From Polyangiaceae bacterium (lineage in GTDB: Bacteria; Myxococcota_A; Polyangia; Polyangiales; Polyangiaceae), in NCBI GenBank assembly GCA_019637295.1, contig JAHBVX010000010.1, positions 124,001-188,000 on the forward strand: a DNA stretch of 64,000 nucleotides, written 5' to 3'. The notes under the pieces were generated by a model. That model had not been told where the DNA came from, did no database searches, and saw only the letters and a list, made by a program, of their open reading frames with translations. Shown here piece by piece: positions 1 to 64,000 of the stretch. The position numbers were made by a program, and so were the translations under genes. Every line of letters begins with the position of its first letter. The first letter of the stretch is position 1.

Positions 1-738
1 GGTCTTCAGACGGAAGGGAAAGCGCGCGATGCGAAAGACGGAGACGGCTTGACCGTCGAGGCGTGCGGGGGTGCAGCGGCCAGCACGCACGGCCGCCAGC
101 GCCACGGCGTGCAGCTCGCTCGGTCCGCGGACGACGCTCGCGGTCGTGATCGCGCCGCCCTCGCTGACGACGTACTTGACGATCACCGTGCCCTCCACGC
201 CTGCGGCGCGCGCCGACTCGGGGTAGCCTGGCGTGGTGATGGTGCAGCTCGGCGGGGTGACGTTCTCCGAGACGCGGATGGGCCCGGCGGGCTTGGGGGG
301 TGGCGGCGGAGGTGGCGGCGGAGGTGGCGGTGGCGCCACCGTCTGCACGGGCGCCGTCACGGGCGCGCCGGTGCCGCCGCCGGTGGCGTACGGATCGCCG
401 CCGGTGGGTCCGTCGCCGGTCGGGGTCGTCTCCGCGGGCTTCGAGTCGGGGATCTGATCGGGCGGCCTGAGCGTGGGCAGGCGTGGCCCGGGCCGCGGTG
501 GCTCGGGCTTGGGCTGCTCGACCACCGCCTCGGGCTCCGGCTCCGGCTCGGGCTGCTCGGGAGCCGTCGCCAGCGCGACCGTGAGCGGCTCTTCCTCCGT
601 GACTACGACGCCGCTGGCGGTGAGCGCGACGGTGATGGCGACTCCAAAGGCGCCGACCGAACCGATGGCGTAGCCGATCGCGAGGCGCCGGCGCCGCACT
701 GGGTCCTTGCTGCCTGTGGTCCAAACCGTGAAGTCCAT
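1..738 (-). CDS. TonB-like energy-transducer protein, C-terminus cut by window edge
   Basis: Reading from an ATG at 738 down to the window edge gives 246 codons with no stop. The N-terminus (MDFTVWTTG) is followed by one membrane segment (about residues 22-42) and a Pro/Glu-rich stretch. A run of about 12 prolines is encoded by the GGTGGCGGC-type tract at 298-333. The end is a TonB C-terminal fold with the typical GYPESARAAGVEGTVIVKY signature and a later LAAVRAGRCTPA segment. TonB-family proteins span the periplasm and pass proton-motive energy to outer-membrane transporters. No exbB/exbD or receptor is visible, so the partner is unknown. It is transcribed away from the phosphate regulators. 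The terminal residues lie outside the window. Confidence 0.82.
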   Translation of the reverse strand, partial: MDFTVWTTGSKDPVRRRRLAIGYAIGSVGAFGVAITVALTASGVVVTEEEPLTVALATAPEQPEPEPEPEAVVEQPKPEPPRPGPRLPTLRPPDQIPDSKPAETTPTGDGPTGGDPYATGGGTGAPVTAPVQTVAPPPPPPPPPPPPPKPAGPIRVSENVTPPSCTITTPGYPESARAAGVEGTVIVKYVVSEGGAITTASVVRGPSELHAVALAAVRAGRCTPARLDGQAVSVFRIARFPFRLKT

Positions 739-900
739 CGCCAGGTGCCGGGAGAGTCCCTCGCTCCAGTGACGCCCGAGTGTCACGTGAGAAACTTGAG
801 CGTGAAACCAAACCTTCGACGATTCGTCGCCGAACCCGCTCAGGTTCGCTCCGAGTTCGTCACGCACGCGCCGACGCCTTCGTGCTGGATCGCTACTCGC

Positions 901-918
901 GCGTCACTGTTCAGTCAC
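901..918 (+). promoter_or_regulatory. Candidate degenerate Pho box before the first PhoB-like gene
   Basis: The layout is GCGTCAC-TGTT-CAGTCAC: two 7-nt elements containing GTCAC with 11-nt periodicity, as in PhoB sites (CTGTCAN-N4-CTGTCAN). Matches to CTGTCAC are 5/7 and 6/7. It ends 24 nt before the ATG at 943. Weaker than the box at 1675. Confidence 0.4.
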
Positions 919-942
919 AATGCTCCGCTACTCAGTCTGCGA

Positions 943-1632
943 ATGGCCGCCATCCTGGTCATCGAGGACGAGTCCGACATCCAGGAAGTCCTCGAGTACA
1001 ACTTGAAACAGGCTGGGCACGACGTAACCACCGTCGCGTCCGGTCAGGAGGGGCTGCGTCTGGCGCGGGACCGAAGCCCCGATCTCGTGCTGCTCGACCT
1101 GATGCTCCCGGACGTGTCGGGCACTGACGTCTGTCGAGCGCTCAAGGAGGACTCGCGAACCCGCGCCATGCCGGTGGTCATCCTCACGGCGCGGGACGAC
1201 GAGATCGACCGGGTGGTGGGCTTCGAGCTCGGGGCGGACGACTACGTCACCAAGCCCTTCAGCGTGCGGGAGCTGATCCTCAGGATCCGCGCGATCTTGC
1301 GCCGCAACGAGGGAGCCCCGCCGCAGCCGAACGTGATCGAGTTCGGCCAGCTCGAGGTGGATCGGGACGCCCATCGGGTCTGGGTAGCCAAGGAGGAGCT
1401 CGACCTGACCGCGCTCGAGTTCAAGCTCCTCCTCACGCTGTACGATCGGCGAAATCGCGTACAGTCCCGTGGCGCTCTGCTCGATGCGGTGTGGGGTATC
1501 GACACCCGCATCAGCGCGCGCACCGTGGACGCCCACGTCAAGCGCCTGCGCGAGAAGCTCGGAGCTGCTCGGGACTACGTGGAGACCGTGCGCGGGGTGG
1601 GCTATCGCTTCACCGAGGAGCCCCTGGGTTGA
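943..1632 (+). CDS. PhoB/OmpR-family response regulator (first of two tandem copies)
   Basis: A 229-aa two-domain regulator. The receiver domain has acidic residues E8-D9-E10, the phospho-acceptor D52 in LLDLMLPD, and the conserved Lys in DDYVTKPFS. A winged-helix OmpR/PhoB DNA-binding domain follows (about 130-225), with TALEFKLL, RTVDAHVKRLREKL and the closing VETVRGVGYRF. The ATG at 943 was chosen because the open frame continues upstream without protein-like sequence, through the region used by the TonB gene on the other strand. The closest relative is the next gene, with the same length, layout and many shared segments. It lies 110 nt upstream of that paralogue and probably takes phosphate from the PhoR-like kinase at 2441. 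Confidence 0.93.
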   Translation: MAAILVIEDESDIQEVLEYNLKQAGHDVTTVASGQEGLRLARDRSPDLVLLDLMLPDVSGTDVCRALKEDSRTRAMPVVILTARDDEIDRVVGFELGADDYVTKPFSVRELILRIRAILRRNEGAPPQPNVIEFGQLEVDRDAHRVWVAKEELDLTALEFKLLLTLYDRRNRVQSRGALLDAVWGIDTRISARTVDAHVKRLREKLGAARDYVETVRGVGYRFTEEPLG

Positions 1633-1674
1633 CCGGCGACGGCGCCGACCGTCAACTCCGCCCGAACATCCGCG

Positions 1675-1692
1675 CTGTCACCTGCCTGTCAC
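1675..1692 (+). promoter_or_regulatory. Pho box, perfect CTGTCAC direct repeat
   Basis: CTGTCAC-CTGC-CTGTCAC: two identical 7-mers separated by 4 nt, 18 nt in all, which is the classic PhoB-binding architecture. It lies between the two PhoB-like genes, 51 nt before the ATG at 1743. This predicts positive autoregulation of the second regulator and the kinase gene. Confidence 0.75.
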
Positions 1693-1742
1693 ACGACCGG
1701 GCTACACCCCCGCCGACTCCCAAAGAACGCGCCGAGGCTCCC

Positions 1743-2444
1743 ATGGCCAAGATCGTCGTCGTCGAAGACGAAAAAGACCTGCAAGACTTGCTCACCTACA
1801 ACCTCGAGCAGGCGGGCCACACCGTGGTCGCCGCGGATCGGGGCGCCGAGGGAGTGCGCTTGGTGCGCGAGCAGCGACCGGACGTCGTGCTGCTCGACCT
1901 GATGCTGCCCGACATCTCCGGCACCGAGGTGTGCCGCACGATCAAGAACGATCCGAGCTGCCGGCGAACGGCCGTGGTGATGCTGACGGCGCGCGGCGAG
2001 GAGGTCGACCGGGTGGTGGGCTTCGAGCTCGGCGCGGACGACTACGTGGTCAAGCCCTTCAGCGTGCGCGAGCTCCTGCTACGGGTGCAGGCCATCCTGC
2101 GCCGGAGTCACCCCGCGGAGCCGGGCTCGGACGAGCTGATCGAGTTCGGCGTCCTCAAGGTCGATCGCCAGGCACACCGGGTCTGGGTGAGCGGTGAAGA
2201 GATCGAGCTCACGGCGCTCGAGTTTCGGCTGCTGATGACGCTCTATGAGCGGAAGAATCGCGTGCAGACCCGCTCGGCTCTGCTCGACGACGTCTGGGGT
2301 ATTCAGGCGGACATTACCACCCGCACCGTGGACACCCACGTCAAGCGGCTCCGGGAGAAGCTGCTCGGAGCGCGGAACTACGTGGAGACCGTGCGCGGCG
2401 TCGGCTACCGTTTCTGCGGTAGTCCCGACGAGGCCGTGGCTTGA
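1743..2444 (+). CDS. phoB: PhoB-like phosphate-regulon response regulator (second copy)
   Basis: A 233-aa receiver plus winged-helix regulator, with D52 in LLDLMLPD, Lys in DDYVVKPFS, and a C-terminal effector domain ending VETVRGVGYRFCG. In this family phosphorylation drives dimerisation on tandem 11-nt-spaced half-sites. A perfect such site lies just upstream (1675-1692), which supports PhoB rather than another OmpR-type name. The stop overlaps the TTG start of the histidine kinase by 4 nt, so the two are translationally coupled. The paralogue at 943 differs mainly in surface residues and in the linker. Which copy is the main phosphate regulator cannot be told from sequence. Confidence 0.93.
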   Translation: MAKIVVVEDEKDLQDLLTYNLEQAGHTVVAADRGAEGVRLVREQRPDVVLLDLMLPDISGTEVCRTIKNDPSCRRTAVVMLTARGEEVDRVVGFELGADDYVVKPFSVRELLLRVQAILRRSHPAEPGSDELIEFGVLKVDRQAHRVWVSGEEIELTALEFRLLMTLYERKNRVQTRSALLDDVWGIQADITTRTVDTHVKRLREKLLGARNYVETVRGVGYRFCGSPDEAVA

Positions 2445-4195
2445 CGCTAGGTGTCCGCACCAAACTCTTTCTGATATCCCTCGGGTTGATCGTGCTGACG
2501 GTCGCCCTCGGCTATGCGTACGTGCATCGCACGGTGGAGCGTGAGCTGACCCGCGAGGTGCAGGCGGAGATCGCGATTCGCGCGCGGCTCGCGGCGGCCG
2601 AGGTGGAGCGGCTCGCGCCGGCGTTCGAGGATGTTGCCGCGTGGCAGCGGCTCGCCGGCACGCTGGCGGAGCTGTCGTCCGGTCGCGTGACCCTCGCGCG
2701 CGCGGATCGCCGGGTGCTCGCGGACTCGGCGGGCGAGAGTCTTCTCGACCTCGGGCCCGAGTTCGAGGGGGCCCTCGACCTCGGCCGCGCCCAGGCCATC
2801 CGCGCGGACGCCGCGGGTACTCGCACCACCTACGCGGCGGCGGCGTTTCGACGGGAGGGGCGCCCCGCCGGGGTCGTGATCGTGTCGGTTCCGCTGTCGC
2901 AGGTGGATGCCGTGCTCGGGCGGGTTCAGCGGCTGCTTGGCGTGGCGGCCCTGTTCGGGATCGCGCTCGCGGTGGTGCTGAGCAGCATCGCGGCGCACCT
3001 GGCGTCGCGCACCGCGCGCTCCCTGACCGAGTCGGCACAGCGCATGGCCGCGGGCGACCTGGCCACTCGGGTGCGCCCGACGGGGCGCGACGAGCTGGCC
3101 GAACTCGGCAACGCGCTCGACCACCTGGCCCAGAGCCTGTCGTCCTCGTTGGAGGAGCTGAAGCAGCAGAACGCACGGACGACCGGCATCCTCACGCGCA
3201 TGCAAGAGGGCGTGCTCTTGCTGGGTCCGGACGGGCGCGTGGGGCTCGTCAACCCCGCGCTGCGGGAGATGCTACTGCTCGGTGCGGACGCGGTGGGCAA
3301 GACTCCCCTGGAGGTCATCCGGCATACCGAGCTGAAGCAACTGTTGGATCGGGCGCTCCACGATGGTCAGACCGTGACCGCCGAGATCGAGGTTGGCGGC
3401 TTGAAGCCGCGCCGGCTGCTGGTGCGGGCGGCTCCGCTCGAGGGCGACCAGAGCGGCGTCTTCGCCGTGTTCGTCGACGTGACGGAGGTGCGCCGCCTCG
3501 AGTCGCTCCGTCGCGACTTCGTGGCCAACGTCTCGCACGAGCTTCGCACCCCCGTGACCGCGATCCGCTCTGCGGCGGAGACTCTGCAGCTGGCGCTCGA
3601 GCGGGATCCCAAGTCCGCGGCACGCTTCGTGGACATCGTGGACCGCAACGCGGTGCGACTGCACGAGCTGGTCGAGGACTTGCTCGACCTGTCCCGCATC
3701 GAGTCGCGGCAGTACAAGCTGACCCTGGAGCCGCTCGAGCTCGAGCCCATCATTCGACGCACGCTGGGGTTGTTCCGAGATCGCGCCGAGAAGAAGGGGA
3801 TCCGGATGGCGGTGGACGTGCCGGAGGACCTGCCGAGGGTGGAGGCCGATCGACGCGCCCTCGAGCACGTGCTCACGAACTTGATCGACAACGCGGTCAA
3901 ATACTGTCAACCAGGCGCCTTGGTCACGGTGCGGGCGTCGGTGGTGGTGGGGGGGAAGGTCCAGCTCGCGGTGCTCGACTCGGGGCCGGGCATCGACGAG
4001 AAGCACCTCCCGCGCCTGTTCGAGCGTTTCTATCGCGTGGACGCGGGACGCTCTCGCGAGCTGGGCGGCACCGGACTCGGTCTCAGCATCGTCAAGCACC
4101 TGGTCGAAGCGATGGGAAGCAACGTCATCGTCGACAGCACGGTCGGCGTCGGCACCACCTTCCGCTTCTCGCTCTCCCGCGCCGCACCGGCCTGA
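2441..4195 (+). CDS. phoR: PhoR-like membrane sensor histidine kinase
   Basis: A 584-aa protein starting at TTG 2441, inside the stop of the preceding regulator gene. Order of parts: TM1 (about residues 8-28), an extracytoplasmic sensor of about 130 residues, TM2 (about 167-190), HAMP, PAS (about 245-345), HisKA with phospho-acceptor His366 in SHELRTP, and HATPase_c with an N-box (NLIDNAVKY), DSGPGI and GGTGLGLSIV. The overlap with phoB and the HAMP-PAS-HisKA plan match PhoR-type kinases that control PhoB. The large periplasmic sensor is longer than in E. coli PhoR, as is usual for Gram-positive and delta-type PhoR. No pst or phoU gene is in the window, so phosphate sensing is inferred from context. 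Confidence 0.92.
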   Translation: MTLGVRTKLFLISLGLIVLTVALGYAYVHRTVERELTREVQAEIAIRARLAAAEVERLAPAFEDVAAWQRLAGTLAELSSGRVTLARADRRVLADSAGESLLDLGPEFEGALDLGRAQAIRADAAGTRTTYAAAAFRREGRPAGVVIVSVPLSQVDAVLGRVQRLLGVAALFGIALAVVLSSIAAHLASRTARSLTESAQRMAAGDLATRVRPTGRDELAELGNALDHLAQSLSSSLEELKQQNARTTGILTRMQEGVLLLGPDGRVGLVNPALREMLLLGADAVGKTPLEVIRHTELKQLLDRALHDGQTVTAEIEVGGLKPRRLLVRAAPLEGDQSGVFAVFVDVTEVRRLESLRRDFVANVSHELRTPVTAIRSAAETLQLALERDPKSAARFVDIVDRNAVRLHELVEDLLDLSRIESRQYKLTLEPLELEPIIRRTLGLFRDRAEKKGIRMAVDVPEDLPRVEADRRALEHVLTNLIDNAVKYCQPGALVTVRASVVVGGKVQLAVLDSGPGIDEKHLPRLFERFYRVDAGRSRELGGTGLGLSIVKHLVEAMGSNVIVDSTVGVGTTFRFSLSRAAPA

Positions 4196-4198
4196 GCG

Positions 4199-4702
4199 TC
4201 ACGGTAGCTCCAGCGAGGCGACGATGTCGGCCCACACCTTGGCTCCGCGGGCCGCGGAGTCTGCGGACCCCACGAGCAGGACCGTGAGCAGCTCGGGGCC
4301 CAGGGGGGCGACGAGCAGCCAGAGCTGAACGCTGCCCCCGTCTTCGGTCGACCTGGCCTCGAGCACGAGCACGCGTGTTCGCGCGACGGCGTGCTCGCGC
4401 TCGGAGGTCACGCGCGAGTCGAGCTTGTTCGCGTGCCGGCGCGCGGCGTCTCGCAGCGACTCGCTGGGCTGGCGCGGGTGTTTGCCGATCAACACCGCCA
4501 GCTCGCCGTCCGTCAGCTCGTAGCCCCCGTAGTCCGTCCGCCCGCCCTCGAACGCCTCCGGGAGCGTGAGCGCTGCGCCCCAGGCTTGAACTCGGCCCGG
4601 GGTGGTGCTCGAGACGGCGTCAGGCTCGGGGCGCGCCGGGGCCGATCGCTGGCAACCACCGAGCGAGAGCAACAGGACCAGCCACCAGAGGGTCGAGCTC
4701 AC
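4199..4702 (-). CDS. Putative lipoprotein of unknown function
   Basis: A 167-aa product if GTG 4702 is used; this start gives a clean signal peptide (MSSTLWWLVLLLSLGGC) with a lipobox-like LGGC. A GTG at 4720 adds six residues. The mature part begins with a Pro/Ala-rich stretch, then a compact domain (GGYELTDGELAVLIGKHPRQ, later VQLWLLVAPLGPELLTVLLVGS). I do not recognise the family. It converges on phoR with 3 nt between stops, and its start lies just outside the repeat region upstream of the divergent porin gene. Confidence 0.65.
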   Translation of the reverse strand: MSSTLWWLVLLLSLGGCQRSAPARPEPDAVSSTTPGRVQAWGAALTLPEAFEGGRTDYGGYELTDGELAVLIGKHPRQPSESLRDAARRHANKLDSRVTSEREHAVARTRVLVLEARSTEDGGSVQLWLLVAPLGPELLTVLLVGSADSAARGAKVWADIVASLELP

Positions 4703-4735
4703 GCGGCCAGTGTACGGCACTGTCCGGCTGGTGGA

Positions 4736-4804
4736 TTGCCATCATTTCGTCGCTTTGGGCGCGAAGTTTTCTATAGCTCGACGTAATCGTCATCATTTCG
4801 TCAC
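4736..4804 (+). promoter_or_regulatory. Two Pho-box-like repeats in the porin promoter
   Basis: Two 7-4-7 elements share the centre CATT: TTGCCAT-CATT-TCGTCGC at 4736-4753 and TCGTCAT-CATT-TCGTCAC at 4787-4804. The 12-mer CATCATTTCGTC is identical in both (4740-4751 and 4791-4802, 51 nt apart). Repeats within each element are 11 nt apart, as in PhoB sites. An AT-rich TTTTCTATAGCT segment between them (from 4767) could hold a -10. Confidence 0.5.
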
Positions 4805-4827
4805 GCTCGGCGCACTACAAGCGCGGC

Positions 4828-5928
4828 ATGTCGAGTCGCTGTCTGTCCTGGTTGCTGCTCCCGCTGACCCTGACGCTCCCGGTGCGGGCGGAGGCACCCG
4901 CCGCCGAGGCGCCACCGCCCAAGGCGCTGGCTGCGGGCAAGCAGGGCTCGTTTCAGCCGGGCCTGTTGCTGCAGAGCTGGGTGCACGCGGTGCGCCAGGA
5001 CGGCGAGACCGCGTGGGGGTTTCGGCTGCGGCGCGTGGAGCTCAAGGCCAAGGGCGACGTCCTGCCGGAGCTGCTCTCCTACAACGTGATGTTCGATGTC
5101 GCGAAGGTGCTCGAGTTCGAGCGCACCGAGCTCGCCGTGGCGGGGCAAGAACCTACGCCCAGCGAGCCGGGCAGCGTGGAAGCGGCTCAACCCGTCAGCA
5201 ACGTGTCGGTGCTGCAGGATGCGTCCTTCACGTTTCACTCGGAGTTCGTGAACGTCACCGTAGGGCAAATGAAGAACCCGCTCTCGTGGGAAGGCTACAA
5301 CTCGGCCAGCGCGCTGCTCTTTCCCGAGCGCGCCTTGGTCTCGCGTCAGTACGGCGACGCGCGGGATCTCGGTGTCAAGCTGGACAGCAAGCTGGGCGAG
5401 CACTTCTACTACTTCGCCGGTCTGTACAACGGAGCGGGCCTCAACCGGCGCGATGACGATCGACAGAAGGACGCCGCGCTGAGGCTCGAGGCGTATCCGG
5501 TGAAGGGCATGATGGTGGGGGTGGTCGGCTACGCCGGGATCGGTGAGCGAGGCGAGTCGCAAACGCGAGACCGGGTGGAGGCCGATCTGCGCATCGAGCT
5601 GTCGAACGCGCTGCTGCAGGTCGAGTACCTCCGCGGCTGGGACGGCCCGACCTCCGCCACCCGAGTGGAGGGCCACGGCTTCTACGCGGCCCTCGCATAC
5701 ACCTTCTTCGGCGTGCTGCAGCCCGCGGTGCGCGTGGGCGGCCTGGACACGGACCTGTCGCAGGATCTGCCCGCCGGCAAGAGCGACGAGGTCTGGCACT
5801 ACGAGGGTGCGCTCACCTATTTGCTCCAGGGCAATCAGGCCAAGCTGGCGCTCTCCTACTCGTTCTTCGACTTCGACGACTCGCCGGGCCGCGGCGAGCT
5901 GATCGCCCTGGGTCAGGTCTCGTACTGA
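4828..5928 (+). CDS. Phosphate-selective porin O/P-like outer-membrane protein
   Basis: A 366-aa protein with an N-terminal signal peptide (to about residue 21, ending VRAEA) and a short Pro/Ala-rich stretch. The rest looks like a beta-barrel with alternating hydrophobic strands and a final aromatic residue (ALGQVSY). Features of the OprP/OprO-type family include GFRLRRVELKAKG near the start, the SWEGYNSASALLFPERALVS segment and YFAGLYNGAG. Such porins let phosphate or other anions through the outer membrane, which fits the neighbouring PhoB/PhoR genes and the Pho-like repeats upstream. Function is inferred from family and context. It may instead be a general short-chain porin of the same fold. 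Confidence 0.75.
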   Translation: MSSRCLSWLLLPLTLTLPVRAEAPAAEAPPPKALAAGKQGSFQPGLLLQSWVHAVRQDGETAWGFRLRRVELKAKGDVLPELLSYNVMFDVAKVLEFERTELAVAGQEPTPSEPGSVEAAQPVSNVSVLQDASFTFHSEFVNVTVGQMKNPLSWEGYNSASALLFPERALVSRQYGDARDLGVKLDSKLGEHFYYFAGLYNGAGLNRRDDDRQKDAALRLEAYPVKGMMVGVVGYAGIGERGESQTRDRVEADLRIELSNALLQVEYLRGWDGPTSATRVEGHGFYAALAYTFFGVLQPAVRVGGLDTDLSQDLPAGKSDEVWHYEGALTYLLQGNQAKLALSYSFFDFDDSPGRGELIALGQVSY

Positions 5929-6046
5929 GGGGCATTGCGCAGGGCGGCAGTCTCGAACTCACTGCATTTTGCACTGGCCAAGGCCGCTGCTCTCGCGCAT
6001 TTCTCGATGAGACCGCGTTGGCCCATCGCGTGCTTGGGGCGCGAGC

Positions 6047-6157
6047 ATGCCCCCCGCCTCCGAGCCGAGTGCTGAGACCAAGAGCCCGCTCATTCCGCTG
6101 ATGATGCTGGTCATTCCATTCGTCCTGATGGTCATCTACGGCTTCTTGTCGGGCTGA
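6047..6157 (+). CDS. 36-aa single-pass membrane microprotein
   Basis: ATG 6047 to TGA 6155-6157 encodes 36 residues. A polar N-terminus (MPPASEPSAETKS) is followed by one strongly hydrophobic helix (PLIPLMMLVIPFVLMVIYGFL) and ends SG. The helix is uninterrupted and the codons are GC-rich at third positions, suggesting real coding. It stands alone between the porin and a short exported ORF. The family is not recognised. Small one-helix proteins of this size often attach to membrane complexes such as oxidases or transporters, but nothing here indicates which. Confidence 0.5.
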   Translation: MPPASEPSAETKSPLIPLMMLVIPFVLMVIYGFLSG

Positions 6158-6208
6158 GGGGGCCAGCCACTTGCGCGGCCGAGGGAACGGTCGCACCCTT
6201 GGTCCTGC

Positions 6209-6544
6209 TTGGTTCGCGCCCGCGCCCTCACCATTTGGCTCCTGCTCGCGACCGTCGCGTCGTTGGCGGCGATCGTGAGCCAAGGTGCCGTCCGCGACTT
6301 CAGTCGCGCGCCCGTGGCGGACCTCCCGGGCCTCGAGCTCTTGGCCGGGGACGATCTGGGCAGCGTGCTCGAGAGCGTCGAGCGAGCCGTCGCCGACCCG
6401 ATCGCGGCTGTGCCGCCCGGGTGGGACGTCCCCGTGCCGCAGGTGACGGGCTGCGAAGGCGAGCCCCTCGCCCAGCTCGGACTTCCGGCTCCCGCTGACC
6501 GTGTCGCGCCCGCGCTCGCTCGTGGCCCGCCGTCCCGGGCCTGA
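6209..6544 (+). CDS. Small putative exported protein, unknown function
   Basis: A 111-residue frame starting at TTG 6209. It opens with a hydrophobic segment (LTIWLLLATVASLAAIVS) that could be a signal anchor, then an acidic, Pro/Ala-rich tail without recognisable domain. It ends before the AlgB-like gene, whose longer open frame overlaps it. Support is limited to the N-terminal helix and frame length; a long opposite-strand frame here looks non-coding. Confidence 0.35.
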   Translation: MVRARALTIWLLLATVASLAAIVSQGAVRDFSRAPVADLPGLELLAGDDLGSVLESVERAVADPIAAVPPGWDVPVPQVTGCEGEPLAQLGLPAPADRVAPALARGPPSRA

Positions 6545-6635
6545 GCGGCAGTGCGCTTCGGCGCATCGCTCAGGCGCTTTCGGTCTGGCTTGGTGCGGCT
6601 TCGGCCGCTCGACCGCGGGGGCATCCGAGGACAAG

Positions 6636-7979
6636 ATGAAGACGATCCGTGACAGCCGCGTATGGCTGATTGGTTTTCCGGCCGAGCGGGCGGCGCCGCT
6701 GGTCGCTGCGCTCGAGCAGCGCCAGATCCCTCACCGGCTGATCGGCCACGGCGACACCTTGCCGTCGACCGGCGTTGCGCTCGTGCACTGTGCCCGTGGT
6801 CCGGCGCTGCCCACGGTCCTCTCGCAGCTGGCGGCGCGGGGCGTGTCGGTCATCCTGGCCCTCGAGACCCCCGACACCTTGCTCGCGCTGCAGGCCGGGC
6901 GCGTGGGGGTGCTCGACGTGTTCGTGCTGGGCGGCGAGCCTGCCCCGTGGGAGCGCTGGCTCGCGGTGCCTTCCGCCTCCGGCGCGCGGCACCTGTGGGT
7001 GTCGCGCTCGCGCGGGATGCAGACGGTGCTCGACGTGCTCCTGCGCTGCGCTGCGTCCGACTCTCCCGTGCTGCTCCGGGGTGAGAGCGGCACGGGCAAG
7101 AGCGCGCTGGCGCAAGAGATCCACGAGAGCAGTCCCCGCCGCCAGGGAGCGTTCGTCGAGGTGAGCTGCCCCGCGCTGCCCCCGGAGCTGCTCGCTGCGG
7201 AGCTGTTCGGACACACCCGCGGTGCCTTTACGGGCGCGGTGCGGGACCGTGAAGGGCGCGTGGAGGCCGCCGACGGTGGCACCCTGTTCCTCGACGAGAT
7301 CGGCGAGCTGACGCCGCCGTTGCAGGCGCAGCTGCTGCGCTTCCTGCAAGATCACGCCTTCGAGCGCCTCGGTGAGACGCGCACCCGCAACGCGAACGTG
7401 CGCGTCGTCGCTGCCACCAATCGGGATCTCGACGCCGAGGTCGCGAGCGGCCGCTTCCGGCTCGATTTGTTCTACCGCCTGAGCGTCGTAGACGTGCGCA
7501 TCCCCAGCCTGCGGGAGCGCCCGGAGGACCTGCCCGGGCTCGCCGAGCACCTGATCGAGCAGGCTGCGCGGCGGCTCGGTCGCGCGGCTCCCGCGTTGTC
7601 GGAAGATGCGCTCGGGCTGCTCTTGGCTCACTCGTGGCCTGGCAACGTGCGCGAGCTCTCGAACGAGCTCGAGCGCGCGCTCGTGCTGTCGACCGGCTCG
7701 GTGCTCGAGGTGGATCACCTGAGCGAGCGGATTCGCTCGGTCGCGCCTCGCGCGCCTCAGCTGGGTGGGCCCTTCACGCTGGACCAGATCGAGCGCGAGC
7801 ACATCGCGCGGGTGCTCGAGCGCGCCCACAGCTTCGAAGCAGCCGCAGCCGAGCTGGGCATCGACGACTCGACCCTGTGGCGCAAGCGCAAGCGCATCGA
7901 ACGCGGCCTGGGAGCGCGTCGCAGCATCCCCGCGCGTCAGGCCGAGCGCAAGGCGGTCGCTTCAGCTCGGCGGCACTGA
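6636..7979 (+). CDS. AlgB-like sigma-54 enhancer-binding regulator
   Basis: A 447-aa product from ATG 6636. Upstream codons are open but not protein-like. The N-terminal region of about 115 residues resembles a receiver fold but lacks a clear phospho-acceptor Asp. The AAA+ domain has Walker A GESGTGKS (149-156), the sigma-54 contact motif GAFTGA (196-201) and Walker B GGTLFLDEIG (214-223). The C-terminal Fis-type helix-turn-helix (AAAELGIDDSTLWRKRKRI) matches the AlgB pattern well. It is expected to activate sigma-54 promoters. No cognate kinase is adjacent, and the degenerate receiver suggests control other than phosphorylation. Its last 18 nt overlap the convergent dehydrogenase gene. Confidence 0.88.
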   Translation: MKTIRDSRVWLIGFPAERAAPLVAALEQRQIPHRLIGHGDTLPSTGVALVHCARGPALPTVLSQLAARGVSVILALETPDTLLALQAGRVGVLDVFVLGGEPAPWERWLAVPSASGARHLWVSRSRGMQTVLDVLLRCAASDSPVLLRGESGTGKSALAQEIHESSPRRQGAFVEVSCPALPPELLAAELFGHTRGAFTGAVRDREGRVEAADGGTLFLDEIGELTPPLQAQLLRFLQDHAFERLGETRTRNANVRVVAATNRDLDAEVASGRFRLDLFYRLSVVDVRIPSLRERPEDLPGLAEHLIEQAARRLGRAAPALSEDALGLLLAHSWPGNVRELSNELERALVLSTGSVLEVDHLSERIRSVAPRAPQLGGPFTLDQIEREHIARVLERAHSFEAAAAELGIDDSTLWRKRKRIERGLGARRSIPARQAERKAVASARRH

Positions 7980-9029
7980 CGAACGGAGGACGGCGCGCGC
8001 CAGGCGCTCCTGGGCCATGGTGTCGGCGATCAGGTAGGTCGGCTTCATGGCCTTGGCGGCCCGGTCGGCGATTTCCAGGATCGTGTCGTAGATGCGCATG
8101 ACCTGCGCGCGGGACTTCTCCGCGTCGTAGCCCTCGATCTCGGTCGCGACGTTGATCAAGCCGCCGGCATTGATGGCGTAGTCGGGCGCGTACAGGATCC
8201 CGCGCTGCATCAGGTCGTCCCCGTGGCGGGGCTCCGCGAGTTGGTTGTTGGCGGCACCCGCCACGATCTTGCATCGGAGCTGGGAAATCGTGGTGTCGTT
8301 GAGCGCGCTGCCGAGGGCGCAGGGCGCGAGCACATCGCACTCGGTGGAGAAGATGCCATCGAGGGCCACTACCTGCGCGCCGAACTCGCGCTCTGCGCGC
8401 GCCGCCTTCAGCGGATCCACATCGGCCACCGTCAGCCGCGCACCGAGCGCGTTCAGCTCCTTGCACAGGTGATAGCCCACGTGGCCGATGCCCTGCACGG
8501 CCACCTCGAGCCCCTCGATGGAGTCCCGTCCGAGCACGAACTTCACGCACGCCTCGATGCCGCGTCGCACGCCGAGGGCCGTGAAGGGGCTTGGATCGCC
8601 GGAGCCGCCCCGCTCGGGCTTCACGCCGGTGACGTGCGGGGTCACGCTGCGAATGACCTCCATGTCCTCGATGCTCGTGCCGCTGTCCTCCGCGGTGATG
8701 TAGTGCCCGCCGAGATCGCCGACGAACTTGCCGAACGCGCGAAACAGCGCCGAGCGATCGAACTCCGAACGGGGACGGATGATGACGCTCTTGCCCCCGC
8801 CCAGGGGGAGCCCGGTGATCGCCGCCTTGAACGTCATCCCGCGCGCGAGCCTGAGCGCATCGACGATGGCCTCCTCTTCGGAGTCGTAGTGGATGAAGCG
8901 GCAGCCGCCGAGCGCGGGGCCGAGGCGGCTGTCGTGAATGGCGACGATGGCCTGCAGCCCCGACGCGGGATCGCGGCAGAGGTGGAGCTCACCGTAGTCG
9001 TACTTGGCCAGCAGATCGAACACGCCCAT
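7962..9029 (-). CDS. ldh: Leucine dehydrogenase (Glu/Leu/Phe/Val dehydrogenase family)
   Basis: A 355-aa enzyme of family-typical length. Lys68 (substrate binding) and catalytic Lys80 in GLPLGGGKSVI fall at the positions known for bacillary leucine dehydrogenase. An NAD-binding Rossmann segment (VAVQGIGHVGYHLCKEL) lies near residue 185, and PCALGSALND is conserved. It reversibly deaminates leucine and other branched-chain amino acids to 2-oxoacids, feeding branched fatty acid and secondary metabolism. ATG 9029 has a purine-rich GGGAGGTAGCC upstream. It is a single gene, divergent from the VWA lipoprotein gene. Confidence 0.92.
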   Translation of the reverse strand: MGVFDLLAKYDYGELHLCRDPASGLQAIVAIHDSRLGPALGGCRFIHYDSEEEAIVDALRLARGMTFKAAITGLPLGGGKSVIIRPRSEFDRSALFRAFGKFVGDLGGHYITAEDSGTSIEDMEVIRSVTPHVTGVKPERGGSGDPSPFTALGVRRGIEACVKFVLGRDSIEGLEVAVQGIGHVGYHLCKELNALGARLTVADVDPLKAARAEREFGAQVVALDGIFSTECDVLAPCALGSALNDTTISQLRCKIVAGAANNQLAEPRHGDDLMQRGILYAPDYAINAGGLINVATEIEGYDAEKSRAQVMRIYDTILEIADRAAKAMKPTYLIADTMAQERLARAVLRSSVPPS

Positions 9030-9184
9030 GGGCTACCTCCCGTATCTCTTCGGGTTTCTGGTGGGCCCGGAACATAGATCAGCTGCCCCCCGCCCGGGGG
9101 GTGACAAGCGATCGACCGAGCCGGCTTGAGCCGGACCCCAGCGGAAAGTATGCTTGGCCAGCGGGCCGGAGCCCGGAGGGCACG

Positions 9185-10399
9185 ATGATGAATGGCATGC
9201 GAACGCTGGCTGCAGTGGTGGTCTCTGGGGGCCTTCTCGTGGGGGCGTGCTCGGCGTCGAGCAGCGGGGGCACCGGCGGCGGTGGCGGCCAGGGGGCGTC
9301 GAGCTCGGGCGGCACCGGCGCGGGCAGCGGCGCCTCCGGCGGCGCGCCCGCTGGGGGCAGCGGCGGCGGGATCGTCGTCACCGACTCGGGCAGCGGCGGC
9401 GGCGTCAACAACGACTCGGCCTGCTCGGCCATCGGGCAGAAGGCGGAGAACAAGCTGCAGCCTGCCGACATCGTGTTCGCCCTCGACAACTCGGGCAGCA
9501 TGAATCAGGAGGCGCAGTTCGTGCAGACGCACATGAACACGTTCTCCACGGGCATCATCCAGTCGAACATCGACGCCAACGTCGTCATCATCGCGGCCGC
9601 GTCCAACCAGAGCAACGGTGTGTGCATCGCACCGCCCCTCGGCTCCGGCCAGTGCCCGAACGACGACAAGCCTCCGAACTACCTGCACGTGAAGCAGAGC
9701 GTGGGCAGCACCAACGCGCTGTCGATGATCGTGAATCTATTCTCGCAGTACCAATCGATGCTGCGCCAGGGCGCTTCCAAGCACTTCATCGTGGTGACCG
9801 ACGACAACTCGAGCATGAGCGCGTCGGCGTTCGACCAGGCCATCGTGCCGTTGCTGCAAGGCGTGGACCCGCTCTACACGAAGTACGTCATGCACGCCAT
9901 TTATGGCTTCACGAAGCCGAACAACCTGGCGTGCTTCGCCAATCCGCAGAGTGACCCCTGCTGCGACAAGGCGCTCCCGGGCAACGTGCTCACGGCGGAC
10001 GTGGGCAGCGTGTATGCGACCTTGATCCAGCAGACCGGCGGCATCGCGGGCAACCTGTGCTTGCAGGACTTCTTGCCCGTGTTCCAGGCGGTCAGCCAGT
10101 CGGTGGTGCAGGGAGCGCAGCTGGCCTGCGAGTGGAACATCCCCCCGCCGGACGGCGGCAGCCTCGACCCGACCCTCGTGAACGTGGAGTTCACCGCCAA
10201 CGGCAGCACGCAGAAGCTAGGCTACGTCGCCTCGCCCGGGGACTGCGCCAACGTGCAGGGAGGCTGGTACTACGACAACCCCAGCGCGCCCACCAAGGTG
10301 CTCGTCTGTCCCCAGACCTGCCAGGTGATCCAGGGCGTACCCAACGCCGAGGTCCAGATCCTGTTCGGCTGCGCGAGCGAGCCGGCCGTTCCCAAGTGA
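9185..10399 (+). CDS. Lipoprotein with von Willebrand factor A domain
   Basis: ATG 9185 (ATG 9188 also possible) follows GGAGGG at 9175 and gives 404 aa. The signal peptide ends in lipobox LVGAC. A Gly/Ser/Ala linker of about 60 residues precedes a VWA domain that starts DIVFALDNSGSM, the MIDAS motif DxSxS. FIVVTDDNSSM supplies later metal-site residues. Cysteines are frequent in the C-terminal third. Predicted to be a surface-anchored, metal-dependent adhesion or binding protein. Linkers of this kind recur in other lipoproteins here (18551, 21146, 36095, 56702). Ligand unknown. Confidence 0.82.
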   Translation: MMNGMRTLAAVVVSGGLLVGACSASSSGGTGGGGGQGASSSGGTGAGSGASGGAPAGGSGGGIVVTDSGSGGGVNNDSACSAIGQKAENKLQPADIVFALDNSGSMNQEAQFVQTHMNTFSTGIIQSNIDANVVIIAAASNQSNGVCIAPPLGSGQCPNDDKPPNYLHVKQSVGSTNALSMIVNLFSQYQSMLRQGASKHFIVVTDDNSSMSASAFDQAIVPLLQGVDPLYTKYVMHAIYGFTKPNNLACFANPQSDPCCDKALPGNVLTADVGSVYATLIQQTGGIAGNLCLQDFLPVFQAVSQSVVQGAQLACEWNIPPPDGGSLDPTLVNVEFTANGSTQKLGYVASPGDCANVQGGWYYDNPSAPTKVLVCPQTCQVIQGVPNAEVQILFGCASEPAVPK

Positions 10400-10404
10400 T
10401 CGGT

Positions 10405-10421
10405 ACTGCCTGCGCGGCAGT
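10405..10421. terminator. Short hairpin after the VWA gene
   Basis: ACTGCC-TGCGC-GGCAGT forms a perfect 6-bp stem with a 5-nt loop, six bases after the stop. There is no T-tract, so intrinsic termination is uncertain. Confidence 0.25.
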
Positions 10422-10438
10422 GAAGTAGAGTCGGCGCC

Positions 10439-10999
10439 GTGGCGCTGACCGCAACCATGTACCGCGTGGACGTCACGCTCTCGGACGTGGACCGCGGCGT
10501 GTACGAACAGCTCGAGCTGCGGCTGGCGCGGCACCCCTCCGAGAGCGTTCGCTACTTGATCTCGCGCCTCTTGGCCTACTGCACGAGCTACGAGGAGGGC
10601 ATCACCTTCAGCAAAGGCGGGCTCTCCGACTCGGATGAGCCTCCCGTGTCCGTGTGGGATCCAACGGGCGTGCGCACGGCGTGGATCGACGTGGGCGCGC
10701 CCTCCGCGGAGCGGTTGCACAAGGCGAGCAAGTCGACGCCGCGCGTCGCGCTGTTCTCGCACGTCGCGTTGCCGCTGCTGCGGCGCGAGGCGGCTGGGCG
10801 CACGGTTCATCGACTGGAGCAGATCCAGGTCTGGCAGCTCGAGCCCGCGTTCCTCGATGCGCTCGGCGAGCGGGTGGGGCGAAACACACGCCTCGAGCTC
10901 GTGCGCACGGATGGTCAGCTATACGTCACCGTGGACGGCGAGGTGCTGACCGGCAGCATCACACCGGCGACCTTGATTACTCCTGGGATCGCCGGCTGA
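10439..10999 (+). CDS. YaeQ family protein
   Basis: A 186-aa protein of the usual YaeQ length. GTG 10439 is favoured because the product then begins MALTATMYRVDV, aligning with the E. coli YaeQ start (MALKATIYK). Conserved features include LARHPSES, the acidic DEPPVSVWDPTG segment and WIDVGAPSAERLHKASK. YaeQ folds like a PD-(D/E)XK nuclease but its role is unsettled. It ends 23 nt into the convergent exported-protein gene. Confidence 0.88.
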   Translation: MALTATMYRVDVTLSDVDRGVYEQLELRLARHPSESVRYLISRLLAYCTSYEEGITFSKGGLSDSDEPPVSVWDPTGVRTAWIDVGAPSAERLHKASKSTPRVALFSHVALPLLRREAAGRTVHRLEQIQVWQLEPAFLDALGERVGRNTRLELVRTDGQLYVTVDGEVLTGSITPATLITPGIAG

Positions 11000-11915
11000 C
11001 GTCGACGAGCACGGCGCCGCCCAGCGCCACGAACGCCGAGAAGTGCGGCAGCTCGAGGTCCGTAGGGCTGCCAAAGGTCTGCGGCTTCATGCGGTATCGA
11101 CTACCGACGCTCAACCACAGCGCGTAGCCGCGAGAGTACAGGGCGCCGGTCACGCCCAGCTCGGCGACACCGGTCGAGCGAGACGCGGCGCCGTCGGTGC
11201 TTCGACTCGAGACCCAATCCACGCCCAGGGACGCCCGCGCACCCAGCTCGTGGCGGGTGTCGAAGGGAGCACCCCACGCGACGCCCGCGTTCATGTCGTA
11301 GCCGAAGGTCGGGCCGGCGGGTGCGGAGCCGAACCGCGCGCTCTCGCTGAGCACGAACGCGAGCGCACCAGCGATGCCGACGCCGACATCGAGCCGAGCG
11401 CCGACCAGCGGTGAGAACGGCGGGGGGAGCACCTCCGTGTGCGTGCCGAGGCTCACCCCGCCGTGGGTGAAGTGGCGCGCCAGCTGCGGGGGCCTGCGCT
11501 TGCTGGCCGAGTCCGGCGCGGGGACGGCTCGCGCCTCCGGTCCGGGTCTGGGCTGCTCCGGGTCGGGAGGGGGCGGCGGCGGGCCTCGTCGTAGCCGCGT
11601 CTCGACGGCCTCGACCACAGCCTCGGCGGAGCTGGGGCCGGGAGCCACCCGCAGGATCTCCGCCGGCGGACCGTCCCAGATGACCCACAGCTGCGCGTCA
11701 TCGCAGGCGACCACCAGCGTACGCGGCAGCTCGGACTCGCCGCGGCCCGCGGCCAGGGTCAGATGGATGCGGGAGGCGAGCTCGTCCGCCTGCTCCTCCA
11801 GGCGATCGCAGGTGATCTTGACGACGGGCCCCCCCGAGGCCGCCTCGGCGGGGCCGGCGAGGCCAGCGAGGGCCAGCAGGATGGCGAGCGCCGCCGTGGT
11901 TCGATTTGCCCTCAC
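10977..11915 (-). CDS. Exported protein, possible outer-membrane beta-barrel
   Basis: GTG 11915 puts a clean signal peptide at the N-terminus (MRANRTTAALAILLALAGLAGPAEAA), giving 312 aa; ATG 11954 would add 13 residues. The first part (to about 110) is a small domain with VVACDDAQLWVIWDG. A Pro-rich linker follows, then a region of alternating strands (GVSLGTHTEVLPPPFSPLVGARLDVGV and onward) ending in hydrophobic beta-like sequence. The family is not recognised. It is divergent from the ECF sigma factor, so it could be part of that regulon, which is inference only. Confidence 0.65.
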   Translation of the reverse strand: MRANRTTAALAILLALAGLAGPAEAASGGPVVKITCDRLEEQADELASRIHLTLAAGRGESELPRTLVVACDDAQLWVIWDGPPAEILRVAPGPSSAEAVVEAVETRLRRGPPPPPPDPEQPRPGPEARAVPAPDSASKRRPPQLARHFTHGGVSLGTHTEVLPPPFSPLVGARLDVGVGIAGALAFVLSESARFGSAPAGPTFGYDMNAGVAWGAPFDTRHELGARASLGVDWVSSRSTDGAASRSTGVAELGVTGALYSRGYALWLSVGSRYRMKPQTFGSPTDLELPHFSAFVALGGAVLVDVSRRSQE

Positions 11916-11968
11916 GCCGGACCGATCCTCGCACCCGTGCCGAACGACTAACATACTACGACCTGCCC

Positions 11969-12559
11969 ATGTCCGAGGAAGGCTACTTGGTTCCCACAGC
12001 AGCGCCCGACGAGCCGCTGCCGCGCGAAAGCGTGCAGGACCTGGTGCATCCGAGCAGCGCAGAGCTCGTCGCGCTGCTGTATCGGCAGGTGGCCGTGCTC
12101 GCGGGGCCCCGGCAGGAGCTCGACGATCTGGTCCAGGCAGCCGCGGAGCGCGCGCTGAAATCGCTGCACCGCTTCGATGGTCGCTGCGCGCTCTCGACAT
12201 GGACCTACACCATCGCGTATCGGACGATCCTGGACAGCGACCGCTGGCACGCGCGTTTTCGTCGACGCTTCGTGTCGAGCGAGGCGCACGAGCTGGCGCG
12301 AAGCGAGTCAGACTGGGACACGGGCCAGGCCTTTCTCGAGCTGCAGCGAGCCCGCCGACTGCACGTGGCGCTCGCCGGGCTGCCCGCCAAGAAGCGCGCG
12401 GTGATCGTGCTCGTGGAGTTCGAGGGCATGGCGCTCAAGGACGTCTCCGCCATCGTGGGCGCCAATGAACGCACCGTGCGCTCTCGCCTGCGGGACGCGC
12501 GCAAGATGTTGGCTCGCGACCTGGCTCGGGATCCTCTCTTCGGCGGAGGTGAGCCGTGA
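11969..12559 (+). CDS. ECF-type RNA polymerase sigma factor
   Basis: A 196-aa protein from ATG 11969. Region 2 covers about residues 25-95 (DDLVQAAAERALKSLHRFDGRCALSTWTYTIAYRTILD), with the conserved DLVQ and STWTYTIA segments. Region 4 (about 135-185) contains LPAKKRAVIVLVEFEGMALKDVSAIVGANERTVRSRLRDARKML, a typical helix-turn-helix. ECF factors redirect RNA polymerase in response to envelope signals and are usually held by a membrane anti-sigma factor. The next gene overlaps by 4 nt and encodes a candidate for that. Confidence 0.92.
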   Translation: MSEEGYLVPTAAPDEPLPRESVQDLVHPSSAELVALLYRQVAVLAGPRQELDDLVQAAAERALKSLHRFDGRCALSTWTYTIAYRTILDSDRWHARFRRRFVSSEAHELARSESDWDTGQAFLELQRARRLHVALAGLPAKKRAVIVLVEFEGMALKDVSAIVGANERTVRSRLRDARKMLARDLARDPLFGGGEP

Positions 12560-13284
12560 AGCACGAGCTGTCGCCTGCCGACCAGCGCATGCTCGCGGCA
12601 GCGCGCCTGGCCTGGCGAGCCGCCGTGCCCACGGATGTAGACGTGGAGCAGGCGGTGAAGCGCCTGACGCCGCGGCTCGAGCGAAAGCGGCAGCACCGGC
12701 CGCTGCGACACGCGGGCAGACTCGCGGTCATCTTCGTCGTGCTGGGCGCCGGCCTGGCCTGGGCTGCAGGTGGGGGCAGTCGGTTCAGCGCGGCGGGCAG
12801 CCGGCCGCTCGAGCCGCTGCACAGCGGCGGCGCGCGGTCCGCCGGTGGAGCCGTGAGCCTGAGCGCACGACTCGCAGCAACGCCCGCGCCTGCGCTGGCG
12901 GAGCAGGCCCTCAGCCCTCCGCTCGAGCCTGCGCTCGAGGCGCCCAGCGTGGCTCCGCCGAGGCCCACCCGGGCAGCGCGAGGAACGCCACCGCTAGCCG
13001 CACCGTCGGGAGCGAACGCCAGCGAAACGAGCACCTGGCGTCGGGTGCGCGAGGCCCTGACCGAGGGGGACGCCCCCGGGGCCGAGGTCGCGCTGTCCGA
13101 GCTCGGAGCGAGCCAAGACCCGGACACGCGGGTCAAGGCGGAGCTCGGCTTGGCGCAGCTCGCGCTCGCGCGTGGCGACTGCGCTCGCGCGAGCGCCATC
13201 GCGCAGGGGATCCTGGCCCGCAGCGCGGACGGCACCATGCGGGCGCGGGCCCGAGACGTCATCGCTCGTTGCCCGACGCGGTGA
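12556..13284 (+). CDS. Putative membrane anti-sigma factor
   Basis: A 242-aa product starting at GTG 12556 inside the sigma-factor stop (GTGA overlap). A cytosolic N-terminus of about 55 residues is basic and helical. It is followed by one TM helix (LAVIFVVLGAGLAWAAG, about 58-74), a low-complexity Ala/Pro/Leu region, and a C-terminal helical domain (VRAKAELGLAQLALARGDCARASAIAQGIL type, TPR-like). No zinc-binding HxxxCxxC anti-sigma motif is visible. Assignment rests on coupling, topology and size. Confidence 0.6.
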   Translation: MKHELSPADQRMLAAARLAWRAAVPTDVDVEQAVKRLTPRLERKRQHRPLRHAGRLAVIFVVLGAGLAWAAGGGSRFSAAGSRPLEPLHSGGARSAGGAVSLSARLAATPAPALAEQALSPPLEPALEAPSVAPPRPTRAARGTPPLAAPSGANASETSTWRRVREALTEGDAPGAEVALSELGASQDPDTRVKAELGLAQLALARGDCARASAIAQGILARSADGTMRARARDVIARCPTR

Positions 13285-13320
13285 ACGACGGTGGCGGCAG
13301 GGCGAGCGTGAGTGAGTTGG

Positions 13321-13842
13321 TCATCGACACACCGGCGCGTCCGGCTCACTCCGGCACGTTGGGCCGCCTTCCTGTACGGGGTCGAAGGCGGTGCCGTCCT
13401 TGACGCAGTACGAGCCAGCGAGCTCGCCCTGGCCGAAGCCCAAGTCGTCGCGCAACTTCACGCAGGAGAAGCCAGACGGGCACTCGCAGTAGCGCGCGCC
13501 GACGGTCGGTCCGTCGCAGCGACAGGAGCAGTAGACGGCGCTGGATGCCGGCCGATCCGTGTCCCAAGCGGCGACCGGAACGGTGACCGCGTCGCCGACG
13601 GACGTCATGCACGAGCCGCTGCCATCCTCCTGCCCTCGGGGACAGGTCACGCGACCCTGGAAGTGGTTGACGAGACAGACCCGGCTCTCGCACTGCACCG
13701 ACCTGGACTCCACGCCGACCTCCTTGATCGAGTAGCCCGCGAAGTCGACGCGCGCTTCGTCCTCCGGCACGCACGGATCGCCCACGCCACCGGTCTGATC
13801 GCACCCCAGGCACAGGGCGACCGCCCACACTAGCTGTTTCAT
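13321..13842 (-). CDS. Cys-rich putative lipoprotein
   Basis: ATG 13842 gives 173 aa and a short signal peptide ending LCLGC. An upstream GTG/ATG frame only adds polar residues. The mature protein has about 17 cysteines, spaced as if paired in disulphides (VQCESRVCLVNHF, VYCSCRCDG, YCECPSGFSCVKL). This style of small Cys-rich exported protein is common in myxobacteria. Function unknown. It converges with the anti-sigma gene and is divergent from the kinase at 13962. Confidence 0.68.
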   Translation of the reverse strand: MKQLVWAVALCLGCDQTGGVGDPCVPEDEARVDFAGYSIKEVGVESRSVQCESRVCLVNHFQGRVTCPRGQEDGSGSCMTSVGDAVTVPVAAWDTDRPASSAVYCSCRCDGPTVGARYCECPSGFSCVKLRDDLGFGQGELAGSYCVKDGTAFDPVQEGGPTCRSEPDAPVCR

Positions 13843-13961
13843 GTTCGAGTCCTCCGACGAGCGCACTCGCGCCCTCTCTCGTTAGTCGCGCGACCACAGC
13901 CGAGTGAGCGCTTCGCAGCCGCGGCACGCGCTCGGGCGCCAACTCTGCTAAGGATGGTCGG

Positions 13962-15914
<1,953 letters not shown>

Positions 15915-15933
15915 GGCGCGCCCTGCGCTCGCG

Positions 15934-16962
15934 TCAGCAGTTCGAGCAGCAGTCGCCGTAGTACCAGCACATGGCGTCGCAGTGACATTGGCCGCCGCCG
16001 CTGCCGCCCGCGCCGCTGCCGCCGCTGCCACTGCCGCAGTTGGAGCAGCAGTCGCCGTGGTAGCTGCACTCGGCGTCGCAGTAGCACTGTCCGCCGCCCG
16101 CGCCGCTGCCGCCGCTGCCGCTACCGCCCGCGCCGCTGCCGCCGCTGCCGCTGCCGCAGTTGGAGCAGCAGTCGCCGTGGTAGCTGCACTCGGCGTCGCA
16201 GTAGCACTGTCCACCGCCCGCGCCGCTGCCGCCGCTGCCGCCCGTTCCGGCACCGCCGCTGCCCGCTCCGCCGCCGCCGCTGCTGCCGCCGCTGCCGCTG
16301 CTGCAGTTGGAGCAGCAGTCGCCGTGGTAGCTGCACTCCGAGTCGCAGTAGCACTGACCAGCCGTGGGATCGCCGCCGCCGCCGCTGCTGCTTCCGAGCT
16401 TGGTGGCTCGGATGGCGTGATAGCCGGTGGCATGGAGCGAGCTGGTTGGGCGCGAGCGAAACTGCATGTCGTCGGCGGTGTTGGCCTGCTCGATCACGCA
16501 GGCCTCGCTCTTGGCGCTGTTGTTCCAGCCAAGGAACATCACGATGTGGCCTGCGCCGTTCTTGCGATACACCAGCGCGTCCGCGGGCACGAGCTCATCG
16601 AAGGAGCTCAGGCTCGTCCAGTTGGCGGTGTCTTGCACGAAGTTCGCCGTCGTGTACGAGGTGCCGAGCTGCCAGCACATGGACACGAACCCCGAACAGT
16701 CCGTGCGATAGCCGTTGTAGTTCTTCGTCTGGCTGTACGGCACTTGGGCGTCGTACCACTCGAAGCCCCGCTCGATCGCGGCGCGCCGCGCGCCCTGCAC
16801 GCTCGCCAGGATGGTGTCCCGCGACAGGCTGCAGCCGCTCTTGAGCTCGTGTTCCGAGGTGTCCCCGACGTCGCCGACCTCGGTGCTCGGCTCCGGGACC
16901 GCCGCACAGCTGATGGCCACGATGGATCCGCCCACTGCCTGGAGTGCTCTGAGGATGCGCAT
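15934..16962 (-). CDS. Cysteine-peptidase-fold lipoprotein with four somatomedin-B-like motifs
   Basis: ATG 16962 gives 342 aa with a lipobox-like AISC at residues 16-19. Residues about 65-200 look like an NlpC/P60 or CHAP-type fold: catalytic Cys89 in RTDCSGF and His139 in GAGHIVMFLGW. After residue 205 come four copies of an 18-residue cysteine module (pattern QCYCDxECSYHGDCCSNC) joined by Gly/Ser/Ala linkers. The pattern CxCDxxCxxxGDCC matches the core of the eukaryotic somatomedin B knot. The last copy diverges (HCDAMCWYYGDCC). Expected role: surface peptidoglycan amidase or binding protein. The combination is unusual. Confidence 0.8.
   Translation of the reverse strand: MRILRALQAVGGSIVAISCAAVPEPSTEVGDVGDTSEHELKSGCSLSRDTILASVQGARRAAIERGFEWYDAQVPYSQTKNYNGYRTDCSGFVSMCWQLGTSYTTANFVQDTANWTSLSSFDELVPADALVYRKNGAGHIVMFLGWNNSAKSEACVIEQANTADDMQFRSRPTSSLHATGYHAIRATKLGSSSGGGGDPTAGQCYCDSECSYHGDCCSNCSSGSGGSSGGGGAGSGGAGTGGSGGSGAGGGQCYCDAECSYHGDCCSNCGSGSGGSGAGGSGSGGSGAGGGQCYCDAECSYHGDCCSNCGSGSGGSGAGGSGGGQCHCDAMCWYYGDCCSNC
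15938..16356 (-). repeat. Repeats encoding the four cysteine-knot motifs
   Basis: About 54-nt near-identical blocks at 15938-15990, 16038-16091, 16158-16211 and 16303-16356, separated by GCC/GCT-rich linker DNA. The middle two blocks are identical and 120 nt apart, suggesting recent duplication or conversion. Confidence 0.85.
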
Positions 16963-17105
16963 GGGGACCGCTTCAGCAAGCCTCGTGCCGGGGCACGGAG
17001 CGCCAGATCCTCCGGGGATTTTGCCTCCTGTCCCGCGGTCGTCCGGATGATCCGGCTGGACGGCCCGGACGGACTCGGCGCCCGAGCAGTACACTCGACG
17101 GCGCG

Positions 17106-17657
17106 ATGCACGACGACCCCGACGCACGCTTGCAGGCTGCCGAGGCGCCCGACGAAGGGGTCATCGAGGCAGCCGAGATGACGCGGCCCCACGGCAAGCA
17201 GCCCTACCACGACGCGATCGCGCCCGAGCTCATCGACGATCTGCACCTGGCCATTGGCAAAGGGCTGGCGCTGGTGGGAGCGGACGAGGGAGCGCCACCG
17301 GCGGCGTGGCTCGAGGCCATCGCGCGCTACCTGGACGACGCGCGCCACGGCAAGCGACGCTCGCCGTCGGACCCGACCGAGACCTCGCTCGCGCTCGGAT
17401 GTCTGCTCGGGCAGGCCGTGTGTCGCGAGCTGGGCTGGGGCTGGGCACACGTGCGTCGCACCCGGCGGCCGGGCATCCTCGTCATCTCTCCGGACCGGCG
17501 CTACGCCCTCGCGCCCCGGGCCATCATCGAGCACGCAGCTCAGGGCAACGCGAATCTCCGCGAGCTCGCCGCGCGACTGCGCACGGGCGAAGCGCTCCCG
17601 CGGGCCAAGCCCGGAGAATATTTGCGCGTCTCGGTCGGTCCGACGCGGGCACGGTGA
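17106..17657 (+). CDS. Hypothetical cytosolic protein
   Basis: A 183-aa product from ATG 17106 with no signal peptide or TM helix. The central part (SLALGCLLGQAVCRELGWGWAHVRR) recalls DUF3806-type proteins, in which a similar GxLxGExxxRELGW stretch occurs, but I am not certain. It stands between a divergent peptidase-like lipoprotein gene and a convergent lipoprotein gene, 39 nt from the latter. No function proposed. Confidence 0.65.
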   Translation: MHDDPDARLQAAEAPDEGVIEAAEMTRPHGKQPYHDAIAPELIDDLHLAIGKGLALVGADEGAPPAAWLEAIARYLDDARHGKRRSPSDPTETSLALGCLLGQAVCRELGWGWAHVRRTRRPGILVISPDRRYALAPRAIIEHAAQGNANLRELAARLRTGEALPRAKPGEYLRVSVGPTRAR

Positions 17658-17696
17658 TTGGATGGCCGTGATGCTCGGCGAGCAGGCGTCACGAGC

Positions 17697-18551
17697 TCAA
17701 GGGCAGCCCGGCGTGTTCGTGATGGTGGCGCCATCCGTAGAGAAGTAGAACGCCCGACGCACGTAGGCCGACTCGAGGTTCGGCTTGTCCTGCACGTTGA
17801 CGGGCACCAGCGCCGACCAGAGCCACTTGGCTTGCGAGGTGGTCAACACCGGCCCCCACGGTCCATCCCCGTGGTTCGCGATCTCGACCGCAGCGGGCCA
17901 CGCCGAGTCGTCGAAGGTCTCCGACGTCCAACCCGTCACCTCGGACGTCGAGACGCGCCAAGACGAATCCGTGACCACGAGCGCCGTGGGCGCGCCATCC
18001 ACGGGCAGGATGAGCTCGCCGATGATACCGCGGTCGTTGCCTGCTTGGCTCGAGGTGTTCGTCCCCTTCACCGCGATCACGTTCTTCTTGCTGGGATGGA
18101 CGAAGAGCGAGACATCGATGGTCACCGCGGATTGCCAGTTGTTGGTGGTCCCAACGCTGCTGCCGTTGACGAACACCTCGCACTCGTTGTCCGCCGTGAT
18201 GCGCAGGGTCACCGTGGCGGTCCCGCTCGTCGGAATGGTCGCGCAGGCGGGATCGGCGTCGGGGGCTGCATCGACGGGAGCGTCCGCGCTCGCGTCCGCA
18301 GCGCCGGCGCTGCCGCCGGTCGAAGCGTCCGCACCCGCAGCTCCACCCGTCGCGCCGGAGCCGCCGGTCGCGCCGGAGCCGCCGGTCGCGCCGGAGCCGC
18401 CGGTCGCGCCGGAGCCGCCGGTCGCGCCGGAGCCGCCGGAGCCGCCGCTCCCTCCTCCATTGGCCTCGGAGTCACCGCCACATGCCATCGCTGCCGCCAT
18501 GGGAACGACGACTGCCGCGAGCCAACGGAGCAGAACCAGTTGTTTGACCAT
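17697..18551 (-). CDS. Lipoprotein with hexapeptide linker and galactose-binding-like domain
   Basis: ATG 18551 gives 284 aa; signal peptide ends AAAMAC. The N-terminal linker contains the hexapeptide GATGGS repeated, encoded by an 18-bp tandem repeat at 18351-18440. After an Asp/Ala-rich stretch, residues about 100-284 look like a beta-sandwich of the galactose-binding type (CEVFVNGSSVGTTNNW, VIAVKGTN, WTSETFDDSAWPAAVEI). This fold appears as a carbohydrate-binding domain in many secreted proteins. No catalytic domain is visible, so binding to sugars or cell surface is the best guess. Confidence 0.72.
   Translation of the reverse strand: MVKQLVLLRWLAAVVVPMAAAMACGGDSEANGGGSGGSGGSGATGGSGATGGSGATGGSGATGGSGATGGAAGADASTGGSAGAADASADAPVDAAPDADPACATIPTSGTATVTLRITADNECEVFVNGSSVGTTNNWQSAVTIDVSLFVHPSKKNVIAVKGTNTSSQAGNDRGIIGELILPVDGAPTALVVTDSSWRVSTSEVTGWTSETFDDSAWPAAVEIANHGDGPWGPVLTTSQAKWLWSALVPVNVQDKPNLESAYVRRAFYFSTDGATITNTPGCP
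18351..18440 (-). repeat. Five 18-bp tandem repeats in lipoprotein linker
   Basis: Five units of CGCGCCGGAGCCGCCGGT in register (18351, 18369, 18387, 18405, 18423). The last unit differs only in its final base. They encode GATGGS repeats. Copy-number change would lengthen or shorten the linker without a frameshift. Confidence 0.9.
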
Positions 18552-18712
18552 GGCGCATCCGACGCCGCTCACTCGCGGCAGTCAAGCGCCTCGACGAGCC
18601 ATCGCGCACCGCGACGCCCGTCCTACAAACGAGTTGCAAACTGCATGACACCTCGAGCACGAGTGATCACTCTCACGGCGACTCCGTCACCGCTACTCTG
18701 CACCGCCACTCG

Positions 18713-19096
18713 TCACCGACGCGACGCCGAATCGAGCCGGGCGCGCAGCTCGACGGCTTGCTCGGCGAGCTCCTGCGCCCTCGCGTGGTCGAGCAGCGCG
18801 AGCGCTCGCGCACGATGGCGTGCGCCCTCGGCGTCGTTGCCCTGGGCGTCGGCGAGGCGAGCGCGCTGCTCGAGCAGGAGCGCGGCGAGCACGACCTTGT
18901 CGCTGCCCCCGAGCAGGAGCGCCGCCGAGCGAGCGTCGAAGCGCTCGATTCCCCGAGGTACGCCGAGCGCCTCCTCGGCGGACCTCAGCTCGGCCTCGGC
19001 TTCGGCGAGCTGAGAGCTCGAGCTCAGCTTAGCGATGCGGGCGAGGGCCTCGCCGAGCTGCTGGATCAAACGGCCGATGTAGTCCTGGCGAATCAC
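18713..19096 (-). CDS. Small helical protein, DUF6483-like
   Basis: A 127-aa product starting at GTG 19096. The opening MIRQDYIGRLIQQLGEALARI followed by Leu/Ala/Glu helices resembles the DUF6483 family, known mostly from Firmicutes and delta-type bacteria. The rest is Ala/Leu/Arg-rich with TPR-like helix spacing. No signal peptide. Lies 43 nt from the stop of the beta-helix lipoprotein gene and reads the same way, so it may be the last gene of that operon (23544 to 18713). Function unknown. Confidence 0.6.
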   Translation of the reverse strand: MIRQDYIGRLIQQLGEALARIAKLSSSSQLAEAEAELRSAEEALGVPRGIERFDARSAALLLGGSDKVVLAALLLEQRARLADAQGNDAEGARHRARALALLDHARAQELAEQAVELRARLDSASRR

Positions 19097-19139
19097 TCCT
19101 GGACCCTAACACCCGCCGCCGCCCCCGGGCCTCGCGGGC

Positions 19140-21146
19140 TCAGAAGCAGGGTCCGTCGTGCTCGTGGGCGCCGCGGGACAGTTCCTCGGTGCGGGCTGCA
19201 TCAAAGAGATCGTGGGTGACGCTCTTGTGGGTGGGACCGCGGGCGATCGGGCAAGGTACCGAGCTGGGCTTCAGGCGCCAACCCGTCGTGAACAGCTCGC
19301 TGGTGCCGTCCCCGGTCCAGCCGGTGAACAGCTGATGGAAACACTCCAGGGTCTTGGTGGCTGCGCCCGAGCACGCCTCGAGCTCCACGCAACCCGTGGG
19401 CAGGCCTCCGCAGCCACCGGCGCCCTTGTAGTACAGGTTACCACTGGCGGACCCGCCGGCGTTGTTGATGGGGCTCTGGAGCTGCGTCATGACCGTGGCC
19501 GCGCCGGCACAGCCAGAGACCTGAAACTCCGCCAAGGTGTCGTTGTTCAAGAACACGTTGTCGTGCAGCGTCGCGATCGCGTTGTTGGCCAGGCAGACCT
19601 TGCTGCGGATGCCGGTCGAGACCGCCGAGACCTGCGCCATGAAGATGTTGCCGCGAATCACCGCGCCAGTGCCGCTCTCGAGGTACACTTGCTCCACGAG
19701 CTGGTTGTTCCCAGGAGTGTGGCTGACGATGGTGTTGTGCAGGAGCTGCACGCCGCTGCCCTGGATCCAGACTCCGTGCAGCGCCGGGTGCCCGTGGCCG
19801 GAGTGGATCATGTTGTTCTCGATGCGTGCGCCGTTGCCCTGGGCCCACACCCCCGAGGTCGAGGTAGCGTCGCCGCTGTAGATGCGATTGCGGGCGACGA
19901 CACCGGCGCCGAACACCCGCACGCCGCACCCACGGCTGCCGTTGTTGGGCAGCGTCTCGCCGCGGATCGAGTTGCCCACGAGCTCCGCCGGCGTGTGCAG
20001 CACGACGCCGCCGGCCGAGATCCCGAACAAGGAGTCATCCACTCCCGTCCCGGACCAGATCACGTTGTCGGCTATGGGGTTGCCTCCGGCCTCGGTCATG
20101 GAGGCGTTCTCGAACACCCTCAGCCCGATGGAGCCGTCGTCCTGACCCGAGCCGCTGCCGCCGTGGATCTCGTTGCCCTGGAGCTTGGGCTTGCTCGAGG
20201 CGCCGCGCACCAGCACACCCACGCTGCCGTAGTCGGCGACCGAGCCGCTGCCGCCATGGATCTGGTTCTGAGTGACGTCCGGGCTCGCCTGTTCGATCCA
20301 CAACCCGGTGCTGGCGACGTTGTCGAGACCGCCGCCGCTGCCGCTGCCCTTGGATGCGCCGCCCTGGATGAGGTTGCCCGTGATCCGTGGCGCCGCGCCG
20401 CCATATACGCCCAGCGCCTTGGACCTTGCGGCGGGCGCGCCAGCTGGCCAGCCCAGGATGGTGAAGCCTTCGATCGTCACGCTCGCGTCGACGGCGCTGC
20501 CAGAGACGCGCAGGCTGTCGACCTGCTTGGAGACGTCGCCATTTCGGATGGTGGTCTCGTTCACCTTGTCGAACGTGGGCCAGCCCTGGCTGCCCGTTCG
20601 AGTCCAGGTGGCGCAGTCGTAGCCGCCGTAGAGAGACACCGGCAGATCGAGCAGCAGCGACGTGTCCGAGTAGAGGCCCTTGCACGCCTTGACGGCGAAG
20701 CCAGCGGGCAGCGGACTGCCACCGGCGTCCAGCGCGGTGGCCGCCCGGAGCGAGGAGAGGGCACCGCCAAGAGTGGCCTTGGGGAAGCACGGCGAGCAGC
20801 CGCTGTTCGAGTCGTCCCCGCCATCCACGGACACGTACATCACGTTGCCCGGGCACACCGCGACGCTGGCGTCGTCGCTCACCCCTGCGTCGCAGTCGAC
20901 GATGAGCGGCGCGTCTGCCTCGGCGTCCCCGCTAGCGTCGATGGACGCGTCCGTGCCCGCGCCGCCGGACGAGCCGCCGGTCGCGCCGACGCCTCCTGTC
21001 CCTCCGCTCGGCGCGCCGCCCGCGCCGCCCGCGCCGCCGGTGACCGAAGCGTCCGCCTCATACAGCGTACGCTCCTCGTTGCCGAGGATCGCGTTGCACG
21101 CGCCCAGCGCGAGCACGACCAGGGCTCCGCCGAGGGCGCGCCTCAA
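19140..21146 (-). CDS. Large lipoprotein with parallel beta-helix
   Basis: TTG 21146 overlaps the stop of the upstream gene (TTGA) and yields 668 aa beginning MRRALGGALVVLALGAC, a good lipoprotein signal. A Gly/Ala/Thr linker is followed by a right-handed beta-helix region with repeated short strands and Asn/Gly turns (GNLIQGG, NQIHGGSG, GNEIHGGSG, ENNMIHSG, IRGNIFMAQ), as in pectate-lyase-like or PbH1-repeat proteins. A MYVSVDGGDDSNSG segment at the start is typical of such proteins. No lyase catalytic residues were identified. It probably binds or modifies polysaccharide at the surface. Confidence 0.8.
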   Translation of the reverse strand: MRRALGGALVVLALGACNAILGNEERTLYEADASVTGGAGGAGGAPSGGTGGVGATGGSSGGAGTDASIDASGDAEADAPLIVDCDAGVSDDASVAVCPGNVMYVSVDGGDDSNSGCSPCFPKATLGGALSSLRAATALDAGGSPLPAGFAVKACKGLYSDTSLLLDLPVSLYGGYDCATWTRTGSQGWPTFDKVNETTIRNGDVSKQVDSLRVSGSAVDASVTIEGFTILGWPAGAPAARSKALGVYGGAAPRITGNLIQGGASKGSGSGGGLDNVASTGLWIEQASPDVTQNQIHGGSGSVADYGSVGVLVRGASSKPKLQGNEIHGGSGSGQDDGSIGLRVFENASMTEAGGNPIADNVIWSGTGVDDSLFGISAGGVVLHTPAELVGNSIRGETLPNNGSRGCGVRVFGAGVVARNRIYSGDATSTSGVWAQGNGARIENNMIHSGHGHPALHGVWIQGSGVQLLHNTIVSHTPGNNQLVEQVYLESGTGAVIRGNIFMAQVSAVSTGIRSKVCLANNAIATLHDNVFLNNDTLAEFQVSGCAGAATVMTQLQSPINNAGGSASGNLYYKGAGGCGGLPTGCVELEACSGAATKTLECFHQLFTGWTGDGTSELFTTGWRLKPSSVPCPIARGPTHKSVTHDLFDAARTEELSRGAHEHDGPCF

Positions 21147-22078
21147 AACCGACCTCGCACGCCAAAGGGAACGAGCCCGACGACGGCTCCTTGTTCCTGG
21201 CTCGGACGATCCGTGAACCAGAGCACGGCTCCGGCGGCGACGGCCGCGCCGCCGGCGATGAACGCGATCGTGGCGACGTTGCCGCGGGCGATGGCGCGGT
21301 CGCCGGCCTCTACTCCGGGTTGGTCGCAATGATCGGCCTTGGGACCGAGCTGGCAGCGCTCGTCCGCGTCGCGCTTGGCGCTCAGGCTCGCCAGGCCGAA
21401 GCCCGCGCCCACGCCGAGACCAACGACGCCCACGCCAGCCACGCCCAGCGCGACCACTCGCTGCGTGGACAGGGGTCGCCGCTGGTCAGCGCTCGGCTCT
21501 GGCCGGGGCGCGAGCGCTGGCGCCGCTGTCGGGCGCCGGGTCTCGAAGCTGACGTTCACGGTGACGGCGCCGCGAAACAGCTCCACCTCTTTGGAGAATG
21601 GAGGTTGGTTCGGCGCGGTCGCGGCGATGGTGTAGCTGCCCGGATCCAGCGCGATGGGGTTGCCCCACTGCTCGCCCGGCAGCGGCGCGCCGTCCAGGGT
21701 GACCTGCACTCCGGTCGTGGCTGGCACGACCACCGTCAGCTTCGGGACCCGCGGCTGCAGGGCGCTGATGCGCGCCTGAGCCAAGGCGCTGCGGTCGTCC
21801 TTGGACTGCTCGGCGAGGGCCAAGGCCTCCTGAAAGACACGCAGCGCGCTGGCGGTCTTCCCGTGTCGCTCGTGGCAGTCGGCCAGGTTGAGCAGGGTGC
21901 CCACGCCGGGCCTCAGGCGATAGGCCTCGTCGAACTTGGGGCAGGCCTCGGCGTACTTGCCTTCCAGTACCAGCTGGCGTCCTTCGGCGAACAGCTCGTC
22001 GGCGCGCTGCGCGTTCGAGTCGCCGAGCGCGGGCGCCGTGACGAGCAGCAGGCCGAGGAACGAAGCGCGGCGGAACAT
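21143..22078 (-). CDS. TPR / PEGA-like exported protein with C-terminal membrane hairpin
   Basis: ATG 22078 gives 311 aa. Signal peptide (LGLLLVTAPALGDS), then TPR-like helices (DELFAEGRQLVLEGKYAEACPKFDEAYRLRPGVGTLLNLADCHERHGK). Next comes a PEGA-like beta domain (VPKLTVVVPATTGVQVTLDGAPL, GSYTIAATAPN). The end has a Gly/Val-rich helix, a short loop with Cys pair (CQLGPKADHC), and a second hydrophobic helix. The same plan occurs at 29639-30580 and 35032-36018. It lies 5 nt after a kinase gene and overlaps the beta-helix gene, so the three are an operon. Confidence 0.75.
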   Translation of the reverse strand: MFRRASFLGLLLVTAPALGDSNAQRADELFAEGRQLVLEGKYAEACPKFDEAYRLRPGVGTLLNLADCHERHGKTASALRVFQEALALAEQSKDDRSALAQARISALQPRVPKLTVVVPATTGVQVTLDGAPLPGEQWGNPIALDPGSYTIAATAPNQPPFSKEVELFRGAVTVNVSFETRRPTAAPALAPRPEPSADQRRPLSTQRVVALGVAGVGVVGLGVGAGFGLASLSAKRDADERCQLGPKADHCDQPGVEAGDRAIARGNVATIAFIAGGAAVAAGAVLWFTDRPSQEQGAVVGLVPFGVRGRF

Positions 22079-22083
22079 GGGCG

Positions 22084-23544
22084 TCACAGCGGGTTGGCCA
22101 TCGGATCGTCGACGCTGGGCTTGCGAGGCTGCGACGGCGACGGCAAGGGTTGAGGTGGCTTCGGCGCTGCGGGGATCGCAGGCCGCGGAGCTGGAAGCCG
22201 GACGACGAGCGGCGCGCTCGATGGCCCAGCCACTGCCGTGGCTGACGGCGCCGGTGTGGCCGCGTCCGCGGTCAGCGTGGCGGGGTCGTGAGCCGCGACC
22301 TCCGGCGGGCGGTCGGCGGCCGGTGCCGGGCTCACGCTCGGCTCGCTGGCCACCTCCGGGGCGCCGGCAGCGACGGGCTCGGCCGTGGGCGCAGGCGCTC
22401 GAGCGCTGGCCAGGCTGAGCCCGACGCCCGTGGCCAGTAGCCCCGTGGCCACGACGCCCCACACCCAAGTTCGACGCCGGGGCTCCGTCGAGCTCCGCCC
22501 TTGAGTCTTGCCCCAGGTCTGTTCCGTGACGGCGAGCTGAGGACCGATCGGGGCGGTCTCGGTCTCGTTGGCCCTCGAGTTCTGGGTGGGAGCATCGGGT
22601 ACGAGGGAGCTCGGCGGCGCGCCGTCCGCGCCCGGCAGCGACGGAACTCGCACCACGATGTCCGCGGCGCTCGCACGACCCGGCGCCGCGTAGGGTGCGA
22701 GCGCGTCCTGCAGCGCGCTCACGGTCTGAAATCGGTCGTCGGGACTGCGCCTGAGGCACCGCAGTACGATGGCCTCGAGCGGAGCCTGGATCTCGGGACG
22801 AAAGCCGCGCAGCGGCGGCGGGTCGTCGTTGGCCACCATCATGCAGAGCTCCATCATGGTCTCGGCGGCGAAGGGTACTCGCCGCGTGAGCAGCTGGTAC
22901 AATGTGGCGCCCAGAGACCAGACGTCCGAGCGTGCGTCGACGGTGCGCGACGAGCGCATCTGCTCGGGGGACATGTACAGCGGCGAGCCGAGCACCGCCT
23001 GGGTGCTGGTCTTGGCCAGCTCCACGCTGTCCTCCCCCGCGAGGGTGAACTTCGAGATCCCGAAGTCGAGCACCTTCACGCAGGCCTTCCCGCTCGGGGT
23101 CTTGATCAGGAACAAGTTGGAGGGCTTGATGTCGCGGTGGATGATGCCGTGGCCGTGCGCCTCGGTCAGCGCCTCGCAGGCCTGGCAGACGTACTCCACC
23201 GCGTGGGCCACCGGCAGCGGTCCCTCTTCGAGGACGTCGCTCAGGTCCTTGCCCTCCAGGTACTCGATCACGCTGTAGGGCTCGCCGGAGTCGAGCTTGC
23301 CGTAGTCCGTGACGCGCGCGATGTGCTCGCCGCGAAGCCGAGCAGCGGCGCGCGCCTCGCGCAGGAAGCGACCGCTGGCTTGCGGGTCGTCGAGCACCTC
23401 ACCGCGCATCAGCTTGATCGCGACCTGCGTGTCCAGCTCTCGGTGCCGGGCGGCGAGCACGACGCCCATGCCGCCGGCGCCGAGCTCGCGCTCGATCACG
23501 TACTTGCCGGCGATGACGTCGCCCACGCTCGGAACCGCGCTCAC
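22084..23544 (-). CDS. Ser/Thr protein kinase, membrane type
   Basis: GTG 23544 gives 486 aa starting MSAVPSVGDVIAGKYVIE; GTG/ATG at 23604 would add 20 residues. Kinase motifs are complete: GAGGMGVVLAA loop, Lys44, HRDIKPSN with D138, DFGISKF, MSPEQM, and a Pro/Ala-rich juxtamembrane part. One TM helix (VVATGLLATGVGLSLASA) precedes a Pro/Ala-rich tail of about 120 residues. The two downstream genes are tightly coupled. The kinase may phosphorylate or regulate the export of the TPR-PEGA-like partner, which is inference. Confidence 0.92.
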   Translation of the reverse strand: MSAVPSVGDVIAGKYVIERELGAGGMGVVLAARHRELDTQVAIKLMRGEVLDDPQASGRFLREARAAARLRGEHIARVTDYGKLDSGEPYSVIEYLEGKDLSDVLEEGPLPVAHAVEYVCQACEALTEAHGHGIIHRDIKPSNLFLIKTPSGKACVKVLDFGISKFTLAGEDSVELAKTSTQAVLGSPLYMSPEQMRSSRTVDARSDVWSLGATLYQLLTRRVPFAAETMMELCMMVANDDPPPLRGFRPEIQAPLEAIVLRCLRRSPDDRFQTVSALQDALAPYAAPGRASAADIVVRVPSLPGADGAPPSSLVPDAPTQNSRANETETAPIGPQLAVTEQTWGKTQGRSSTEPRRRTWVWGVVATGLLATGVGLSLASARAPAPTAEPVAAGAPEVASEPSVSPAPAADRPPEVAAHDPATLTADAATPAPSATAVAGPSSAPLVVRLPAPRPAIPAAPKPPQPLPSPSQPRKPSVDDPMANPL

Positions 23545-23604
23545 CTCGGCAGCAAACGTAGCGAAGCTCCCCCCGGACGACAAGCCAAGGGCGGCGGGAG
23601 GCAC

Positions 23605-23955
23605 CAGCCCGCCTGGAATCCGAAGAGGTTCGAGTGCTCGGGGGCGATCGGGTGTGCACTTCGCAAGTCGAGGTCGTGAGGGATGATGGTGGACCCAGCG
23701 GGAGGCTCGAGCTGACTCGCTGCTGTCCGTAAGTCGCTGCCGCGACCGGCTCGGCGTTGCGCGCGTCGTAGCGCTCGAGGTCGAAGTTGCGTCGGAGCAC
23801 TCCGGCTCCGGGTCCTCCCGGGTAGCTGCGCGTGCCGCCGCCGGTGGCGAGATACTCCCCCTCGGCTTCGAGTGAGATCGCGGCGCCCAGCACCAGGGCC
23901 GCTGGCCACGGCGCGCGGCGCTGCGCGCCGTAATCCTGGGGCAATCCGGTCAGGC
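23605..23955. other. Gap with no convincing gene
   Basis: About 350 bases between the kinase start and the vapC-like stop. A minus-strand frame from 23944 (starting MPQDYGAQRRAPWPAALVLG) looks mildly protein-like for about 75 residues, then runs into the kinase gene out of frame. It may be a decayed small gene. I see no promoter or repeat. Confidence 0.4.
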
Positions 23956-24345
23956 TCAGACTCGGATGATGTCCACGTCATACTTCATGACGACCGGGTC
24001 GGCGGTCAAGAGTGTCACGCCCTCGCACTGGCATTGAGCGACCAATAGGCGATCGAAAGGGTCTCGATGATGTCGAGGCAGCGTCGCGACGCGCAACGCG
24101 TGGTCATGCGTGATGGGAAGCCCTTGGGTCCCCGAGGTGGCCATGCGGGACGGAACATACGTCTGCGGCGGTTCCGGTAGGGGAAGCTTGCCCATCGCAT
24201 ACTTGATGGACATTTCCCAGGAGCTGGCCGCCGACAACAACAGCTCGTTCCCCTCGTCCTCGAGCAACGCCAGAGTCTGAGCGCCAAAGCGCTCGGGCTG
24301 CGTCTGCAGCCATAGCCAGCAATGGGTGTCGAACAACAGCCTCAT
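23956..24345 (-). CDS. vapC: VapC-type PIN-domain toxin
   Basis: A 129-aa PIN-domain protein. First acidic residue is D6 in RLLFDTHCWLW. The second conserved segment is SAASSWEMSIKY, and the C-terminal acidic pair is in RDPFDRLLVAQ and LLTADPVVM. All expected catalytic acids are present. VapC toxins are Mg-dependent RNases that cleave tRNA or rRNA and are held by a co-expressed antitoxin. The start codon ATG overlaps the antitoxin stop by 4 nt. Confidence 0.9.
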   Translation of the reverse strand: MRLLFDTHCWLWLQTQPERFGAQTLALLEDEGNELLLSAASSWEMSIKYAMGKLPLPEPPQTYVPSRMATSGTQGLPITHDHALRVATLPRHHRDPFDRLLVAQCQCEGVTLLTADPVVMKYDVDIIRV

Positions 24346-24572
24346 CGTTCGAAGGCCTCGAGGAGGTCTTTCGGCAGCGGAGCGTCGAAGTCCTCGGGAA
24401 CAGCGAATCGCCCCTGGTCCAGGCCGAACCGGCGACGTGGACGCAGGATGTATGGGACGAGCCGAGCCACTGGCCGGTCGCCCTTCGCGATCACGATCTC
24501 CTCGCCAGCCTCGACCCGCGCCAGCAACCGAGACAGGTGGGTTTTCGCCTCGTGAACGTTGACCTTCGCCAT
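24342..24572 (-). CDS. vapB: Phd/YefM-family antitoxin
   Basis: A 76-aa protein. Residues 1-35 (MAKVNVHEAKTHLSRLLARVEAGEEIVIAKG) are the Phd/YefM DNA-binding fold, and the C-terminal part (FGLDQGRFAVPEDFDAPLPKDLLEAF) is the toxin-binding tail. ATGA overlap with the downstream toxin ensures coupled translation. A perfect palindrome lies 8 nt upstream of its start, presumably the autoregulatory operator. Confidence 0.9.
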   Translation of the reverse strand: MAKVNVHEAKTHLSRLLARVEAGEEIVIAKGDRPVARLVPYILRPRRRFGLDQGRFAVPEDFDAPLPKDLLEAFER

Positions 24573-24580
24573 CCCTCCAC

Positions 24581-24607
24581 CTTGACTTAGTTCACGACTA
24601 AGTCAAG
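24581..24607. promoter_or_regulatory. Palindromic operator of the toxin-antitoxin operon
   Basis: CTTGACTTAGT-TCACG-ACTAAGTCAAG: perfect 11-bp inverted repeat with a 5-nt spacer, starting 8 nt before the antitoxin ATG. It is AT-rich against its surroundings and contains TTGACT, which could double as a -35 element. A natural binding site for the Phd-type antitoxin dimer. Confidence 0.8.
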
Positions 24608-24918
24608 GCGCAACGCCGAACCGTGCTCGTGCGCGCCCAGGGCTGCCGCCGGCGGAGAGCTGCAGCAGCTCGAGCCGAAGGGCGTCGGCATCATGGCCGA
24701 CGACGTGCTCGCGGGAGCGCTTGCGGGGCTGGCTGCGCGTGGGCTCGCGCGGTGATCACGGGAACAACGTCTGGAGCGCCGCCAGCGTAGCGGGACGCCC
24801 TCGGTGCGCGCGTCTCCCAGTTGATAGATGCAGGTCCGATTTGCCCGTGCGCTGCCCGGCGTATCCCGTTTGGGAGGTGACGGGCGGCTGCGAGCCTAGC
24901 GCGAGCGCGCGGGGACCC
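24608..24918. other. Intergenic region without clear gene
   Basis: About 310 bases between the operator and a lipoprotein stop. One plus-strand stretch ending TGA at about 24754 translates to ELQQLEPKGVGIMADDVLAG and onward, perhaps the tail of a decayed gene. No RNA gene or repeat recognised. Confidence 0.35.
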
Positions 24919-25515
24919 TCACTCCACCGCTCCGCGCGATGACGCGTCGACCGGCAGCGTGAGATCGGTGAAGCTGCGCTGTTCGTCCGCGACCGGGCAC
25001 CGCGTGCTGCAGTGCTCGCCGTCGGGATAGAAGTCGGCGTATTGCGGCGTCAGCGTGAGGGGCGCGAACGACTCGTCGCCGCGGATCGCTTGGATCTCGA
25101 CGACCTCGGGCTGGCTACGGCGGTACAAGAGCAGCTCGTGGTGCGTCACGGTGGTATTGCACTCGCTACCGACCCCGATCCCGTCGGGCGTGGGCGTGAC
25201 GTGGGGGGTGCATCCAGTCGCGAGGACCGGCTGGACCTGGAGCGAAACTGAGTTTCTGACACACACGCCGGTGAAGCTGCGAGTCGGCCAATCGGACGGG
25301 AGCGGCGCGATGACTAGGCAGCGGTCTTCTTCCTCGACGCCGTTTTCGACAGTCCGGATGCGGAGCTCATACGCTTGGGGGGTGCCGTCTTCGAGCACGA
25401 AACGGAGCGTCGCCGAGCTGCTGCACACGCTGGGCTGGCTTGGACACGGTGCGTCACACGCGGGCAGCAGGAGAGCGAACCCGGCGAACGAGGGGCGGAG
25501 CTTTCGGATGAGCAT
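24919..25515 (-). CDS. Putative lipoprotein, unknown function
   Basis: A 198-aa product from ATG 25515 with signal peptide and lipobox (FALLLPAC). The mature part is beta-rich and has about ten cysteines (CPSQPSVCSSS, CTPHVTPT, GEHCSTRCPVADEQ). I do not recognise the family. It stands alone between the VapBC module and the photolyase. Confidence 0.65.
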   Translation of the reverse strand: MLIRKLRPSFAGFALLLPACDAPCPSQPSVCSSSATLRFVLEDGTPQAYELRIRTVENGVEEEDRCLVIAPLPSDWPTRSFTGVCVRNSVSLQVQPVLATGCTPHVTPTPDGIGVGSECNTTVTHHELLLYRRSQPEVVEIQAIRGDESFAPLTLTPQYADFYPDGEHCSTRCPVADEQRSFTDLTLPVDASSRGAVE

Positions 25516-25701
25516 GGATTGAGGTGAGCAAGCTACGGATGTGGCAGCCTACGTGGAGCAGGGGTGAAACCTTCCAAACCCCTGGAAGCGCCCCGGGCAC
25601 CCCGTGCGCAGCTCTACCCGCCCATCGCGTTCATCGCGGCCCTGGGAAGCCCCCGCCACCGGTGCCCGGGGCTGGTTCGCGGCGGCCATCCCCGCGTCTC
25701 G

Positions 25702-27192
25702 TCAGAAGAGTCTTCCTTGGGCGGCGTCGCCCCAGCGCTCGAGGTAGCGGCCGAGGCGCAGCTTCTTCTTGGTGTTGAGCGAGCTCATGAAGCGGACGGT
25801 GCCGACGATGGGCCGCTCGGGGAACCAGGGACGATCGAAGCGGCCCAAGCACCAGAAGATACCGCTGTAGGAGTTGGGGTCGCGGCCGTCGAGGGCGTAC
25901 TTGTTGTTCAGGTGGACCATCGATGTCAGGGCGGCGCGGGGTGACGAGGACCACTCGAGGATCTTCTTTCCCCACAGCATGCGCAGGTAGTTGTGCATCC
26001 GTCCGGTCGCGACCAGCTCGCGCTGGGCGGCGTTCCAGAGCTCGTCGTGCGTCGCCGCGCGCTCGAGCTCTTCGAGTCCGTAGCACGGATCGCGAACGTC
26101 CGACGCGTGGGCCTCCAGGGTCGCGCGAGACCACGCGGGTAGCGACTCGTAGCGATCGTAGTCCGCGCGCTGCGAACAGAAACCGTAGCCGAGCTCGCGC
26201 CAGGTGACGAGCTCGTCCAGGAAGCTCTCGCTCGGCTGCGACATGCCCCAGAACCCCTCGCGCTGACCGGCGGCGCGGGCACCGAGCGCGCTTCGCGTCC
26301 AACCCTCGCGCGACGCGAGCTGCGCGAAGACCTCGTGCACCGACAAGTGCCCGAAGTGTAGGTAGGGCGACAGCCCGCTCTCGGCGTCAGCGTCCGGGTG
26401 ACTGCGCTCGGCGGCGTAGCGCGGGAGGGTCTCGTCCAGAAAGCGGGTGAGGCAGCGCCGTGCGCTCCGCTCTCCGCCGGCCACGGCAGACGGCACGACG
26501 GCGTGATCGATGGGTAACCGCGCGAGCTCTTCGCGACTGTCCGCTCCCGCGAGCTTCGCGGCAGGCCAGCGCCGCGTCACTCCGCTGGGTAAAGCGGCGA
26601 GGCTGGGTAGGCGCAGGTTGGCGAGCGGATCCGCCGTTGGAAAGTCGCTCAGGTGCGGGGGCAGCGTCTTCTGCAAGTACCGTCGAAAGTCGTAGGCGCG
26701 CAGGAACTCCCGCTCGGTCGCGCGCAGGGGCAATAGCCCATTGCCATCCACGGACTCGACCAGGACGTCCACGCGTGGTGCCGCCGCTTGCAGCATGCGC
26801 GGCAGGAAGAAGCACGGAGACTCGTCGGTGACGATCACCGCGGCTTGCTTGCCGAGCGCGGCGAGTAGCCCCGAGCCCGCGCCGGGCTCGGGCTCCAGGT
26901 ACGGGAAATAGTGAACCGGCGTGCCCGCGAAGCGCGCCGCGTTGTCCCGCATGCCCTGGAGCACGAAGGCGTGCAGGCGGTCGCTGGCCCAGGCGTAGCC
27001 CGCGCGCAGCGGCTCGAAGACCAGTAGCGGCTTGTCGAGCCGGTGGGCCCAGTACAGCGCGCGCTCCAGCGCGAAGCTGCGGCGCGTCCGCCGGCTCGCG
27101 GTCATCCAGTACAAGACGTACTCTCTCCTGGCGCCGACGGAGGCCTCGCCCCGCCGGCAAATGCGCAACCGTGGTACCTCGCGTCTAGCCAA
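25702..27192 (-). CDS. Class II CPD DNA photolyase
   Basis: About 496 aa if TTG 27192 is used; the frame stays open to GTG 27264, so the start is uncertain. The family start (REYVLYWMTASRRTRRSFALERAL) and FAD-domain features are clear: GLSPYLHFGHLSVHEV, ESFLDELVTWRELGYGFC, GRMHNYLRMLWGKKILEWS, and NNKYALDGRDPNSYSGIFWCLGRFDRPW. These fit class II photolyases, which split UV-induced cyclobutane pyrimidine dimers using light and FAD. No light-response regulator (CarH/LitR type) is adjacent. Confidence 0.92.
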   Translation of the reverse strand: MARREVPRLRICRRGEASVGARREYVLYWMTASRRTRRSFALERALYWAHRLDKPLLVFEPLRAGYAWASDRLHAFVLQGMRDNAARFAGTPVHYFPYLEPEPGAGSGLLAALGKQAAVIVTDESPCFFLPRMLQAAAPRVDVLVESVDGNGLLPLRATEREFLRAYDFRRYLQKTLPPHLSDFPTADPLANLRLPSLAALPSGVTRRWPAAKLAGADSREELARLPIDHAVVPSAVAGGERSARRCLTRFLDETLPRYAAERSHPDADAESGLSPYLHFGHLSVHEVFAQLASREGWTRSALGARAAGQREGFWGMSQPSESFLDELVTWRELGYGFCSQRADYDRYESLPAWSRATLEAHASDVRDPCYGLEELERAATHDELWNAAQRELVATGRMHNYLRMLWGKKILEWSSSPRAALTSMVHLNNKYALDGRDPNSYSGIFWCLGRFDRPWFPERPIVGTVRFMSSLNTKKKLRLGRYLERWGDAAQGRLF

Positions 27193-27355
27193 GCCACGGC
27201 ATGTATAGGCGCGCTCCCGCCCGGCACCAGCCCCCGCCGGCTCGAAGTCCCCCGGCGCCGCCACGCGAGGTCAACGATGGTTCAACGCGTCGCTCGACCC
27301 TCGGCCCCCGCGCCGCTGGACAGCGTGGGGCGCCCTGGGCAGGCTCGCGCTCCGC

Positions 27356-28561
27356 GTGCAGGAGACGGCCTCTTCCCTTCGACGACGACTCGAGCTCGCC
27401 GCGGAGCTGCGCCGCGAGTACCACGACGTGATCGAGGGGCGCGTGGTGGAGCCTCGCTTTCCCGAGTGGTGTGAGCGCCGCGGTTGGTCGCAGTTCCTGC
27501 TCGGACTCGGAGACGAGCAGGTCGCGTTGATCGAGCAGGTTGGTCTGCCGCACGCGGTCGAGAAGCTGCGCGCCGTCCCCGAAGAGCTCGCCTGGCTCTG
27601 CGGGCGAGTGCGTAGTTTGATCGAGCAAGTTCCCCTCGCGCCTCTGCTGTCGTCGGAGCCGCTCGAGACCTGTCACGTCGCCCAGCGCAAGCGCCCCCAG
27701 ATCCGCGCGCTCGTCGAGCTGTGCCGGCGAGAGCTGCCGCGCCCGCGACGCGTGGTCGACGTGGGCGCGGGTCTTGGCCACGTCACGCGCGCCCTCGCCG
27801 ACGCGCTCGGGGTCGAGGCGTTCGGAGTCGAGCTGCTCGCGTCGCGCGCATCGCGAGCCCAGGCGCTGTCGGGCGGGCGCGCCTCCTTCGTCGTCGCGGA
27901 CGCGTCCTCGGGCCTGCCCGTCGAGCCCGGAGATCTAGTCGTGGGTCTGCACGCGTGCGGCGGGCTCGGCGACACGCTCTTGACCCAGGCCGCCGCTGCC
28001 AACGCGCACGTGGCGCTGGTGTCCTGCTGCCTGCAGAAGGTGGCGGGCGAGGTCAGGCCCGCGCTGTCGCGCCAGGGTCGCGCGCTTGGCGTCGAGTGCT
28101 CGCGGCGCACCCTCGGGCTCTCGAACGTATCGTCGGCGGACGCTGGCGAGACCATGGTCCGCATCATCCAGAGTCGCGCCGTGCGCCACGCGCTGCGCCG
28201 GGCGCTCGAGGCGCGCGGCCTGGACGTGCCCGCGGGGGAAGAGACCCGAGGCGTCCATCGGCGTCAGTTTCGTCGCGGCCTGGCGACAGCGCTCGGGCTG
28301 GCCCTCGGTCATCGCGGGCTCCCGCCGGCCACGGCCGCGGAGGTCGCGCACTTCGAGCAGCTGGGCCGCCAGGAGTACGGCGTGATTCGCCGCGCGAGTC
28401 TGCCCCGCAGCGCGCTCGGCCGGCTGCTCGAGCTCTTGGTCGCCCTCGACCGCGCCGTATTCCTCGAAGAGCGAGGCCACCGGACGGCCCTCTTGGCCCT
28501 GGTGGCCTCCCAGGTCACCCCGCGCAACCTCACGCTGCTGGCGTGCGCGGGCGGGTCGTGA
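27356..28561 (+). CDS. SAM-dependent methyltransferase, GSTCD/METTL25-like
   Basis: A 401-aa product from GTG 27356. After a helical N-terminal part of about 120 residues comes a Rossmann methyltransferase core: VVDVGAGLGHVTRALA (SAM motif I), VVADAS, GLHACGGLGD and VSCCLQK. The last two are typical of Methyltransf_32 proteins (METTL25, GSTCD, TRMT13 relatives), which act on RNA or protein. The C-terminal third is helical and of unknown role. The substrate cannot be told from sequence. Confidence 0.75.
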   Translation: MQETASSLRRRLELAAELRREYHDVIEGRVVEPRFPEWCERRGWSQFLLGLGDEQVALIEQVGLPHAVEKLRAVPEELAWLCGRVRSLIEQVPLAPLLSSEPLETCHVAQRKRPQIRALVELCRRELPRPRRVVDVGAGLGHVTRALADALGVEAFGVELLASRASRAQALSGGRASFVVADASSGLPVEPGDLVVGLHACGGLGDTLLTQAAAANAHVALVSCCLQKVAGEVRPALSRQGRALGVECSRRTLGLSNVSSADAGETMVRIIQSRAVRHALRRALEARGLDVPAGEETRGVHRRQFRRGLATALGLALGHRGLPPATAAEVAHFEQLGRQEYGVIRRASLPRSALGRLLELLVALDRAVFLEERGHRTALLALVASQVTPRNLTLLACAGGS

Positions 28562-28616
28562 AGGCCGCGCGCGCCACCGGCTTGGGCTCACGCGCAAGGG
28601 CTGATAGCGTGAGGGA

Positions 28617-29570
28617 ATGGGGCTCGACGAACTCGCACAGCATCTCAGCAATCCGGCGCACATCGGTCTGAACGAGGAGCTGGCCAAGAAGCTCCGGGTC
28701 GCGTCGGCGGACGCGACCCGCGGCCGCCTGATGGCCCAGCTCGAGGGGGACCACGCGCACCTCGGCGTGTACCTGCTGGCGTGCTTCGTGGTGGACGACA
28801 CGGACTTCTGGGGCGACGGCGAGATCTACTGGTGGTCGATCCCGGCGCTCGTCACCAGCGGCGGCAAGGTGCACAAGGATCCGCTCGTGGGTCTCCCGTC
28901 GGGCGCCCCGCCGCACAAGTGCGGCTCGCTGGAGTGGATGACCAACCTGTCCCTCGCCAAGCCCCCGCTGCTCGCCGTGATCCCGCCGAGCGACGAGGTC
29001 GAGTCTTGCGTGATCCGCCTCGCCTTCTACGACGACGATGGCGCCAAGGCGGATCTGCCCAAGGCCCTGAGCGCGGGGCTCGAGGCGCTAGCGGAGGTGT
29101 CGAGCGCGGAGCTGTCCGGCTCCGACCAGATCATCTTGCCGGTGCGTGACGCGATCTGGAAGTCCTTGCGCGCGGAGCAAGACGACATCCTGGTCGATCA
29201 AGACGTCGCGCTGCGCCGAGGCGAGGTCGTGCGCTTCGGCCGCGGCATGATCGGGTCCGTCGTCAACGCGATGGCGCGCATCTACTACTTCGTGCGCGAC
29301 GAGAAGCAGACGCAGCAGTTCGGACCGGTGGCGCTGCACAAGGGTCAGACCGAGACGGTCAAGTTCGATCAGCCCATGAAGTCCGGCGGCAGGCTGGCGT
29401 TGTTCGCGCGGGGCGCGGACGTGAGCTGCGCGACCTTCGGCGATCTGAACACGGATCTGCCCTTTCAGAACCGCATCATCGAGGCCCGCAACGAGGTGAG
29501 TCTGGAGTCCGGGTTTCACGTCACCGGCACCGGGCCGGCCAAGCTGGTCGCCTTCTACACGCCCGCGTGA
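28617..29570 (+). CDS. Hypothetical protein
   Basis: A 317-aa cytosolic-looking product from ATG 28617. It has an acidic N-terminal half (HLGVYLLACFVVDDTDFWGDGEIYWWSIPALV) with several tryptophans, and a beta-rich C-terminal half (GRLALFARGADVSCATFGDL). The composition is well ordered and looks real, but I do not recognise the family. Its stop overlaps open codons of the next frame. The exported TPR-PEGA-like gene begins about 70 nt later. Confidence 0.7.
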   Translation: MGLDELAQHLSNPAHIGLNEELAKKLRVASADATRGRLMAQLEGDHAHLGVYLLACFVVDDTDFWGDGEIYWWSIPALVTSGGKVHKDPLVGLPSGAPPHKCGSLEWMTNLSLAKPPLLAVIPPSDEVESCVIRLAFYDDDGAKADLPKALSAGLEALAEVSSAELSGSDQIILPVRDAIWKSLRAEQDDILVDQDVALRRGEVVRFGRGMIGSVVNAMARIYYFVRDEKQTQQFGPVALHKGQTETVKFDQPMKSGGRLALFARGADVSCATFGDLNTDLPFQNRIIEARNEVSLESGFHVTGTGPAKLVAFYTPA

Positions 29571-29638
29571 GGGTCGTGGCTCCCGGATCGGGACCGCTGG
29601 CTTGGCGGCCTGGCGCGGACCGCGTATCGTGGCTCGAC

Positions 29639-30580
29639 GTGTCTCGCTGGAGTCGCTTCGGGATCGTGCTGTTGCTGTTGGCTGCGCCGGCGGTCGGGCA
29701 GACGAACAGCAGCGGCGACGTCGAGGCGGCGGAGCACATGGCGGGTGGGCGCTGGGCGGACGCCGCGGAGATCCTGCGCGAGCTGGTGGCTAGTCGACCG
29801 AGCGCGACGCGCCTCTTCAACTTGGGTCAGGCCGAGCGCAACCTCGGTCGGCTCGCCGACGCGCAGCGCAATTTCGAGCTGGCCCACGAGCGTGCCCAAG
29901 TGGAGCGCATGCCCGCGGTGGAGGGCGCGGCGAGGGCGGCGTTGGCCGACCTGAAGAGTCAGGTGCCGAAGCTCACGGTGGAGGTCGAGCCGGCGGGCGT
30001 CAGCGCGGAGGTCCGCATCGACGGCGCGCCGGTCACCTTGGCCAGCGATGGCAGCGTGAACGTGAACCCGGGAACGCGGCGGCTCATGGTATCGGCCCCG
30101 GGCTTCGAGACGCACGAGAGGACGGTGTCGCCCCGGGCCGGCGGCCAGCTGCGGATCCGGGTGACGCTGGAGCGTGTGTCCGGGTCGGGCGGGACGCCAG
30201 CGCCGGCACCGGGCGCTCCGGACGAGGGCGAGTCGCGCAGCCTGGCGCCGCTGGTCGTCGGCGGAGCCGGTGTGGTGGCGCTCGCGGCGGGTGCGTACTT
30301 CTTGGTCCGCGCGCAGAGCAAGTGGAGCGACGCCGAGGAGCAGTGTCCGACCGGCACCTGCCGACTGGGTAGCCAAGAGGCCGTGATGGAGCACCAGTCC
30401 CTCGTCGATGAGGGCCGATCGGCCAGCACCCTGGGCTGGATGCTCACGGGCGTGGGCGGCGCCGCCCTGGCCACGGGGATCGTGCTGTGGACCTTGGACG
30501 GCGAGCCCCGCGAAGCGACCCTGGGCGTGCGCCCCACGGCAGGTGGCGCGGCGCTGTGGCTGAGCGGCGCGTTGTTCTGA
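29639..30580 (+). CDS. TPR / PEGA-like exported protein, third relative
   Basis: GTG 29639 gives 313 aa with a signal peptide ending PAVGQ; the open frame starts at 29567 but adds only polar residues. Plan: TPR-like helices (AEHMAGGRWADAAEILRELVASRPSATRLFNLGQAERNLGRL), a PEGA-like domain (VEVEPAGVSAEVRIDGAPV, RRLMVSAPGFETHE), a Pro-rich stretch, one TM helix, a loop with Cys pair (CPTGTC), and a second TM helix. It is homologous in layout to 21143-22078 and 35032-36018 but has no adjacent kinase. Confidence 0.72.
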   Translation: MSRWSRFGIVLLLLAAPAVGQTNSSGDVEAAEHMAGGRWADAAEILRELVASRPSATRLFNLGQAERNLGRLADAQRNFELAHERAQVERMPAVEGAARAALADLKSQVPKLTVEVEPAGVSAEVRIDGAPVTLASDGSVNVNPGTRRLMVSAPGFETHERTVSPRAGGQLRIRVTLERVSGSGGTPAPAPGAPDEGESRSLAPLVVGGAGVVALAAGAYFLVRAQSKWSDAEEQCPTGTCRLGSQEAVMEHQSLVDEGRSASTLGWMLTGVGGAALATGIVLWTLDGEPREATLGVRPTAGGAALWLSGALF

Positions 30581-30609
30581 CTCGATTGCGCTCCCGCGCT
30601 TTCGCGTGA

Positions 30610-31926
30610 ATGCTCCGAGGCGTGCGGAGTGCATGGCTGCTATCGCTCTTGCTCGGTCTGGGCTGTGAGCGCGGCTCGAGTGAGCCGATGCGCGTGGCGT
30701 CGGGACAGACCTCGCCCGCGGTGAGCGCGCGCGCCGAGCCGGAGTCCGCGGAGCCCGACGCCGGGCCGCCGGAGACGCGCGAGCAAGCGGCGCAGCGGCT
30801 GGCGCGTTCGCTCATCATCTTGGACGGTCACATCGACGTGCCGTACCGACTGCACGAGGGCAGGGATCGCGCCGGCAAGCTCACGGAGAACGTGCTCGAG
30901 CGCACCGAGGGCGGAGACTTCGACGTGCCGCGGGCGCGAGCGGGCGGCCTCGACGCGCCGTTCTTCAGCATCTACGTGCCGGCTCGGTACGAGAAGAACG
31001 GCGCCAAGCGCTTCGCGGACGAACTGATCGACATGGTGGAGGGGGTGGTGGCCGCGAGCGCCGGGGCGCTCGTCATTGCCAACAGCCCCGCGCAGGTCCG
31101 CCGGTTGAAGGCCGAGGGCAAGCTGGCGATCTTGCTCGGGCTGGAGAACGGCTCGCCGGTGGAGGGCAAGCTCGCCAACGTTCAGCACCTGTTCGCGCGC
31201 AACATCCGCTACATCACGCTCGCGCACTCGCGGGACAATCACCTGTCGGATTCGTCCTACGATCAGCGGCGCACCCACCGGGGGTTGAGCGCCTTTGGCG
31301 AGAAGGTGGTGGCGGAGATGAACCGCCTCGGGATGCTCGTGGACGTGTCGCACCTGTCGGACGAGGCGTTCTTCGACGTCGTCCGCGTCTCCAAGGCACC
31401 CGTCATCGCCTCTCACTCGTCCTGTCGGCACTTCACGCCGGACTGGCAGCGCAACATGAGCGACGACATGATCCGCGCGCTCGCGAAGAACGGCGGCGTC
31501 ATCCAGATCAACTTCGGCTCGGACTTCCTCGATGGCGAGCTGCGGCTGCGCAACCGCAAGCGTGGCGCCGAGCTCGGTGCGCTGCTCGCCGAGAAGAAGC
31601 TCGGCCCGAAGGACGCGAGAGCGAAGCCCATCGTCGAGGCGTTCTGGGCGAAGGTGGATGACCGCTACTCCACGCTGGACAAGGTCGTCGATCACATCGA
31701 CCACGTCGTGAAGCTAGTGGGCGTCGAGCACGTCGGGCTCGGCTCGGACTTCGACGGCGTGGGGGACTCGCTCCCGGTGGGGCTCAAGGACGTGTCCGAG
31801 TACCCGAACCTGCTCCGCGCGCTGCTCGAGCGAGGTTACTCGGAGCCCGACATCGAGAAGATCTGTTCGGGCAACGTGCTGCGCGCCTGGGAGCGCGCGG
31901 AGGCGGTGGCCGCCGAGCACCGCTGA
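30610..31926 (+). CDS. Membrane dipeptidase, peptidase family M19, lipoprotein
   Basis: A 438-aa product. Signal peptide with lipobox (LLLGLGC). Zinc ligands of the renal-dipeptidase family are evident: HID in LDGHIDVPYRL, Glu in LLGLENGSPVEG, His in YITLAHSRDNHLSD, SHSSCR, and the DFDGV segment in GLGSDFDGVGDS. M19 enzymes hydrolyse dipeptides, including some with D-residues, at the cell surface. Start ATG 30610 is clear. A convergent DUF3817 gene lies 6 nt beyond the stop. Confidence 0.9.
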   Translation: MLRGVRSAWLLSLLLGLGCERGSSEPMRVASGQTSPAVSARAEPESAEPDAGPPETREQAAQRLARSLIILDGHIDVPYRLHEGRDRAGKLTENVLERTEGGDFDVPRARAGGLDAPFFSIYVPARYEKNGAKRFADELIDMVEGVVAASAGALVIANSPAQVRRLKAEGKLAILLGLENGSPVEGKLANVQHLFARNIRYITLAHSRDNHLSDSSYDQRRTHRGLSAFGEKVVAEMNRLGMLVDVSHLSDEAFFDVVRVSKAPVIASHSSCRHFTPDWQRNMSDDMIRALAKNGGVIQINFGSDFLDGELRLRNRKRGAELGALLAEKKLGPKDARAKPIVEAFWAKVDDRYSTLDKVVDHIDHVVKLVGVEHVGLGSDFDGVGDSLPVGLKDVSEYPNLLRALLERGYSEPDIEKICSGNVLRAWERAEAVAAEHR

Positions 31927-31932
31927 CGCGTG

Positions 31933-32223
31933 TCAGCTGGGCGCCCGCTTGAGCACGCGGGCGTCGAACACGAAGAAGCCGAAGGGCACGAGGGAAGCCA
32001 CGAAGGCCGCCGCCCACTTGCGCCAGGGCCACTCGTCCTCTGCCGCGACGCGAAACAGCGCGACGACGTACACCAAGAACGCGAGCCCGTGCAGCATGCC
32101 CACGACTCGCACCCCGAGGGGCCAGCCCGCCGCGTACTTCAGGGGCATGGCCACGAACAGGAGCAGCAGGAAGGACCACCCTTCGATGTGGCCAACCAGG
32201 CGAAACTGTTGCAGCATCGGCAT
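31933..32223 (-). CDS. DUF3817 family membrane protein
   Basis: A 96-aa protein with three predicted TM helices. The opening FRLVGHIEGWSFLLLLFVAMPLKYAAGWP is the DUF3817 signature, followed by VRVVGMLHGLAFLVYVVALF and a third helix. Short integral membrane proteins of this family have no settled function. Start ATG 32223 has no other in-frame alternative before the family motif. Confidence 0.88.
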   Translation of the reverse strand: MPMLQQFRLVGHIEGWSFLLLLFVAMPLKYAAGWPLGVRVVGMLHGLAFLVYVVALFRVAAEDEWPWRKWAAAFVASLVPFGFFVFDARVLKRAPS

Positions 32224-32337
32224 CGAGACGGGTGTGTGGAGCGGCCTGGCGGACGCGTCAACGAACTTCGGACCGTGTAAGCCGCGGCTTTAGCGAACGT
32301 TGTCCGAGTGGCTTCTGGACTCTTGGAGAGTGAGATC

Positions 32338-32982
32338 ATGAAAACTTCGGCGCTTTGGCTGATGGCAAGTTGGGCGGCGCTCGCGGTCGCGTGCAAGGAC
32401 AAACCTGCAGAGAACCCGCCCCCGAGCTGCCCGCCGGGCACGGGCTGGAACGGCGCGGCCTGCGTCGCGATGACGGGCCCTGGCCCCGGACCCACGGCGA
32501 CCACCACCGCGACCACGCCGCCTCCGGACAACACCACGCCGCTGCCGATCCCGACGGTGCAGCCGGGCCCGGCAGCCACGCCGATCGATCCGACCCTGGC
32601 CGCCGCCGCGGGACCGGCGATCGATGCGCTCGCCGCCCAGCACGCGCAGGGGATGAGCGTGGTCACCACCGTCGCCGGCAACTTTGGTCCGGGACAGACA
32701 CTGACCGTCGACTTCCAGGCCGACCCAGGGCGCTGTTACGTCGCCTTCGCGTCCGGTCTGCCCGGCGTCACGGAGGTGGATCTGCAGATCTCGCCCGCGG
32801 TGAGCATGCCGGGCGTGCCGGCGCCCATCCTCGCGCAAGATCAGACGACCGGACCCACCGCGGTGCTCGGCGCGAAGCCCAACTGCTTCAAGTGGGCAGC
32901 GCCCATGGGCGCGCCCATGCGCCTCACGGTGCGTGGTACGCAAGGCCAAGGCGTGATCGCGGCGCGGCTGTACATGAAGTGA
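32338..32982 (+). CDS. Lipoprotein with Pro/Thr-rich linker
   Basis: ATG 32338 follows GGAGAG and gives 214 aa; an upstream GTG at 32308 is less likely. Signal peptide ends ALAVAC. The linker is Pro/Thr/Gly-rich (about residues 30-85). The C-terminal globular part has alternating strands (GQTLTVDFQADPGRCYVAFASGLPGVTEVDLQISP, FKWAAPMGAPMRLTVRG). It resembles small exported beta-sandwich domains found in myxobacterial lipoproteins. Function unknown. Confidence 0.65.
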   Translation: MKTSALWLMASWAALAVACKDKPAENPPPSCPPGTGWNGAACVAMTGPGPGPTATTTATTPPPDNTTPLPIPTVQPGPAATPIDPTLAAAAGPAIDALAAQHAQGMSVVTTVAGNFGPGQTLTVDFQADPGRCYVAFASGLPGVTEVDLQISPAVSMPGVPAPILAQDQTTGPTAVLGAKPNCFKWAAPMGAPMRLTVRGTQGQGVIAARLYMK

Positions 32983-33020
32983 GCCCGCGTACTGCCGCCT
33001 GACGGTGCTATGCTCGAGTC

Positions 33021-33569
33021 ATGGTACAGGCGCACGTCACCCCACGCCGGCTGTCTCGAGCCGAGTATGACCGGATGGCGGCGCTCGGCTTCTTCCGTGA
33101 CGAACGGGTGGAGTTGATTCGCGGTATGGTCGTGAAGATGTCTCCCATCGGGCCGCCGCATGCCAGCGTCGTCGACCGACTCACCCGCCTGTTCGTGCGT
33201 GCGCTCGGGGAGCGTGCGCGGGTGCGTATCCAGCAGCCGTTGATCGCCTTTGACGAGTCCGAGCCCGAGCCGGACATGGCGATCGTGCCCGAGGGCAGCT
33301 ACGTCGAGCGCCATCCCGATAGCGCGTTCCTCGTTGTCGAGGTCGCCGAGACATCGCTCGACTACGACCGCGACACCAAGGGCCCGCTATACGCGGCGTC
33401 CCATGTGGACGAATACTGGGTGGTGGACGTGGCGGCGCGCGCAATCGAACTGTACACCGACGCCGATGGTGGTCGATTCACGCGCGTTCGGCGCGTCGTC
33501 TCAGGTTCGACAGCGACACCCCTTGCGTTCCCCGACGTCGTGGTCGACGTCGCTCAGCTGTTCGTCTGA
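33021..33569 (+). CDS. Uma2 family (DUF820) putative endonuclease
   Basis: A 182-aa product of usual Uma2 length. Characteristic stretches: FFRDERVELIRGMVVKMSPIGPPHASVVDRLTRLF, EPEPDMAIVPEGSY (PD of the PD-(D/E)XK core), FLVVEVAETSLDYDRDTKGPLYAASHVDEYWVVDV. The Glu-x-Ala (VEVAE) and later Lys fit the family. Uma2 proteins are nuclease-fold proteins common in cyanobacteria and myxobacteria, usually without an obvious partner. Confidence 0.9.
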   Translation: MVQAHVTPRRLSRAEYDRMAALGFFRDERVELIRGMVVKMSPIGPPHASVVDRLTRLFVRALGERARVRIQQPLIAFDESEPEPDMAIVPEGSYVERHPDSAFLVVEVAETSLDYDRDTKGPLYAASHVDEYWVVDVAARAIELYTDADGGRFTRVRRVVSGSTATPLAFPDVVVDVAQLFV

Positions 33570-33583
33570 GCGCGCCAGCCGCC

Positions 33584-35035
33584 CTAGTCGCGACCGTACA
33601 GGCTGTCGCGGGACGCGGGCTTCTTCGCGCTTGCAGCGGGCTTGCGGGTGGTCTTGGGCGGCGCGGCCTTCGGTGCGGTCGCGACCGTCGGCGCGCTGCC
33701 CGCGTCCGGCGCGCCCGTGAGCGCGGCCTCCGGCGCGGGGGCTTCACGCGCAGGAGCTTCGGGCGCCGGAGCGATCGCCGCCGGTTCGGGCTGCTGCGGC
33801 GTCGGTAGCGCCTCGCCGGCAGCCGACGCGGCCGGCGGCTCGGCGCGCCCCGCGACCAGCGCGACGACCCCGAGCACCAGGGCGATGGCGGCGCCCGCAG
33901 CGTACGGCCAGCGCGCGCGTCGCGGAGCGAGGGACGACGGCGCGCGGCTCAGCGCCGTGCCCACCTGCGAGCGATCCGTGCCGTCCCCGCCCACCGTCGT
34001 GTGGGCGCTGACCTGCCCGCTCGAGCCGAGGCTCTGCTCCATGGCGTCGGCGCGACTGATGCCGGAGGCGGAGCGCTCGATCTCGGCGACGCGGAGCGCT
34101 CGGTCCCGCACTGCCGAGCCCGCGTGCGCGCGCACCCAATCGCCCACCTCGCGACTCGCGAGCAGCCCTCCGGCGCGTTCGAGGGCCTCGGCCATCTCCA
34201 GCGCGGTCGGGAAGCGGGCTGCGGGATCGCGCGCGAGCGCCCTGAGGACCACGGCGTCCAGCTCGGCCGACACCGCCGGGGCGTAGTGGCTCGGTGCAGG
34301 GATCTCGAGCCCCAAGACCTTGCCCACGATCTCGGCGGGATCGGCGCCCTGGAACAGCCGCCGCCCGGTGAGCGCCTCCCACAGCACCACGCCCGCCGCG
34401 AACACGTCGGTCCGCCGCGTGACGCCCGAGGAGCTGAGCTGCTCGGGCGACATGTAGGCCATCTTGCCCTTGATGCGCCCCTCTTCCGTCGTCTGCAGGC
34501 GACCGGCGGCCTTCGCGACACCGAAGTCGAGCACCCGCGCGACGCCGTCCGTGCCCACGATGATGTTTTGTGGAGAGACGTCGCGGTGAACCAGCTCGAG
34601 CGACTCACCGCGCTCGTCCCGCGCCTCGTGCGCGGCGTGCAGACCCGACAGCGCGCCCGCCGCGATGTGCGCCGCCATCGCCGGTGGCATCTCTCCGCCC
34701 TCGCGCCGCGCCGCCTTGATCAAGTCCGAGAGGGAGACGCCCTCCACGTACTCCATGACCAAGAACACTTCCCCCGCGGTGGCCACGACATCGAGGGTGG
34801 TCACCACGTTCGGGTGGCGAATGCGCGCCGCGAGTCGCGCCTCGTCCAGGAACATGGCGACGAACTCGGGATCCTTCGCCAGGTGCGGGTGCAGGCGCTT
34901 GACGGCGACGGTGCGCGAGAAGCCGACCGCGCCCTCCTGGCGACCGAGGTGGACGCGAGCCATGCCGCCGGCCGCGATCTCGTCGTACAAAACGTAGCGC
35001 CCGAGGCGCACCGGAGCCGCCGCCGCGTCGCTCAA
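33584..35035 (-). CDS. Ser/Thr protein kinase with C-terminal Pro/Ala-rich tail
   Basis: TTG 35035 overlaps the upstream stop (TTGA) and gives 483 aa. Kinase domain 11-285 has AAGGMARVHLG, Lys46, HRDVSPQN with D152, DFGVAK, YMSPEQ. HRDVSPQN with Val-Ser instead of Leu-Lys is common in myxobacterial kinases. Around residue 385 comes a TM helix (AAGAAIALVLGVVALVAG), then a Pro/Ala/Lys-rich tail ending KKPASRDSLYGRD. It forms an operon with the TPR-PEGA-like gene upstream. Confidence 0.92.
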   Translation of the reverse strand: MSDAAAAPVRLGRYVLYDEIAAGGMARVHLGRQEGAVGFSRTVAVKRLHPHLAKDPEFVAMFLDEARLAARIRHPNVVTTLDVVATAGEVFLVMEYVEGVSLSDLIKAARREGGEMPPAMAAHIAAGALSGLHAAHEARDERGESLELVHRDVSPQNIIVGTDGVARVLDFGVAKAAGRLQTTEEGRIKGKMAYMSPEQLSSSGVTRRTDVFAAGVVLWEALTGRRLFQGADPAEIVGKVLGLEIPAPSHYAPAVSAELDAVVLRALARDPAARFPTALEMAEALERAGGLLASREVGDWVRAHAGSAVRDRALRVAEIERSASGISRADAMEQSLGSSGQVSAHTTVGGDGTDRSQVGTALSRAPSSLAPRRARWPYAAGAAIALVLGVVALVAGRAEPPAASAAGEALPTPQQPEPAAIAPAPEAPAREAPAPEAALTGAPDAGSAPTVATAPKAAPPKTTRKPAASAKKPASRDSLYGRD

Positions 35036-36018
35036 AACACACCCCGCAGCCCGAGCTCGGCGCCGCGCCCGCGGGCGACCACCGACGCAGAGACGCCCGG
35101 AGAAGAGCGCTCCTTCGAGCCGCTGAGCAGCAACACCGTGGCGGTGGCCAGGCCGGCCACTCCGACGCCGAAGCCGATGGTGCTGACGAGGCCCAGGGTC
35201 TTGGCGGAGTCGGCCGCGTCCAATCCCTGCTGGTCGCAGTCGACGCCACGGCAGTGGTCTGCGATGGTGGACTTCTTCGAGAACACCAGCGCTCCGGTCA
35301 CGGATCCGACCAGCACACCGGCGACGCCAACCCCGCCGACGACGTAGGCCAGAGTGTTCGACGAGCTCTGCGGGCCGGCGTCTTGCTCGGGACCCTCGGC
35401 CACCGCCGGCGCGTCGCGCCGCGCTGAGGCTGGGCTCGTGTCCGAGCTCGGGAGCTGGAGCGTGACTTCACGCGACTCGCCGACCGCGAGCGTGACCCGC
35501 TGCTCGCTCCGCGCCTGTCCCACCTGGACGACCACGACGTGCTCGCCCGGATCCACCGGCAGCGCGAGCCCGATCGAGGCCGCGCCGATCTCCGTGTCGT
35601 TGCGCCGGACCGTCGCGGACTTGGGCGCGCCCGCAGGGAGCTTCAGCGTGAGCCGAGGGACCTTGGGCCCCAGCTCCGCGATCGCCTTCTGCGCCACCTG
35701 CTCGCGCCCGCGCTGGCGCGCTTGGTCCGCCGGCGGCAGCCGCGCGAAGAGCGCCATGTAGTCCTTGTAGCGCGCGAGCGCCGACGCGAGCTTGCCGGCC
35801 TGAGACTCGCACTCGGCGGTCGTGAACAGCGTACCCGGCCGCGGATCGAGCCTGTGACTCTCCGCGAGACGACCGCAGGCGGTGTCGTAGCGACCCGCTC
35901 TCATCTCGTCGAGACCCGTGTCGAACAGCGCCTCGGCCGCTGCGATGTCGTCCGCGCGGGCCACCGGGCCGAGCAGCAGGGTGCTGGCCCCAAGGAGCGT
36001 GGCGAGCCGTGAGCGCAT
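35032..36018 (-). CDS. TPR / PEGA-like exported protein, second relative
   Basis: A 328-aa product from ATG 36018. Signal peptide (LGASTLLLGPVARA), TPR-like helices (EALFDTGLDEMRAGRYDTACGRLAESHRLDPRPGTLFTTAECESQAGK), a beta-domain (VPRLTLKLPAGAPKSATVRRNDTEI) like PEGA, then two C-terminal hydrophobic helices flanking a Cys pair (CRGVDC). The layout is the same as 21143-22078, and here too the gene is coupled by TTGA to the next gene, which is a kinase. Together the two suggest a conserved module. Confidence 0.74.
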   Translation of the reverse strand: MRSRLATLLGASTLLLGPVARADDIAAAEALFDTGLDEMRAGRYDTACGRLAESHRLDPRPGTLFTTAECESQAGKLASALARYKDYMALFARLPPADQARQRGREQVAQKAIAELGPKVPRLTLKLPAGAPKSATVRRNDTEIGAASIGLALPVDPGEHVVVVQVGQARSEQRVTLAVGESREVTLQLPSSDTSPASARRDAPAVAEGPEQDAGPQSSSNTLAYVVGGVGVAGVLVGSVTGALVFSKKSTIADHCRGVDCDQQGLDAADSAKTLGLVSTIGFGVGVAGLATATVLLLSGSKERSSPGVSASVVARGRGAELGLRGVF

Positions 36019-36094
36019 CAGCTCCAGCTTACCACCGGGCGGAGTGGGGCGAGCCAGAGTTGAGCCCGGGGCACAGCTCTGTCACCCTGAGCGC

Positions 36095-36907
36095 GTGCGC
36101 GCCGTTCGGCTCCTGGCTCTGCTGCCCCTGGTGGGGTGTACCTCCCTGGCTGGGATAGATCAGGACTATCGGTTGGCTACGGACGCGAGCGCGGGCACGG
36201 GTGGCGCGAGCGGGGGCGTCGGTGGAGCCGGCGCCGTGGCGGGCGGGGGCGGTGTGACGACGGGTGGCGCCGGTGGCGCCGCGGGTAGCGGAGGCGCGGG
36301 CGGTGGCCTCGGCGGCACGGGCGCCGTGGGGGGCTGCGTCGAGCTGACGGGCGCGTTCCCGCAGACCGGGCTGCGCGACGAGTTCAATCGGCCGGACGGT
36401 CCGCTCGGGACCGCGTACTCCGTGCAGTCCTTCGGGTTCGCGATCGCGCAGAACCGCGTGGTCACCACTCAGGATACCGCGCTCGCCGAGCTGAAGGACC
36501 CGATGTGTCCGAGCCAGGAGGCGTACATCACCGTGTGGAGCGTGGACGTCTTCGCGGAGGAGCTGTTCCTGCGCCTGCGCTCCCAGGACACGTCCGACTG
36601 CAACACCGTGGAGGTGGTGTACTTCCCGGGGGAAGGCAAGCTCGGCATCTACTCGTGCGTGCTCACGTCCACCAAGGAGTGGAGCGAGGTGGCGGCGGTG
36701 AACATCGCGCTGTCGAACGGGGCCAAGCTCGGGGGTCGCGTGTCGAGCGCCGGTACGGTCTACGCGTACGACGACGGCAACGAGGTGCTGCAGGCGGATC
36801 TGACGCATCTGCCGTTCGCGACCCAGCCCGGGCGCATCGGGTTCGGCTGGCTGCACGGCTCCGGCAGCGGCGTGCTCGACGACTTCGGCGGCGGCAACCC
36901 GCCCTGA
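36095..36907 (+). CDS. Lipoprotein with Gly-rich linker
   Basis: GTG 36095 gives 270 aa and a lipobox LPLVGC. A linker of about 60 Gly/Ala/Val residues is followed by a jelly-roll-like C-terminal domain (LRDEFNRPDGPLGTAYSVQSFGFAIAQNRV, FLRLRSQDTSDCNTVEVVY, IGFGWLHGSGSGVLDDFGGG). The DEFNR...GPLG...W/F opening is typical of laminin-G/concanavalin-like domains in secreted bacterial proteins. Possible carbohydrate-binding. Divergent from the TPR-PEGA gene. Confidence 0.7.
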   Translation: MRAVRLLALLPLVGCTSLAGIDQDYRLATDASAGTGGASGGVGGAGAVAGGGGVTTGGAGGAAGSGGAGGGLGGTGAVGGCVELTGAFPQTGLRDEFNRPDGPLGTAYSVQSFGFAIAQNRVVTTQDTALAELKDPMCPSQEAYITVWSVDVFAEELFLRLRSQDTSDCNTVEVVYFPGEGKLGIYSCVLTSTKEWSEVAAVNIALSNGAKLGGRVSSAGTVYAYDDGNEVLQADLTHLPFATQPGRIGFGWLHGSGSGVLDDFGGGNPP

Positions 36908-36914
36908 GGTGGCC

Positions 36915-37565
36915 TCAGCGTCGCGCCCGACGCGGCGGCCGCGGGGGCGCCGCGGGCGGGTGAAGTACCGCGCGGACGCGGCGCTGCCACTCGCCGAGCA
37001 TCTCTTCGTGCATCGACGCGAGCTGCCGTTCGGCCAGCGCCAGGTCGGCGAGGTTCGACTGCACGATGGACGCGAAGTCGCCCAAGTGCTTGGGTTGATT
37101 GGAGTACAGATAGAGCAGCAGCAGGTGCTCCAGCGTCGCGACGGGGGCGCTCGTGCCGAACACCTTCACGACGCCGGCCTGGTCGATGGCCGTGGCCTCG
37201 GGGTCGCCCGCGGCCGCGAGGAGATCGACCTCGACGCCGCTCTTGCCATCCACGAACACCACCATGGACTCGGGCTCCTCACGCGAGCCCGTGGGTGTGC
37301 TCGCCTCGAGTCCAGCGCCACGGAGCGCGTCCCAGGCTGCCGGCGCGTCGTCGAGCAACACCGCCACATCCAGGTCCCGCGTCATCCTCGGCAGCCCGCG
37401 GACCGCGAGCGCGGTGGCGCCGATGACACAGTACGGGACCTCGGCCCGGTTCAGCGCGGCCAGCGCGCGGCGCACCGTGGCCGCGAGGCCCGTGCGCTTT
37501 CCGGATTTCGGATCCGTGACCAGGAGGTCCACCCCGATCACTATACTACCGTCCCCTGTCCGCAC
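36915..37565 (-). CDS. Nucleotidyltransferase-fold protein (AbiEii-like)
   Basis: A 216-aa product; the frame opens at GTG 37565, and GTG 37541 (VIGVDLLV) is another start. Core: VPYCVIGATALAVRGLPRMTRDLDVAVLLDD, a nucleotidyltransferase motif with DLD, followed by SGVEVDLLAAAGDPEA. This is the arrangement of AbiEii-type toxins and related proteins, which transfer nucleotides to tRNA or proteins. No antitoxin of the AbiEi type is adjacent. Its upstream end overlaps a fragment that looks like the tail of another nucleotidyltransferase. Confidence 0.75.
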   Translation of the reverse strand: MRTGDGSIVIGVDLLVTDPKSGKRTGLAATVRRALAALNRAEVPYCVIGATALAVRGLPRMTRDLDVAVLLDDAPAAWDALRGAGLEASTPTGSREEPESMVVFVDGKSGVEVDLLAAAGDPEATAIDQAGVVKVFGTSAPVATLEHLLLLYLYSNQPKHLGDFASIVQSNLADLALAERQLASMHEEMLGEWQRRVRAVLHPPAAPPRPPRRARR

Positions 37566-37727
37566 CAGCGACGTCGTCGATGGCGGCCAGCGCCTCCTCG
37601 AGCGCGGGAATGACCGCCAGGTCTTCGGTGCGACCGGCGGCCCGCTGGCTAGCGAGGATCCGCTCGAGCTTCAGTACGCGCAGGGGTTCAGCACGCGCTG
37701 AGCTCACCACAGGAAGAGACACGAGCG

Positions 37728-37731
<4 letters not shown>
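37546..37731 (-). pseudogene. Fragment resembling a nucleotidyltransferase C-terminus
   Basis: GTG 37731 overlaps the pgi stop (GTGA) and gives 61 aa: [20 protein letters not shown] and onward, with LKLERILASQRAAGRTEDLAVIPALEEALAA. That segment resembles the C-terminal helices of MNT/AbiEii-type nucleotidyltransferases (pattern KRAAGRPKDL). The catalytic N-terminal domain is absent. It may be a decayed remnant or a small real gene that co-acts with the next gene. Confidence 0.5.
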
Positions 37732-39380
<1,649 letters not shown>

Positions 39381-39425
39381 GAGCGCAGCTGACCTCGGAA
39401 CCCGCTCGGCGTGAAGGGGGCTGGG

Positions 39426-40667
39426 TCACGCGCCGCGCTCGAGCAGCGCGGGGCAGGCGTACAGCGCGCGGCACAGCGCCTTGACCCGCGGGGAGCGCAC
39501 GCGCCAGTCCATGCGGTTCATCACGTAGCCGAAGGCGAGCTCGCGCACGGGATCGCAGAAGCCGAGCGCCCCGCCCATGCCCGCGTGGCCGAAGGACTCG
39601 GGGTTCGGCGCGAACACGTCCTCCTCTTCCTTGAGGAAGCCCTGGGACCAGCCGAGGGGTTTCTGCAGCACGCGGTCTTGCTCGGACCAGCTCTGCCGGC
39701 GGTGCAACGGCGCGAGCGTCTCGGGGCGAAAGTAGCGGCGCCCGTCGAGGCTGCCGCCGAGCGAGAGCGGCAGGTACGCGCGCGCGACGCCATCCGCCGA
39801 GGCCGTCGCGCTCGCCCAGAGCAGCGCGGCGCGGCGCACCGGGGGCTCGTTGTACGCGAGCAGGCCGCGCGGGCCCACGCGCGGGTTGAGGAACGCGCGG
39901 CGGCCGACGGAGCCGGGGGCGAGGGCGGCGCGCATCACGCGGGCTTCGTTGGAGTTGCCCGCCAGCACGCTGCCGAACATGCGGGCCAGCCGCAGGCCTG
40001 CGGGGGGCGGGTACAGCGTCGCGATGCGCGCGTCTTCGCTCGCGGGCGTGCCCAGGCGCGCGTCCGAGCCCACCGGCTCGAGCAGCTCGCGGTGCAGGAA
40101 GTCGCTCAGCTCCTCCCCCGCGACGCGGCGGAACAGCTCCGCGGCGTACAGACCGAAGGATTGAGCGTGATAGCCCTGCTCCGAGTCGGGCTCCCACGCG
40201 GGCTTCTGCTCCTCGAGCGCGCGGCGCACCCGCTCTGTGGCCGCGGGCTCCAGACAATCCCGAAGGGACAGCGGCGCGTCGAGCCCGGCGAGTCCGGCGC
40301 GATGATTGAACAGCGCGCGCACGGTGACGCGCTCCTTGCCTGCGCGCGCGAACTCTGGCCAGTAGCTCGCCACGGGCGCGTCCCATTCGAAGAGGCCGCG
40401 CTCCGAGGCCAGGTTGAGCGCCATGGCGACGAGCCCCTTGGTCACCGAGAAGACGACGATGCGCGTATCGTGTTGCCAGGCGCGCCCGCTCGCGACGTCC
40501 GCGAGGCCTCCCCACAGCTTCGCTACCCGCCGACCGCGCCAGTACACCACGACGCTCGCGCCCAGCTCGTCACCGTCCGCGAGGTGCGCCGCGAAGCGAC
40601 GAGCCAGGGGGCCGAAGCCGTCCGCGATCGTGCCGTGGGCTGGGGCGGGGACCGACGCGGGGCTCAT
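39426..40667 (-). CDS. Serine hydrolase, beta-lactamase/EstB family
   Basis: A 413-aa class C beta-lactamase-fold protein. SxxK is S74-V-T-K77 in IVVFSVTKGLVAM, and the tyrosine segment is QGYHAQSFG (Y-x-x), as in esterases such as EstB rather than true beta-lactamases. A later GHAGMGGALGF replaces the KTG box, also seen in esterases. No signal peptide is evident, so a cytosolic esterase or peptidase is likelier than an antibiotic-degrading enzyme. Confidence 0.88.
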   Translation of the reverse strand: MSPASVPAPAHGTIADGFGPLARRFAAHLADGDELGASVVVYWRGRRVAKLWGGLADVASGRAWQHDTRIVVFSVTKGLVAMALNLASERGLFEWDAPVASYWPEFARAGKERVTVRALFNHRAGLAGLDAPLSLRDCLEPAATERVRRALEEQKPAWEPDSEQGYHAQSFGLYAAELFRRVAGEELSDFLHRELLEPVGSDARLGTPASEDARIATLYPPPAGLRLARMFGSVLAGNSNEARVMRAALAPGSVGRRAFLNPRVGPRGLLAYNEPPVRRAALLWASATASADGVARAYLPLSLGGSLDGRRYFRPETLAPLHRRQSWSEQDRVLQKPLGWSQGFLKEEEDVFAPNPESFGHAGMGGALGFCDPVRELAFGYVMNRMDWRVRSPRVKALCRALYACPALLERGA

Positions 40668-40765
40668 GCGCGGCAGCGTAGTCTAGGCCCCCCCTGGTGT
40701 CGCTTGCGGAGCGTTCTCTTTGCGGAGCGCTTGCCGCGTCCGCGCGCGGTGCGTAGGATCGCAGC

Positions 40766-41026
40766 ATGCCGACAGCCGAAGAGCTCCGGGCCTACGCTCG
40801 GCGGCGTTGGGATCTCGTCGCCGCGGAGAAGCTCCGTCATGGTGCCGAACGCTACCGTCGCGGAGGGCCCCAGGCTGCTCTCGCCGCCGCACGCCACCTC
40901 GCGGAGCGCTGGAGCGAGCTGCACCCGGAAGGCCCCACGCCGGCGTCCCGCCAAGCAGACTTCGAGCACCACGTCGCGTTGAAGGTCAAGCTCGATCGGA
41001 CGCGCCATGTCCTCGCGGGACGATGA
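40766..41026 (+). CDS. Small protein upstream of nucleotidyltransferase gene
   Basis: An 86-aa helical, Arg/Ala-rich protein from ATG 40766 (RAYARRRWDLVAAEKLRHGAERYRRGG). Its last 20 nt overlap the next gene. Small basic partners overlapping a nucleotidyltransferase are typical of toxin-antitoxin-like pairs. No known antitoxin fold recognised. Confidence 0.55.
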   Translation: MPTAEELRAYARRRWDLVAAEKLRHGAERYRRGGPQAALAAARHLAERWSELHPEGPTPASRQADFEHHVALKVKLDRTRHVLAGR

Positions 41027-41594
41027 GGTCTATGCGGCCCTGGCCCGCGCCTTCGGCAGCGTCGGCCTGCGCTGGTACCTGTTTGGTGCCCAAGCGGCCA
41101 TCATTCACGGTGCCGTCCGCTTCACCGAAGACATCGATGTCACGGTGGATCTGGCCGGAGCGGCGACATCCGTCCTGGTGACGGCTCTGCGAGCGGAGGG
41201 CCTCCTCCCGCGCTTCGAGGACGACGAGTTCATTGCGCAGACGCGGGTGATCCCGGTCACGCACGAACCCACGGGTGTGCCTGTCGACGTCGTGTTGGCC
41301 GGACCCGGCATCGAAGACCTGTTCTTCGACGGCGCTCGCCCGACGATGATAGGCAACACCGAGGTGCCGGTCGCGCGCGCAGAGGATCTCGTCACGATGA
41401 AGATCCTCGCGGGACGTCCCAAGGACATCGAGGACTGCACCGCCATCATCGCTGCCGGGGCCGACCACTTCGACGAAGAGCGGACACGCAGTCTGCTCGG
41501 CGTTCTCGAGCACGCGCTCGACCAGAGCGATCTGCTGCCGGTGTTCGAGGAGTGTCGTCGGCGCGCGGCCTTGGCTCGACGACGCCCGAGCTGA
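41007..41594 (+). CDS. Nucleotidyltransferase-fold protein (DUF6036/AbiEii-like)
   Basis: A 195-aa product from ATG 41007. Catalytic segment: LRWYLFGAQAAIIHGAVRFTEDIDVTVDL, with DID; then PTGVPVDVVLAGPGIEDL. C-terminal helices with ILAGRPKDIEDC. Likely binds nucleotide and could act as the toxin of a pair with the overlapping 86-aa protein. Reading direction is opposite to the serine hydrolase, 99 nt away. Confidence 0.8.
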   Translation: MSSRDDEVYAALARAFGSVGLRWYLFGAQAAIIHGAVRFTEDIDVTVDLAGAATSVLVTALRAEGLLPRFEDDEFIAQTRVIPVTHEPTGVPVDVVLAGPGIEDLFFDGARPTMIGNTEVPVARAEDLVTMKILAGRPKDIEDCTAIIAAGADHFDEERTRSLLGVLEHALDQSDLLPVFEECRRRAALARRRPS

Positions 41595-41649
41595 GACCGT
41601 CGCCGTCGCTCGCTGCCATCACCCCCGACCCTGCCCCCCCTCGTGTCGC

Positions 41650-42486
41650 TCACGACCGGCGGCGACGCAGGCCGAAGGCGAGCAGCGCGAGCGCCGCGAG
41701 CGAGAACGAGCCGGAGCCCGTGCCCACCGCCGACACCGCGCAGCTCGAGCTCTTGCTCGAGGTGGGGGCCGACTCACCGTTCGCCGTGAGCGAGCCACCC
41801 TTGCCCGGCGCGGAGTAGTTGTAGCCCGTGGGCACGCACACGGGCGCCTCGGGAGCGGCGCACATGGCCGACGACTTGGTGCCGATCGGCTCATCGCCGG
41901 GCTCGGGCGGCGCGACGGGCGTGTCCGCGCAGTCGAGCTCGGTCTCGCAGCTCCAGCCCGACGGGCACGCGGCGCTCGTGTCACACGCGATGCTCTTGGG
42001 ACGGCAAACGTTCTGGAACTCTTCTTTGCACGCGCCGGTGCAGTCCGTGTCGGGCATGCAGTCGAAGGCGCAGGGGAGCTGCTCCTTCACGCACTCGAAG
42101 CTCGCGGGGCAGTCGCTGTTCGTGCTGCAGCTCAGCGACACGGCCTGACAGGTGCGGTTGTTCGGATCCGGCTCGGCGCAGCCGGAGGTGCCGTCGGAGC
42201 TGCTCCAACACGGCACGTCTTCGTCCGAACAGCGCAGAAAGTCCGGGCAGTCTGCGTCGGACTTGCACGCGATGGGCGCGCGCTCGCAGTAGCCGAACTC
42301 GTCCTCCACCGGCACGGAGGGCGGACACTCTTCGCTCGGGTTGCAGCCCGGGACAGACGCACCTTTGACGCAGGTCATGCCGTCGCCACAGTCGGTGTCC
42401 TTCGCACACTCTTGGGCGGAGGCGCTGCCGGACAGGAACGAGAAAGCGAGCAGGGACGCGATGCTGACGTGGTGGACTCGAATCAT
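41650..42486 (-). CDS. Cys-rich exported protein with MYXO-CTERM-type C-terminus
   Basis: ATG 42486 gives 278 aa with a signal peptide ending SASA. The body carries repeats of a Cys module such as CKSDADCPDFLRCSDEDVPC, CSTNSDCPASFECVKE, CDTSAACPSGWSCETE. The end is SSSCAVSAVGTGSGSFSLAALALLAFGLRRRRS: a Cys-containing stretch, a hydrophobic helix and an Arg cluster, the pattern of the MYXO-CTERM sorting signal. Predicted to be exported and anchored at the outer surface. It marks the organism as Myxococcota. Confidence 0.85.
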   Translation of the reverse strand: MIRVHHVSIASLLAFSFLSGSASAQECAKDTDCGDGMTCVKGASVPGCNPSEECPPSVPVEDEFGYCERAPIACKSDADCPDFLRCSDEDVPCWSSSDGTSGCAEPDPNNRTCQAVSLSCSTNSDCPASFECVKEQLPCAFDCMPDTDCTGACKEEFQNVCRPKSIACDTSAACPSGWSCETELDCADTPVAPPEPGDEPIGTKSSAMCAAPEAPVCVPTGYNYSAPGKGGSLTANGESAPTSSKSSSCAVSAVGTGSGSFSLAALALLAFGLRRRRS

Positions 42487-42685
42487 TGAGGGAACCTCCA
42501 CCCGCTGGTCTTAGCAACGAGCGGGCCAACGACGCGCCCGCCGCGAATGCCGTTTTTGCCTTGAAGACGCGAGTCTGCGCGGCACACCTTGGCACGCCCG
42601 GGTGCGGCGGTGATCAGGCTGGGCGCGCCTGCAGATCGCGGTCGGCGTCGCGCAACCGGCCCCGATAGGCTACCAAGGGGGCCCC

Positions 42686-44488
42686 GTGTTCCTGATCGAC
42701 AAGCTGCTCCTGGTCGCCGGGGTCCTCATGATCCTGGGGATCCTGTCGAGCAAGTTCTCTGCTCGTGCGGGACTGCCCGTACTGGTGATGTTCCTCGGCC
42801 TCGGCATGCTCGCGGGCTCCGAGGGGCTGGGCAGGATCCCGTTCGAGAACTTCCAGATCGCGCACGCCGTCGGGACGGTCGCGCTGGCATTCATCCTCTT
42901 CGATGGTGGCCTGCGCACGCCGAAGCAGCGCCTGCAGCTCGCGTGGAAGCCCTCGGCAGTGCTGGCGACAGTCGGTGTGCTGATCACCTCGGTTTGCACG
43001 GGGCTCGCCGCCACTCACATCCTCGGGCTGTCCCTGCTCGAAGGCCTGCTGCTCGGCAGTATCGTCGGCTCGACGGACGCGGCGGCGGTCTTCGCGTTGC
43101 TGCGATCCGCCGGGGTCCATCTCCGCGAGCGACTCGCGGCTACCTTGGAGATCGAGAGTGGCGCCAACGACCCGATGGCCATCTTCCTCACGGTCGGGCT
43201 GATTCAGCTGCTGTCCGTCGAGCAACCCGCAGGCGCGGGGCTGCTGTGGCTCTTCGGCCTGCAAATGGGAGTCGGCTTGGCCGTGGGTCTGTGCGTGGGC
43301 AAGCTCGCGGTCAGGCTGGTCAACCGCATCGAGCTTGCTGCGGCGGGGCTGTATCCGGTGCTCACGGGGGCGTGCGGTGTGCTGGCGTTCGGCCTGGCGG
43401 CAGCGCTGCACGGCAGCGGCTTCTTGGCCATCTACGTGGCTGGGATCGTGTTGGGCAACAGCAAGCTCGTCTTTCAGCGCGGCACCCTGCTGTTCCACGA
43501 CGGGCTCGCGTGGGCGGGTCAGATCGCCATGTTCGTGGTGTTGGGGCTGCTGTCGACGCCGAGCGCGCTGGTCGAGGTCGCGGTGCCGGGCTTGCTGGTG
43601 GCTGCTGCGCTGACCTTCGTCGCCAGGCCGCTCGCGGTCGTCCCGCTCCTCTTGCCTTTCCGCTTCACGTGGAGGGAGCTCACGCTGGTGAGCTGGGTGG
43701 GCCTCAAGGGGGCCGTGCCCATCATCCTGGCTACCTACCCGCTGATCGCCGGGCTACCCGCAGGTCCCGGGATTTTCAACGTCGTGTTCTTCGTCGTGCT
43801 CGTCTCGGCGCTCGTGCAAGGCGGGACGCTGCCCTGGGTCGCGCGCACGCTGAGGCTCGAGCAGCCGCCACCGCCGGCGCCTCCTCTCTCTCTCGAGATC
43901 ACGTCCCTGCGCGACGTGGACGCGGAGATCGTCGAGTACCAGGTCACGCACGCCTCGCCGGCGCACGAGCGTCAGCTCAGGCACCTGGCGCTGCCCGAGG
44001 GCGCCGTCGTAGCGATAATCGCTCGTGACAAGTCCGTCATCCCGCCCCGCGGGTCCACGGAGGTTCGCGCTGGCGATCACCTGTTCGTCATCGTCAATCG
44101 AGAGTCCCGCAGCCCGGTGGACGCCATCTTCGCGCGCCAGCAGCAAGAGAAGGGCGCGCTCGTCTGCGGCGAGTTCCCCTTGCGCGGGACCACGACCGCC
44201 GGCGAGGTAGCCGACATGTACGGTCTGCTGCGGGATACTCCGCGAGACGTCACCCTGGAGCGGGCGATCCGCGAGCGGGCGCCGGAGGTCACCCTCGACA
44301 CCGTGGTCGACATCGGCAGTGTTCGGCTTCGCGTGGGCGAGGTGCGCCAGGGGCAGATCGTGTCCGTGAAGCTGCGACCGGGCGATGCGCCGCCGCCGGA
44401 CGGTCACGATGCCGGCGCAGCGGGCGAGGCGAAGCTCACGCCTTCCGCGAGCTCTGCACGAGCACCGGACCGGCCGAACCGCGAATGA
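42686..44488 (+). CDS. Potassium/proton antiporter (NhaP2/CvrA-like)
   Basis: A 600-aa protein from GTG 42686. About twelve TM helices of the CPA1 antiporter fold, with GSTDAAAVFALLRSAGVHLRERLAATLEIESGANDPMA as the ion-site region (ND). The cytosolic C-terminal part (about 400-600) has a TrkA_C-like segment (AIIARDKSVIPPRGSTEVRAGDHLFVIVNRES) that probably binds nucleotide or senses potassium. The closest E. coli counterpart is NhaP2/CvrA. Its stop lies 53 nt inside the convergent stress-protein gene. Confidence 0.9.
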   Translation: MFLIDKLLLVAGVLMILGILSSKFSARAGLPVLVMFLGLGMLAGSEGLGRIPFENFQIAHAVGTVALAFILFDGGLRTPKQRLQLAWKPSAVLATVGVLITSVCTGLAATHILGLSLLEGLLLGSIVGSTDAAAVFALLRSAGVHLRERLAATLEIESGANDPMAIFLTVGLIQLLSVEQPAGAGLLWLFGLQMGVGLAVGLCVGKLAVRLVNRIELAAAGLYPVLTGACGVLAFGLAAALHGSGFLAIYVAGIVLGNSKLVFQRGTLLFHDGLAWAGQIAMFVVLGLLSTPSALVEVAVPGLLVAAALTFVARPLAVVPLLLPFRFTWRELTLVSWVGLKGAVPIILATYPLIAGLPAGPGIFNVVFFVVLVSALVQGGTLPWVARTLRLEQPPPPAPPLSLEITSLRDVDAEIVEYQVTHASPAHERQLRHLALPEGAVVAIIARDKSVIPPRGSTEVRAGDHLFVIVNRESRSPVDAIFARQQQEKGALVCGEFPLRGTTTAGEVADMYGLLRDTPRDVTLERAIRERAPEVTLDTVVDIGSVRLRVGEVRQGQIVSVKLRPGDAPPPDGHDAGAAGEAKLTPSASSARAPDRPNRE

Positions 44489-45317
44489 TCTTGTCGGCGA
44501 CGCTGCCGAGCAGCAGTCGCTCGACGCCGGCGCGACCGCTCGTGGTCAAGGCGATGAGGTCATCGCGACCGCCCGCGTAGTCGAGGATCCACCTTGCAAC
44601 GTCGGGCACGACCGCCGCCCGGATGTTCCAACGACTGGACCTGCGCTCGGACAGGTGGTGCGTCCACACGCGCTCGAGATACCCCACGGCGTGCTCGCGC
44701 CGTGCATGGGCGCGCTGGAGGTTCACGTCTGGAGGCACGGCGCGAAGCAGCCGGCAGTCCGCGCCCCACAGCATCGCGAGGCTCGACGCGGGCGCGATGA
44801 TCCGCTCGGCGGCGGACGAGCCGTCGAGTGGAATGACGACGCGGCGGGGAACGGCGGCCTGCGTGCGCGGCCGCTGGCCGGCGCGCGGGCGCACGAGCAG
44901 GACCGGCACCGTCGCGCGACGCAGCAGTTCATCTGTGACGCTGCCAAACCAGGCGCGGGACGCTGGCCCGCTGCCGTGGGTGGCCATGACGATGAGGTCG
45001 ACGCCGTGGGCTCGCGTGTGAGTGACGAGGCGATCGACCACTGCTCCGCGCAGCAGCACCGAGCTAACCCGGACCGGATGGCTCGCGCGAATCCGGACCA
45101 CTGCGCGCTGAAGATGCGCGCGCAGGCGTCGCTCCAGGCGCAGCCGGTGCGCGGTGGCTGCCCACTCGCGCGGATCGACCACGCTCGCGAGCTCGAGGCG
45201 CGCGCCAGCGAGCGAGGCGATGCTGACCGCCAAAGGGAGCGCTTGGTCGGCCATCGCCGAGCCGTCGAGCGGGGCCAGGACGCGGCGGAATTTCACCTGC
45301 GTAACCACGGCGGCCAA
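44436..45317 (-). CDS. Universal stress protein, two tandem Usp domains
   Basis: A 293-aa product with two Usp folds. The first ends in the G-x2-G-x9-G(S/T) ATP loop (MATHGSGPASRAWFGSVTDELLRRATVPVLLV). The second has a similar closing segment (TTSGRAGVERLLLGSVADKIIRGSAGPVLVQ). The frame opens with TTG 45317; a GTG 9 nt later is possible. Expressed opposite to the K+/H+ antiporter. Fits a stress response to ionic or energy change. Confidence 0.9.
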   Translation of the reverse strand: MAAVVTQVKFRRVLAPLDGSAMADQALPLAVSIASLAGARLELASVVDPREWAATAHRLRLERRLRAHLQRAVVRIRASHPVRVSSVLLRGAVVDRLVTHTRAHGVDLIVMATHGSGPASRAWFGSVTDELLRRATVPVLLVRPRAGQRPRTQAAVPRRVVIPLDGSSAAERIIAPASSLAMLWGADCRLLRAVPPDVNLQRAHARREHAVGYLERVWTHHLSERRSSRWNIRAAVVPDVARWILDYAGGRDDLIALTTSGRAGVERLLLGSVADKIIRGSAGPVLVQSSRKA

Positions 45318-45356
45318 CCCTATTCCGTCACCGGGGCGTCGTCGACCCGCTCCGCC

Positions 45357-46031
45357 TCAGAACGCCTTCGGCGCGAAGCCGGGGGTGTTCAGCACGTCCA
45401 TCAGCTCGTCGCCGACGGCGAGGACGAGCACGCCGCAGCGCTCCGCGAAGGTGACGACCTCCGGCTCCACCGCCAGCGAGGCCAGGCAGCCGAAGAGCCG
45501 GCGCGAGGCGTACTCCGGGAAGAACTCACGGAGCTCGGGCAAGCCGGTCACGAAGGCGCTGACGTGACGCGCGGTGAGCCGGCTGCGGGTCTCGCACGCC
45601 AGCCACGCCGACGGCGACGAGCAGAGCGCGTCGACCTCGCGGGTGCGGCTGGGATCCGCCGGGTGGCGGCGCTTCACCCGCAGCGCCGTCTCGAGCGCGC
45701 AGCCCGGCGGTAGCTCGAGGTAGGGCGCCGCGATGCGCGGTAGGCTGGGCGCGACCAGATCCTCGACCAGGGTGCCGAGCCGATTGGACATCTCGCCCCA
45801 GCGCCGATTCCAGTCCCGGCGCTCCTCGGCGCGGGCGCGCTCCGCTTCCACGCGCTCCTCGGCGCGGGTACGCTCCGCTTCCCGGCGCTCCTGATCGCTG
45901 CGCTGCCAGAGGGCGGCCATCTCGCGCTTGAAGTCGACCATCTCGCGGCCGAAGCGATCGACGGTGCGCACCATCTCGGTCATGGCGACCTCGAGCGCGG
46001 TGGTTCGAGCTTCGACGGCGGGGGTGGTCAT
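45357..46031 (-). CDS. DUF3782-like PD-(D/E)XK family protein (copy 1)
   Basis: ATG 46031 gives 224 aa. N-terminal region is helical and charged (RFGREMVDFKREMAALWQRSDQERREAERTRAEERVEAERARAEE), a probable coiled coil. RRWGEMSNRLGTLVEDLVAPSLPRIA matches the DUF3782 start. Then VKRRHPADPSRTREVDALCSSPSAWLACETRSRLTARHVSAFV resembles the PD-(D/E)XK core, with Asp in REVDAL and E-T-R where E-x-K is usual. FFPEYASRRLFGCLASLAVEPEVVTFAERCGVLVLAVG closes the domain. No restriction-modification partner. Confidence 0.78.
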   Translation of the reverse strand: MTTPAVEARTTALEVAMTEMVRTVDRFGREMVDFKREMAALWQRSDQERREAERTRAEERVEAERARAEERRDWNRRWGEMSNRLGTLVEDLVAPSLPRIAAPYLELPPGCALETALRVKRRHPADPSRTREVDALCSSPSAWLACETRSRLTARHVSAFVTGLPELREFFPEYASRRLFGCLASLAVEPEVVTFAERCGVLVLAVGDELMDVLNTPGFAPKAF

Positions 46032-46169
46032 GACGACACCGAACACATCAACGGTAGCATGCCGGGTTCGACTGCACGGCCCGTGCCGCAACGCGAAGCC
46101 GGCGAATGGCGAGAAAACCGCGCGGCGCGAGGCTGGCGAGCGGGTGGCGGGCGGCGGCGGGCCGCCAGC

Positions 46170-46789
46170 TCAGAACGCCCTCGGCGCGAAGCCGGGGTAC
46201 CAGCACAAACCATCAGCTTCTGTCGCGACGGCGAGGACGGAGCTGACGCCGTGATAGCCCGCGAGCAGACGACTCGGCTCCACCGCCATGAGGCCAGGCA
46301 GCTGAAGAGCTGGCGCGAGGCGTACCCGGAAGAACTCACGGACCCGGGCAAGCCGGGTCACGAAGGCGCTGACGACGCGCGGTGAGCCGGTTGCGGGTGC
46401 TCGCACGCCAGCCACGCCGACGGCGACGAGCAGAGCGCGTTTCGACCGCGGGTGCGGCTGATCCGCCGGGTGGCGGCGCTTCACCTGCAGCGCCGTCTCG
46501 GCGCGCAGCCCGGCGGTGGCTCGAGGTAGGGCGCCGCGATGCGCGCAGCAGGCTGGGCGCGACCAGATTCTTTCTGGACCAGGTGCCGGAGCCGATTGGA
46601 CACGCCCTGCCCCAGCGCCGATTCCAGTCGCGGCGCCCTCGGCGCGGGCCTGATTCTGCGCTGCCAGAGGGCGGCCATCTCGCGCTTGAAGTCGACCATC
46701 TCGCGGCCGAAGCGATCGACGGTGCGCACCATCTCGGTCATGGCGACCTCGAGCGCGGTGGTTCGAGCTTCGACGGCGGGGGTGGTCAT
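46170..46789 (-). pseudogene. Decayed middle copy of the DUF3782-like gene
   Basis: The sequence aligns base by base with copies 1 and 3 but is split by indels. An N-terminal frame from ATG 46789 (MTTPAVEARTTALEVAMTEM) goes out of frame after about residue 45, and the C-terminal part reads in a different frame from about 46484 to 46170 (MKRRHPADQPHPRSKRALLV). The frames cannot join into one protein. Confidence 0.88.
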
Positions 46790-46927
46790 GGCGACACCGA
46801 ACACGTCAACGGTAGCATGCCAGTCTCGACTGCACGGCCCGTGCCTGACTGCGACGCCGGCACATGGCGAGGAAACCGCGCGGCGCGAGGCTGGCGAGCG
46901 GGTGGCGGGCGGCGGCGGGCCGCCAGC

Positions 46928-47569
46928 TCAGAACGCCCTCGGCGCGAAGCCGGGGGTGTTCAGCACGTCCATCAGCTCATCGCCGACGGCGAGGACGAGC
47001 ACGCCGCAGCGCTCCGCGAAGGTGACGACCTCCGGCTCCACCGCCAGCGAGGCCAGGCAGCCGAAGAGCCGGCGCGAGGCGTACTCCGGGAAGAACTCAC
47101 GGAGCTCGGGCAAGCCGGTCACGAAGGCGCTGACGTGACGCGCGGTGAGCCGGCTGCGGGTCTCGCACGCCAGCCACGCCGACGGCGACGAGCAGAGCGC
47201 GTCGACCTCGCGGGTGCGGCTGGGATCCGCCGGGTGGCGGCGCTTCACCCGCAGCGCCGTCTCGAGCGCGCAGCCCGGCGGTAGCTCGAGGTAGGGCGCC
47301 GCGATGCGCGGCAGGCTGGGCGCGACCAGATCCTCGACCAGGGTGCCGAGCCGATTGGACATCTCGCCCCAGCGCCGATTCCAGTCGCGGCGCTCCTCGG
47401 CGCGGGCCTGATCGCTGCGCTGCCAGAGGGCGGCCATCTCGCGCTTGAAGTCGGCCATCTCGCGCTTGAAGTCGACCATCTCGCGGCCGAAGCGATCGAC
47501 GGTGCGCACCATCTCGGTCATGGCGACCTCGAGCGCGGTGGTTCGAGCTTCGACGGCGGGGGTGGTCAT
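46928..47569 (-). CDS. DUF3782-like PD-(D/E)XK family protein (copy 3)
   Basis: ATG 47569 gives 213 aa. From RDWNRRWGEMSNRLG onward it is nearly identical to copy 1, with the same REVDAL and ACETRS segments. The coiled-coil region is shorter: copy 1 has the charged ERREAERTRAEERVEAERA stretch, while copy 3 has a duplicated REMVDFKREMADFKREMAAL segment. Both intact copies are therefore equally long-lived in the catalytic part and vary in the helical part. Confidence 0.78.
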   Translation of the reverse strand: MTTPAVEARTTALEVAMTEMVRTVDRFGREMVDFKREMADFKREMAALWQRSDQARAEERRDWNRRWGEMSNRLGTLVEDLVAPSLPRIAAPYLELPPGCALETALRVKRRHPADPSRTREVDALCSSPSAWLACETRSRLTARHVSAFVTGLPELREFFPEYASRRLFGCLASLAVEPEVVTFAERCGVLVLAVGDELMDVLNTPGFAPRAF

Positions 47570-47821
47570 GACGACACCGAACACGTCAACGGTAGCATGC
47601 CGGTCTCGACTGCACGGCCCGTGCCTGACTGCGGCGCCGGCGAATGGCGAGGAAACCGCGCGGCGCGAGGGTGGCGCGCGGGTGGCGGACGGCGGCGGGC
47701 CGCCAGCTCCGACTCGAGTCGCGGCGGGCGCTCACCCGCCGTGGCCGCGGGTGAACGACATCAGCAAAACGGACGAGGCGGGTGTAAGGTCGCGGGGCGC
47801 GGGGGCGTTCTTGCCCCTGGC

Positions 47822-47898
47822 CACGACACCGTTTACTTGGTCACGACAGCGTTTCCCCGGGTGACGACCGCGTCGCCCCGGGTCACGACACGACTTCC
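47822..47898 (+). repeat. Four CACGAC-type repeats upstream of DUF4139 genes
   Basis: Units of 20-21 nt: starts at 47822, 47842, 47863 and 47884. The first three read CACGACACCGTTTACTTGGT, CACGACAGCGTTTCCCCGGGT, GACGACCGCGTCGCCCCGGGT; the fourth begins CACGACACGACTTCC. They end a few bases before ATG 47902. Repeats about two helical turns apart suggest a binding site. Confidence 0.6.
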
Positions 47899-47901
47899 AT
47901 C

Positions 47902-49374
47902 ATGCGACCCATGACTTCTTCCAGTCTGCGTTTCGCCTGGGCCGGCGCGCTGCTCTTCGCGCTCGGCTGCGGCGGGACCAAACCACCGGCGCACACCAAG
48001 GACGAGGCGGCCATCGACCGCGACTCGAGCAGCAAGCAGCGCGAGAAGGTGAGCATCACGGTCTACAACCAGAACTTCGGGCTGGTGCGCGAGATCCGGA
48101 AGGTGCCGCTGGGCAAGGGCCGGGTGTCGCTGGAGTACCAGGACGTCTCGGCGCACATCCAGCCCGAGACGGTGCACATCAAGAGCCTGGATCGGCAGGA
48201 CGCGCTGGAGGTGCTGGAGCAGAACTACCGCTACGATCTCTTGAGCCCGCAGAAGCTGCTCGAGAAGTACCTGGGCAAGACGGTGAAGGTGTACCGCTTC
48301 AACGAGAAGACGGGCACCGAGGACGCCTTCGACGCCGAGGTGCTGGCGGTGGAGCAGGGCACGGTGCTGCGCATCAACGGCGAGGTGACGTACAACTTCC
48401 CGGGCCGCTTCGCGTTCCCCCAGGTGCCCAAGAACCTGATGGCCAAGCCCACGCTGGTGTGGCTCTTGACGAGCGGTCTGCCGGAGCAGCGCGTGGAGGT
48501 CAGCTACCTGACGCAGAACCTGACCTGGAAGGCCGACTACGTGATGGTGGTGGGCGACAAGGACGAGCGCGGCGACTTGACGGGCTGGGTGACGCTGACC
48601 AACGGCAGCGGCACGAGCTACGAGAGCGCAGAGCTGAAGCTGGTGGCCGGCGACGTGCAGCGAGTGCGCCAGGCCATGTACGAGGAGCAGTACGAGCTGG
48701 AGTCCATGAAGCGCGCCGAGGACTCCGCCGGGCGCGACCAGTTCCAGCAAGAGAGCTTCTTCGAGTACCACCTGTACACGCTGGGCCGAAAGACGGACCT
48801 GCTGGACAAGGAGCAGAAGCAGGTGACGCTGCTCGAAGCGCGCGACGTCGGCATCCAGAAGAAGCTGGTGTTCTTCGGCGCGAGCCACTTCTACCGCAGC
48901 AGCTACGGCGAGATCGCGCAGAACCAGAAGGTGGGCGTGTTCCTGGATCTGAAGAACACCAAGAAGAACGGCATGGGCATGCCGCTGCCCGCCGGCATCG
49001 TGCGCGTGTACAAGGCCGACAGCGCCGGCGCCAAGCAGTTCATCGGCGAAGATCGCATCGACCACACGCCCCGGGACGAAGAGATCCGGATCAAGATGGG
49101 CGAGGCCTTCGACGTGGTGGGGGATCGCAAGCAGATGGAGTGGCGCGCCCTGGGCAACTGCGTGAGCGAGTCGTCCTGGGAGATAGAGCTCAGAAACCAC
49201 AAAGACGAGGCCATCCGCGTGGACGTGGTGGAGCCCATCGGCGGCGACTGGGAGCTCGTGCAGCAGAGCCACAAGCACACGAAGAAGGACAGCAACACCT
49301 TCGTGTTCGACGTAGCCGTCCCTGCCCGGGGCAAGACACAGGTGACTTATCGCGTCCGCGTACGCTGGTGTTGA
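47902..49374 (+). CDS. DUF4139 domain lipoprotein (first of tandem pair)
   Basis: A 490-aa product from ATG 47902 (ATG 47911 possible). Signal peptide with lipobox LFALGC. After a short spacer, KVSITVYNQNFGLVREIRKVPLGKGRVSLEYQDVSAHIQPETV opens a beta-rich family domain with several conserved segments: TLVWLL, EVSYLTQNLTWKADYVMV, LTGWVTLTNGSGTSYESAELKLVAGDVQRV, QQESFFEYHLYTL, and the end RRVRVRWC-like. DUF4139 proteins are exported and of unsettled role. The next gene is a close paralogue starting 2 nt later. Confidence 0.85.
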   Translation: MRPMTSSSLRFAWAGALLFALGCGGTKPPAHTKDEAAIDRDSSSKQREKVSITVYNQNFGLVREIRKVPLGKGRVSLEYQDVSAHIQPETVHIKSLDRQDALEVLEQNYRYDLLSPQKLLEKYLGKTVKVYRFNEKTGTEDAFDAEVLAVEQGTVLRINGEVTYNFPGRFAFPQVPKNLMAKPTLVWLLTSGLPEQRVEVSYLTQNLTWKADYVMVVGDKDERGDLTGWVTLTNGSGTSYESAELKLVAGDVQRVRQAMYEEQYELESMKRAEDSAGRDQFQQESFFEYHLYTLGRKTDLLDKEQKQVTLLEARDVGIQKKLVFFGASHFYRSSYGEIAQNQKVGVFLDLKNTKKNGMGMPLPAGIVRVYKADSAGAKQFIGEDRIDHTPRDEEIRIKMGEAFDVVGDRKQMEWRALGNCVSESSWEIELRNHKDEAIRVDVVEPIGGDWELVQQSHKHTKKDSNTFVFDVAVPARGKTQVTYRVRVRWC

Positions 49375-49376
49375 TC

Positions 49377-50807
49377 ATGACGAACCAAACCGCTTCTCGA
49401 CTCACCTTCACCGCGCTGCTCGCCGCGCTGGCCGCCCCCGCCGTGGCCGCGCCGGCCAAGAAGACCTCCGGCGCCGATCAGCGCAAGGAGGTGAGCATCA
49501 CGGTCTACAACCAGAACTTCGGCCTGGTGCGCGAGGTGCGCGACCTGGAGCTCGGCCAAGGCGACGTGGCCCTGGAGTTCCGCGACGTGGCCGCGCGCAT
49601 CCAGCCCGAGACGGTGGCCATCCGCTCGCTGTCCGCCGCCACCGGCCTGACGGTGCTGGAGCAGAACTACCGCTTCGACCTGCTCACCCCCGCCAAGCTG
49701 CTCGAGAAGCACGTAGGCCGCAAGGTGCGCCTGCACCGCTATAGCGAGAAGCTGGGCAAGGAGGACAGCTTCGACGCCAAGCTCCTGAGCGTGGCGGACG
49801 GGCAGCCCGTGTACGAGATCGGCGGCGAGGTGACCTACGGCTTCCCCGGCCGCGTGTCGTTCCCCAGCGTGCCCGACAACCTGATGAGCAAGCCCACGCT
49901 GGTGTGGCTCGTGGACAGCAAGCAACCCAAGCAACGCGTGGAGGTGACCTACCTGACGCAGAGCATGAACTGGAAGGCCGACTACGTCTTCGTGATCGAC
50001 GACAAAGACACGACGGGCGACCTGACCGGCTGGGTGACCCTGACGAACCAGTCCGGCACCAGCTACGAGGGCGCGAAGCTGAAGCTAGTAGCCGGCGACG
50101 TCCAACGCGTCTCCCAACCCTCCGGCCGCGGTCGCTCCGTCGTCGTATCCAGCGCCCCAGCCGCCGACCGCGGCTTCCAACAAGAGAGCTTCTTCGAGTA
50201 CCACCTGTACACGTTGCAGCAACCGACGGACGTCTTGGAGAACGAGCAGAAGCAAGTGACGTTGCTCGAGGCGAAGAGCGCCAAGGTGCTGAAGAAGCTG
50301 ATCTACTTCGGTCAACAGTACTGGTACCGGGGCCAGTACGGCGAAATCCAAAAGAACCAAAAAGTAGGCGTATACCTGGACCTAGAGAACACCAAGCAGA
50401 ACAAGCTAGGCATCCCCCTGCCCGCCGGCATCGTGCGCGTGTACAAGGCAGACAAGAGCGGCGCCAAGCAGTTCATCGGCGAGGATCGCATCGACCACAC
50501 GCCGCGGGACGAAAAGATCCGCATCAAGATGGGCGAAGCCTTCGACGTGGTGGGCGATCGGAAGCAGATGGCCTGGCGCACCCTAGGCGGCTGCCAATCC
50601 GAGAGCGACTGGGAGATCGAGCTCAGGAACCACAAAGACAAAGCCGAGTCCGTCGAAATCTTCGAACCGATAGGCGGCGACTGGACGATCCTGCAGTCGA
50701 GTCATACTCACAAGAAGCGCGACGCGTTCACGTTCACGTTCGACGTGAATGTGCCTGCGCGGGGCAAGGTGAAGGTTACGTACAAGGTTAGGGTGCGGTG
50801 GTGTTGA
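49377..50807 (+). CDS. DUF4139 domain protein, exported (second of tandem pair)
   Basis: A 476-aa product from ATG 49377. The N-terminal signal peptide (LTFTALLAALAAPAVAAPA) lacks a lipobox Cys, so this paralogue is probably periplasmic or secreted while the first is lipid-anchored. Otherwise it aligns along the whole length with the previous gene (VSITVYNQNFGLVREVRDLELG; KPTLVWLVDSKQPKQRVEVTYLTQ; EDRIDHTPRDEKIRIKMGEAFDVVG). The two genes end with the same VKVTYKVRVRWC-type motif. Operon with the first. Confidence 0.85.
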   Translation: MTNQTASRLTFTALLAALAAPAVAAPAKKTSGADQRKEVSITVYNQNFGLVREVRDLELGQGDVALEFRDVAARIQPETVAIRSLSAATGLTVLEQNYRFDLLTPAKLLEKHVGRKVRLHRYSEKLGKEDSFDAKLLSVADGQPVYEIGGEVTYGFPGRVSFPSVPDNLMSKPTLVWLVDSKQPKQRVEVTYLTQSMNWKADYVFVIDDKDTTGDLTGWVTLTNQSGTSYEGAKLKLVAGDVQRVSQPSGRGRSVVVSSAPAADRGFQQESFFEYHLYTLQQPTDVLENEQKQVTLLEAKSAKVLKKLIYFGQQYWYRGQYGEIQKNQKVGVYLDLENTKQNKLGIPLPAGIVRVYKADKSGAKQFIGEDRIDHTPRDEKIRIKMGEAFDVVGDRKQMAWRTLGGCQSESDWEIELRNHKDKAESVEIFEPIGGDWTILQSSHTHKKRDAFTFTFDVNVPARGKVKVTYKVRVRWC

Positions 50808-50844
50808 AGGGGGTGTTGGTGCGGCGCGGGGACGGTGCTGCGCA

Positions 50845-50989
50845 CTAGCGCGCATCCGCCACCACGTCCCGCACCCTTGCAACCGCCGCCTCCAAATCCC
50901 GCATCACGAGCTGCGCCTCCAGCCGCACCACGCGATACCGGAGCCGCTCGAGCGCAACGCTCACGTACTCACGCTCCGCGGACAGTCCA
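50845..50989 (-). pseudogene. Remnant of DUF559-type endonuclease gene (C-terminus)
   Basis: Stop at 50845-50847. Reading upstream on the minus strand gives SAEREYVSVALERLRYRVVR and then LEAQLVMRDLEAAVARVRDVVADAR. This resembles the last part of DUF559 (very-short-patch-like endonuclease) proteins, pattern ALGYRVLRL..ELVMRDL. The rest of the gene is missing next to the IS66 element, so it was probably cut by the insertion or by deletion. Confidence 0.5.
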
Positions 50990-51056
50990 TGCGGAGGAAG
51001 AAAGGGCTCGCTCAAACCGAAACTGCGGAATCCCCCAACACCGGATCACTGCGGTC

Positions 51057-51142
51057 GTCGCTTCGCTCCGATTCGGCGCCCAAGTGCTCCGGAACGGATG
51101 CCCAAGTCGTCGGAATGCGTGCCCAAGTGGAGCGGAATACGC
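51057..51142 (+). repeat. GCCCAAGT repeats near IS66 left end
   Basis: Three units beginning GCCCAAGTG or GCCCAAGTC at 51078, 51100 and 51121 (22 and 21 nt apart), each followed by a CGGAA motif after a few bases. A degraded fourth unit may lie at 51057. Position next to tnpB suggests transposase-binding or end sequences. Confidence 0.5.
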
Positions 51143-51320
51143 AACTGGGAGCTTCCAACTCCCGCCCCTCGATGGCGGCAAGTCGCAGGTCGTGATCGAC
51201 GGCTCGATGTTCGCGTCGATCCTCGCCGGGATCGACTTCACGGCAGCGCGGCGTGGATGGTACCGGCGGCCTGCCATTGAGAAGGTGCGAAAGGGGATCG
51301 ACACGGATCTCCGGGTATGA
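51140..51320 (+). pseudogene. tnpB: IS66 tnpB remnant
   Basis: The plus-strand frame ending TGA 51318-51320 has GSFQLPPLDGGKSQVVIDGS and MFASILAGIDFTAARRGWYR, close to the C-terminal part of IS66 Orf2/TnpB (pattern of W..LLLEGIDW...). The N-terminal half is missing or degenerate, so it is not functional. Confidence 0.6.
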
Positions 51321-51333
51321 TCTGTACTCGTCT

Positions 51334-52824
51334 GTGGACGAGTTGGAGAGGCTGCGGCGCGAGAACGGGGAGCTGCGCGAGCTGACCCGGAGCCTCACCG
51401 AGAAGGTTACCGGGCTCGTCGCAGAGCTCGCGGGTCTGAATGACCGCGTTGCGGAGCTTCTCGCCGTAGCGCAGCGCAAGCTTCGAAAGCCTTCCGCTGC
51501 CACGGACAAGCCGCCCGCCGCGGCACCCATCGTCGAGGCGGACGCGCAGCGCACCTTCGAGGAGCGGCCAAGGGCCCCCGAGAGGACCGCGAACGAGCCG
51601 CCGCCCAAGAAGAAGGCGAGGCCGACGGGGCGCAAGCCGATCCCGAGCCACCTCGAAGCCGAAGAACACGAACTGCGCCCCGACTCGTGTACCGGGTGCG
51701 GAGGCGCGGCACTGGACGTTGTGGATCAACTCGTCGAAGAGAAGCTTCACGTCGTCAAAGAGCACCAACGACGGCGCGTGGTGAGTCGCTACACGTGTCG
51801 CTGCCGCGCGTGCGGCAAGCGCACGACGCTTCCCTCCCTTCCTGCGCCCTACGCGCGCTCCAAGGTCACGTGCCAGTGGCTCGCGTGGCTCGTCTACCAG
51901 AAGTTCTGGCTGCTCACTCCGCTCGACCGCATCCGGCGCGATCTCGCCGAGCGCGGCGTCCCGATCGCGATGAGCACGCTGGTCACCTTCATCGAGCGCG
52001 CGGCAGACTTGCTCTCGGGCATTGATGGACTGCACTGGAAGCAGCTGCTCGCAAGCTCGTGGATGGCTACCGACGGGACCGGCCTGAAGGTCCTCGTGCC
52101 CAAGCTCCCGGTCGCTCACAATGGCTAAGTCGAGCTGTATCGAAATCGCGAGGTCGCCGTATTCCAGTACGAGCCAGACAAAAGCGGCGACGCAGTTGCT
52201 GCGAAGCTCCGCCCCTTTCGCGGGACGCTGACGGCCGATGCCGAGCATCGCTTCAATGTGGTCTACGCCTCAGGCCGAGTGCTAGAGGCCGGATGCAACG
52301 CCCACGGTCGCGGGAAGTTTCGGGACGCCGAAGACACGCAACCCGTACTCGCGGTCGAGGGTGGGGCGTTCCTCGGCGCCATCTACGGCGAAGAGGAGAA
52401 GGCCCAGAACCTGGGCCTCGTCGGCGACGCTCTGCGCGAGCATCGACAGCGCTGCATTCGCCCCATCGTCCACGACTTCAAACGCTGGCTCGACGCGGTG
52501 CAGCCCACACTCCTGCCATCCGAGCCGCTGGCGGCGGCCATCCGGTACTACAAGAACCACAGCGACGCGCTCTTCCGATTCGTCGACGACCCCGAAGTCC
52601 CGATCGACAACTCGCCGACCGAGCGCGAATTCCAGAACGTCGCCAAGCTACGTCTCAACATGCTTTTCGCCGGCAGCACCGAGGGCGCACACCGTGCTTG
52701 CACCCTCCTCGGGATCGTCGCCACCTGTCGCGCGCTCAGTGTCCCCGTCCAGGCGTACCTTTCCTGGGCCTTCGAGCGCCTCGGCACCCACCGCGACGTC
52801 TTCGCGTTGCCGCTCGAAGCATGA
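51334..52824 (+). pseudogene. tnpC: IS66-family transposase (TnpC) with an internal stop
   Basis: From GTG 51334 the frame encodes a leucine-rich N-terminal helix (VDELERLRRENGELRELTRS), a linker, a zinc finger (CTGCGGAALD, YTCRCRACGKRT), and the DDE core. A TAA at 52126-52128 interrupts after LVPKLPVAHNG, but the same frame continues with VELYRNREVAVFQYEPDKSG, VVYASGRVLEAGCNAHGRGKF, IDNSPTEREFQNVAKLRLNMLFAGSTEGA to 52824. One nonsense change therefore inactivates it. A readthrough or recent mutation cannot be distinguished. Confidence 0.88.
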
Positions 52825-52901
52825 CCCCAGCGGCCTTCAAGAAAACGCTGGCCTGACCCCCACGCACGATTCCTTACGCTACGCATCCCGGCGTCGCTGA
52901 T

Positions 52902-53138
52902 CGGTCACACCCGACGCTGCTTGCCGCCATCGGCGACGTCGCGCATCCGAGCTGGCGCGCCTCGTGCGTGGGCGTCTATCGGTTGTGGCGCGACATGGGC
53001 TACGCCGTCGGTGCGCTGCTCGCCGGTGTGATCGCGGATGCCTTTGGGCTCGCGGCGGCGACGCTCACCATCGCCGCGCTGACCTTCGCTTCGGGCGTAG
53101 TAGTCGCGCTGCGCATGCGCGAGACTCATGCGGCATGA
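52902..53138 (+). pseudogene. C-terminal fragment of MFS transporter gene
   Basis: In the frame ending TGA 53136-53138, HPTLLAAIGDVAHPSWRASC and VGVYRLWRDMGYAVGALLAGVIADAFGLAA plus a final TM helix form the C-terminal part of a 12-TM MFS transporter (typical PTLLAAIGDVAHP...YRLWRDLGYA). The N-terminal part is absent and replaced by IS66 DNA, so the gene is dead. Confidence 0.8.
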
Positions 53139-53231
53139 GGGCTCCTCCAAGCCCAGGGCGAGCTGCGTCGAGCCCGAGGCGCCTGCTCGGGGGCCCGGGG
53201 CTGTCGTCGTCGACGCGCGCTCGGCTCGCGG

Positions 53232-54134
53232 TCAATGGTGCTGGTGTTGGGAGTGGCCGCCCGACGAGTCGGGCGCGGAGATCGACGCGGCGCGTGCGGG
53301 GCCGATGCGCAGGACGAAGGGAATCGTCACCACCACACCGCGACGCTGCAGCTGGGCCCACAGCTTGTACAGGCCCGGCCGCGGGAAGACGGCGTGCGCT
53401 GACACCTTCGATGCACCGCCTGCATCGTCGAGGGCGTGTACGTGGACAAAGTCCTCACCGTCCGCGCTGAGCACCATGAAGTGGGCCTTCGCGCCGAGGT
53501 AGGGCTCGAGGTCGGCTACCGGCAGGCCCGTCTCCGCGTCCGCGGCATCGAAGCGCAGCGTTGCGCCTTCTCCAGCACGAAGCTCCCCCTCGCTTCGCAG
53601 CGTCAGCTCGAGACCACCCGCGCGCTGCTGGCGAGGCGACTCCTGTAGCGGTCCTGCGGTCACGTGCACGGCGCCTTCTACGTGCACACGGTGGCGATCC
53701 ACGATCTGGCCCCGGCCCGGCTGCTGGTAGTCGACGACGAGGAAGTACTCGCCGCCCTCCTCGAAGGTATGCTCGAAGCGGAAGCGGTCTCCATCGGCGG
53801 CCGGATGCACGTGCGCGAAGTGACGGAGATCCGTGGAGATGATCAGCAGGTGCATGGGCCTCTCGTGCGAGGGCATCAGCTCGGGACCGGCCCGCCCCGA
53901 GTCATCCCGGACCGTCAAGTAGAGCGTCACCGGCTGACCGGCTGGTGGCGGCGACGGGCTCGTCTGAACCTCGCTGGTATACAGGCGTCTCTCCTCGTGA
54001 TGTATTCGGCGGGTCGTGGTGACCGCGGGGCCCTCTGAACGAGAGCACCCGGCGAGGACGCTGGATACGCCTGCCACGACGAGCAGCGCGAGGACGGTGA
54101 GGACTCTGGTGTGGCGGGCCCTGGTCGGGATCAT
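53232..54134 (-). CDS. Exported lipoprotein with His-rich tail, likely copper-related
   Basis: ATG 54134 has AGAAGGA upstream and gives 300 aa; GTG 54140 adds two residues. Lipobox SVLAGC. The body is two beta-sandwich-like parts with metal-suggestive motifs: HLLIISTDLRHFAHVHPAADG and KAHFMVLSADGEDFVHVHALDD, each with HVH. The C-terminus is GGHSQHQHH. Divergent from a copper ATPase gene. Such proteins are expected to bind copper in the periplasm or on the surface; binding itself is inferred. Confidence 0.72.
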   Translation of the reverse strand: MIPTRARHTRVLTVLALLVVAGVSSVLAGCSRSEGPAVTTTRRIHHEERRLYTSEVQTSPSPPPAGQPVTLYLTVRDDSGRAGPELMPSHERPMHLLIISTDLRHFAHVHPAADGDRFRFEHTFEEGGEYFLVVDYQQPGRGQIVDRHRVHVEGAVHVTAGPLQESPRQQRAGGLELTLRSEGELRAGEGATLRFDAADAETGLPVADLEPYLGAKAHFMVLSADGEDFVHVHALDDAGGASKVSAHAVFPRPGLYKLWAQLQRRGVVVTIPFVLRIGPARAASISAPDSSGGHSQHQHH

Positions 54135-54309
54135 GGTCACGATTCCTTCTGGTTTGGGTCACTGCACCCCAGAAGACGCACCTTGCGTCCCTCCGTTACA
54201 GGACGGCGCGGCGTTCTCCCGACTGACTCCGGGGCCCGCCGGGCTGCTCCAGCCGGATTCGCGGGGCTGTAAGAGCGAGCACGGTGCTGCGTCACTAGGA
54301 GTGAAGCCG

Positions 54310-54345
54310 ATGAACCCAGCCAAACACCAGGAGCGGCACACCTGA
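54310..54345 (+). CDS. 11-residue ORF in the copper ATPase leader
   Basis: ATG 54310 preceded by AGGAG with 8-nt spacing encodes [11 protein letters not shown] then TGA. It ends 54 nt before ATG 54399 of the ATPase gene. Two His residues and a strong ribosome site suggest a possible leader peptide, but so short an ORF could be chance. Confidence 0.25.
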
Positions 54346-54398
54346 GCGACGCCATCCCGATGAGGCGCCGCGGCCACCGACCTTCTCTGAGGACAGCC

Positions 54399-56609
54399 AT
54401 GCATACCCACGACCACGAACGACACCCGCGCACGCAGTGCACTCATCCAGCTGCGCCGAGCGTGGCGCCCTCGACCTCGAACGGGCCGAGCTCAACCGAG
54501 CTCGAGTACACCTGCCCGATGCACCCGGAGATCGTGCAGAAGGGACCGGGTAGCTGCCCGATCTGCGGTATGGCGCTCGAGCCGAAGGAGATCACGGCGG
54601 AGGAGCCCGAGGACCACGAGCTAAGGGACATGACCCGTCGCTTCGTGGTCAGTGCCGCCCTGTCGCTGCCTCTGCTAGCCGTGGCAATGGGGCACATGCT
54701 CATCCCCGCGGTCAACGCCGCCGTGCCGGGGCACGTGCGAGTCTGGATCGAGTTCGCGCTCGGCACGCCCGTGGTGCTGTGGGGCGCCTGGCCGTTCTTC
54801 GCGCGCTTCGCCGCGTCGCTCCGAACCCGGAACCTCAACATGTTCACGTTGATCGGCCTCGGCGTGGGCGTCGCGTACCTGTACAGCGTGGTCGCGCTGC
54901 TCATGCCGGGGGTCTTCCCGGCGCAGCTCAAGGACGCTCACGGCATGGTCGGCGTCTACTTCGAGACCTCAGCGGTCATCACCGCGCTGGTGCTCCTCGG
55001 GCAGGTCCTCGAACTCCGAGCGCGCAGCCGCACCGGGGCCGCCGTGCGCGCGCTGCTGGGATTGTCACCGAAGACAGCGCGCGTCGTCAGCGAGGACGGC
55101 GAGGAGGAGGTGCCGATCGAGCATGTCGTCGAGGGCGACCGCTTGCGCATCCGGCCCGGCGAGAAGGTGCCCGTCGACGCCGTCATCCTCGAAGGCGAAA
55201 GCGCAGTCGATGAGTCGATGATCACCGGCGAGCCGATCCCCGTCGACAAGAGGCCGGGAGACACGGTCATTGGTGGCACGCTCAACGCGCAGGGATCGCT
55301 CGTCGCGCGGGCCACGAAGGTCGGCAAGGACACGCTCCTCGCGCAGATCGTGCAGCAGGTCGCCGACGCACAGCGTTCTCGCGCGCCGATCCAGAAGCTC
55401 GCCGACCAGGTCTCCGCGGTGTTTGTCCCGGTAGTCATCCTCGTCGCACTGGTCGCGCTGGCCTCGTGGTGGCTCTTCGGTGGCGACGCTCGCGCGCTCG
55501 CAGTCACGAACGCCGTCGCGGTGCTCATCATCGCGTGTCCGTGCGCCCTTGGCCTCGCGACGCCGATTTCGATCATGGTCGCCATGGGGCGCGGCGCCTC
55601 GGCAGGCGTCCTCTTCAAGGACGCCGAGGCGATCGAGACCCTCCGCAAGGTGGACACGCTCGTCGTCGACAAGACCGGCACGCTCACCCTCGGCAAGCCG
55701 CGCCTCGTCGGCGTTTGGGCGGCCGAGGGAATCGTCGAGAACGACGTGCTGCGGCTCGCAGCGTCCCTCGAGCAGGCGAGCGAGCACCCGATTGGTGCGG
55801 CCATCGCGCTTGGCGCACAGCAGCGCGGGTTATCGCTCGCCAAGCCAGAGCGGTTCGAGGCGATGTCAGGCAAGGGGATCCGCGGACAGGTCGACGGTCG
55901 CGACATCGTCGTGGGTACGACGAAGCTCTTCGGCGAGCTTGGCATCACCGACACGCCTGACGCTGCGACGCTCGACGAGCGCCGCGCTGAGGGCCAGACA
56001 GCCATGCTGGTCGGAGTAGACGGAACCTTCGCGGCGATCGTGGGCGTGGCTGATCCCATCAAGGAGAGCACCCCGGAGGCGCTCGCCGCGCTCCGGGCCG
56101 AGGGCGTTCGCGTCGTCATGCTCACGGGCGACAGCGAGAAGACCGCCCAGGCCGTGGCCTCGAAGCTCGGCATCACCGAGGTCGTCGCCGAGGTCCTGCC
56201 CGGGGAGAAGGCGAAGGTGGTCGCCCGGCTCAAGAGCGAGGGGCGCTTCGTCGCGATGGCCGGCGATGGCATCAATGACGCCCCGGCCCTCGCGACCGCG
56301 CACGTCGGCGTCGCCATGGGCACCGGGACGGACGTCGCGATGCACTCCGCGCAAGTGACTCTCGTGAAGGGTGATCTGCGCGGCATCGTCCGCGCCCGGA
56401 CTCTCTCGCGCGCGACGATGAAGAACATCAAGCAGAACCTGTTCTGGGCGTTCGTCTACAACGCGGTGGGTGTGCCCGTCGCCGCAGGCGTGCTCTACCC
56501 CTTCGTGGGGCTGCTCCTCAGCCCAATGCTCGCGGCGCTGGCGATGAGCGCGAGCTCGGTGTCCGTGATCGGCAACGCGCTGCGTCTGCGAAGTGTACGG
56601 CTGCGGTAG
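54399..56609 (+). CDS. Copper-translocating P-type ATPase
   Basis: ATG 54399 with GAGGAC upstream is favoured over ATG 54360; it gives 736 aa starting MHTHDHERH. Residues 37-62 are a heavy-metal-binding domain (YTCPMHPEI...[12 protein letters not shown]). Eight TM helices follow. Key motifs: CPC at 380-382 in [13 protein letters not shown], phosphorylation Asp424 in [26 protein letters not shown] and [11 protein letters not shown]1B ATPases of this type export Cu+ (or Ag+) from the cytosol. No MxCxxC ferredoxin-like domain is present. Divergent from the His-tailed lipoprotein. Confidence 0.92.
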
Positions 56610-56701
56610 CGGGAGCGAAGCAGCGGCCGCTCCGCAGGGTCCCCAAAAAACCACCCATCGCGGGCGGACGCGAGGCGGGCGCGGAGCGGTACGATCAACC
56701 C

Positions 56702-57958
56702 ATGAAGCGCATCGCACTCAGTCTGGCATTGCTCCTTGGTCCGGCCGCCTGCGGTGGCGACGACGATCCGAAGTCCTCCGCTTCAGGCGGGGCGTCGAGC
56801 GGCGGGACGTCGAGCGGCGGGACGTCGAGCGGCGGCGCGGCGGGAGCCGGCGGCACGGCGAGCGGCGGCGCGGCGGGAGCCGGCGGCGCGGCGAGTGGTG
56901 GCGCCTCGAGCGGTGGCGCCTCGAGCGGCGGGACCGGGGGACTGCCGAGCTACGCCGACATCAGCAAGCCAAAGATCTACGAGAAGGTCGATGATGGCGG
57001 CAACGCCAGCGCAGTCGCGTTGGATCCGAGCGGGACCCCGCACGTCGCGTACCGCAGGAGCACCGGCGTCGTCGCGCTGGCCAAGCGCGGAACCTCGGGC
57101 TGGGCGATCGATGAAGTCACCGGCTCTTCCCACTCGGGATCGTTCATGGCGCTCGGGTTCGCTTCGGACGGCACTCCGCACATCGCCTTTCGCACCGCCG
57201 ACAAGCTCCAACACGCGTCGAAGGGGGTGTCCGGGTGGACCGTCACCGAGGTGAGCACGGTGAACACCAACGCGCGAGTGGACATCGCGGTGGACGCCGC
57301 GGGCGGGCCCCACCTGGCATTCCAGAACCTCTCCGGTCCGCAGCTGGGCTACGCAAAATGGAGCGGCTCCGCCTTCGCCACGGAGGCCGTTGGTACCCAA
57401 TCCGGAGGCGCGCTCGAGGGCAATGGCCCCTCCATCGCCGTCTCGCCTACGGGTGTGGTGCACGTCGCGACGGGCCACGGCTCCGGCGCGAGCAGCGTCG
57501 GAAATGTCGCCATCCCGAACGCGACTACGGGCTGGGACGTCAGCGCGTTCGACGCCACGCCGCCGGCGAGCGGCAAGTACGACGCGACTGACGTCGCCTT
57601 CGATGCCTCCGGCGCGTTGCATGTCATCTACGTGCGCGAGGGCGGCATCCTACGCTACAACCTGCGCACGGGTACGACCTGGGGAACGCCCGTCGCCAAC
57701 GCAGGTCCGGTCGGCAACGCCCGGCTCGCTGTCTCGGCGGACGGCGCCGCCTACGTGGTCGGCAAGCCCTCGGGTGCGAGCTCGCTCTACATCCAACGCG
57801 TGGGGACCACGGGCATCTACCAAGTGTACCTCTCCACCGTGCTCGATCCCGAGTCTCCGGATCTGCCGAGCATCGCCGTGGACGCCAGCGGCGCGCCGCA
57901 CGTGTCGTTCAAGCGTGGCTCCCTGGCGTTCGTCAGCGTGTGGTACGCGTCGTACTGA
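56702..57958 (+). CDS. Lipoprotein with beta-propeller-like repeats
   Basis: A 418-aa product from ATG 56702. Lipobox GPAAC. A linker of about 60 Gly/Ala/Ser/Thr residues (repeats of SGGTSSGG and SGGAAGAGG) precedes repeats of about 45 residues, each with an ALDPSGTPHVAYR-like segment: ALGFASDGTPHIAFR, AVDAAGGPHLAFQ, AVSPTGVVHVATG, AFDASGALHVIYV, AVDASGAPHVSFK. This is the pattern of a beta-propeller with D-x-G-x-P-H-(V/I)-x-(Y/F) blade motifs. Probably exposed on the surface. Ligand unknown. Confidence 0.78.
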   Translation: MKRIALSLALLLGPAACGGDDDPKSSASGGASSGGTSSGGTSSGGAAGAGGTASGGAAGAGGAASGGASSGGASSGGTGGLPSYADISKPKIYEKVDDGGNASAVALDPSGTPHVAYRRSTGVVALAKRGTSGWAIDEVTGSSHSGSFMALGFASDGTPHIAFRTADKLQHASKGVSGWTVTEVSTVNTNARVDIAVDAAGGPHLAFQNLSGPQLGYAKWSGSAFATEAVGTQSGGALEGNGPSIAVSPTGVVHVATGHGSGASSVGNVAIPNATTGWDVSAFDATPPASGKYDATDVAFDASGALHVIYVREGGILRYNLRTGTTWGTPVANAGPVGNARLAVSADGAAYVVGKPSGASSLYIQRVGTTGIYQVYLSTVLDPESPDLPSIAVDASGAPHVSFKRGSLAFVSVWYASY

Positions 57959-58203
57959 GCCCACGCCGCCGCCGCGTCGAACCGGCATCAGCGCCAGTCG
58001 CGTCCGGAGCGCGGGCCCGCGCAGGTCGCCGGCGTGAGCCGCAGCTGGGCCTCGAGCGCCGGCGCCCGCGCCGCAGGCCGAGGTCTCCTTCACACACGGT
58101 CGAGCGTGGCGCCAGACTCTTGGCTCGGTTCGCTGCTCGGTGCGGCGCGGGAACGGCGGGATATCGCTTCCGGCCCAGTCGCCGCTCGGGCATGGTTCGC
58201 GGG

Positions 58204-58662
58204 ATGACCGAACCCAAGTGGTACTGGGCGGAGGCCGACGGCACGCCGAAGGCGGCCAACCTGGCCACCCTGCGCGCGTCGCTCTCGCTCTCGGCGCTGC
58301 CGCCCTTTGTGCTGGTGTGGCACACCGGGCTCGGCGAGTGGCTGCCGGCGTATCTGATCGGCGACCTGGCCAGGACGCTGGGTGTCGACGCGGTGGAGCC
58401 CGGCGACATCGATCCGTCGCTGACGGAGCCGCCGCCGGCGCCCGTCGAGTGGTACACCGAGTGCTATGGCGGCGCGCCACCCGCGTCGCTGACCCACGCG
58501 GTCGCGAACCTGTCGGCCACTCACGACGTCAGGACCGGGCAGCGCTTCGACCCGCAGCAGATGAAGACGTTGCTTGGGAAGAGCAAGGCGCTGCCCATCG
58601 GCGCGTTCCGCAACGTGGACGACTACCTGCGGCACATTCGGGCGCTGCGCGCGCAAGGCTGA
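58204..58662 (+). CDS. Small GYF_2-like domain protein
   Basis: ATG 58204 (ATG 58192 also in frame) gives 152 aa. Residues 4-55 (KWYWAEADGTPKAANLATLRASLSLSALPPFVLVWHTGLGEWLPAYLIGDL) resemble the GYF_2/DUF4339 fold, which often binds membrane partners. The C-terminal half is helical and charged. No TM helix. Function unknown. Confidence 0.55.
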   Translation: MTEPKWYWAEADGTPKAANLATLRASLSLSALPPFVLVWHTGLGEWLPAYLIGDLARTLGVDAVEPGDIDPSLTEPPPAPVEWYTECYGGAPPASLTHAVANLSATHDVRTGQRFDPQQMKTLLGKSKALPIGAFRNVDDYLRHIRALRAQG

Positions 58663-58714
58663 CCTCGCCGCAGAAGGGCGGGGGCTGACGCGAGAATGGG
58701 CATACACTGGGCGC

Positions 58715-59803
58715 GTGAGCACGTTGCCCCCCGCAGTACACGAGTTCGTCGACGACATCGCGCGCTGGCGGCGAGCGGTCGCGAGCCGAGCGCCGTCGTA
58801 CCATCGGGTGCTCCACGAGCTCGTGGAGCTACTCGAAGGCGACACCTCCGAGGCGCGCGCGCTGGCCGAGCGCTTCGCGGAGACCTGGGCGCACCGCGCA
58901 TTTCGCGTCTTCTACGACCGCCCGTTGCTGTTCCTGGCGTCGCTGCGGCTGGACGCGCTCGTCGACGGAGACGAGCACCCGCTCTGGCGCGCGCTCGGCG
59001 CGCCGGCACCGGAGCTCGAGTGCGTCACGCGGGAGCGACTGCTCGCGTCGCTGGGAGGCGAGTCCGTCTGGCGCTCGCTGCGCTCGAGGAGCGTACAGAC
59101 TAACGAGACCTCACGAGCGGTGGCGTGGCGGTGGCCCGCCGAGCTCATGGGCGCAACGGGCGAGGGGGCCCGGCCGCTCCGGTTGTTCGAGGTCGGGGCG
59201 GCGGCCGGGCTGAACCTGATCGCGGACCGCTTGTCCTCCCCGTGGAAGCGTGCGTCGGGCGAGCTGCTCTGCACCACGAACGCCCCTCGCGTGCTCGAGC
59301 GGAGCGGCATCGACGCCAGCCCGCTCGACGCGTGTGCCGCTGACGACGCCGCGTGGCTCCGGGCCTGCGTCTGGGCCGGCGAGACGGAGCGCCTCGCGCG
59401 ACTGGAGGCTGCCATCGCGGCGTTTCGCGCGTCGCCCGCGCGCGTGCAGCGGGGCGACGTCACGGAGGTGCCGGAGCGATTGCGAGCCCTCGGCGCCGCC
59501 CGCGAGCCGCCCGCGCTGGTCTTCGCGTTCCAGACCATCGTGCGGGACTACCTCGATGACGCAGCTCGCGCCTCGTACGAGCGCGGGATGCGAGGTTGGC
59601 TCGAGGACGCTCCCGTCGCGACGGCGGTGTGGACCGAGCTCGAAGCAGACCACGCCGATCCGAGCTTGCCCGTGACCTTGGTCGCCCACGCTCGGGATGA
59701 CGGCGGCGTCCGAGACTTCGTGCTGGGCAGCACCGGCCCCCACCCTGCGGTCGTCACCGTGAACGACGAGTCCGCGCGCGACTTCGCGCGGATCTTTCGC
59801 TAG
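58715..59803 (+). CDS. DUF2332 family protein
   Basis: GTG 58715 gives 362 aa. The frame opens earlier but is not protein-like. Features typical of DUF2332: SPSYHRVLHELVELLE-like start, ERFAETWAHRAFRVFYDRPLLFLASLRLDALV, QTNETSRAVAWRW, LFEVGAAAGLNLIADR, VFAFQTIVRDYL, VWTELEADHADPSLPVTLV. The family has a methyltransferase-like core with GxAAGLN. Enzymatic role is not known. Confidence 0.85.
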   Translation: MSTLPPAVHEFVDDIARWRRAVASRAPSYHRVLHELVELLEGDTSEARALAERFAETWAHRAFRVFYDRPLLFLASLRLDALVDGDEHPLWRALGAPAPELECVTRERLLASLGGESVWRSLRSRSVQTNETSRAVAWRWPAELMGATGEGARPLRLFEVGAAAGLNLIADRLSSPWKRASGELLCTTNAPRVLERSGIDASPLDACAADDAAWLRACVWAGETERLARLEAAIAAFRASPARVQRGDVTEVPERLRALGAAREPPALVFAFQTIVRDYLDDAARASYERGMRGWLEDAPVATAVWTELEADHADPSLPVTLVAHARDDGGVRDFVLGSTGPHPAVVTVNDESARDFARIFR

Positions 59804-59876
59804 CGGTGGCCCCCTCTGATACCATCCAGCAAGATGGGCGGAGCGAGCGAGGGAGCGAGAGCGAGATGAGCAACCG

Positions 59877-61154
59877 ATGAGTCCAACGGCCTCCAGCGAC
59901 TCGACGCCCCGTGGACTGCCGCTGCCCAGGGTGTTCGAGGGCCGCTATCAGCTGCGGCGATTGCTCGCAGCGAGCGTGAACTCGGACGTGTACGCCGCCG
60001 AGCACCTGCTGACACGACGGGCCGTGGCCGTGAAGGTCCCGCGGCCCGGCTCCAGCGCGGAGTGGGCGGCCCGCTCGCGTCGCGAAATGGAGGTGCTCGC
60101 GCTGCTCCGGGGTACCGGCGTGGTCGAGATGCTCGACGCTGGCTTCTCCGGCGAGGCTCCGTACATCGTGTTCGAGATGCTCGAAGGCCGAACCCTCGAC
60201 GGCATCCTCGCGGCGCGGGAGAAGCTCGAGTTCTGGGAGGTGCTCGAGCTCGGAGTCGCGTTGGCGCGGGCGCTGGAGCACTGCCACGAGCGCCTCGTCG
60301 TTCATCGCGACGTCAAGCCCAGTAATCTCTTCGTGGGCTCGAGCGGCGGCAGTCAGTTGAAGCTGCTCGACTTCGGGATCGCGAAGATCTTGGGCGAAGG
60401 TCCGCACGTGGACGCCAAGCTGACCCAGGAGCACGCGCTGATCGGGACCCTCGAGTACATGCCGCCGGAGGCGCTCTTGGCGGGCGAGGTCGATCAGCGC
60501 GCGGACATCTACGGCCTGGGCGTGACGCTGTACGAGTGCCTCACGGGCTCCGTACCCTTCGAGGGCAGCCTCGGGGAAGTGCTGCTCAAGGTCTCCACCA
60601 CCACGCCGCGCCCGCTGTCGGAGCTGCGAGACGACGTCCCCGACGCGTTCGCCGCGGCGCTCGATCGCTGCCTGCGCCGGGAGGCACATGAGCGGTATTC
60701 GACGATGGCCGAGGTGCGTTCGGCGCTGGAAGCCTGCGTTTCGCCAGCCGCCTCTGGCGCGCGAGCGCCGGGTCCGGCTCGACGCCGGGAGGACACCGCC
60801 GCGGACGCCCGAGCGCCGATCGCTCCGGGCGAGGTGGCCGCACAGCGTCGCTACCCGCGCGCGCCCTACGCAGCGCTCGCGCGCATCACGACGGCGTCGG
60901 GCTCCCACCTCGACGGCCGTGTGCAGGAGGTGTCGGAGGGAGGGCTGCAGTTCGTGGGCAGCCGTCCCATCTCGCAAGGCGAACAGGTGAGGCTGCGCTT
61001 CCCGCTGCCGGCGACCGGTCGCATCGCCGAGGTGGCCGCGACGGTCCGCTGGAATCGCGCCGCCCGCGGCAACAACGCCACCGGGCTCGAGTTCGAAGAC
61101 CTCCCCGAGACCGCACGCGACGAGCTTCGCCGCTACGTGGAGCTGATGTCGTGA
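59877..61154 (+). CDS. Ser/Thr protein kinase fused to PilZ domain
   Basis: A 425-aa cytosolic protein from ATG 59877. Kinase domain about 23-290: Lys53, HRDVKPSN with D145, DFGIAK (165-170), MPPEAL. The nucleotide loop is atypical: LLAASVNSDVYAAE, with no glycines where GxGxxG is expected. A disordered stretch leads to a PilZ-like domain (about 320-425) with RxxxR (R324-R328 in QRRYPR) and ExSxxG (E351-G356) in place of D/NxSxxG. PilZ binds c-di-GMP. No TM helix. Confidence 0.88.
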   Translation: MSPTASSDSTPRGLPLPRVFEGRYQLRRLLAASVNSDVYAAEHLLTRRAVAVKVPRPGSSAEWAARSRREMEVLALLRGTGVVEMLDAGFSGEAPYIVFEMLEGRTLDGILAAREKLEFWEVLELGVALARALEHCHERLVVHRDVKPSNLFVGSSGGSQLKLLDFGIAKILGEGPHVDAKLTQEHALIGTLEYMPPEALLAGEVDQRADIYGLGVTLYECLTGSVPFEGSLGEVLLKVSTTTPRPLSELRDDVPDAFAAALDRCLRREAHERYSTMAEVRSALEACVSPAASGARAPGPARRREDTAADARAPIAPGEVAAQRRYPRAPYAALARITTASGSHLDGRVQEVSEGGLQFVGSRPISQGEQVRLRFPLPATGRIAEVAATVRWNRAARGNNATGLEFEDLPETARDELRRYVELMS

Positions 61155-61183
61155 GCAGGCACCGCTGATTGGTGATTCACCGG

Positions 61184-61615
61184 TCAGACGAGGGGGTTTG
61201 CTGTCTCGAGCGCGGCGAACCGGTTGAAGTCACGGTCAACGGTCCAAAGCTCGGAGACGCCGTGAGAGATGCAGAGGGCGGCGATGCGTGCGTCGTGGAC
61301 TTTGGCACCCGTCACCTGGGAGGCTTGGAGCAGGCCTGCCAACGTTTCCCAGTATCCTTCCGCTTCGGTGAGGAGCCTCGAGTTGGGTGACCCCAACCAC
61401 TGTCGAGCTTGCTCGAGCGCCAGTTCCATCGGAGTCGGTGTCTTGTAGATTCGAGCGTTGGTAACGGTGGCGAGGAACTCGTGAATGCAAGGCCAGGGCA
61501 GCGCCCAACGCGCCTCTCCTTCAGCCAGCTGACGGACTACTCGCTCGGCCCCGTCGTGGAACGGCGAATCCGTTCGGTGCGAGTACACCAGGATGTTCGT
61601 GCCGACGGCGATCAC
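61184..61615 (-). CDS. PIN-domain protein with substituted first catalytic Asp
   Basis: GTG 61615 gives 143 aa beginning VIAVGTNILVYSHRTD. Family members read VIAVDTNILVY, so the first metal-binding Asp is Gly5, one base from GAC. Other acids are present (EFLATVTNARIY, VHDARIAALC, TVDRDFNRF). Toxic RNase activity is doubtful. Just upstream a frame ending with a TGA that overlaps the start (RFALRDLTYEGRGA) could be the tail of a lost antitoxin. No VapB gene is intact. Confidence 0.75.
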   Translation of the reverse strand: MIAVGTNILVYSHRTDSPFHDGAERVVRQLAEGEARWALPWPCIHEFLATVTNARIYKTPTPMELALEQARQWLGSPNSRLLTEAEGYWETLAGLLQASQVTGAKVHDARIAALCISHGVSELWTVDRDFNRFAALETANPLV

Positions 61616-61777
61616 GCGCCGCGGCCTTCGTACGTCAGGTCGCGTAGGGCGAAGCGTGGTGTTGCGCGCGCGGGCGGCCGGGTCGGCTGCCGCGGAGCCC
61701 AGTCGCCGTCGCCGCGTCGGACCGACCCGAGGCTGCTCGAACGGGGCGCAGGGTCGTTGCGCGGTCCGGGGAGATAT

Positions 61778-61799
61778 GTTAGTGAGCACTAACTCACTA
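61778..61799. promoter_or_regulatory. Overlapping palindromes at the TetR start
   Basis: GTTAGTG-AG-CACTAAC (61778-61793) is a perfect 16-bp palindrome. TAGTGAG-CACTAA-CTCACTA (61780-61799) is a second, overlapping perfect inverted repeat. Together they reach the ATG at 61799. This is the position expected for TetR self-repression. Confidence 0.75.
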
Positions 61800-62434
61800 T
61801 GCCCCCGACCCGCACCCGCCGGCCCGCCCCCGAGCGGCGGCGCCAGATTGCCGCTGCCATGCTGGACATCCTCGCTGCCGGCGGCGCCCGTGACCTGACC
61901 ACGCAGCGCATCGCCGACGCCGTCGGCGTCACCGACGCAGCCTTGTTCCGTCACTTCCCCGACAAGGACGCGATGGTGTCCGAGGCCATCGACCTGTTCG
62001 TTGCCCGCATGTCGAGCAGCTTCCCCGAGGACGCTGCGGAGCCGTTGCCTGCCTTGCGCGAGTTCTTCTCGCGACGGCTCGCGATGGTCAGCCAGTACCC
62101 CGAGATGATGCGCCTCGCGTTCAACGATCGGCTCGCGGAGGTCGCTGGGATCGACGGAGCGCGCACGGTCTCCGACATGGTGGAGCGCTCCGTGGGGTTC
62201 GTTCGCGACTGCCTGCTACGGGCACGACGCAAAGGCGAGATCAGCCAGGACGTGTCCGTCGACGTGTTGGTCTGGACCGTCACGGGTGTGCTGCGCGGCG
62301 CAGCGGGGGCACGCGGTGGGGGCGCCACCACTACGCAGCTGTCACCAGAGCAGGTCTGGACGGACCTCGAGAGGTTGCTGCGGGCCGAACCAACGACGTC
62401 GCGGGCTGCCCGCAAGTTTGTGAAGAAGAAGTAG
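61799..62434 (+). CDS. TetR/AcrR-family regulator
   Basis: A 211-aa product from ATG 61799. N-terminal helix-turn-helix: RRRQIAAAMLDILAAGGARDLTTQRIADAVGVTDAALFRHFPDKDAMV. The C-terminal ligand-binding part is helical. Its promoter contains two nested palindromes overlapping the start, suggesting autorepression, and possibly a nearly leaderless transcript. Downstream is the cytochrome-c-prime-like gene, 19 nt away, likely the operon partner. Ligand unknown. Confidence 0.92.
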   Translation: MPPTRTRRPAPERRRQIAAAMLDILAAGGARDLTTQRIADAVGVTDAALFRHFPDKDAMVSEAIDLFVARMSSSFPEDAAEPLPALREFFSRRLAMVSQYPEMMRLAFNDRLAEVAGIDGARTVSDMVERSVGFVRDCLLRARRKGEISQDVSVDVLVWTVTGVLRGAAGARGGGATTTQLSPEQVWTDLERLLRAEPTTSRAARKFVKKK

Positions 62435-62453
62435 TACCGAACAGGAGTTGCTC

Positions 62454-62951
62454 ATGACCTCAAGCTCACTTCGCACCGCGTATGCCCTGCTCGCGCTCGC
62501 CGCGGCGCTCACGTCGTGCAAGTCGCATCCGCAAGAGCCCGGCGCCGACCTTCACGCCGACCACGCCGGGAGCGCCCCCGCCACGGCCGCAGCCACCGCG
62601 GCGCTACCGCCCGCTCAGAACGCGGTACAGGCCGAGATGCGTCTGTTGCACGAGGCCACCCGCGACTGGGTGTCGGCCATCGCCAACAACACGCTCGAGG
62701 CGATCCCAACGGGCATCCACAAAGTTCACCAGGCCCGCACGGCGACCGAGAAGGCGCTGGAGAAGGGCGAGTACGAGCTGCCCAAGAAGGGAGGCACGCT
62801 CGACGACTTCAAGAAGCAGGACGAGGAGTTCCACGACGAGCTCGTGGCGCTGCTGAAGGCGTCCAAGGCCAATGATCTGGCCGCGACCACCAAGCAACTC
62901 GGCGTCGTGCTCGAGGGGTGCACGAGCTGCCACACCAAGTACCGGTTCTGA
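62454..62951 (+). CDS. Cytochrome-c-prime-like lipoprotein
   Basis: ATG 62454 has AGGAG (62443-62447) and gives 165 aa. Lipobox LTSC places the lipid on Cys22. After an Ala/His-rich linker, residues about 60-165 are four helices in the style of cytochrome c prime, with the single heme motif CTSCH at 156-160 close to the C-terminus (CTSCHTKYRF), as is normal for that family. Predicted to be a periplasmic lipid-anchored heme protein that binds small gases or carries electrons. Related to peroxide or NO stress by its neighbours (inferred). Confidence 0.8.
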   Translation: MTSSSLRTAYALLALAAALTSCKSHPQEPGADLHADHAGSAPATAAATAALPPAQNAVQAEMRLLHEATRDWVSAIANNTLEAIPTGIHKVHQARTATEKALEKGEYELPKKGGTLDDFKKQDEEFHDELVALLKASKANDLAATTKQLGVVLEGCTSCHTKYRF

Positions 62952-63032
62952 CGTATCCGGCGGAGCTGGCGCGAGCATCTCGCGCGGTCCGACTTGACGT
63001 CGGGGGCACCCCCAACTACGTTGTTGCAGCTG

Positions 63033-63048
63033 ATTCGTATTTAGGAAT
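63033..63048. promoter_or_regulatory. Candidate Fur/PerR-type box
   Basis: ATTCGTATTTAGGAAT is an imperfect palindrome: 12 of 16 positions match its reverse complement. It lies 1 nt before ATG 63050, in an AT-rich island in GC-rich DNA. A site of this kind would let the regulator repress its own operon with katG. Confidence 0.45.
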
Positions 63049-63049
63049 T

Positions 63050-64000
<951 letters not shown>

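Follow-up and report, generated by a model that had tools for sequence, protein, structure and literature searches.

Shortened somatomedin B-like units repeated on a putative NlpC/P60-like lipoprotein of a Polyangiaceae bacterium

The canonical somatomedin B (SMB) domain has eight cysteines, which in vitronectin pair as 5-21, 9-39, 19-32, and 25-31. TINAG and TINAGL1 of animals, like the putative lipoprotein described here (P0001), place an SMB domain on a cysteine-peptidase fold, though unlike P0001 they are eukaryotic, the fold is papain-type and the SMB domain is full. Members of the NlpC/P60 peptidases often possess SH3b or LysM domains. The parts consulted of three papers treat SMB as an animal matrix or plasma domain (PMC8233489, PMC7782431, PMC8417595), the first mentioning it once, as a ligand of PAI-1. 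As described in those parts, the PAI-1 contact lies within residues 10–30 (PMC7782431), and Asp22 binds Arg91 of uPAR in a pose resembling that with Arg101 of PAI-1, the arginine of the partner being held on Asp22 with Phe13 and Tyr28 flanking (PMC8417595). Among the open-licence papers searched, no description of SMB in Myxococcota was found, and no full text combined ‘somatomedin’ with ‘Myxococc’. InterPro and similar databases probably already list bacterial SMB proteins, so any novelty claimed here refers to description in the literature searched and not to presence in databases.

P0001 is encoded within the window, the whole 64,000-nucleotide stretch of DNA that was analysed, and has four short SMB-like units (mini units) behind an NlpC/P60-like domain (Table 1). 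The mini units share with the SMB domains of animals (PF01033; vitronectin, ENPP1-3, ENDOU) the C-x-C-D-x2-C-x5-CC core, the hot-spot Asp, and a modelled helix between cysteines, but are without the N-terminal half, permit three instead of four disulphides, and stand in tandem on a putative bacterial peptidase. SMB proteins with eight cysteines, from this genome and others of the phylum, resemble P0001 in their Gly/Ser linkers, their core, and their joining to other domains, but differ from the mini units in retaining the N-terminal cysteine pair and in mostly having the last cysteine at +6 after the CC.

The open reading frame of P0001 runs on the minus strand from an ATG at 16962 to a stop at 15934-15936. 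A hydrophobic N-terminus leads to Cys19, followed by the peptidase-like domain and a Gly/Ser tail with the four units. Read by eye, the hydrophobic stretch ends in -AISC (VAGC and ALGC in two orthologues), and P0001 is probably lipidated at Cys19. Of the 153 tail residues, 53 are Gly, 29 Ser, and 24 Cys, and neither Lys nor Arg occurs; between the units there is little besides Gly, Ser, and Ala. The preliminary description had reported four copies of CxCDxxCxxxGDCCxxC on Gly/Ser linkers, and all four units fit that motif. Elsewhere in the window, a putative lipoprotein gene (17697-18572, minus strand) contains an 18-bp repeat at 18349-18439 (five copies, 100% matches; TRF) that encodes a linker of Gly, Ser, Ala, and Thr, and a small Cys-rich putative lipoprotein, in which the SMB spacing is absent by eye, is encoded at 13321-13866 (minus strand), adjoining a gene at 13962-15914 labelled as a protein kinase from motifs only. 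No conserved gene neighbourhood was seen when 12 window frames were compared with the regions around four orthologues and a relative (G011); besides P0001, only the frames at 13962 (kinase motifs) and 22084 had matches in these five regions, at differing distances and in shared places.

Table 1. Features of the P0001 locus (positions are those of the window)
Feature	Position	Strand	Residues of P0001	Evidence
Complete gene, 342-aa putative lipoprotein P0001 (NlpC/P60-like peptidase and four mini-SMB units)	15934..16962	-		ORF call; same layout in four orthologues
Putative signal peptide up to Cys19 (putatively lipidated)	16906..16962	-		Sequence only; Cys column kept in 8/10 alignment rows
NlpC/P60-like peptidase domain	16393..16830	-	~45-190	AF2 model, Foldseek, VIA-align, invariant residues
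Mini-SMB unit 1, CYCDSECSYHGDCCSNC	16303..16353	-	204-220	PF01033, motif, shuffle test
Mini-SMB unit 2, CYCDAECSYHGDCCSNC	16156..16206	-	253-269	PF01033, motif, shuffle test
Mini-SMB unit 3, CYCDAECSYHGDCCSNC, DNA as unit 2	16036..16086	-	293-309	PF01033, motif, shuffle test
Mini-SMB unit 4, C-terminal, divergent, CHCDAMCWYYGDCCSNC	15937..15987	-	326-342	PF01033, motif, shuffle test
120-bp tandem repeat, unit and linker	15991..16241	-		TRF: 2.1 copies, 96% matches

The units had been likened to the core of the SMB domain, with a profile search proposed as the check. As a whole protein, P0001 scored above the cut-off of the Pfam Somatomedin_B profile (PF01033; 43.1 bits; cut-off, 23.1; E = 5.4e-11), as did 4/4 orthologues (33.7–42.5 bits as whole proteins); the best stretch in P0001 aligned only with the central part of the profile (14-32 of its 40 positions). 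The four stretches in P0001 were counted at a lax threshold (E ≤ 10), the single stretches passing alone at E ≤ 0.01 numbered 1, 3, 3, and 0 in the four orthologues, and the units of the window are not among the 20 matches of their own genome at E ≤ 0.001. A more specific comparison used an HMM of 102 full-length bacterial SMB domains that a cysteine regular expression had extracted from the fetched loci. Against it were scored 16 distinct mini units, each extended by the residue before it and padded artificially with Gly/Ser. The units scored 19.5–28.6 bits, compared to a mean of 8.8 bits and a maximum of 21.7 bits for 1,600 shuffles in which the cysteines were held fixed; 16/16 units outscored 100/100 of their own shuffles and, pooled, 7/1,600 shuffles reached the weakest unit. 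A profile-profile alignment of the 16 mini rows with 22 bacterial full-length SMB rows gave a probability of 97.8. A profile of the mini units only found nothing significant in the PDB (best E = 0.69, an alphavirus protein; second, ENDOU, 1.2), and phmmer of P0001 against PDB sequences returned 16 rows (best E = 0.0013), with three of the alignments among those listed lying mainly on the Gly/Ser linkers. The whole-protein match, the shuffle test, and the profile-profile alignment support a resemblance to SMB that exceeds cysteine spacing, and descent of the mini units from SMB appears well supported; the proposed relationship stood, but what is present is half of the domain, with six of its eight cysteines.

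Each mini unit is 17 residues long with six cysteines. The core spacing C-x-C-x3-C-x5-CC, the same as that of vitronectin in the profile alignment, and a final cysteine at +2 after the CC (CC-x2-C) are kept in 17/17 units of the five orthologues; conservation of the pattern in homologues had been named as a point on which the idea could fail. Both Asp are likewise kept in 17/17 units, Lys and Arg are absent from 17/17, His occurs in only 4/17, and there are no cysteines outside the units in the five orthologue tails. Compared to canonical SMB, the N-terminal cysteine pair is missing and the last cysteine lies four residues closer to the CC (+2 instead of +6). Six cysteines permit at most three disulphides, so the knot of four disulphides per unit envisaged in the preliminary description was discarded. 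The vitronectin pairs 19-32 and 25-31 fall within the retained half, while the equivalents of Cys 21 and Cys 39 would have lost their partners; we infer a new bond between these two as the simplest rewiring.

How unusual the early final cysteine is could be gauged from a census of 125 distinct CxCx3Cx5CC contexts in the fetched loci, which omitted those with <10 residues after the CC. The next cysteine lay at +6 in 88/125, at +2 in 11/125, and was absent within ten residues in 14/125. The uniform spacing of the 102 full-length domains is partly a matter of construction, because the regular expression fixes most of it. Three loci considered as further mini units (L113, L124, and L172) were rejected, having an early cysteine but with CC-x3-C and additional cysteines upstream. 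Several of the loci L149-L173 (for example L149, L154, L155, and L157) have no DYxxxC after the CC and have CCxxxGxxxxG..C instead, and the SMB-like domains of this set are possibly a second C-terminal variant.

Structure prediction of P0001 with AF2 from a ten-row alignment (mean pLDDT, 56.5; pTM, 0.47) gave a folded domain and a low-confidence tail, with a short helix modelled in each unit (residues 210-213, 257-262, 297-302, and 330-335). A single unit, predicted with a 16-row alignment and no templates, was modelled with one helix and one bridge (mean pLDDT, 79 over the central ten residues; 64 for the whole model). Foldseek of this model against 350,542 PDB chains returned 13 chains at E ≤ 10, all of them SMB-bearing (vitronectin, NPP1, NPP3, and autotaxin) at E-values of 2.7–9.9 that are non-significant alone. 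Seven of the alignments spanned 16–20 columns at an rmsd of 0.9–1.3 and six were longer at 4.4–6.5; the part of the chain aligned was not in the output. VIA-align of the model with the 13 chains it was compared to gave no row with Z ≥ 2. The single-unit prediction that had been proposed as a check gave a helix, a bridge, and exclusively SMB-bearing neighbours, but at weak scores, and since AF2 may have memorised SMB the model is treated as support and not as proof.

At the DNA level, units 2 and 3 agree at 51/51 nucleotides and unit 1 is 96% identical to both (one codon differs), while unit 4 has 80–84% identity to units 1-3, with six codons that differ from units 2/3. The preliminary description of near-identical DNA repeats thus holds for units 1-3 (96–100%) and not for unit 4. 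Units 1-3 also resemble one another more than they do the first three units of the sister species (69–76%), a pattern that tandem amplification or gene conversion after the species split would give. This lends only indirect support to the suggestion of active expansion as far as units 1-3 are concerned; unit 4 does not fit, being no closer to units 2/3 (84%) than is the last unit of another orthologue (G075; 84%). The survey of repeat number in relatives, also proposed earlier, found that the number varies, with 4, 4, 3, 3, and 3 units in the five orthologues.

The possibility that SMB is a one-off in this bacterium was rejected, as eight-cysteine domains are common in the same genome and in the phylum, and the oddity is therefore the shortened form rather than an SMB domain in a bacterium. 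At E ≤ 0.001, PF01033 matches this genome 20 times, in 14 ORFs (a count that omits an overlapping plus-strand frame of locus L013 that matched the regular expression), of which 12/14 are above the Pfam cut-off as whole proteins. Domains found beside SMB in these ORFs include a protein-arginine deiminase (PAD; 289.6 bits), SpoIID, lamin-tail, and transglutaminase-elicitor domains. The deiminase (PF03068) is joined to two full-length SMB domains (L011, own genome C20:170500-176500; ORF 457-3393, minus strand), and a Flavobacteriales protein (L091) combines SMB with a Porphyromonas-type deiminase (PAD_porph), fn3, and a type IX sorting tail. A further ORF of the genome (L020, C11:44500-49000; 1112-2209, plus strand) has tandem Cys-rich repeats with Toxin_12 and Dickkopf_N above their cut-offs, followed by a C-terminal SMB-like domain.

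More broadly, PF01033 is present in 28/98 genomes of the family and 88/377 of the phylum (where the counts per genome were capped), with 14 to 22 matches in each of the five genomes that bear mini units and 34 and 35 matches in two fully searched genomes from a family rich in SMB; there were none in 14 well-known control genomes. A pattern search matched 46 stretches, and the 25 SMB loci with named records comprised 19 from Myxococcota, three from Deltaproteobacteria, and one each from a ‘bacterium’, Flavobacteriales, and Neomarinimicrobiota, the Myxococcota taxa in record titles including Polyangiaceae, Kofleriaceae, Nannocystaceae, Enhygromyxa, and Paraliomyxa. When 22 full-length SMB domains from bacteria were made into a profile, it found 44 PDB sequences at E ≤ 1, with 43/44 from known SMB proteins (ENDOU, 3.5e-13; vitronectin, 8.4e-8; ENPP1-3; SUSD2, only 0.052) and one from a defensin (0.96). 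Judged by these matches, the bacterial full-length domains are clearly related to those of animals.

The mini form was seen only in orthologues of P0001 from five genomes of two genera, namely the window (four units), G001 (four), G055, G075, and G014 (three each). A search for it outside this peptidase found the 17 units in 5/144 related genomes at 36.7 bits or above and the next match at 33 bits; the same gap was present in 377 genomes of the phylum among the 22 or fewer candidates scored per genome, such that a mini unit in SMB-rich genomes could be missed. The first 190 residues of P0001, which hold the peptidase region, matched at E ≤ 0.001 in 62 of the 144 related genomes, one of which is the window's own; many of these matches were to the active-site region only. 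Relatives without a mini-SMB tail include G011, G065, G029, G072, and G048. One relative (G004) has a sub-threshold B_lectin match, and the tails of further relatives lack a relevant Pfam match. Another (L031, G023; ORF 1408-3420, plus strand) has five TSP_3 stretches (152 bits) and an M23 peptidase (82 bits) in one frame that runs off the locus. A pattern search for named relatives of P0001 in genome contigs matched two stretches, none of which was confirmed. In a tree of peptidase domains from 15 hand-picked loci, cut at fixed residues and with three long branches, the five mini-tailed peptidases formed one group (92/96; 96% of 200 bootstrap trees; branch not starred), so that a single gain of the tail is the simplest reading, and the relatives with other tails or none suggest an exchangeable C-terminal module.

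The N-terminal domain had been described as NlpC/P60 or CHAP-type, and both structural comparisons favour an NlpC/P60-like fold, with that evidence resting on an AF2 model of moderate confidence. Foldseek matched MepS (E = 6.6e-3; probability, 1.00) and a CHAP structure (9.4e-3; 0.98), and the top 31 rows of VIA-align for model residues 43-194 (Z = 9.3–10.7) are mostly NlpC/P60 proteins, endopeptidases, and cell-wall hydrolases. Cys89, His139, and Glu158 are invariant in 10/10 alignment rows, and we infer that Glu158 is the third catalytic residue. P0001 resembles the NlpC/P60 peptidases MepS, CwlO, RipA, and Acd24020 in predicted fold (Z up to 10.7) and in Cys/His/Glu, and differs from them in its SMB-type tail and in having no peptidase match in Pfam or NCBIfam at E ≤ 10. 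The domain may be a divergent member of NlpC/P60 or belong to a sister family, and is taken here as a divergent NlpC/P60-type putative peptidase.

We give about an even chance to the reading that a shortened, tandem-amplified SMB domain equips a cell-wall peptidase with a tail for multivalent binding. An SMB domain would have been cut at both ends with its inner half, from the third cysteine to the CC, retained; the two core disulphides would be kept and the orphaned cysteines would pair, giving a 17-residue bead with three disulphides. P0001 would be exported and probably lipidated at Cys19, the predicted Cys89/His139/Glu158 domain may cleave peptidoglycan stem peptides, and the flexible Gly/Ser tail would present four acidic beads without Lys or Arg and with the equivalent of Asp22. 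The tail could then anchor the enzyme to a basic or arginine-bearing target in the envelope or matrix, either its own or that of prey. Because the Asp22 position is kept in 17/17 units and Lys and Arg are absent, the multivalent acidic binding tail is proposed for a surface peptidase with modest confidence. Lys or Arg occurs in 0/16 distinct mini units compared to 35/100 distinct full-length cores (Fisher p = 0.003, with related units treated as independent), whereas the acidity is not special to the mini units, as the full-length cores are equally acidic (3.3 acidic residues, compared to 2.9). Of the residues that flank Asp22, Tyr28 has an aromatic or His equivalent in only 11/17 units, and Phe13 lies in the half that is missing. 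The more elaborate version, where SMB was trimmed to a 17-residue bead, its orphan cysteines paired, and the bead multiplied into an arginine-seeking tail that aims the peptidase at prey or kin, seems rather doubtful.

Several other explanations would account for parts of these observations. With six cysteines in 17 residues, CxC and CC spacing, and two invariant Asp, the units could be reduced, metallothionein-like clusters serving metal storage or sensing on the cell surface, but the non-Cys positions match SMB far beyond the Cys-preserving shuffles, the eight-cysteine paralogues match vitronectin, His is present in few units (4/17), and exported proteins pass through an oxidising periplasm, which makes such clusters unlikely. 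That the units have nothing to do with SMB and converged on its cysteine spacing within a low-complexity tail is highly improbable: the matched region is short (18–19 residues), single units miss E ≤ 0.001 in the genome scan, and the profile of mini units only finds no significant PDB chain, yet the whole-protein PF01033 score, the profile-profile match, and the Cys-fixed shuffles all argue for SMB, and each of the same five genomes abounds in eight-cysteine SMB matches.

If descent from SMB is accepted, the function of the tail may still differ from binding an outside target. The beads may be structural, forming inter-chain disulphides with one another or with other Cys-rich surface proteins in an extracellular layer in which the peptidase is passive cargo; the genome does encode other Cys-rich, Gly/Ser-linked putative lipoproteins and the number of beads is variable, but an even number of cysteines, none of them outside the units, and conserved non-Cys residues suggest self-contained folding, and we consider cross-linking quite unlikely. 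Similarly, the tail could regulate its own peptidase as an inhibitor or propeptide with no outside target, by analogy with the stabilisation of PAI-1 by SMB, and the parts consulted of two papers describe animal SMB acting on a protease inhibitor and a protease receptor (PMC7782431, PMC8417595). The related peptidases without such a tail or with unrelated tails, the long flexible linkers, and the presence of several repeats speak against self-regulation, which we judge to have a decidedly slim chance.

From the loci examined, a large bacterial repertoire of SMB domains emerges on probably exported proteins, and the phylum might have been the source of eukaryotic SMB. The mini units amount to a natural deletion experiment on SMB that bears on which disulphides make a working core, and the reduced form suggests which of the two halves can do without the other. 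The 17-residue bead, if true, would be smaller than any other SMB-type fold known to us, and protein engineering would gain a very small disulphide scaffold. For multicellular predators among the bacteria, the tail is a candidate module for adhesion.
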